Below are positions 1 through 36,621 of a stretch of DNA of 36,621 nucleotides, piece after piece. Each line of letters starts with the position of its first letter. The first letter of the stretch is position 1. The position numbers and the translations under genes are program-made. The notes beneath the pieces are model-generated. The model was not told the origin of the DNA. It saw nothing but the letters and a program-made list of their open reading frames with translations, and searched no databases. Origin of the DNA: Planctomycetota bacterium (lineage in GTDB: Bacteria > Planctomycetota > UBA8742 > JACQVU01 > JANLHZ01); contig JANLHZ010000054.1 in assembly GCA_024653775.1 (NCBI GenBank), positions 1 to 36,621 of the forward strand. The letters run 5' to 3'.

Positions 1-38
1 TATTTTTTTGCTCGGACGAGGACATGCGCACTTCCCAG

Positions 39-120
39 GTTTGTAGTGTGCCCGTGAGGGCATATAAACGCCTGACGGCGCCACTACGAACTTCACCGCT
101 TGACGGCGCCACTACGAACT
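39..120. repeat. Dispersed repeat cluster, TTCGTAGTG family
   Basis: A perfect 20-bp direct repeat, TGACGGCGCCACTACGAACT, occurs at 73-92 and again at 101-120. A diverged copy in the opposite orientation (TTTGTAGTG followed by GCCCGTGAGGGCA) lies at about 40-62, so the segment can fold on itself. Another relative, read on the opposite strand, lies at 17390-17414 upstream of rplA. No gene is visible in positions 1-169. It looks like an intergenic repeat family rather than coding DNA. Confidence 0.7.
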
Positions 121-169
121 CGAAGTGCCCGGCACATGAAGATTACTCGTGAGTGGCGGTGAAGGCAGA

Positions 170-2554
170 CTAGAACGGCCGGAGAACCAGCAGGCTGTAC
201 GCGCCGCTTGTGGTGTTTCCAGTTACGTTGTTGTACGGCGGATTCTCCTCGAGTCCGATAACGGGCAGGTTCGCAGGAGTCTGGCCGACGATGCTGATGA
301 TGTTCGTCGGGTGCTCCATGAAATTGTAGCTCAGCGACGAACTCGAGCCTGCGTTACAGGCACTGCCTCCAGAAGAACGCTGCCAGGAGACGACCAGAAA
401 ATAGTGGAGTCCTGAATCGACAAGCATATCGACGACCTGAGGATTGACGTTGCAGGTAAGCTGGGTGCGCATCCTTCTCCCGTATGGATCGTACATTATT
501 ATGTCGAGATCGGTCGCTCCGCCGCCGCCGGTGGTGGAGGTGGGCGTCGTCAGTTCGATGCGGATTCTTCCCGCCTTCGGAATGTCGACGGCGTACAGCG
601 TCGACGACGAGCGCCAGAGCATTCTCGTTGCGGGTCCGGTGCTCGGGAACGCCGTAGTCGGAGGCGCGAACGGATCGTTCGCGGAGTTCGCCTCGGTGGA
701 GATGAATCCGCCGGTGGAGTTCGGGTCCGGATCGCGAAGGTTGTTTCCCTTCACGGGGCTCGTCGACGCGCCGAACAGAGTCGTAACCTGCGGGAAGGTG
801 TCGAATTCTCCGGTGCCGGGGTTTCCGATGTCGCCTATCAGGGCCGGGTCGGTCACTGGTTTGTAGAAAATCGCGAGTGGGTTCATCACGCTGTCGAGCG
901 CGGTGGTGTTACCAGAGGTCGCGTAACCCATCTTGAACCAGCCGTCGATGAAATCGCCGAGATAGACCCATTTCTGCTGGGGCAGATAGTTCGAGACAAC
1001 GTCCCATATCGGCGCGAACCCGACGGAGCTGACGGCGTCTGAGTCTGTATCCAGCGCGGGAGCGTCCGAAAGGTCGAAGAGCAGTCCGGCTACCGCGACC
1101 TGGCTTCCGAACCCGGTCCCGGAGGCGCGGATAATGTCGGAGATGGTCGGGGTGTTGGTGTAACCGCCGCCTGCGTTCGCGGGATCGACGGACGGAATCG
1201 TCTGGGTTACGCCCGTCGCGAAGCGCGGGTAGCCACGGCTGTTCGTAGTCGCGGAAACGGTGGTTTTGTTGTCGTAGAGATAGAGCCTCGACCTGGAAGA
1301 ATCGAGCGTTATAGTCTTCGCGGGGGTCACGCCTCCGTCGGGAGAATCGGGGAAATCGAGCGGATAGCGCGCGAGCATTTTCTGGATCGGTACCGCGTCG
1401 ACGTTAGCCCTCTCGAGGTTGTAGTAGCGGGAGGTCGGATTTCCCTGGGTGCAGGGATTCGCGATCGCGCCCGTGTCGACCCATGTGGCGCGGTTTAGAA
1501 CCGAGCACGCGAAATAGTTGCAGAATCCCTCGCTCCACGCGGTCGGAAGATAAAGCTGCTCGTTCGTGTCGAAGTCGGGCTTCGATTCCGGAGTCGGGGA
1601 ATCGTCGCGCGAATAGAGATGAAGGAAATACTTCGCGAGGCAGTGCAGGATGACGTGGTCGTCGTACTGATCCGGGTCGCGGCTGTTGTCGCCGCTTATG
1701 TAGATCACACCGGCGATGCGTTCGATGTCGAGCCGGTCGTTTTCGATCACGGGGCCGTTCGAGAGCGTAAACGTGGAATTGCCGTTGTACGATAGCTGCG
1801 CATCGAGGTTTGAAATCGGCCTCGTAAGCTGAGTTTCCATCTGGGTCTTGTCTATGATGATTCCCGCGTAGTAAGAGACGGTCGCAGGAGTGCTGGAGCC
1901 GTCGAACCAAACGGTCTTCACGCGGGGCGGATCGAGCAAAGTCTGGTTATGGAACCATTCCATCCCTTTGATCAGCGTGTCGAAAATATTGAACGCGGGC
2001 GCGCTTCTGCGGAGTTCCGTCAGTTCCTGCGCGGGTGAAGTCGGCGGCGGGCTGACGCAGTTCACCGGATTTATAGGCGCGTGGAGCAACAGCCCCGATC
2101 TCGGCTCCACGAGAACGTCGCTTTCGATGAGGAAGGGCTTGTACGAGTTCTTCGGATTGTTGACCTCGACGCGGGTTGGAGCGTGCAGGCTCATCGAGTA
2201 CACGCGGATTCTGAACGGCTCGCCGTTGTTATCGAGTTCGAGATCGAATTCGCCGACAGCGTTGGTCTGGTGGTTCTTCTCGGATATGATATCGCCGCTG
2301 TTGTTGTTTATAGCGACGACGTGGGCGTACCGGACGGCTGTCAGATCCGTCGCGGTGATTCCCTGCGAAAGATCGGGCTGTCGGAAGCCCAGCAAATCCG
2401 TCGGCAGGATGCGTTTGTCGTAAAGCACCTGCCCGCTGACGCGGATTTTAGGAAACTTCTCTCTGCCGTCCGTCCCGGTACCGCAGCTTACGATAACCAT
2501 GCTTCCGACGAAAAAAGCGAAGATGAGAAATGCTGGTGAAACCGAAAGACGCAT
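170..2554 (-). CDS. Secreted lipoprotein with degenerate gluzincin-like domain and PPC-like C-terminus
   Basis: 794-residue exported lipoprotein of unknown function. A hydrophobic signal segment (about residues 5-22) ends in a lipobox-like IVSC with the lipidated cysteine at C24. Residues about 35-150 look like a beta-sandwich (Cna-B or carboxypeptidase-regulatory type). Residues about 280-360 resemble the metalloprotease module of lipoproteins that normally read HE-x-x-H, then SR-x-DSP, then a SEG glutamate. SRDDSP (315-320) and WSEGF (340-344) are present, but the zinc motif reads H304-C-L-A-K308, so the catalytic Glu and second His are gone. Residues about 660-770 resemble a bacterial pre-peptidase C-terminal (PPC) sandwich. 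The start is supported by TGAGGTGA ahead of the ATG. The gene stands alone, divergent from the flhB-like gene. I infer a non-catalytic surface or binding protein; the family assignment is moderate. Confidence 0.8.
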   Translation of the reverse strand: MRLSVSPAFLIFAFFVGSMVIVSCGTGTDGREKFPKIRVSGQVLYDKRILPTDLLGFRQPDLSQGITATDLTAVRYAHVVAINNNSGDIISEKNHQTNAVGEFDLELDNNGEPFRIRVYSMSLHAPTRVEVNNPKNSYKPFLIESDVLVEPRSGLLLHAPINPVNCVSPPPTSPAQELTELRRSAPAFNIFDTLIKGMEWFHNQTLLDPPRVKTVWFDGSSTPATVSYYAGIIIDKTQMETQLTRPISNLDAQLSYNGNSTFTLSNGPVIENDRLDIERIAGVIYISGDNSRDPDQYDDHVILHCLAKYFLHLYSRDDSPTPESKPDFDTNEQLYLPTAWSEGFCNYFACSVLNRATWVDTGAIANPCTQGNPTSRYYNLERANVDAVPIQKMLARYPLDFPDSPDGGVTPAKTITLDSSRSRLYLYDNKTTVSATTNSRGYPRFATGVTQTIPSVDPANAGGGYTNTPTISDIIRASGTGFGSQVAVAGLLFDLSDAPALDTDSDAVSSVGFAPIWDVVSNYLPQQKWVYLGDFIDGWFKMGYATSGNTTALDSVMNPLAIFYKPVTDPALIGDIGNPGTGEFDTFPQVTTLFGASTSPVKGNNLRDPDPNSTGGFISTEANSANDPFAPPTTAFPSTGPATRMLWRSSSTLYAVDIPKAGRIRIELTTPTSTTGGGGATDLDIIMYDPYGRRMRTQLTCNVNPQVVDMLVDSGLHYFLVVSWQRSSGGSACNAGSSSSLSYNFMEHPTNIISIVGQTPANLPVIGLEENPPYNNVTGNTTSGAYSLLVLRPF

Positions 2555-2948
2555 GAATTCACCTCAATGATCCATTCAATTTAAGCCGCGGGGAGTTGCG
2601 CTGCACATGAAAGACGGATAGCGGGGAGTTATAACCTGGCATAAGGGGGTGTCTGAATCGCAAGTCTATCATTTTATCGAGTACATTCCAATAACTTTTT
2701 GAACCTGAGTGCTTTGTTATTAATGCAAATTCAGTGCCAATCGCCTCCTTCGGAAACTCAGGGATCGATCCGCGGAATACAACGGCAAATGCCTCACAAT
2801 TGGTAACTGTTCGCGGGGTAGATCCACTTATTATTTAGCGCCTCCTTACCACAATTGACCTCCGGTCCAGGATGTCGCAACGGGCATTCTTGATTTGCGC
2901 TCAAGAATGTGGCAATCTCGTTACCAGCGAAGAATCGAGGCGAGCGCT
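2555..2948. promoter_or_regulatory. Divergent intergenic region with hairpin and dispersed 19-mer
   Basis: This 394-bp gap separates the divergent lipoprotein and flhB-like genes and must hold both promoters, although I cannot pick a convincing -35/-10 pair. At 2803-2821 it contains GTAACTGTTCGCGGGGTAG, an 18/19 match to both arms of the nested inverted element upstream of rplA (17366-17506). At 2885-2909 there is a perfect 9-bp stem (CATTCTTGA / TCAAGAATG) with a 7-base loop, 39 bases before the flhB-like start. It has no T-run, so it is not a standard terminator and could act as an operator or leader structure. Confidence 0.5.
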
Positions 2949-4049
2949 ATGCCAAAAGAAGGACCATTAGGGGAACGGACTGAATCCGCAACCCCGAAAA
3001 GGCGGAACGAAACCCGTTCGGAGGGGAACGTCTGCACGTCCCGCGACCTTTCGCAGTCGGTGGTTCTCGTGGTGATGTTCATCTTCTTCGACGTTTACAA
3101 TTCCCTCGTTTTCCAGGATTTCAAGTTCGGGATGGAGGAGGCTTTCCTCAAACTCCCCTACCTCCACTTCACGCAGGAAAACGTCGTCACATACGGCCAG
3201 GAACTCGGCTCGCAGCTTTTTCTTTTCATGCTGCCGATCTGGCTGGTAATCCTTTTCGTCAGCGTCACGGTGATTATCGCGCAGGTCGGCCTGATGTTCA
3301 CGCTGAAGCCGCTGACGAAGTTCGATCTGAACAAGTTCAATCCGATAACCGGAGTGCAGAAGTTGATGTTCAGCTTGAAGAGCATTATGAAGCTGGTTTT
3401 CAGCTTTCTGAAACTGATCGCGATAACGTTCCTGCTCTGGTACACGCTGAAGAAAGTCGTGCCGCTGCTGCTAAGCCTTATGTTCATGGGTTCCGTCGCG
3501 GCGATCGGATCCGTGATGTGGTCGGTGGCATTCGACCTCGGAATGAAGGTCTCTATCCTGCTGCTGATACTCGCGCTTCTCGATTACACGTATCAGCGCT
3601 GGCAGTACGAGGAGGATATCAAGATGTCGAAGAAGGAGATCGAAGAGGAAATGAAGCAGATGGAAGGCGATCCGAAGATCAAGGGCAAGCGCAGGGAAAT
3701 TCAGCGCAAGATCGCGATCCAGAGAATGATGCAGAGCGTCCCCCAGGCGGACGTGGTGATAACGAACCCGACCGAGCTTGCCATCGCGATTACTTACGAG
3801 CCTTCAGACCCGGCTCCGAGAGTTGTCGCAAAAGGCGCGGGATACATGGCAAAGCGCATTCGAGACGTCGCGCGGGAAAACGGCGTTCCCGTGATCGAGC
3901 GCAAGCCGCTGGCGCAGGCGCTGTTCAAACACGTCGAGATCGGGGAGTACGTGCCCGAGAAGTTCTGGCAGGCTCTTGCGGAAGTTCTCGCGTACGTATA
4001 CGAACTCGACGAGAAGAAGAGGCAGAAGTTCGATAAGGCGGCGTCCTGA
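2949..4049 (+). CDS. flhB: FlhB/SctU-family export-apparatus protein
   Basis: Member of the FlhB/SctU/YscU family, the inner-membrane gate and substrate-specificity switch of flagellar or injectisome type III export. The N-terminus has the family motif ERTESATPKRR (9-19) and a charged lead into four membrane segments (about 35-55, 90-113, 150-190, 192-212). A linker rich in E and K (215-262) precedes the autocleavage site N273-P274-T275-E276; the family normally reads NPTH. The cytoplasmic domain follows (VIERKPLAQALF, about 313-324). The start at 2949 gives the canonical N-terminus and 366 residues, a normal length; an upstream in-frame start at 2895 would add 18 atypical residues. It sits 2 bases ahead of xdhC. 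No other flagellar or secretion genes are in the window, so flagellar versus injectisome use cannot be decided. Confidence 0.88.
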   Translation: MPKEGPLGERTESATPKRRNETRSEGNVCTSRDLSQSVVLVVMFIFFDVYNSLVFQDFKFGMEEAFLKLPYLHFTQENVVTYGQELGSQLFLFMLPIWLVILFVSVTVIIAQVGLMFTLKPLTKFDLNKFNPITGVQKLMFSLKSIMKLVFSFLKLIAITFLLWYTLKKVVPLLLSLMFMGSVAAIGSVMWSVAFDLGMKVSILLLILALLDYTYQRWQYEEDIKMSKKEIEEEMKQMEGDPKIKGKRREIQRKIAIQRMMQSVPQADVVITNPTELAIAITYEPSDPAPRVVAKGAGYMAKRIRDVARENGVPVIERKPLAQALFKHVEIGEYVPEKFWQALAEVLAYVYELDEKKRQKFDKAAS

Positions 4050-4051
4050 AA

Positions 4052-5212
4052 ATGATCGAAACCATCGAAAAACTGCTTGGATGCGTCAGAGAAAAGCGAA
4101 AGGTCGCGCTTTGCAGCGTTGTCGCGACAAGAGGCTCGACCCCTGGGAACGTCACATACAAGATGCTCGTCGATGAAACTGGCAAAATCGTCCACGGCTC
4201 CATCGGCGGAGGATGCGTCGAGGCGGACTGCGCGAGCCTCGCGGCGTACGCGATCGAAGCGGACGCGCCCAGGCTGAAGAAGTTCGTCCTCACCGAGCGC
4301 GAGGCCGGCGAGTACGGCCTTGCCTGCGGAGGGATTCTCGAAGTGCTTGTAGAACCCGTGGTGAACGAAAAGGCGCGCGCGGAGATGGAACGCTGGACAA
4401 GCGCCGCGCTCGCGAAATTTGGCGAAGGGCTGAAGCAGCTTCTTTTAACGACGGCGTTCGTAAAGGACGAGCACGTCGTCTGGTCGAGCAAGACGCTCGT
4501 CAGCGGCGCGAAGGACGCGACTCTCGAAATCCCGCCGCTGGAAGGGCGTCGCGCCGAGATCGCGGAGTTGATCCAGCGCGTCGAAAATCAAGGCAAGACC
4601 GAAGTCGCGCGGTTCGCACACACCATCGAGGCTGGAACGGAGAAGATGGACGTCACGATGACGATCGTCGTCGAGCCGCTGGCGTCGTATCAGGTCGTGA
4701 TTCTAGGCGCGGGACATGTGGGCGCGAGCGTCGCGAAGCTTTCCGCGTTCCTCGGCTTCAATACGACCATCATCGACGATCGCGAGGATTTCATCACGCA
4801 ATTCGCAGGGTCCGATGACGTCCGAGGCATCGTTTGCGACTTCGAAACGTGGGCGAATCGCGTTGACATCGGCCTGCGGTCGTTCGTAGTCGTCGTGACG
4901 CGCGGGCACAAGTTCGACAAGGAAGCGCTCGAAAGCGCGCTCAAAACGAAAGCCGAGTACGTCGGCCTGATCGGCAGCAAAATCAAGATCACGAAGATAT
5001 ACAAGGAACTCGGCCTCGACGTGAACGACGAATCCCTGAAGAAACGCGTCTTCGCCCCGATAGGTATCGACATCGGCGGCGCGAACGATCGCGAGATCGC
5101 CGTGAGCATAGTCAGCGAGTTCATCGCGCTGAAAAACCGCGGGTTCCGGAAAATGCCGGAGCGCGACCTTCCGCACCTGAAAGCGCTTCTGACCCTGCGG
5201 CGAAATCGATAG
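4052..5212 (+). CDS. xdhC: XdhC/CoxI-family molybdenum hydroxylase maturation factor
   Basis: XdhC/CoxI proteins bind molybdenum cofactor and help load the sulfurated cofactor into xanthine dehydrogenase or CO dehydrogenase-like enzymes. The 386 residues show the N-terminal XdhC_CoxI domain (ATRGSTPG at 25-32, GSIGGGCVEADC at 49-60, YGLACGG at 88-94) and a C-terminal Rossmann domain beginning VVILGAGHVG (215-224). The C-terminal part has LIGSK and GIDIGG segments typical of the family. It starts 2 bases after the flhB-like stop and is probably cotranscribed with it, although the functions are unrelated. No molybdenum hydroxylase gene is nearby, so its client must be elsewhere in the genome. 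Confidence 0.88.
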   Translation: MIETIEKLLGCVREKRKVALCSVVATRGSTPGNVTYKMLVDETGKIVHGSIGGGCVEADCASLAAYAIEADAPRLKKFVLTEREAGEYGLACGGILEVLVEPVVNEKARAEMERWTSAALAKFGEGLKQLLLTTAFVKDEHVVWSSKTLVSGAKDATLEIPPLEGRRAEIAELIQRVENQGKTEVARFAHTIEAGTEKMDVTMTIVVEPLASYQVVILGAGHVGASVAKLSAFLGFNTTIIDDREDFITQFAGSDDVRGIVCDFETWANRVDIGLRSFVVVVTRGHKFDKEALESALKTKAEYVGLIGSKIKITKIYKELGLDVNDESLKKRVFAPIGIDIGGANDREIAVSIVSEFIALKNRGFRKMPERDLPHLKALLTLRRNR

Positions 5213-5213
5213 T

Positions 5214-5306
5214 ACATTATATTCGTACCGTCTACGAATTTTTCGTACGATTCTGAATGCCACGAAAAATATTACAATAAACTCGTAGATGGTACGAATA
5301 TAATGT
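5214..5306. terminator. Cruciform-like inverted repeat between convergent genes
   Basis: Outer arms 5214-5237 and 5283-5306 are inverted repeats of 24 bp with one mismatch. Inner arms 5238-5246 (ATTTTTCGT) and 5262-5270 (ACGAAAAAT) form a perfect 9-bp stem. Each outer arm is itself partly palindromic (TTCGTA / TACGAA), so several folds are possible. It begins one base after the xdhC stop and ends 24 bases before the stop of the convergent minus-strand gene. It could serve as a bidirectional terminator or be a small palindromic mobile element. Confidence 0.65.
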
Positions 5307-5329
5307 AAGCTATCTGTTCCGCGCGAAGA

Positions 5330-6706
5330 TTACGGCAGCTTCAACCCGCGAACAGCGTAGGACAGCGCCATTATGCAGTACGGAGTCGTGACTGTCGGGT
5401 AGTTCTCCTGCCACTCTTCGGAGACCGTGTTCACCACGGAGCCGTCGGGATTCTGGAGAGAAAGAATCTTGTCGATCATCTCCCTGGGCCAGTCGTGTTC
5501 GATTCCGGCGGAATCCTTGAACCTGCGCTCGCCGAGGAGATACAGCGTTTTGCTCATCATAAGGTAGTAGTAGAACACGCCGCTTTGCTCGACCTCAGGC
5601 GAACCCTGGAATCCGGCGTGCTTTTCGAGCGTGTAGTTCGCGCGGACCCAATCGACCGCCTTTTTGAAACGACTATCGTTGCGATCGAGGTCGAGGAGAA
5701 TGTAGCTCTTCACGAGCTGATACGTCATGTTGCCGTAGCTCTTGCAGAAGTACGTGCCGTCTTCGCGCTGGCTGTATCCAGCTAGTTTCTGGTTCTCTCC
5801 GGGCATATAGAACGCGCCGCCGTCGTCTGAGTAGCCGATGTCGTCCGGCGTGCCGTCCCCGTTGACGTCGAACGCGCTCCGCCACACGCGATCGCCGTTG
5901 GTTTCTCCGTCGTTCTGGCACCTCGAAAGGAATTCGATCGCCCTCGTCCGCACCGCGTCGCTGACGCCACCCGAGTCCGCCAGCGCTTCGATCGCGAATC
6001 CGGAGTTCGAAAGATCTCCGCGGGTGCGCGCGACGCGATCGTAACCGAAGCTTCCGTAGTAGCGATTGCTGGGGTCGGTGTCGTCTTCGTTACCGATCTG
6101 GAGTCCTTCGATCCAGCCCCGCGCCATTTCGAGGGCGTCCTTGTATGGATCATCCGGACTGCGTTCGTTGCAGAGATGGAAAAGCTGCGCGCAGAGATTC
6201 GTGACGTAGTTCGCGTTCGCGCTTTCGTAAGCGCCGTCGCTATTGAGTTCGAAAACCGCGCCTTCCATGTACGGCCTGCCCGCGGCTTTCGACTCCTCCG
6301 CGATCTTCGTTTGAAGCGCAACGAGGCGATCGATTCCGCCTTTGATCCACTGATGGTCCCAGTACGGATCGACGCGCGCCTTCGCGAATCTCGCTTCGAG
6401 CAGCGAGCGAAGGATCAGCGAATCCACCGTCGCGTCTCCCCACGAGTACCTTTCCGGCGTCATCGGCCCCATCGGCCTTCCTTGCAGCGTATGGAGGTAC
6501 GTCGTCGCGGCTTCGACTCGGCGCTTCACCTCATCGACAACGTCGTCGTCGCTTTTATCCAGCGTGCTTCCCGCGGGTCTTACTCCTGCGTCTGCTCCGG
6601 GGACTTCCTCCGGATCGACGCTGCTTTTTTCGTCATTACACGAAACGCCGGCGCAAAGCAGCGCGCCGAGAGCGAAAACGGAAAGATTCTTGGCAAAGTT
6701 GGTCAT
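5330..6706 (-). CDS. Putative lipoprotein with alpha/alpha-toroid (prenyltransferase/squalene-cyclase-like) fold
   Basis: 458 residues. A signal peptide (1-20) ends in a weak lipobox GVSC, with the candidate lipidated cysteine at C23. The mature part has repeated helical units with small-residue-rich turns of the kind found in terpenoid-cyclase/prenyltransferase alpha-alpha toroids: a CQNDGETNG segment mid-protein and LSLQNPDGSVVN near the C-terminus (QNPDG resembles the QW-type repeat turn). The acidic motifs needed for cyclase chemistry are not evident, so an enzymatic role is unproven. Proteins of this general type in planctomycetes and relatives are mostly uncharacterised. It lies downstream of gatB on the same strand, across a 179-bp gap with an inverted repeat, and is probably a separate transcription unit. 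Confidence 0.72.
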   Translation of the reverse strand: MTNFAKNLSVFALGALLCAGVSCNDEKSSVDPEEVPGADAGVRPAGSTLDKSDDDVVDEVKRRVEAATTYLHTLQGRPMGPMTPERYSWGDATVDSLILRSLLEARFAKARVDPYWDHQWIKGGIDRLVALQTKIAEESKAAGRPYMEGAVFELNSDGAYESANANYVTNLCAQLFHLCNERSPDDPYKDALEMARGWIEGLQIGNEDDTDPSNRYYGSFGYDRVARTRGDLSNSGFAIEALADSGGVSDAVRTRAIEFLSRCQNDGETNGDRVWRSAFDVNGDGTPDDIGYSDDGGAFYMPGENQKLAGYSQREDGTYFCKSYGNMTYQLVKSYILLDLDRNDSRFKKAVDWVRANYTLEKHAGFQGSPEVEQSGVFYYYLMMSKTLYLLGERRFKDSAGIEHDWPREMIDKILSLQNPDGSVVNTVSEEWQENYPTVTTPYCIMALSYAVRGLKLP

Positions 6707-6781
6707 TTGTTCATTCCCTCAGTTCTATGAAGTTAACCGGATTCTCTCCATAACGAGACTGCAAGCGAAATTGTTCGCCAC

Positions 6782-6847
6782 AATCTTGTGAATCCTGTTA
6801 ATCCTGTCCTAAACCTAAATTCATTTTTTGACAGGATTCACAAGATT
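6782..6847. repeat. Inverted repeat (AATCTTGTGAATCCTGT) downstream of gatB
   Basis: Arms at 6782-6798 and 6831-6847 are perfect 17-bp inverted repeats. The left arm runs on into a second AATCCTGT. A T6 tract lies in the loop at 6824-6829. The sequence is of the 'gacaggattaacaggatt' type that I recall as a frequent intergenic repeat in many genomes. Its position 38 bases after the gatB stop on the minus strand suits a transcript end. The rest of 6707-6885 shows no gene. Confidence 0.6.
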
Positions 6848-6885
6848 TATATGATTTCACCGCGGCCATCACCGACATCGCTAGT

Positions 6886-8325
6886 TTAAATCGCCAATCG
6901 TTGAAGTACTAGCTCCTTGAACCTGTTAGCGTCGCCCTGGCCCTTGCTTTTCTGCATGCAGCGGCCGACGAGACCCATAAGCGCTTTTTCCTTACCGCCG
7001 CGGAAGTCCGTTACCGCCTTTTCATTCTCGCGGATGACTTCGTCCACGATCGAAAGCAGCAGGCTATCGTCCTTGATCACTTCGAACCCGCGCTTTTTTA
7101 TTATCTCCTGCGCGCTCTCCTGCGTTTCCATCATAATCGCGAGGACTTCCTTCGCCTTGTTTCGCAGGATGTCGCCCGCATCGACGAGCGCGATCAGCTC
7201 CGCAAGCTGCCTGGGCTTTACGGGAGACTCGTCCGCGCTGAGTTTCATCGTGTTCAGATTCGACGTCAGGTCCTGCGTCACCCAGTTGACGACGGTCTTC
7301 GGGTTCGCCTTCGCGATAGACAGCGTCTCTTCGAAATAGCGCATCAGAGGAATGTTCCAGACGAGTACTTTCGCATCGTAGGCGCTAAGCTCGTACTCGC
7401 GCTGATACCGCGCGACCTTGTCGAACGGAAGCTCCGGCATTTCGCTCGTGACGCGCTCGATCCAGTCCCGGCCAATCACGACTCCCGGAAGGTCCGGATC
7501 CGGAAAGTAGCGGTAATCGTCCGCGTCTTCCTTGATACGCTGCATTCGCGTGCGCTCCTGGGCGTCATCCCAGCCCATCGTGCACTGAATGACCTTTTCC
7601 CCGGAATCGTAGGCTTTGATCTGGCGCTGGACTTCGTAGTCGATCGCCTTTCCGACCGCCTTGAAGCTGTTCAGATTCTTGATCTCGACCTTCGTTCGGA
7701 ACTTCGGTTCGCCGCGCTTGCGGACGCTGACGTTCGCGTCGCAGCGGAGCGAACCTTCCTCCATATTGCAGTCGCTCACGCCGAGGTAGAGCAGCGTTAT
7801 CTTCAGCGTTTCCAGATACGCGACCGCTTCTTCGCTCGATCGCATCTCCGGCTCGCTCACCATCTCGATCAGCGGCGTGCCCGCGCGGTTCAGGTCCACG
7901 CCCGAGCCGCCCGACATCCCGTCGTGCATCAGCTTCCCGGCGTCCTCTTCGAGATGGATTCGCGTCAGCCCGATCCTGCGAATCTCGCCTCCGACCTCGA
8001 CCGGGATGTGTCCTCCCTTGCAGTACGGCATATCGAACTGCGAAATCTGGTAGCCTTTCGGGAGGTCGGGATAGAAGTAATGCTTGCGGTCGAACTTCGT
8101 GAACTGCGCGATCGAAGCGCCGAGCGCGTGCGCGACCTTGATCGCGAAATCGAAGGACTTGCGGTTGATAACGGGCAGCGTCCCCGGAAGTCCCATGGAC
8201 ACGGGATCGACCTGCGTGTTAGGCGGCTCCCCGAACTTTCTCGGGCAAGGCGAAAACATCTTGCCGAGGGTGTCTAGTTGCACGTGGACTTCGAGTCCGA
8301 TGATGGTTTCCCAGTCTGATGACAT
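6886..8325 (-). CDS. gatB: Aspartyl/glutamyl-tRNA amidotransferase subunit B
   Basis: GatB binds mischarged Glu-tRNA(Gln) or Asp-tRNA(Asn) and, with GatA and GatC, transamidates it to Gln-tRNA(Gln) or Asn-tRNA(Asn). The 479 residues carry the family signatures GLEVHVQLDT near the N-terminus, YPDLPKGYQISQFD, EEDAGKL, SLRCDANVSV and KNLNSF, then a C-terminal YqeY-like tRNA-binding tail. The start at 8325 (MSSDWETIIGLEVHV) follows AGAGGAA at a good distance; an upstream in-frame ATG at 8385 would add 20 residues with no family similarity. gatA and gatC are not adjacent, so the complex is encoded at dispersed loci. Confidence 0.95.
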   Translation of the reverse strand: MSSDWETIIGLEVHVQLDTLGKMFSPCPRKFGEPPNTQVDPVSMGLPGTLPVINRKSFDFAIKVAHALGASIAQFTKFDRKHYFYPDLPKGYQISQFDMPYCKGGHIPVEVGGEIRRIGLTRIHLEEDAGKLMHDGMSGGSGVDLNRAGTPLIEMVSEPEMRSSEEAVAYLETLKITLLYLGVSDCNMEEGSLRCDANVSVRKRGEPKFRTKVEIKNLNSFKAVGKAIDYEVQRQIKAYDSGEKVIQCTMGWDDAQERTRMQRIKEDADDYRYFPDPDLPGVVIGRDWIERVTSEMPELPFDKVARYQREYELSAYDAKVLVWNIPLMRYFEETLSIAKANPKTVVNWVTQDLTSNLNTMKLSADESPVKPRQLAELIALVDAGDILRNKAKEVLAIMMETQESAQEIIKKRGFEVIKDDSLLLSIVDEVIRENEKAVTDFRGGKEKALMGLVGRCMQKSKGQGDANRFKELVLQRLAI

Positions 8326-8417
8326 TCGCGTTCCTCTTTCGAAATTCTGAACCGTCAGTTTCGAGTTTCGAACCCGCGGTGTCAAGGAACCGGGCAGCGA
8401 ATTACGAATTGCTCAAG

Positions 8418-9404
8418 TTAGACGACGTCCGACGTGCATTCGCAGAGAGCGTCCTCGCAGACGTTGACCTCGACGCTCACGTGAGAAAGATGCGGGATAA
8501 GGCATATCCGCTTTTTGAATTCCTCGGGCGCCACGTCCTTCGAGGAAACCACGGATACGATCACAGCGAAATCGCGGGAACTGACCCGCCACACGTGAAG
8601 GTCCGCGATTTTCGACTCGTCGCCAAGCTCGATGGCGTCTCTGATTTTCTGGCGGAGTTCCGCGCCGGCGTTTTCGTCGAGAAGAATCCGGGAAGTAACC
8701 TTGATAAGCCCGTAGGACCACCTGAGAATCAGCAGCCCGCCGACGATTCCCATCACCGGGTCCATAAACGTCCAGCCGAGATAGCGCCCCGTCAAGAGAG
8801 CGCCTAGCGCAAGCACGCTCGTCAACGCGTCCGCGATCACATGCAGATATGCCGCGCGATAGTTGTGATCCTGACGATCTTCGTGCTCGTGCCCTTCGTG
8901 CTCGTGATCTTCATGCTCGTGATCTTCGTGCTCGTGGGAATGACCTCCCGAGTGCAGAATCGCCACGCTTATCAGGTTTACGATCAACCCGATCGTCGTC
9001 ACGAGTATCGCCTCGTCGAAAGCGATCGCGATCGGCGAAATGATTCGCGTGACGGATTCATACATCATCCAGAGCGCCGCGACCGCGAGAAAAAGCGCGC
9101 TGGTGTAGCCGCCCAGCACGCCGAACTTACCGGTGCCGAATGAAAAGCGATCCGAGCCGGAAAGCCGTCGCGCAAGGAAGTACGCGACGAAGCTGATCGA
9201 AAGCGCGAGAGCGTGCGTTCCCATGTGCCACCCGTCGGCAAGGAGCGCCATCGAGCCTGTGATCGTCCCGAAAACGATTTCGACGATCATCGTCGCAGCA
9301 GTGAGCAGAACGACGAACAGCGTCCGCTTCTCGGCGCCCGAACTCACTGAGCCAAGATCGTGGTTATGTGAAAACTTATCGACGGTTTTTGCGTGTAATT
9401 CCAT
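8418..9404 (-). CDS. Cation diffusion facilitator, DmeF-like, with His-rich loop
   Basis: Inner-membrane divalent metal/proton antiporter of the CDF family, closest in motif style to the Co/Zn exporter DmeF. The second membrane segment reads ADGWHMGTHALAL and the fifth has HVIADALTSV, supplying the His/Asp transport-site ligands. Between segments four and five a loop contains repeated HEHED units made by 15-bp tandem repeats (about 8875-8940), a likely metal buffer. The C-terminal cytoplasmic domain ends in a cysteine-bearing tail (CEDALCEC). The start at 9404 (MELHAKTVDKFSHNHD) matches the DmeF N-terminus; the next upstream ATG at 9434 adds 10 residues and has no better ribosome site. It lies 54 bases after the methyltransferase gene, probably in the same transcript. 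Confidence 0.88.
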   Translation of the reverse strand: MELHAKTVDKFSHNHDLGSVSSGAEKRTLFVVLLTAATMIVEIVFGTITGSMALLADGWHMGTHALALSISFVAYFLARRLSGSDRFSFGTGKFGVLGGYTSALFLAVAALWMMYESVTRIISPIAIAFDEAILVTTIGLIVNLISVAILHSGGHSHEHEDHEHEDHEHEGHEHEDRQDHNYRAAYLHVIADALTSVLALGALLTGRYLGWTFMDPVMGIVGGLLILRWSYGLIKVTSRILLDENAGAELRQKIRDAIELGDESKIADLHVWRVSSRDFAVIVSVVSSKDVAPEEFKKRICLIPHLSHVSVEVNVCEDALCECTSDVV

Positions 9405-9458
9405 CCGGTCGCCCGCAGTATTGCCCTTTCGCATTCTAAGGTTCAGAGCCGCGAACCA

Positions 9459-10076
9459 TCAACGATGTCTGAACAAACTCCAGAGGTACATCTGCTCGCG
9501 ACCGCCCGGAGTTACGTGGAGCTGTCTTTCCTGCTTTACGAGTTCGAAGCCGACGTCAAGCAGGAGGCGTATCGAATTCTCGTCATACCGTCTGACCGGA
9601 AGTCCGCTGCACGTCGGCGGAGCTTCGGGCGCGAATACGCCGATGATCGCGGCGCCTCCGGGCTTAACGGCGTTTTCGAGTGTTCCGACGTATTTTCGCG
9701 CGTCCTGCTCTTCTATGAGAAAATGCAGCACAGCGCGATCGTGCCACAGATCGAACGCGTCCAGACCAAGGTCGATCTCGGTGACGTCCGCTTCGATAAA
9801 CTCGACTGACGCGGAGTTTTCCGCAAACCGCGACTTCATTATTTCTATCGCCGCGCTCGATATGTCGAGAACGGTAACGCCAGTAAATCCATCCGCGATC
9901 AGATTGTCGATCAGAGTGGACGCGCCCGCGCCGACGTCGAGAATCTTTGCGTCCTTCGGAAGCTCAAGCTCGCGAATCCACGCAAGCGAAACATCGAGCG
10001 TAGGTCTGTACCAGCCGAGTTTATCCACAGACTTCGAGGCGTAGACCTCATCCCAGTGCTGCTTCCGGTCCGACAT
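9459..10076 (-). CDS. Class I SAM-dependent methyltransferase
   Basis: 205-residue soluble Rossmann methyltransferase. Motif I is ILDVGAGAST (45-54), the acidic ribose-binding end of strand 2 is VLDIS (69-73), and a motif IV-like segment FDLWHDRAVLHFL follows. The HWDEVYASK N-terminus and overall size match small-molecule methyltransferases annotated as trans-aconitate or generic type-11/12 enzymes; the substrate cannot be inferred. The start lies 4 bases after the stop of the dehydrogenase gene, and its GGGAG ribosome site is inside the end of that gene, so the two are translationally coupled. Confidence 0.85.
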   Translation of the reverse strand: MSDRKQHWDEVYASKSVDKLGWYRPTLDVSLAWIRELELPKDAKILDVGAGASTLIDNLIADGFTGVTVLDISSAAIEIMKSRFAENSASVEFIEADVTEIDLGLDAFDLWHDRAVLHFLIEEQDARKYVGTLENAVKPGGAAIIGVFAPEAPPTCSGLPVRRYDENSIRLLLDVGFELVKQERQLHVTPGGREQMYLWSLFRHR

Positions 10077-10080
10077 AGCG

Positions 10081-11112
10081 CTACTCCCAGGAGATCGCGA
10101 TCTTCCCCGTAATTTTCGAATCTTCGAGGAGCTGGTGCGCGTCCCGCATCTCCTCCGGCTTCATAACGCGATCGATCACGGGAGCGATTTTTCCCCGCTC
10201 GACCGCTGTCATCATGTCGTTGAACGCGTTCCTGCCTGCCATCGTCGAGCCGATGATAGAAATCTGGCGATAGAAAATGTGGTTTAGCTCTAGCACGGGA
10301 TCGTAGCCGCTCGTGCCGCCGCAGGTGACGATCCTGCCCTCGCTGCGCACGCTCCTTATGGACGAACCGAGCGTCGCCTTTCCGATGTAGTCGACGACGA
10401 CATCCACGCCGCGGCCTCCGGTGAGCTTTTTGATTTCCTTGTGCAGCGTGACCTTGCTCGTATCGATCAGGAAGTCTGCGCCGAGTTCAGCGCATTTATC
10501 GAGCTTTTTCGCGTCCCTACTTGTAGCGAACACGCGCGCGCCGAGCATCCTGGCGATCTGGATGCACATCGTGCCGACCCCTGCCCCCGCGCCGATGATT
10601 AGCACGTCCTCACACGCTAAAAGCTTCGCGCGCTCGATCAGCATCCGCCATGCCGTCTGCCCGACTAGGGCCGCGGACGCGGCGGTTACGAAATCCGTTC
10701 CGTCTGCGAGTTTGCGGATGAACCTTTGGTGCAGACTGACGAGTTCTGCGTTCGTGCCGTCGCAGCTTTCTCCGCGGACGCCGTAACTTACGCAGCAGCT
10801 TTGCGACCCGCGCAGGCAGCTTTCGCACTCGCCGCACCAGAGGTTGCAGTCTAGCACGACGCGATCTCCGGGGGACACGCTTTTGACATTCGCTCCGACC
10901 CGTTCGACCACCCCCGCGGCGTCGCTTCCGAGAATCCTCGGGAACTTAGTCGGAATGCCCGGAATCCCCCTGCGCACGAAAAGATCGAGATGGTTGACGC
11001 TCGTCGCCTTCACCCGGACCGTCACATCGTCCACGCCAGTTTCCGGCTCAGGCGCGTCGTCGACGCGGATCACTTCAGGCGCGCCGTGTTCGTGTATGCG
11101 GATTGATTTCAT
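10081..11112 (-). CDS. MDR-superfamily zinc-binding dehydrogenase/quinone-oxidoreductase-like
   Basis: Medium-chain dehydrogenase/reductase of 343 residues using NAD(P)H. The GroES-like N-terminal domain has the structural-zinc lobe with C93, C96, C99 and C106/C107. The catalytic-zinc ligands are missing: the usual Cys region reads VNHLDLF (39-45) and the usual GHE reads GSD (62-64). This matches the subgroup that keeps only structural zinc. The nucleotide-binding turn is GAGAGVGTMCIQ in the central domain. It could be an alkene/acryloyl reductase or quinone reductase; the substrate is unknown. The ribosome site before 11112 is weak. It is cotranscribed with the following methyltransferase gene. 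Confidence 0.88.
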   Translation of the reverse strand: MKSIRIHEHGAPEVIRVDDAPEPETGVDDVTVRVKATSVNHLDLFVRRGIPGIPTKFPRILGSDAAGVVERVGANVKSVSPGDRVVLDCNLWCGECESCLRGSQSCCVSYGVRGESCDGTNAELVSLHQRFIRKLADGTDFVTAASAALVGQTAWRMLIERAKLLACEDVLIIGAGAGVGTMCIQIARMLGARVFATSRDAKKLDKCAELGADFLIDTSKVTLHKEIKKLTGGRGVDVVVDYIGKATLGSSIRSVRSEGRIVTCGGTSGYDPVLELNHIFYRQISIIGSTMAGRNAFNDMMTAVERGKIAPVIDRVMKPEEMRDAHQLLEDSKITGKIAISWE

Positions 11113-11164
11113 GATCGGTGGTCAGTCAGAAACTTTCGTCGAAAGAAAGGAGCAGGAAACTGCC

Positions 11165-11192
11165 CGTTCCCTGCTCCCTGTTCCCTACTCCC
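11165..11192 (-). repeat. Heptamer tandem repeat after the giant lipoprotein gene
   Basis: On the minus strand four heptamers run consecutively: GGGAGTA, GGGAACA, GGGAGCA, GGGAACG. They begin 5 bases after the stop codon at 11198-11200. The same heptamer family occurs at 36381-36401, overlapping the stop of the right-edge gene. The rest of the 85-base gap before the dehydrogenase gene (11113-11197) shows nothing else. Confidence 0.8.
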
Positions 11193-11197
11193 TAAAA

Positions 11198-14100
11198 TTA
11201 TGGAAGCTGCTGGTCGCTGTATGTTCCGTTGTCCGGCGCGGCGTTGGTTCCGCCGTTCGGGTTTCCGGCAGTGATCGCGAAATCGACTCCGTACACGGCG
11301 TAGTTCGTTCCCTGGATCGCGCCGAGTTTGGCGAAGAGCTTGATGCGCCCGCCGCCGCCGTCGGAGTACGCGATCGGGTTGTTGTTCGCGTCGTACTGGA
11401 TTCCGCCGTATCCGCCGCGGACCGTGAGAAGTCCATCGCGATTGATCGTCCCCTGGGTGCAGATGATCTTGATGCCTCCGCCGGAGCCGCCTCCGCCGTC
11501 CGCGCCCCAGCCTCCGGTGCCGCCAAAGCAGCTTGGATCGCCGACGAAATTGCTCTGGATTCCAGGCGCCGGCTCTCCGTACGCCATCTGAACAGGACTT
11601 CCGTTCCACTGGTACGTGTACGATGAAGGCCCGGTTTGAGATTGGCCGCCGTCGCAGTCGACCTTGCTTCCGTTCGTCAAAACGATGGAACTGACGGCTT
11701 CGAGGGTGACGCAACCTCCACCTGTACCGCCCGCGCCGCCGCCCGAGCCGATGATTCCGGGGGTAGTGTTCGAGCCGAAATAACCCTGTGGCGACCATGA
11801 ACCCGCGCCCGCGGAACCGCCGCCTCCGGAGCCGCCTCCGCCGCCCGAGCCGAGATCGATTTCAGGGCCGTCGATGGTTCCGTATAACGCGGTTGGAGTT
11901 CCGTATGTACCGCCCACCCCCGCGGTCCCGATCGGCTGATTGGCATTCCCGCCGGAATGCGAAGCGCTCGAAGTGCCCCGTGTTCCAGGCGAGCCTGGAA
12001 TTCCGTTCAGGCCGAGGCCGCCGTACGACCCACCTGCGCCCGCGCCGCCGCCTCCGCCGCCTCCGCCTGTGTAGTTCGGCACGGAGCAGTATCCGCCGCC
12101 GCTATCCCAGTTGCAGCTAGAGCAACTGCAATAGGTCTGTTTAACGGTGGTGCCGGAAGTTCCTGCCTGGCCTGCGCCGCCGCCGCCCGGTCCGGAGCCT
12201 GCGCCGCCGCCTCCGCCGCCGCCGCCGCCGTTGACTGTCATGCTCGATCCGCTGCCGGACGTCGATCCGAGAGCGCCCCTCGCGCCTCCCGTGCCGCCTG
12301 CGTCGCCTTTGCTTTTGCCGTCGATGGTGCCCGCGACTTCGATCGTCTGCGCCTGCACGTGGAACTTCACTCCCGCGGTGATGGTTAGCGTCGCGCCCGT
12401 CGCGACCACGAACATATCGATATTCGAGTGCGTGCCGCCCGCGGTGTTCGAAGAGTTGATGACCCAGTCGTTGCCTGCGTGATCGCCACCCGTGCTCGCC
12501 CAGCCAGGGACAGTGTTATCGAGAACGAACGTGGGCGTAGTCACCGTCGCGTTCGCGCGCTCGCCATACTGATCGCTCGGGACCATCTTTATGATGACGC
12601 CGCTGGTGACCACGTTTGCAAGGCTCGCGTGGGAATCCGAATCCCAGGAATAGCGGTGGACGATCCCCGCCGCGCTGGTGGTGATCCCGGTGATTCCGTC
12701 GCTCGAAGGGTGCTCGTTACAGGCGTTCCACGAGATTCCGGAATCCGCGCTGTACTCGACGCGGAGATTCGTCACCGGGTCGGATTCGATGTCCGACGCC
12801 TTGTAGCGGACCGTTACGTCGTGCGCCTTGTACGGAAGCGAGAAGTTGCTCTGGATCGTCAACACCGGCGCAAGATTCGGATCGACCAGGATCGAACCCG
12901 AAGGCGGCATCACGATAGCATTGCCCTGCTGGAACGTGTCCGTCGGCGTCAATCTCAGTTGCACCGATTTCTGCGTCGCGTCGAAGCTGACGTCGATCGC
13001 GCTGTTCCATACGAAGGTGTACGCAACCTGGGTTTGCGCGGGAGTCGTAACGAGGTTAGACGTTCCGCTCGAGCCGTTACCGCTCTCCGTAGCAAGCTGC
13101 CACGGACCGCCCGCGATGCTGAATTCCGCGCGGAGATTCACGGGGTCGCCTTCGCGATCGAGAAGCGTGTAATTGATTGTGACGTCGCCTTTATACGCGG
13201 TCGTGTTCCACGTTGTCGAATCTGTGAGCTGTGGCCGCCCGTTCGGGTCGACGCTGAACGTCGCGGTGGTGAAGTATCCGCCTTCGCCGTAGGTATCGCG
13301 GATTCGAATCCTGACCGAGATTCCGCTCACGCGGTTGTCGTTCGGGTCGGTGATGTCGTGCCACGAACTCCAGACGTAGGTGTGCGACGTTCCCGCGAGG
13401 CTCGACGTGAGTCCGCTCGTTCCGTCAGAACCCGTGGAGGCCTCGGTGCAGACGTTCCACGGTCCGCCCGCGACGGAATACTCGGGGATGATCGTCAGCG
13501 AGTCCGACTCGGAATCGACCGCGTCGTAAGTGATCGTCACTGGCCCGGACTGTATGCTTCCGGAAAGTCCAGTCACGGTGCTGCGAATATCCGGTTTCTG
13601 GTTAGGAGTGACGCTGAATGATCCGGTCTGGATGGTGATCCCGGTGCCGTACGCGTCCGACGGAGTGAACCTGAGGAAGATGTTTGCCTCGGTTCCGCCT
13701 GAGAGGTTGACGATGTCGTTATAGCTGTCCCAGACGAAGCTGTAGTTGCCCGCGCCCGTGGTGCTGAGCGACGCGATCGTCGAAGTCGAAGTCGCTGAGT
13801 GCCACGCGCCCCCGAAGCGGTACTCGACGAGGAGATCGACCGCGTTGGTCTCCGCGTCCGTGACGGTGTAGTTCACCGTCACGTTGCCCTTCTTCGTGGT
13901 TCCGTCGAGAGTCGTCCCAAGCGCGAACGTTGGCCATGTGTTAGGCTGCATCGTCAGCGGGCCAAGCTGGGTCGCAACGCCCGGGCCGGATGAATCGGAC
14001 GGCGTGATCTCGAGGACGACGTTCGTCGCGTTGAGGTTGTCGGGAGTCTGGACGTCCGCCCAGAAGTTCCAGACGAAGGTGTAGCTGGTTCCGCTCGGCG

Positions 14101-17083
14101 AACTCGCGAGTCCCGTAGTCGCTCCGGAACCAGTGCCCGCGGTGGCGTTCTGGAACGCGCTGCCGTTCACGCTGAATTTGACGATGACGCTGAGTGTATC
14201 GCTTTCCTGATCCGCAAGCTTGTACGCAACGCTGAAGTTGTTCGCGGTGATCGCGCTCGTCGGCGCGGCTGTGGTTATCGTAACCGTCGGACGCAGGTTC
14301 GGAGTGACGGTGAACGAAGGCGAGGTCGCGCCGATTCCCTGACCGAAAACGTCGGAGGCGGTAATCCTGAGCCTGACTCCGCTGATCGATACTCCGGAAC
14401 CACTGGAGACGTCAGCCGCGCTGTCCCACACGAAGACGTGGGAAGTTCCCGCGCTCGACGTCGTGAGTCCGGAGGTTCCCTCGCTCGAAGTGCTTCCGGA
14501 TTCCGTCGCGAGGAACCACGTCGCTGCGTTCGTACTGTACTCGACGGAAATGCTCGCGGTGTCGCTTGTCGGGTCCGTCAGTGTGTACGTAATCGCGACG
14601 TCGCCTTTGACCGTGGTGCCCGTGAGAACCGTCGTGAACGCCGCCGCGGGAGCCACGTTCGGCTGGACGCTTATCGTGCTGGATGATGACGCGTTTCCGG
14701 GCCCGAAGGCGTCGGATGGAGTTATTCGCAGTGTCACGCTCGCGGGGACGGAGCCGGGGGTGGAAACGTCCGACGCGCTGTCCCACGTGAAAACGTGCGC
14801 GCTTCCCGCTACACTCGTCGCGAGGCCGGTCAGACCTTCCGACAGCGGGTCCGAAGTCTGCTCGGTGCACGCAGCAAACGTCACGCCCGCGTCAGTCGAG
14901 AACTCGATGACGATGCTCGCCACGTCCCCCGCGGCGTCGGTGAGCGTGTAATTGACCTGGATGTCCCCGGTCTGGGTTCCGGTGAACCCGAGGTTGAACG
15001 CGGCGGTTGGAGCCGGGTTCGAGGTGACGCTGAAAATGTTGCTGACCACCTGCGAGCCGATGCCGTTCGCCATTCCGCCGCCCGTCAGGGGGTGGGAGTC
15101 GACGACGGTGAGCCTCAGCATGCACGTGCTGATGTCATCCGGAACGTCCTTGTCCACGTCCCAGGTCCATGTGTACGCAGAACCGCCCGCCCCGGAGGCG
15201 AGTCCGCCCATCACCGCGCTTGAAGCGTGAGTGGTTGCCTTCGCCCAGTTGATGCCGGAATCGAGCGAGAACTCCCACGCGACCGCGCAGAGGTCGCCGT
15301 CGGTATCGAAGACGGTGAACCCGACCGAAGCCGGTCCGGCGACGGTTCCCGCAAGAGTGCTGTTATCGATCGTCGCGGAGGGAACCGCGTTGGTGTTGTC
15401 GATATTGAACGCAGGCGACACGACCGCCGTTCCAGCGCCTCCGCCGTCCGCGGGAGTGAGTCTGATCGTCACGCCAGTCTGCGATCCGGAGATATTGGCC
15501 TTCGAATCCCACATGTATCTGTGACTTTTGTAGTTCGGACTCGAGTCAGTCGAAAGCGCGGTTACGCCATCCGACTGTGACGTGCCCTCGGTCGTCGCTG
15601 AGTAAGTCGTGCCGCCGTCGGTGGAGAACTCGACGGTAAGATTCGCCGAGTCCTTTTCCTTGTCGGAGAGTCGGTACTCGAGTAGAACGAATCCGCTGAG
15701 AGTGATCGTCGTTCCGCCGGGCGCGAGGGAGGAGGTCAGGGTGAGGGCGGGACGATGGTTAGAATTGTCGACGCCAAACGCTATCGTGCTTGCCGGATTT
15801 CCGGCGCCGCTTACGTCCGTGGGCGTTATCCTGAAAACCGTGGTCGAAACCGGCGAGCCCGCGGCGTCGACTGCGGAATTCCATGCGAACGCGTGGGATA
15901 TCCCGCTCGCTGAAGTGCCAAGGCCTGTAAGACCTTCCGTCGCGGAGTTCGAGGTGTCTTCCGTCGCGGCTGCGAAGGTCGTTCCGCCGTCGAGGGAGAA
16001 TTCCGCGAGGATGCTCGCGTTATCGAGTTCCGCGTCCGTCAGCGAATACGTGATCAGGATGCTTCCGGCCAGCGCGGTTCCCGCAGGCGTATCGACCTGC
16101 ACCGAAGGCGGAGTTCCTGTGGACGCGGACGAGCGATTGTCGATCGTCAGCCCGATCAGCAGGCTCTCATCGCTGTCGACGACGCCGTCGTACGCTACCG
16201 CCCGAATCTCGTATTTGTTATCGAGCTGCCCCGCTTCGTCCGTCGCGCTCTTCCATACGACCTGAACGTCGGTCCCCGTCGCGACGAGGTTGGTCTGACC
16301 CGTGAGCGTGCAGTTTCTGAACGTCGTTCCCGCGCTGCCTCCGCGGTACTGGAGCATCACATCCATCAGATCGCCGTCCGCGTCGCTGATGTTGAACTTG
16401 ATCGGAATGTCCCCACCGAGGTTGGTGCCGACGAGCGGGAGAAGCGTGATCGTCGGCGCTTTGTTTATCGCGTATATGACCTGGAACATCGAGAAGTGCG
16501 TCACGTCCGCGAAAACGAGATTCGCGTCGCTGTCGATGCTTTTGACCGGGACATAGTTCCACCTGCCGTTTTTGTAGGTGATGAGCTTCAAGTCTGCCTC
16601 GTTTGGATTCGCGAGCGTATCGACCAGGGACTGCGTGTAGGGGACAGCGATAGTCACCGCCGAGCCGAAAGTCGCGCCCTGCGCGTCGTATTCGAACGCG
16701 AGACCGACGGGCTTCACCGACGGCGGCGTGTTCGGACTGTTCGTCGAGAGGGCGACCGAAAACTGTTTGTTCGCGTCTACCGCGCCAGCGGGAACCGTTA
16801 TGCTCGCGCCGTTGGCGTCGCCCTGGGGGACGTTCTGCCCGCTGACGATCACCACGCCGCCAGCAGCGCCGATCGTTCTCGCCGCGAGGGTGCCGGGGAC
16901 GAGAGTCACAGGATTCTCCGGCGGATTGCCGACGGTTTCCCCGTCTTCGTTAAGGATGGTGTCGGTGAACGTCTTGGATGTAGTCCCGCCGCCGTCGCAG
17001 CCGGAAACAAGGCCGACGACTCCGAACGCGAGTGCCACGCTGAAGATCGGAACGAATCTTTCGAATGCGATCATCCTGCCCAT
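11198..17083 (-). CDS. Giant surface lipoprotein: ZU5-like domain, 11 Ig-like repeats, glycine-rich tail
   Basis: 1961-residue exported lipoprotein, probably an outer-surface adhesin or structural protein. The signal peptide ends in LVSGC with the lipidated cysteine at C29. Residues about 60-205 look like a ZU5-like domain (TIGAAGGVV, ITVPAGAV, VTHFSMFQV). From about residue 208 eleven units of roughly 110-125 residues follow; most share an ITYxLxDxExD strand, a VEFSxDGG strand, SHxFxWDS, an LRITPSD strand, and end in xxPN or xDNx. The first unit is the most diverged. From about residue 1525 comes a domain typical of glycine-rich surface proteins (ATLTITAGVKF), then long Gly runs including nine and eight consecutive glycines, a cysteine cluster (CSCSSC), and GGGRIKLF-type strands near the end. 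The ATG at 17083 has GAGTGGG upstream; ATG 17074 is possible. It is monocistronic or leads the minus-strand block. Confidence 0.85.
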   Translation of the reverse strand: MGRMIAFERFVPIFSVALAFGVVGLVSGCDGGGTTSKTFTDTILNEDGETVGNPPENPVTLVPGTLAARTIGAAGGVVIVSGQNVPQGDANGASITVPAGAVDANKQFSVALSTNSPNTPPSVKPVGLAFEYDAQGATFGSAVTIAVPYTQSLVDTLANPNEADLKLITYKNGRWNYVPVKSIDSDANLVFADVTHFSMFQVIYAINKAPTITLLPLVGTNLGGDIPIKFNISDADGDLMDVMLQYRGGSAGTTFRNCTLTGQTNLVATGTDVQVVWKSATDEAGQLDNKYEIRAVAYDGVVDSDESLLIGLTIDNRSSASTGTPPSVQVDTPAGTALAGSILITYSLTDAELDNASILAEFSLDGGTTFAAATEDTSNSATEGLTGLGTSASGISHAFAWNSAVDAAGSPVSTTVFRITPTDVSGAGNPASTIAFGVDNSNHRPALTLTSSLAPGGTTITLSGFVLLEYRLSDKEKDSANLTVEFSTDGGTTYSATTEGTSQSDGVTALSTDSSPNYKSHRYMWDSKANISGSQTGVTIRLTPADGGGAGTAVVSPAFNIDNTNAVPSATIDNSTLAGTVAGPASVGFTVFDTDGDLCAVAWEFSLDSGINWAKATTHASSAVMGGLASGAGGSAYTWTWDVDKDVPDDISTCMLRLTVVDSHPLTGGGMANGIGSQVVSNIFSVTSNPAPTAAFNLGFTGTQTGDIQVNYTLTDAAGDVASIVIEFSTDAGVTFAACTEQTSDPLSEGLTGLATSVAGSAHVFTWDSASDVSTPGSVPASVTLRITPSDAFGPGNASSSSTISVQPNVAPAAAFTTVLTGTTVKGDVAITYTLTDPTSDTASISVEYSTNAATWFLATESGSTSSEGTSGLTTSSAGTSHVFVWDSAADVSSGSGVSISGVRLRITASDVFGQGIGATSPSFTVTPNLRPTVTITTAAPTSAITANNFSVAYKLADQESDTLSVIVKFSVNGSAFQNATAGTGSGATTGLASSPSGTSYTFVWNFWADVQTPDNLNATNVVLEITPSDSSGPGVATQLGPLTMQPNTWPTFALGTTLDGTTKKGNVTVNYTVTDAETNAVDLLVEYRFGGAWHSATSTSTIASLSTTGAGNYSFVWDSYNDIVNLSGGTEANIFLRFTPSDAYGTGITIQTGSFSVTPNQKPDIRSTVTGLSGSIQSGPVTITYDAVDSESDSLTIIPEYSVAGGPWNVCTEASTGSDGTSGLTSSLAGTSHTYVWSSWHDITDPNDNRVSGISVRIRIRDTYGEGGYFTTATFSVDPNGRPQLTDSTTWNTTAYKGDVTINYTLLDREGDPVNLRAEFSIAGGPWQLATESGNGSSGTSNLVTTPAQTQVAYTFVWNSAIDVSFDATQKSVQLRLTPTDTFQQGNAIVMPPSGSILVDPNLAPVLTIQSNFSLPYKAHDVTVRYKASDIESDPVTNLRVEYSADSGISWNACNEHPSSDGITGITTSAAGIVHRYSWDSDSHASLANVVTSGVIIKMVPSDQYGERANATVTTPTFVLDNTVPGWASTGGDHAGNDWVINSSNTAGGTHSNIDMFVVATGATLTITAGVKFHVQAQTIEVAGTIDGKSKGDAGGTGGARGALGSTSGSGSSMTVNGGGGGGGGGAGSGPGGGGAGQAGTSGTTVKQTYCSCSSCNWDSGGGYCSVPNYTGGGGGGGGAGAGGSYGGLGLNGIPGSPGTRGTSSASHSGGNANQPIGTAGVGGTYGTPTALYGTIDGPEIDLGSGGGGGSGGGGSAGAGSWSPQGYFGSNTTPGIIGSGGGAGGTGGGCVTLEAVSSIVLTNGSKVDCDGGQSQTGPSSYTYQWNGSPVQMAYGEPAPGIQSNFVGDPSCFGGTGGWGADGGGGSGGGIKIICTQGTINRDGLLTVRGGYGGIQYDANNNPIAYSDGGGGRIKLFAKLGAIQGTNYAVYGVDFAITAGNPNGGTNAAPDNGTYSDQQLP
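12505..16462 (-). repeat. Protein-coding tandem array of 11 Ig-like modules
   Basis: This internal part of the giant lipoprotein gene encodes eleven consecutive modules of roughly 110-125 residues. The modules are diverged at the DNA level but hold fixed positions for the VEFS strand, the WDS turn and the LRITPSD strand. The middle modules (about 5 to 10) are the most alike, which suggests growth of the array by internal duplication. The module length suits one extended beta-sandwich each, giving a long stalk. Confidence 0.75.
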
Positions 17084-17365
17084 ATTGAACCCACTCTCGA
17101 TTATTTGACCAAACTTAATCTATCGTTAACGGAGTTTCCTTCGCCTACACCACTAACTTATATAAAGCAAATTCCCGGCCAAGTAGACTCTGGATTCTAC
17201 TTGGTCGCAGGTGCCGCTGGAAGAGCTTTTTCGAAGGCTTTGACGGAATCTTTAAAATCCGCCGGTTACTTTGTTTTCATGCTCTGTGCCGGGACGCGAA
17301 ACATGTGTTACGAAAAGGTAACATCAGTTCACACCGAATCCGTATCCGGAAAATTACCTGTAGAC

Positions 17366-17506
17366 GTAACTGTTCACGGGGTAGTTCGCGTTCGTAGTGA
17401 CGCCGTAAGGCGTTTCTTCGATTCACCACATTGTGAAAAGATGCTCTTACAAGTTACTACGAACAGATTTCCGCTAAAGACCGCAAACTATCCCGTGAAC
17501 AGTTAC
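17366..17506. repeat. Nested inverted-repeat element
   Basis: Three concentric stems are visible. The outer arms are GTAACTGTTCACGGGGTAG at 17366-17384 and its inverse at 17488-17506, 18/19 matched. The middle arms are GTTCGTAGTGAC at 17390-17401 and GTTACTACGAAC at 17453-17464, 11/12 matched. The inner stem is TTCAC at 17422-17426 with GTGAA at 17433-17437. The outer arm also occurs singly at 2803-2821, and the middle arm is the repeat seen at 39-120. It resembles a non-autonomous palindromic element or a composite of two dispersed repeats. Confidence 0.7.
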
Positions 17507-17883
17507 TTTCGAGGTACGGAGAAGATTTTGAGCGACATCCAAAAACGACTCTGGATTCATTGTGGATTACGACCACTGGAGAATTGTAGTAAGAGAACAG
17601 ATATCAAGATGACCCGCACGTCTCATTTCTTCGTATGCGAGTCGAGAACGTCCACTGAACTCCGTTACTGTAAATGTTCGGTGAACCACATTCTCTGAAT
17701 TACAAAACCGGCGTCCTCGCAGTTCTTCAGCGCCGAGACGCGGAGAGCGCGGAGATTCGCAGAGAATTTTTGGAGTGCGCACAAATTCGTGGCGTGTACA
17801 TCCTGACCGTGAGCCGCTGGCGGATAGTAGCGCGGCCGTCCCACCCGCAATATAGCAACGAATAGCGCCGCACCTTGTTCCTG

Positions 17884-17977
17884 CTTTGCGCCTTCGCACC
17901 TTGGCGTCTTTGCGCGAAATATTTTTCGAAACCAGAGATTATGGGATCGTTTCGCGCCAAGGTGCGAAGGCGCAAAG
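17884..17977. repeat. Long inverted repeat, CTTTGCGCCTTCGCACCTTG family
   Basis: Arms 17884-17906 and 17955-17977 are a perfect 23-bp inverted repeat. Inside them GCGCGAAA and TTTCGCGC add a further stem. The arm sequence is of the 'tttgcgccttcgcaccttggcg' type that I recall as a common intergenic repeat in unrelated bacteria. There is no evident coding role. Confidence 0.7.
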
Positions 17978-18104
17978 GAATTAAATTCAAGATGGCGAAC
18001 TGATCCTGCGGGGATGGCAGAATACGTGAATTACCGAACCAGCACCACTAATCGCACTAAAAGGTCTATTATATGCCGATCACAGGTTTTCAGAAATAAC
18101 TGAG

Positions 18105-18149
18105 AAAAATTCCAAAAAAAATTTCGAAAAAACTTGTGAATTTTTTTTT
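18105..18149. promoter_or_regulatory. A/T-tract hairpin in the rplA leader region
   Basis: AAAAATTC at 18105-18112 and GAATTTTT at 18138-18145 can pair across a 25-base A-rich loop, and nine consecutive T follow the GAA from 18141. It lies about 75 bases before the rplA start. As a hairpin with a T-run it could terminate upstream transcription. As an A/T-tract block it could instead be an UP-like promoter element. L1 autoregulation acts through the leader in other bacteria, but I cannot identify an L1 site. Confidence 0.4.
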
Positions 18150-18221
18150 GCAGTCCTATTCTCCTTACCCTTTATCCAACAGTTGGGGAGGCATCTCGCC
18201 GTTTGCACCCGGAGGAAATAT

Positions 18222-18917
18222 ATGGTCAAGCAGAAGCATGGTAAGAAGTATCGTGCGGCCGCCACGAAAGTGGACCAGGCAAAGGTATACGAGCTGGACG
18301 AGGCCGTGGGAGTGCTTCAGGGGCTGAAACTCGCAAAATTCGACGAGACCATCGAGTTCGTCGCAAAGCTCAATATCGATCCGAAAAAGGCCGAGCAGCG
18401 TATCAGAGGCGCGTTTTCGCTGCCGAACGGACTTGGTAAGGCCAAGAAGGTGATCGTGTTCGCGGAAGGCAAGGAGGCGGAAGACGCGAAGGCCGCCGGA
18501 GCCATCGAAACCGGCACGACGGACCTCGCAGAGAAGATAAAGAACGGCTGGATGGATTTCGATGTCGTCATCGCGACCAAGAATACCATGCGTTTCGTAC
18601 AACCGCTCGGCAAAACCCTCGGTCCTTCGGGCAAAATGCCGAACGTGAAAACTGGAACGGTGACGGAGAACGTCATCACGGCTGTAAAGGATTTCACCGC
18701 TGGTAAGCTGGAATTCAAAACGGACGATTTCGGCAATATAGCGGTCCCCGTCGGCAAGAAGAGTTTCGAGAAAAAGGCTCTGATCGAGAATATCGAGGCG
18801 TTTTACGAGCACATCCGGGGCCTCAAACCCGCAACCGTAAAGGGTGTTTTTATTCAGAAGACGTCGGTTTCGAGCACGATGGGGCCGGGTTTGCGGGTCG
18901 CTTTTGCCACAGTGTAG
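18222..18917 (+). CDS. rplA: 50S ribosomal protein L1
   Basis: L1 binds 23S rRNA at the mobile stalk near the E site and usually represses its own operon. The 231 residues match the family along their whole length, including the MVKQKHGKKYRAA start, the KAEQRIRGAFSLPNG segment and the LGPSGKMPN signature. The start at 18222 follows GGAGGAAAT; an upstream in-frame start at 18183 would add 13 residues outside the family pattern. rplK, which normally precedes it, is absent. The TAG stop lies in the first unit of a 15-bp tandem repeat. The gene heads the run rplA-rplJ-rplL-rpoB. Confidence 0.96.
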   Translation: MVKQKHGKKYRAAATKVDQAKVYELDEAVGVLQGLKLAKFDETIEFVAKLNIDPKKAEQRIRGAFSLPNGLGKAKKVIVFAEGKEAEDAKAAGAIETGTTDLAEKIKNGWMDFDVVIATKNTMRFVQPLGKTLGPSGKMPNVKTGTVTENVITAVKDFTAGKLEFKTDDFGNIAVPVGKKSFEKKALIENIEAFYEHIRGLKPATVKGVFIQKTSVSSTMGPGLRVAFATV

Positions 18918-18965
18918 ACAGGCGCTGTGTAGACGGGCACTGGGTAGACTGCCGCTGTTTAGACG
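18912..18965 (+). repeat. 15-bp tandem repeat across the rplA stop codon
   Basis: Units GTGTAGACAGGCGCT, GTGTAGACGGGCACT and GGGTAGACTGCCGCT, then a partial GTTTAGACG. Because the period is divisible by three, each unit places a TAG in the rplA frame, at 18915, 18930, 18945 and 18960. The gene's own stop is the first of these. It occupies more than half of the rplA-rplJ gap. Confidence 0.85.
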
Positions 18966-19005
18966 CTTTTATCATCAGGGAAATTCGAGGGAATAGAGGT
19001 CTTAG

Positions 19006-19650
19006 ATGGCAAAATCACTTAAAAAGGCCATTGTCGCTGAATACGTGGACTGGTTCAAGGACGTCGACGGCGGCGTGTTCATTGACTATCAGGGCATTTC
19101 CGCGAAGGACGCGTTCACGCTCCGGGCGCAGCTTCGGAAGTTCGGGCTTAGGATCAAGGTAGTGAAGAATTCTCTTTTCGAGGTCGCGATGGCGGAACTC
19201 GGACGTTTTGGCCGGGTCAGCGGCGACGACCGCGTTCAGCGCAAGAATGCCTCGAAAAGGCTCCATACAAGCCTGGAAGGGCCTGTGGCGGTGATTTTCA
19301 CCGAAGAAGAAGGAAGCGCGTTCCGGGTTGCGAAGACGCTTAAAAACGAGAGGAAGAAGCTCCCGAGGGTGAAAGTCAAGGGCGGATTCGCGGAAGGCGA
19401 ATTCGTGGACGAAAAGACGGTTTCGAAGGTTTGGACGGAAGTTCCGAGCAGGGAAGAACTTGTCGCCCAGGTCGCGGGAAGCATCGTCAATATGGGCGGC
19501 TCGCTGCTATCCGCGATTCTCGCGCCCGCGGCGCAGATCGCGAGTCAGATCGAAAAGCTCGGAGAAGAGAAGGAAAGCGCACCGTCGGAGGCTCCCGCTG
19601 CGTCGGAGGCGCCCGTTGCGGCAGAAGCGCCCGCGGGAGCGGAGGCTTAG
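19006..19650 (+). CDS. rplJ: 50S ribosomal protein L10
   Basis: L10 anchors the L7/L12 dimers at the stalk base and regulates its operon by binding the leader. The 214 residues include the N-terminal rRNA-binding domain (VFIDYQGISAKD, KVVKNSLFEVA), the LEGPVAVIF strand and the VPSREELVAQVAGS segment before the C-terminal L7/L12-binding helix. It is longer than the usual 165-180 residues. Part of the excess is an apparent basic insert at about 68-88 (VSGDDRVQRKNASK), and part is a C-terminal Ala/Pro/Glu tail with repeated EAP units. The start at 19006 is preceded by GAGGT. It lies directly ahead of rplL. Confidence 0.94.
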   Translation: MAKSLKKAIVAEYVDWFKDVDGGVFIDYQGISAKDAFTLRAQLRKFGLRIKVVKNSLFEVAMAELGRFGRVSGDDRVQRKNASKRLHTSLEGPVAVIFTEEEGSAFRVAKTLKNERKKLPRVKVKGGFAEGEFVDEKTVSKVWTEVPSREELVAQVAGSIVNMGGSLLSAILAPAAQIASQIEKLGEEKESAPSEAPAASEAPVAAEAPAGAEA

Positions 19651-19716
19651 AATTCGCCCAAGATGGAAATTCGGTAAGAGTTTTTTGGAAGTCGTTTATT
19701 TATATTGGAGAGAAAA

Positions 19717-20124
19717 ATGTCGGAAGAAACCACCCACAGTTGGTCGGAAGAAATTAAAGAGCTGGGTGAAAAGCTCGTCGCGCTGACTATCAAGAAGGCG
19801 CAGGAGCTGAAGACCTACCTCAAGGAAGTCCACGGTATCGAACCCGCGGCGGGAGGCGGAGCGGTCATGATGGCGGCACCGGCGGCGGCTGAAGCCGACG
19901 AGCCGGCGGAGAAGACCGAGTTCGACGTCATCCTCGCTTCGCCCGGCGACGCGAAAATCGGCGTGATCAAGGTCGTCCGTACGATCACTGGTCTCACACT
20001 GAAAGAGGCGAAGGATCTCGTCGACGCGTGTCCGAAGCCGATCAAGGAAAAGGTCCGTAAGGACGAAGCGGACAAGATCAAGTCCGAAATCGAGGCCGCA
20101 GGCGGCGCGGTCGAGATAAAGTAA
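19717..20124 (+). CDS. rplL: 50S ribosomal protein L7/L12
   Basis: L7/L12 forms the flexible stalk that recruits translational GTPases. The 135 residues show the N-terminal dimerisation helices, a Gly/Ala-rich hinge (about 46-66) and the C-terminal factor-binding domain, with [23 protein letters not shown] and AGGAVEIK. The ATG at 19717 follows GGAGAGAAAA, an ideal ribosome site; an in-frame TTG at 19705 overlaps that site and is less likely. It follows rplJ after a 66-base gap and precedes rpoB across a strong hairpin. Confidence 0.96.
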
Positions 20125-20184
20125 TCACCCTTTTCAGGTGTGGAATTGATTATTATTGCTTCTTTTTTGAGCACTGCTGAGTTT

Positions 20185-20232
20185 CAGGTGTACGCCCGGA
20201 AATTTGATTTTCGGGCGGGCGCCTGCATTTTT
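20185..20232 (+). terminator. Hairpin and T-run between rplL and rpoB (attenuator)
   Basis: Arms 20185-20198 and 20212-20225 pair at about 10 of 14 positions, with an uninterrupted CGCCCG/CGGGCG core, and TTTTT follows at 20228-20232. It resembles an intrinsic terminator with a short T-run. In Escherichia coli a partial terminator in the same gap lowers rpoBC expression relative to the ribosomal proteins, and the same role is the simplest reading here. Confidence 0.6.
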
Positions 20233-20255
20233 GGCTGAGCTGAACCGGAGTCAAC

Positions 20256-23200
20256 GTGCAGAAGATAACAGAGAGACGGGTATTCGGGACGGTCAAGGAC
20301 CTTCGTCCGGTGAAAGACCTTTGCATGCTGCAGGTGGATTCCTACGAGAAATTCCTCCAGCGAGGCAAGGACCCGGCAAAGCGCAAGAAGGACGTGGGGC
20401 TCGAAGCGATCATCCGCGAAATTTTCCCCATCAAGAGCAGCGAGACCGCTAAAAAGGAAGACGTGCTCGAGCTGCACTATCTGAGCTACGAACTCGGAAG
20501 GCCGCGGTACGAGCCGGACGAATGCCGGAAGCTCCGCCACACGTTCAGCGCGCCGTTCAAAATCAAGTGCAGGCTCGAAAAGCCGGACGGACCCGTGGAG
20601 GAAGACGTCTACCTGGGCGAAATACCGCTTATGATTGGCGGAGGCGAATTCATCGTCAACGGAGCCGAGCGAGTGATCGTCAGTCAGCTCCACCGCTCTC
20701 CGGGCGTCGACTTCGGCGTTGAAGTCCAGAGCACGGAAAAGAAGCTCCACAACTGCCGCATCATCCCGGAGCGCGGCTCGTGGATCGAGCTTAACGTGAC
20801 GAAGAAGGACGTCCTTCAGGTCCGCATCGACCAGAGCGGCAAGTTCAGCGCGCTGACGCTGCTCCGCGCGATGGACGAGAAGTTCTCGACGAACGCCGAC
20901 ATTCTGCGCACGTTCTATCCGACGCAGCGCATCAAGATCAAAGGCGATCCCAAGGGCGCGGCGAAGGCGATGATGGGCAAGCTTGTCGTGCACGACCTCG
21001 TCGACGAGGAATCGGGCGAAGTGCTCATCGAGTCGGGAACTCCGATCAACAAGGACAAAGCGAAGGAAATCGCGATGTCCGAGCTTGACTCGATCGAAGT
21101 CATCAGCGAAGTGAAGGATCCGCTCATCCTGAACAGCATCTTCGACGACCAGACTTCGAGTCATAAGGAAGCGCTCGTAAAGATCTACAACCGTCTCCGT
21201 CCCGGAAATCCGCCAAGTCTCGAAAAGGCGAAGCAGCTCTTCCACGAGCGGTTCTTCGACGTCACCCGCTACTGTCTCGGCCGCGTGGGGCGGTTCCGCC
21301 TGAACCGCAAATTCCGCCTCGACGCGGACGAAAACATTCTGACGCTGATCCCCGACGATTACCTTAGCGCCATCAAGTACGTCATCGGACTCCGCAACCC
21401 TGGCGAAGAGCGCGCGATGGTCGACGATATCGACCACCTTGGCAACCGCCGCGTCAGGCCGATCGACGAACTCGCGGGGGACGAGTTCCGCAAGGGATTC
21501 CACAAGCTGAAACGCAACGTCCTCGAGCGAATGAACATGGATCACGGCGACGGGAAGGCGCTCAGCCCGAGGCAGCTCATCAACTCGAAGACCGTGTCGT
21601 CGAGCATCGAGTATTTCTTCGCGCGGAGCGAGCTTTCCCAGGTCGTCGACCAGACGAACCCGCTTTCCCAGCTCACCCACGAGCGAAGGCTCAGCGCCCT
21701 CGGCCCTGGCGGTCTTAACAGGAAGCGCGCGGGCTTCGAGGTCCGCGACGTCCACGTCTCCCACTACGGTCGCATCTGCCCGATCGAGACTCCGGAAGGA
21801 ACGAACATCGGACTCATCAGTTCGCTTTCGATTTTCGCCCAGGTCGACGAGTACGGATTCCTCAAGACGCCTTACCTAGTAGTCAAAAACGGCAAGGTGA
21901 CGGACGAGGACACGTACCTTCGCGCGGACGAGGAGAACGACTCCATCATCGCGCCCGCGGACACGCCGATGGACAAGAACGGCAAGATTCTCGGCGATAA
22001 GGTTCTCGTTCGAAAGTACGGCGACTTCAACTTCGTCCCGGTGAAAGACATCCAGTATATCGACGTCAGCCCGAAGCAGATCGTGGGCGTCAGCGCGTCG
22101 CTGATCCCGTTCCTCGAGCACGACGACGCGAACCGCGCGCTGATGGGTTCGAACATGCAGCGCCAGGCGGTGCCGCTCCTGCAGACGGAGCCGCCGCTGG
22201 TGGCGACGGGGATGGAGCAGGTCGTCGCGCAGAACACGGGGATGGTCGTCAAGAGCGAAACGGCGGGCACCGTCACATACGTCGACTCGCAGAAGATCGT
22301 CATCGCGGACAAGAACTACCACCTCCGCAAGTTCGTCGGACTGAACGAACGCACCTGCCTGAACCAGAAACCGATCGTGTCGGTGGGACAGAAAGTCAAG
22401 CGCGGCGAAATCATCGCAGACGGCGCGGGCACGAGTCAGGGCGAACTCAGCCTCGGGAAGAACATTCTCGTCGCGTTCATGCCCTGGGACGGCTACAACT
22501 TCGAGGACGCGATCGTCGTAAGCGAACGCCTGCTCGTAGACGACGTCTATACCAGTCTGCACATCGACAGCTTCGAAATCGAAATCCGCGAGACGAAGCT
22601 CGGACGCGAAGAGTTCACCCGCGACATCCCGAACGTGTCGGACAAGGCGCTCAAGAACCTCGACGAGAACGGAATCGTGCGCATCGGAACGAAGGTGCGT
22701 CCGGGAGACATCCTCGTCGGAAAGGTCGCGCCGAAGTCGAAGTCGGAGTTGAGTCCGGAAGAGAAGCTGCTCCACGCGATCTTCGGAAAAGCGGGCGAGG
22801 ACGTGAAGAACGACTCCCTCGAAGTCCCGAGCGGCGTGGAGGGCGTCGTAATCGACGCGCAGAAGTTCAGCCGGAAGACTAACCTGAGCGAGGAAGAGCG
22901 TCTTGCGAAGAAGAAAATGCAGAAAATCATCGATGACGAGTACAACGGGAAGCTCGAGGAGCATCTCGTCGGACTCATCACCGACCTCGAAGCGCTTCTC
23001 GGAGGCAAGGTCGTCGATCACGACGGCACCAAGGTTACAAGTGACTTCAAGCGCACGATAACGGAAATGAAAGCCGTGAAGGAACGCCTTCTCGGCGGGA
23101 AGCTCAAAGTCGAAGACGGCCTCTCGGAGCGCGCGAGCAAGATCGTCAGCGATTACCGCAACATCATAAACGAGGACGACGACGACAAGTTCCGCAAGTC

Positions 23201-23978
23201 TTCGCGACTCACGCAAGGCGACGATCTCCCGACCGGCGTGCTCGAGATGGTGAAGGTCTTCATCGCGACGAAACGAAGCCTCAGCGTAGGCGACAAGTTC
23301 GCCGGACGTCACGGAAACAAGGGCGTCGTAAGCAAGATCCTCCCCATCGAGGACATGCCGTTCCTCGAGGACGGAACTCCGGTGGATATGATCCTGAACC
23401 CGCTCGGCGTTCCAAGCCGAATGAACGTCGGTCAGGTGCTGGAGCTTCACCTCGGCTGGGCCGCGGGAAAGCTCGGCTTCCAGGCGATTCTTCCCGTGTT
23501 CAGCGGAACGACGGAAGCGGATATCGAAGTGTGCCTCAGAGAGGCGAAACTTCCCGAGTCCGGCAAGATCCAGCTTTACGACGGTCGCACCGGGGTTCCT
23601 TTCGATCAGCATGTGGCTGTGGGGCAGATGTATATGCTCAAACTGCATCACCTCGTGGACGACAAGGTCCATGCCCGCGCGACGGGACCGTACAGCCTTA
23701 TCACCCAGCAGCCGCTGGGCGGAAAGGCGCGATTCGGCGGACAGCGCTTCGGCGAGATGGAAGTATGGGCGCTCGAAGCCTACGGCGCGGCGCACATCCT
23801 GCAGGAGCTTCTCACGATCAAGAGCGACGATGTGGACGGTCGCACGAAGATCTATGAGAGCATGGTAAACGGACGAAACATCCTCGAGGCGGGCACGCCC
23901 ATGAGCTTCGAGGTTCTCACGAACGAGATCAAGGGTCTCGCACTGAATATGGTACTTGATAGAAAAAGACTGGGCTAG
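20256..23978 (+). CDS. rpoB: DNA-directed RNA polymerase beta subunit
   Basis: The 1240-residue beta subunit is colinear with the bacterial family. The rifampicin pocket at about residue 460-490 reads [24 protein letters not shown]; the residues equivalent to E. coli D516, H526, R529 and S531 are conserved, while F514 and M515 are both Val, N518 is Thr and K527 is Glu. [14 protein letters not shown] follows. The C-terminal part has [39 protein letters not shown] and a clamp end. Translation starts at a GTG after CGGAG. Normally rpoC follows within about 100 bases; here a double hairpin and two foreign-looking genes intervene. Confidence 0.97.
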
Positions 23979-23981
23979 TGG

Positions 23982-24024
23982 CACTGGCATCCTGCCAGTG
24001 AGTTTCACGGACGAGACGTCCGTG
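23982..24024. repeat. REP-like double hairpin immediately after rpoB
   Basis: Two adjacent perfect stems start 4 bases after the rpoB stop: CACTGGCA/TGCCAGTG (23982-23989 with 23993-24000, loop TCC) and CACGGACG/CGTCCGTG (24006-24013 with 24017-24024, loop AGA). The paired 'GGCACTGGCATCCTGCCAGTG' style is one I recall as dispersed intergenic repeats in planctomycete-like and other genomes. There is no T-run, so it is not a classic terminator. It marks the left border of the AT-richer insert. Confidence 0.8.
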
Positions 24025-24061
24025 CTACCAAGGAATAGATATCAACGGACCAAGTGTGGAT

Positions 24062-24790
24062 ATGAATCTTAGATACGAAATTGGTCAAACAACTAATTTA
24101 CTCGACAATACTGGAAATGGAGCGACAATTGCGCAGATTGAAAATGGTGCATTGTTATACTATAACCTAATGGGGCAGTTTGACAATTTACTGAATCCCA
24201 CAACTCGTGATCCAAATAAGGATATTCAAACATCCTGTTTCGAGCAATCAGCGACATTTGAGCTGTTATCAAAAATTGTTGGACTCGAAACCCATAGCGT
24301 ATACGTCGATCCACTTGTGGCAAAGAATAGAATTTACCCTATTTCCGTATTCGGTGATAGACCTGTTAATGGATTGAGACCCACTTACTGGAATGATGAG
24401 CCTGTGCGAAGTAGGGCATATTCAACACATGCATATAATGTTACTGGTAGCCTACAACTAGTTAGTTTAGGCGGTGACGTACTTTCCGATGATGATGGCT
24501 CGACTGGCGCGAAGTCAGTCTATGCAGGCGGATTCGTTTATGATGCACTTTTTGCCTACGGAGGGTTTCCAGTGAATCCCACTTTCAGGAATCCCGGACC
24601 CTCTGCTTTAAGTAATGAAGTTTACTTCTGGCGATGGATGATCGATAGCAGCACTCTTGCGATCGATGATTTAACAACCGTGAATATAGATGAACAAGAA
24701 AATGACATCCAGTCAGTAATAAACCCCGTTGGACAGCGCAGTGAAGCAAGGAACACAGGCCACAAAGTACTGTCTTTGCGAATCCACTGA
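24062..24790 (+). CDS. Transglutaminase-like protein, possibly 5'-truncated
   Basis: 242 residues from the ATG at 24062; an in-frame GTG two codons earlier (24056) is also possible. A transglutaminase/papain-like catalytic layout can be read: C59 in SCFEQSATFELLSKIVGLETH, H123 in YSTHAYNV, and D161 in GFVYDALF. This assignment is tentative. There is no signal peptide, and the open frame continues upstream about 20 codons to a stop inside the repeat after rpoB, so it may be the C-terminal part of a longer secreted protein. Base composition is clearly AT-richer than rpoB or rpoC, with many TTA, ATA and AAT codons. It precedes a lipoprotein gene by 21 bases. No strong ribosome site is seen, adding to the suspicion of truncation. 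Confidence 0.55.
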   Translation: MNLRYEIGQTTNLLDNTGNGATIAQIENGALLYYNLMGQFDNLLNPTTRDPNKDIQTSCFEQSATFELLSKIVGLETHSVYVDPLVAKNRIYPISVFGDRPVNGLRPTYWNDEPVRSRAYSTHAYNVTGSLQLVSLGGDVLSDDDGSTGAKSVYAGGFVYDALFAYGGFPVNPTFRNPGPSALSNEVYFWRWMIDSSTLAIDDLTTVNIDEQENDIQSVINPVGQRSEARNTGHKVLSLRIH

Positions 24791-24811
24791 TAAATCGGAA
24801 AGGCATGAAAC

Positions 24812-26272
24812 ATGTATACTTATCCTTTCACTTCTTCAAAAAAAAATATCACGATTGCTGCCTTACAAATTCTTTTCTCATTATCGCTCTTAGTGTTTGT
24901 CGGGTGCATAAGCGGATCCGACGGTAAAAGCGAGCATTCCGCGAGCACCCCAAATAGCGCACGTGATTCCGAGGGAAAAATAAATGATGTCGACTCGAAT
25001 TCCACTGTCATGGCGTCGATGATTCGCAGAGATACTGACTCAGTGTCTTATCTCAGCGAGGAAGTCGAGAAGTCGTTATCATTCATTCTTTTTGAGATCG
25101 ACAACATTTCACCGGAAGATATTCAGCGTGCCGACGAATTGGGAATAGGCCTGCCTCCGGACCTAAGTTGTCCATTGATTGAAGGGTTTGACTTGGATCA
25201 ACCAGCGATTACCGATATTCGAATGAGTAATTCCGGGGTGGAGGAACTGTATCGCTTCAATTCGAGTCCGTATTTTAAAAAAAGCGGGAAAGTGCTTTTT
25301 CCTATGGTTTCAACAGTAAGGTATTTCGATAACAGAAGGATAGAGATTCACACTACTGTATACAGCGGCATTGATGCGTGCAAAAGGGCTTGGCTTGCCC
25401 TCGCGACTCATTACCGGTTGCCCTCCGCTCTCGTGGCGATTCCTCTTTCAGAGGTTGGTGTTACTTTGCTTGGTGAATCTATTTTCTATACTAATTTCGA
25501 GGATTCAAAAAATTATTTAGGCGCATATTACGCTTATCACAACGTGTTTATAGAAGTTCGAATACATCAAACCGACCCGCAGTATCTTGTCGATACAATA
25601 GTGTCAATCGACGATTATTTTTTCAGGCAACCCCTCGTTGAAACTCTCGATGACAGCGAATTCGCGCCTGTTATTAATCGCTTCGAACTTGAAAATAATC
25701 GAATCCACATCGGGGAGCGCTCGCATATTCGCCTCGAAGTCACCAATCCCGATTCAGAGCTTTCCGTTCCCGATCATTCCCTTCTCGAAGCGGGAATCGG
25801 GGTGAACTGGAGCGGGGACAAACCTTCCTGGCTTCGAATTACTGAGGGTATCGATGGACATCCATGGTATAGCCTAAAGGAAGACAGCGACTATGGAAAC
25901 GTGTTTGTATATCCATTCGAGGAGGAATTCGTTCAAACTGCCAGAGTGGTTGATGGAGTAAGGGAGGTTGAAACTGTTAGCGCCGAACCGGGGACATATC
26001 CGCTCAGGATTACGGTTTTTAACGAGCGTGGACTGACAGCAAGCGCGGAAATTGAAGTAGTGGTGCTTCCGGAGCGCGAGCGACCGGACGATTCCGATGA
26101 CGAATCGGACGAAGACCACAACCGAGGTCACGGGAACGACGACGACCGTCACGATGAAGATAACCCCGGTCAAGGTCACGGAAATCAGGGTGATGACCAC
26201 GACAGAGGCCACGGAAATGACGATGACCGCCACGATGAGGATAATCCGGGACGCGAAAACCGAGATCCGTAG
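24812..26272 (+). CDS. Lipoprotein with repetitive Asp/His/Gly/Asn-rich tail
   Basis: 486 residues; not a family I recognise. The signal peptide (10-31) ends in FVGC, with the lipidated cysteine at C32. Residues about 70-290 are mixed alpha/beta with no known motif. Residues about 295-425 look like one Ig-like sandwich (PVINRFELENN, GTYPLRITVFNERG). The tail from about 430 is built from charged units and contains RGHGNDDDRHDEDNPG twice (438-453 and 465-480), a plausible divalent-metal-binding or linker segment. A closely similar tail is encoded on the minus strand at the right edge of the window. The body of the gene is AT-rich like the preceding gene, while the tail is GC-richer. The ribosome site is GGAAAGG. 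It is inserted between rpoB and rpoC. Confidence 0.75.
   Translation: MYTYPFTSSKKNITIAALQILFSLSLLVFVGCISGSDGKSEHSASTPNSARDSEGKINDVDSNSTVMASMIRRDTDSVSYLSEEVEKSLSFILFEIDNISPEDIQRADELGIGLPPDLSCPLIEGFDLDQPAITDIRMSNSGVEELYRFNSSPYFKKSGKVLFPMVSTVRYFDNRRIEIHTTVYSGIDACKRAWLALATHYRLPSALVAIPLSEVGVTLLGESIFYTNFEDSKNYLGAYYAYHNVFIEVRIHQTDPQYLVDTIVSIDDYFFRQPLVETLDDSEFAPVINRFELENNRIHIGERSHIRLEVTNPDSELSVPDHSLLEAGIGVNWSGDKPSWLRITEGIDGHPWYSLKEDSDYGNVFVYPFEEEFVQTARVVDGVREVETVSAEPGTYPLRITVFNERGLTASAEIEVVVLPERERPDDSDDESDEDHNRGHGNDDDRHDEDNPGQGHGNQGDDHDRGHGNDDDRHDEDNPGRENRDP
26123..26251 (+). repeat. In-frame repeats of the DHGN-rich tail
   Basis: Two 48-base units at 26123-26170 and 26204-26251 encode the identical 16-residue string RGHGNDDDRHDEDNPG but differ at several third positions, so the protein sequence seems to be conserved by selection rather than by very recent duplication. 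A 15-residue version is encoded at 36424-36468 on the minus strand. Confidence 0.85.
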
Positions 26273-26329
26273 GTCTAACACCGTTGTTGAAATTACGTTC
26301 ATGAAAATTGAAAGGGAATGGAGATAAAA

Positions 26330-30425
<4,096 letters not shown>

Positions 30426-30427
<2 letters not shown>

Positions 30428-30474
30428 AGATTTTTGAATTGGAAGATTTTTCAAGTGGAAGATTTTTTGAATTG
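30426..30474 (+). repeat. 16-bp tandem repeat across the rpoC stop codon
   Basis: Units GAAGATTTTTGAATTG (30426-30441), GAAGATTTTTCAAGTG (30442-30457) and GAAGATTTTTTGAATTG (30458-30474). The first unit begins on the second base of the TGA stop (30425-30427). The T-runs come without a stable hairpin. The repeat is AT-rich in a GC-rich setting. Confidence 0.85.
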
Positions 30475-30480
30475 GTTTGA

Positions 30481-30515
30481 AAGGGGCGGACCCCGCTGAT
30501 AGGATTTCCGCCCTT
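30481..30515 (+). promoter_or_regulatory. Hairpin in the rpsL leader
   Basis: AAGGGGCGGA (30481-30490) pairs with TCCGCCCTT (30507-30515), with one bulged G and a 16-base loop. It lies 34 bases before the rpsL start. It could be a processing or autoregulatory structure for the rpsL-rpsG unit, or a weak terminator after rpoC; there is no T-run. Confidence 0.4.
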
Positions 30516-30549
30516 CAAGGAACGGATTGTAAACGGAACGAAGGAAGTA

Positions 30550-30927
<378 letters not shown>

Positions 30928-30953
30928 CGCAGTAAAAAAATAAGGATTGGTAA

Positions 30954-31427
30954 ATGGCGAGAAAGTTCCAGAGCACAGAAGTATACCTGAAACCCGACCC
31001 GAAGTATAACTCGGTCGTGCTTTCGAAATTCATCAACTGCATAATGCTCGACGGCAAAAAGACCGCGGCGCAGAAGATCGTTTACGACGCGTTCGAACTC
31101 ATGAAGGAGCGCATCACGGAGACGGGTCCGCTCGAGGTTTTCGAGAAGGCAGTCGAGAACGTGAAGCCGTTCATCGAAGTGCGCTCCCGCAGAATCGGCG
31201 GCGCCAACTATCAGGTTCCGGTCGAGGTCCGTCCGCGCCGAAAGCAGAGCCTTGCGTTCCGCTGGATCATCGCGGCTTCCCGCGGGACGAAGGGCAAACC
31301 GATGCATCGCAAACTCGCTGACGAACTCTGCAACGCGTTCAAAGGCGAAGGCACCGCCCGCAAGAAGCGCGACGACGTCCACCGCATGGCCGAGGCGAAC
31401 AAAGCCTTTGCGCACTTCGCGTGGTAG
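30954..31427 (+). CDS. rpsG: 30S ribosomal protein S7
   Basis: S7 nucleates assembly of the 30S head and lies at the E site, and in many bacteria it represses its own operon. The 157 residues carry the expected [41 protein letters not shown] and [15 protein letters not shown] segments. The start follows an AAGGA ribosome site 26 bases after rpsL. The usual downstream fusA is replaced by an Rpn-family remnant. Confidence 0.97.
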
Positions 31428-31454
31428 CCGGCATTATTTTCGCCGTAATTCCGG
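31428..31454 (+). terminator. Possible weak hairpin after rpsG
   Basis: CCGGCATTA (31428-31436) and TAATTCCGG (31446-31454) pair at 8 of 9 positions around TTTTCGCCG, starting right after the rpsG stop. There is no downstream T-run, so this is a weak terminator candidate at best. Confidence 0.35.
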
Positions 31455-31460
31455 GGTCCG

Positions 31461-31785
31461 ATGCCGAAAAATCTCAGCGCGCTGCACGATTCCATCGTGA
31501 AGGATTTCTTCAGCGCAGCGGACCAACTTCGCGAAGAAGGGTATAAAGACGGCATCGAGAAGGGCATCGAGAAGGGCATCGAAAACGGAAAACTTGACGG
31601 CCTCTTCATCGGCATCGGCGGGATGATGAAAATCAAACTTCGGAAAAGACGGCTCTGCCTTGATGAAGTCTGTACGAGCTGTTCGTGACGTGAACAAACT
31701 CATCAAGATAGAGAAATTTATCGAGAAATCCGATTCGATCGACGAAGTGAGAAAACTTCTGAAGGGAATGAACGGAAATCATTAG
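31461..31785 (+). pseudogene. Decayed Rpn-family (PD-(D/E)XK nuclease/transposase) remnant
   Basis: The first 18 residues (MPKNLSALHDSIVKDFFS) look like the family's N-terminus, with its LHD...K.FFS pattern. They run straight into the typical C-terminal region EEGYKDGIEKGIEKG, so the catalytic core appears deleted. Near 31630-31645 the frame then breaks: one frame ends at 31688, while the other continues with FGKDGSALMKSVRAVRDVNK and DEVRKLLKG to a TAG at 31783-31785, matching the family's usual end. Rpn-type proteins are recombination-promoting nucleases that occur in many copies in some genomes. The remnant sits where fusA normally follows rpsG. Confidence 0.65.
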
Positions 31786-31823
31786 CCGCGCACGTTTTTT
31801 CGATTTCCATGACTTCCGCTAGC

Positions 31824-31867
31824 GGCGACGATCTAAAATTGCCTCCTATGTGGGCAACGATTTAAAA
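31824..31867. repeat. Short direct repeat upstream of ppdK
   Basis: GGCGACGATCTAAAA (31824-31838) and GGCAACGATTTAAAA (31853-31867) match at 13 of 15 positions with a 29-base spacing, 20 bases before the ppdK ATG. This could be a paired operator or a chance duplication; nothing else is evident in 31786-31887. Confidence 0.3.
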
Positions 31868-31887
31868 CCATCGATTCGGGGGATCAG

Positions 31888-34779
<2,892 letters not shown>

Positions 34780-34830
34780 TTCTATTACGAATTTTGCGCA
34801 GCACCGCTACAGACTTTGAACGGAGGCGAG

Positions 34831-36336
34831 TTGTCTGAAACTGCGAATAGTCCCGTCCCCCGAAGAAGGCGAGTTCTAAGAAAGGTTCTTCTCGCGCTGC
34901 ATGTGCCAATCATCCTGCTTGCGGCGGTTTTGGTTTACCGCGCGGGGACGATGGAGTCGCGGCAGATTGCAGTCCCGCTGGTGGAGCGGATCGAAATCGA
35001 CGAAGCCGCCGCGGCGGAACTGCTCGGAGCCGCGGTAAGGTACGAGACGGTTTCCCACGGAAATCCGGAAGAGCAAATCCGGGAGCCATTCGCGCGGTTC
35101 CGCGAGTTCCTGCGGGCGACGTTTCCGCGTCTGTACGAAGCGATGACCTACGAAACCGTAAGCGAGCACAGCCTGCTTTTCGAGTGGGAGGGAACCGACG
35201 CGAGCCTCGACCCAGCGCTGCTGATGGGGCATTACGACGTCGTTCCGATCGAGCCGGGGACGGAGGCTGAGTGGGAGCACCCGCCGTTTTCGGGGGAGAT
35301 CGCGGACGATTTCGTCTGGGGCCGCGGCACGCTCGACGACAAGGGCACGGTGATCGCGATTCTTTCCGCGTGCGATCGGCTGATCGAAGACGGGTACAAG
35401 CCGAAGCGGACGCTATACCTCGCGTTCGGCCACGACGAGGAGATCGGAGGAAGCGACGGCGCGGCGAAAATTTCGGAGTTGCTCCAGTCCCGCGGCGTCA
35501 GACTCGACTACGTGCTCGACGAGGGCGGCACCATCGCGGACGGCATCGTAGGCGGCGTAGACAAACCCGTGGCGCTGGTTGGAATCGCGGAGAAGGGTTA
35601 TCTGAGCGTCGAACTCGTCGCGACGGGCGATGGCGGGCATTCGTCAATGCCTCCGCGCGATACGGCGGTCGCGCTTCTCGCGAGCGCGATCGCGAAGCTG
35701 AGCGAGAATCAGTTCCCCGCGCGGATTTCCGGACCCGCGGGCGACATGCTCTCCTTCCTCGGCCCGGAGATGGGGTTCACAAGCAGGCTTGCGATTGCAA
35801 ACCTCTGGGCGCTCGACTGGCTCGTGATTCGAAAATTCGCGGCGCAGCCTTCGACCGACGCGATGCTGCGCACGACTATCGCGCCGACCATCCTTCGTGC
35901 GGGAGTGAAGGACAACGTGATTCCGTCAGAGGCTCGTGCGACCGTGAATTTCCGCATCCTTCCGGGCGACACGACTGAGTCGGTTATCGCGCACGTGCGG
36001 GAGCTGATCGCTAGCGATCGGATCGAAATCCTTGCGACGGACGAAGGCCGGGATCCGAGCAAGGTTTCGAGCACGAGCGCAGAGCAGTTCATATCGCTGC
36101 AGAAGACGATTTCCGCAATGTTCCCGGATGCTATCGTGTCGCCTTACCTCGTGCTCGGCGGCACCGACTCGCGCCATTACGAGCCGCTAAGCGACAACAT
36201 CTACCGTTTCCTGCCGCTGGTATTTAAAAGCGAGGATCTGGAACGACTGCACGGAACGAACGAGCGCATCGCGGTGAAGGACTTCGCTAACTGCATCAGG
36301 TTTTTCTTTCAGCTCATTAAGACGACGTGCGGGTGA
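34831..36336 (+). CDS. Membrane-anchored M20 metallopeptidase, PM20D1-like
   Basis: About 501 residues of the M20A family. The dinuclear zinc-site motifs are LLMGHYDVVP (His), GRGTLDDKG (bridging Asp), GHDEEIGG (catalytic Glu and ligand Glu), YVLDEGG (Asp) and GGTDSRHYEP (final His). The wording of these motifs, with SGEI..DFVWGRGTLDDK, GVKDNVIP, ATVNFRILPGDT and IYRFLPL near the end, follows animal PM20D1 and yeast carboxypeptidase S closely. PM20D1 condenses or hydrolyses N-acyl amino acids. An N-terminal basic stretch (RRRR) and a membrane segment (about 17-37) suggest inner-membrane anchoring. I chose TTG 34831, just after GGAGG, though the spacing is short; TTG 34816 is the alternative, and later starts would lose the anchor. 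The gene lies 51 bases after ppdK. Confidence 0.85.
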   Translation: MSETANSPVPRRRRVLRKVLLALHVPIILLAAVLVYRAGTMESRQIAVPLVERIEIDEAAAAELLGAAVRYETVSHGNPEEQIREPFARFREFLRATFPRLYEAMTYETVSEHSLLFEWEGTDASLDPALLMGHYDVVPIEPGTEAEWEHPPFSGEIADDFVWGRGTLDDKGTVIAILSACDRLIEDGYKPKRTLYLAFGHDEEIGGSDGAAKISELLQSRGVRLDYVLDEGGTIADGIVGGVDKPVALVGIAEKGYLSVELVATGDGGHSSMPPRDTAVALLASAIAKLSENQFPARISGPAGDMLSFLGPEMGFTSRLAIANLWALDWLVIRKFAAQPSTDAMLRTTIAPTILRAGVKDNVIPSEARATVNFRILPGDTTESVIAHVRELIASDRIEILATDEGRDPSKVSSTSAEQFISLQKTISAMFPDAIVSPYLVLGGTDSRHYEPLSDNIYRFLPLVFKSEDLERLHGTNERIAVKDFANCIRFFFQLIKTTCG

Positions 36337-36380
36337 GATAGTCAGTGGTTGGAGTTTCTAAATCCGAAATCACTTGCCCT

Positions 36381-36401
36381 CTACTCTCTACTCCCTGTTC
36401 C
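36381..36401 (-). repeat. Heptamer tandem repeat at the stop of the right-edge gene
   Basis: On the plus strand CTACTCT, CTACTCC and CTGTTCC run in series; on the minus strand this is the GGGAACA/GGGAGTA family also found at 11165-11192. The TAG stop of the minus-strand gene (36388-36390) lies inside the array. Confidence 0.7.
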
Positions 36402-36621
36402 CCCTCCCGGGACCATCGCTCCGTCCGGGATTGTCATCGTCGTGGCGGTCGTCGTCGTTCCCATGACCTCGGTCGTGATCGTTGTTATCGGGTTCGTCGC
36501 GCCATCCGGGAACGTCGCGGCTATCATTATTGTCGTTCCGGTTCCGGTCGTCTCCCTGATGGTCGTTATCATGGCCATCATGTTGTCCATTACCGCGACC
36601 GGGATTATCTTCGTCATTGTG
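36388..36621 (-). CDS. 3' end of a gene with DHGN-rich tail (partial)
   Basis: The window cuts this minus-strand gene; only its last 77 residues and the TAG are present. The frame has no start codon in the window. The encoded tail consists of charged units and includes RGHGNDDDRHDDNPG (36424-36468), nearly the same as the doubled unit in the lipoprotein between rpoB and rpoC, as well as HNDEDNPGRGNG at the window edge. By analogy it is probably another secreted lipoprotein, but the N-terminus is out of view. It converges with the M20 peptidase gene. Confidence 0.75.
   Translation of the reverse strand, partial: HNDEDNPGRGNGQHDGHDNDHQGDDRNRNDNNDSRDVPGWRDEPDNNDHDRGHGNDDDRHDDDNPGRSDGPGRGNRE

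Follow-up and report, generated by a model that had tools for sequence, protein, structure and literature searches.

The rplA gene (18222-18917, plus strand; Pfam PF00687, E 2.1e-55) encodes ribosomal protein L1, of 231 amino acids, and ends in a TAG codon at 18915-18917 on the plus strand. It is followed by a spacer of 88 nt (18918-19005, plus strand), the longest of the 29 compared, and then by rplJ for ribosomal protein L10 (19006-19650, plus strand; Pfam PF00466, E 4.7e-16). The window, by which we mean the whole stretch of DNA analysed, is one contig of 36,621 bases from a genome of 5.42 Mb in 331 contigs. Within it Pfam identifies rplA, rplJ, rplL, rpoB, rpoC, rpsL and rpsG, and no tRNA genes were found. 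The best two named matches of L1 come from MAGs labelled Kiritimatiellaceae (51%) and Verrucomicrobia (49%), which probably places the genome near these groups. TAG ends four of the seven core genes in the window (rplA, rplJ, rpoB and rpsG, the others being rplL, rpoC and rpsL) and 240 of the 905 genes sampled in the genome.

Across the stop codon of rplA lies a 15-bp tandem array of 3.5 degenerate copies (18912-18964, plus strand; TRF period 15, 78% matches, score 64), which begins at the last sense codon of rplA and extends into the spacer. Its units read, in order, GTGTAGACAGGCGCT, GTGTAGACGGGCACT, GGGTAGACTGCCGCT and GTTTAGAC, the last being partial. TAG recurs at 18915, 18930, 18945 and 18960, always in the frame of rplA, so that the normal stop at codon 0 is joined by a second TAG at codon +5 (18930-18932), a third at +10 (18945-18947) and a fourth, in the partial copy, at +15 (18960-18962), all on the plus strand. 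TRF and the sequence thus bear out the initial annotation, which had described a 15-bp repeat giving rplA four in-frame TAG codons, the first of them the normal stop. Given an array that starts on the stop and has a period divisible by three, nothing further is improbable about four stops in one frame.

The array is above what chance would produce, as a dinucleotide-shuffled sample rarely reaches its score, with one TRF row at 64 or more per 1.33 Mb. Arrays of this strength are nevertheless frequent in the genome compared with the shuffles, at 80 in 1.33 Mb or about one per 17 kb, and the window alone contains five TRF rows at this threshold. Periods divisible by three are not favoured outside genes: among arrays scoring at least 40, such periods (multiples of 7 left out) account for 21 of 144 noncoding arrays and 125 of 184 coding ones. 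Assembly stutter is an unlikely source, because the copies of the array differ. We also found no sign of extra constraint on TAG within the array. The motif TAGAC is identical in all four copies; two of the eight unit positions common to the four copies vary, and the probability that both lie outside TAG is C(5,2)/C(8,2) = 0.36, while a ten-position version of the same arithmetic, in which four positions vary, gives a chance of 0.17.

The unit appears to be private to this locus. Searching the genome at the DNA level with a 66-nt query across the array returned only the array itself at E≤10, and the two exact matches of the unit core in the genome both lie inside it. With up to one mismatch the core occurs in 21 places, against 61 for its backward control. 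Since these searches yielded no second copy, membership of a dispersed repeat family was rejected for the 15-mer.

Other features of the window were recorded alongside. Near the 3′ end of rplJ, an 18-bp array of 2.9 copies (19583-19634) lies in what, judged by eye, is an Ala/Pro/Glu-rich tail. The top-scoring array of the window is another 15-bp repeat (8876-8936, 4.1 copies, score 101), which lies within a predicted minus-strand gene. The rpoB and rpoC genes are usually directly adjacent; here two ORFs of 244 and 486 amino acids (24056-26272) stand between the end of rpoB at 23978 and the start of rpoC at 26318. Neither has a Pfam match at E≤0.01, and the gene calls of the hexamer scorer retain the 486-amino-acid ORF only in part.

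The rplA-rplJ spacer in relatives and its functional readings

We searched 40 relatives, one genome per species, obtained an L1 match in 37 and retrieved the rplA locus for 29. The nearest is a single genome of the same order with an L1 identity of 56%. A period-15 array at the rplA stop is present in none of the 29, and none of their rplA spacers carries a row of TAGs at the spacing of the array, although these relatives are distant, at 57% L1 identity or less. Short TRF matches near the rplA stop occur in four of the 29 (2.0-2.4 copies, period 8 to 12, score 31-38), and only the period-8 match of L014 touches the stop. Among loci from named records, 44 of 46 were readable past the rplA stop; none contained the 15-mer, by eye or by TRF, and two showed weak 7-mers with scores of 30 and 33. 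Conservation of the array was rejected on its absence from these 29 relatives and 44 loci.

The comparison also suggests how the locus may have looked before the array arose. Against the 88 nt of this spacer, the relatives have between -1 and 52 nt, with a median of 10; rplJ was located in 28 of the 29, its start being set approximately at the earliest ATG in an ORF of 120 codons or more. Subtracting three 15-nt copies would shorten the spacer here to 43 nt, within the range of the relatives. By eye, L1 of the same-order relative ends at most one residue from the same place, and L1 of the other relatives ends a few residues earlier or several later. Because the spacer is long here and the L1 end of the same-order relative nearly coincides, the ancestral stop is probably the first TAG, from which the array would have grown into the spacer. 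The ancestral one-copy state is a reconstruction from the spacers of distant relatives.

In E. coli, the L10 leader is located in the rplA-rplJ spacer. The array occupies the same place, and the invariance of TAGAC in its four copies is what a binding site would predict, so the array could regulate rplJ-rplL in cis, much as the L10 leader does, or provide repeated sites for a protein that binds RNA or DNA. The scans of the region argue against both. No Rfam family matches 18700-19120 at E≤10, the spacer remains without a match when the whole window is searched at gathering score, and the ribosomal L10 leader model has no match upstream of rplJ. Folding was not significantly better than in shuffled sequences (z -0.22, 0.14 and -1.55, the middle value being that of the whole spacer), and the spacer showed no site resembling a promoter or terminator. 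RNA structure or an Rfam leader was rejected for the array on the fold and Rfam scans, and a promoter or terminator on the site scan. Moreover, none of the 28 spacers measured among the 29 relatives exceeds 52 nt, and a second site was not found in the genome. We therefore regard a regulatory or binding-site role as highly improbable.

The initial annotation had also proposed that the repeat guards against read-through, in which case selection would keep the repeated TAGs to halt ribosomes that read through rplA before they reach rplJ. Four in-frame TAGs within 16 codons of a gene that is presumably highly expressed would fit such a role, and in only four of 905 genes, rplA included, does the same stop codon appear four times in frame over such a stretch of 16 codons. 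However, the extra stops follow of themselves from a period of 15, and the genome as a whole has no in-frame excess: at codons +1 to +15 of 905 genes we counted 512 stops in frame against 497 and 565 in the other frames, and downstream of the 240 TAG-ending genes 130 in frame against 138 and 154. On this count, selection for backup stops was rejected. Six of the 29 relatives have at least two extra in-frame stops within 20 codons (L004, L010, L017, L027, L029 and L030), yet none has four at the spacing of the array, several of the extra stops lie inside rplJ, and the array itself is absent from all 29. TAG would also be an odd choice, given that UAG is described in the accessible text of one study as the rarest stop, almost absent, in highly expressed bacterial genes (PMC8954436). 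Finally, the accessible text of Ho and Hurst reports no evidence of selection for additional downstream stops in eubacteria (PMC6764699). Given the frame counts, the relatives and this report, the proposed guard function is not upheld, and we consider it extremely unlikely.

Tandem arrays at gene 3′ ends across the genome

Arrays abutting the stops of rpoC, a 1961-amino-acid gene for a putative lipoprotein and the gene at the right edge had been taken in the initial annotation as similar to the one at rplA. All three exist, but they differ in kind, being a unique 16-mer, a dispersed heptamer and a weak heptamer of 2.1 copies. The 16-bp array at rpoC (30426-30475, plus strand; 3.1 copies, TRF score 77) covers the last two bases of the stop at 30425-30427, and its unit occurs nowhere else in the genome at up to one mismatch. 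The heptamer array at 11166-11193 (minus strand, called by TRF) lies 4 nt past the stop of the 1961-amino-acid gene and is a copy of the dispersed GGGAGTA/GGGAACA family, which has 38 overlapping matches at up to one mismatch, its own included. The heptamer at 36379-36393 (minus strand) contains the stop of the right-edge ORF, but its TRF score of 30 is weak, since shuffled sequence yields 320 rows at 30 or more per 1.33 Mb; its neighbours continue the heptamer phase by eye.

The initial annotation had further suggested that gene 3′ ends may be preferred sites for such arrays, and had named a lack of enrichment at stops as the finding that would count against this. We counted arrays in a first sample of 575 genes that included the window and an independent second sample of 332 genes, pooled to 90 pieces with 1,332,168 bases and 907 genes, ten all-N stretches being left out. 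Genes were called by a hexamer scorer, which places some starts wrongly and misses some genes, stops being the more reliable. At a score of at least 30, arrays of all periods touch 58 of 907 stops against 20 of 905 starts; an array is present no more than 30 nt away at 108 of 906 stops and at 1346 of 26622 random positions. Enrichment at stops is thus present, and it is carried by arrays with a period of 7 or a multiple, of which 49 touch stops and 12 touch starts; for other periods the corresponding counts are 9 (of 907) and 8 (of 905).

Permutation of array positions within gaps of 40-1000 nt, in 300 rounds, gave the same division. In the pooled sample at a score of at least 30, 34 period-7 arrays touch stops against 15.9 expected (reached in 0 of 300 rounds), while 7 arrays of other periods do so against 6.2 (126 of 300). 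The stop overlap of the first sample exceeds expectation, at 30 against 15.7 (0 of 300), and so does that of the second sample for all periods at 30 or more, at 11 against 5.6 (0 of 300). The preference for gene ends therefore holds for period-7 arrays and is not clear for other periods. At higher scores the latter provide a weak hint: at 40 or more, 6 touch stops against 4.0 expected (37 of 300) and 11 lie within 30 nt against 8.3 (31 of 300); at 60 or more, the stops that they touch are 6 of 907 and the starts 3 of 905, and the 30-nt distance takes in 10 of 906 stops against 171 of 26,622 random positions. These counts are small and include the arrays at rplA and rpoC.

On these data, the rplA array could be one case of a genome-wide mechanism that places tandem arrays preferentially at gene 3′ ends. 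The excess at stops over starts and random positions, the permutations of both samples and the small surplus of non-heptamers at 40 or more all speak for it. Yet the effect is carried by period 7, with other periods at expectation at 30 or more, and the all-period effect of the second sample is gone at higher scores (4 against 3.8 at 40 or more, 3 against 2.3 at 50 or more). Nor are arrays in same-direction gaps of the first sample closer to the stop than to the start (46 of 86, p=0.59). As other periods show no clear preference, neither the rplA 15-mer nor the rpoC 16-mer is accounted for by the stop preference of the heptamers, and we hold such a placing mechanism to be very unlikely as the source of the rplA array.

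The stop overlap of the heptamers may itself have a simple origin. In the accessible text of MacGregor on TAACTGA repeats, an ORF that enters an array with stops terminates there (PMC4679880). We modelled this by reinserting at random the 114 heptamer arrays that lie beside stops and ending each gene at the first in-frame stop. The number touching stops was 8.3, 19.1, 24.6 and 32.6 when 0, 15, 30 and 60 nt of gene end were allowed, against 35 observed. At 60 nt, equivalent to about 20 altered codons, 32 of 100 runs reached the observed number, which further weakens the case for a placing mechanism; at 30 nt or less, 0 of 100 did. Because reinsertion at this tolerance reproduces the overlap and ORFs end in stop-bearing arrays, much or all of the heptamer preference may be mechanical, unless the tolerance is about 30 nt or less. 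Of the 35 stop-touching heptamer arrays, 18 start between -1 and +5 of the first base of the stop. This, like the shortfall of reinsertion at 30 nt or less, would be compatible with heptamer arrays of many unrelated units being seeded at or after translation stops, with the rplA 15-mer and rpoC 16-mer as failed or altered products; such an origin seems to us very doubtful.

The heptamers form a class of their own in this genome. The first sample, with about 866 kb readable, contains 36 perfect runs of at least three heptamers, 34 of them noncoding. These are the lag-7 runs in a scan of that sample for fixed-lag runs of 14 or more matches, in which noncoding runs numbered zero at lags 4-6, 8-13, 15 and 17; lag 14 gave 16 runs, presumably of the same class as the heptamers. 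Units seen in the sampled stretches (for example L139, L113, L089 and L135) include GAGTTAA, GAATTAC, GTAGTCA-like, GATTTTT, GGGAGTA and GGATCGA, and some arrays shift from one unit to another along their length. Longer intergenic repeats with periods of 26, 94, 109 and 30 occur in L108, L097, L093 and L109, at or just past stops and with palindromic-looking parts. Three tandem copies of GAGTTAA have 92 overlapping matches in the genome at up to one mismatch and none in the 40 relatives, so this expansion is not common to the relatives compared. Another member of the phylum, G030, carries a different heptamer expansion: its AATTGAG array, the backward control of the GAGTTAA query, has 11 + 12 matches there, none in the other 39 relatives and five in the genome under study.

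Origin of the rplA array and comparison with known repeats

We consider the array highly likely to be a degenerate minisatellite, local to the rplA-rplJ spacer, and a by-product of duplication that is probably neutral. A stretch of about 15 nt holding the rplA stop would have been copied in tandem, through slippage during replication or through unequal exchange; the number of copies would then have risen to about 3.5, and these would have drifted since. As the stretch held the stop and its length was a multiple of three, TAG would return in the rplA frame with each copy; the first copy would keep the stop and leave the protein unchanged, and the change would be tolerated. A by-product of slippage at the gene end had been the other suggestion of the initial annotation, and it stands as the simplest reading, with the mechanism of duplication, its order and its neutrality being what we infer from the present sequence. 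Four in-frame stops, however striking, can thus follow from nothing more than a tandem duplication with a period divisible by three. This reading also separates two matters: the 15-mer, a by-product with a unique unit, and the heptamers, a class spread over the genome that overlaps stop codons more often than start codons.

Heptanucleotide repeats of cyanobacteria are known as STRR. Related repeats have been described with the unit TAACTGA in Beggiatoaceae (PMC4679880) and GGGNATC in Xanthomonas and Nostoc (PMC4692102), and in two Xanthomonas and one Nostoc, according to the accessible text of the latter study, most downstream repeats sit on the coding strand within 50 bp of the stop. As far as these sources describe them, the heptamers of our genome resemble all three in being intergenic and tandem, with some overlapping stops or lying just past them. 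They are a kind known from other bacteria and reported near stops, here in another genome; our literature search found no paper on intergenic heptamer tandem repeats in Verrucomicrobia. The rplA array differs from this kind. Its period is 15, not 7 or 14, as that of the rpoC array is 16, and its unit is unique and not dispersed: no second place was found for it, in contrast to the 92 matches of the GAGTTAA triplet and the 38 of GGGAGTA/GGGAACA.

With the additional stops of yeasts and other eukaryotes, as presented in the accessible parts of PMC1088959 and PMC6764699, the rplA case shares extra in-frame stops shortly past the primary one. It differs from them in that a genome-wide in-frame excess is lacking, the relatives compared have no such array and the spacing of the stops is set by the repeat unit. 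The closest likeness is to bacterial minisatellites and VNTR-like intergenic duplications, which also consist of short head-to-tail units in few copies, local and with no dispersed relatives found; the head-to-tail copies at rplA are above chance, with a score of 64 that shuffles reached once per 1.33 Mb. Unlike the usual members of that group, the rplA array starts on a stop codon and has a period divisible by three, and for this reason the stop is copied in frame.
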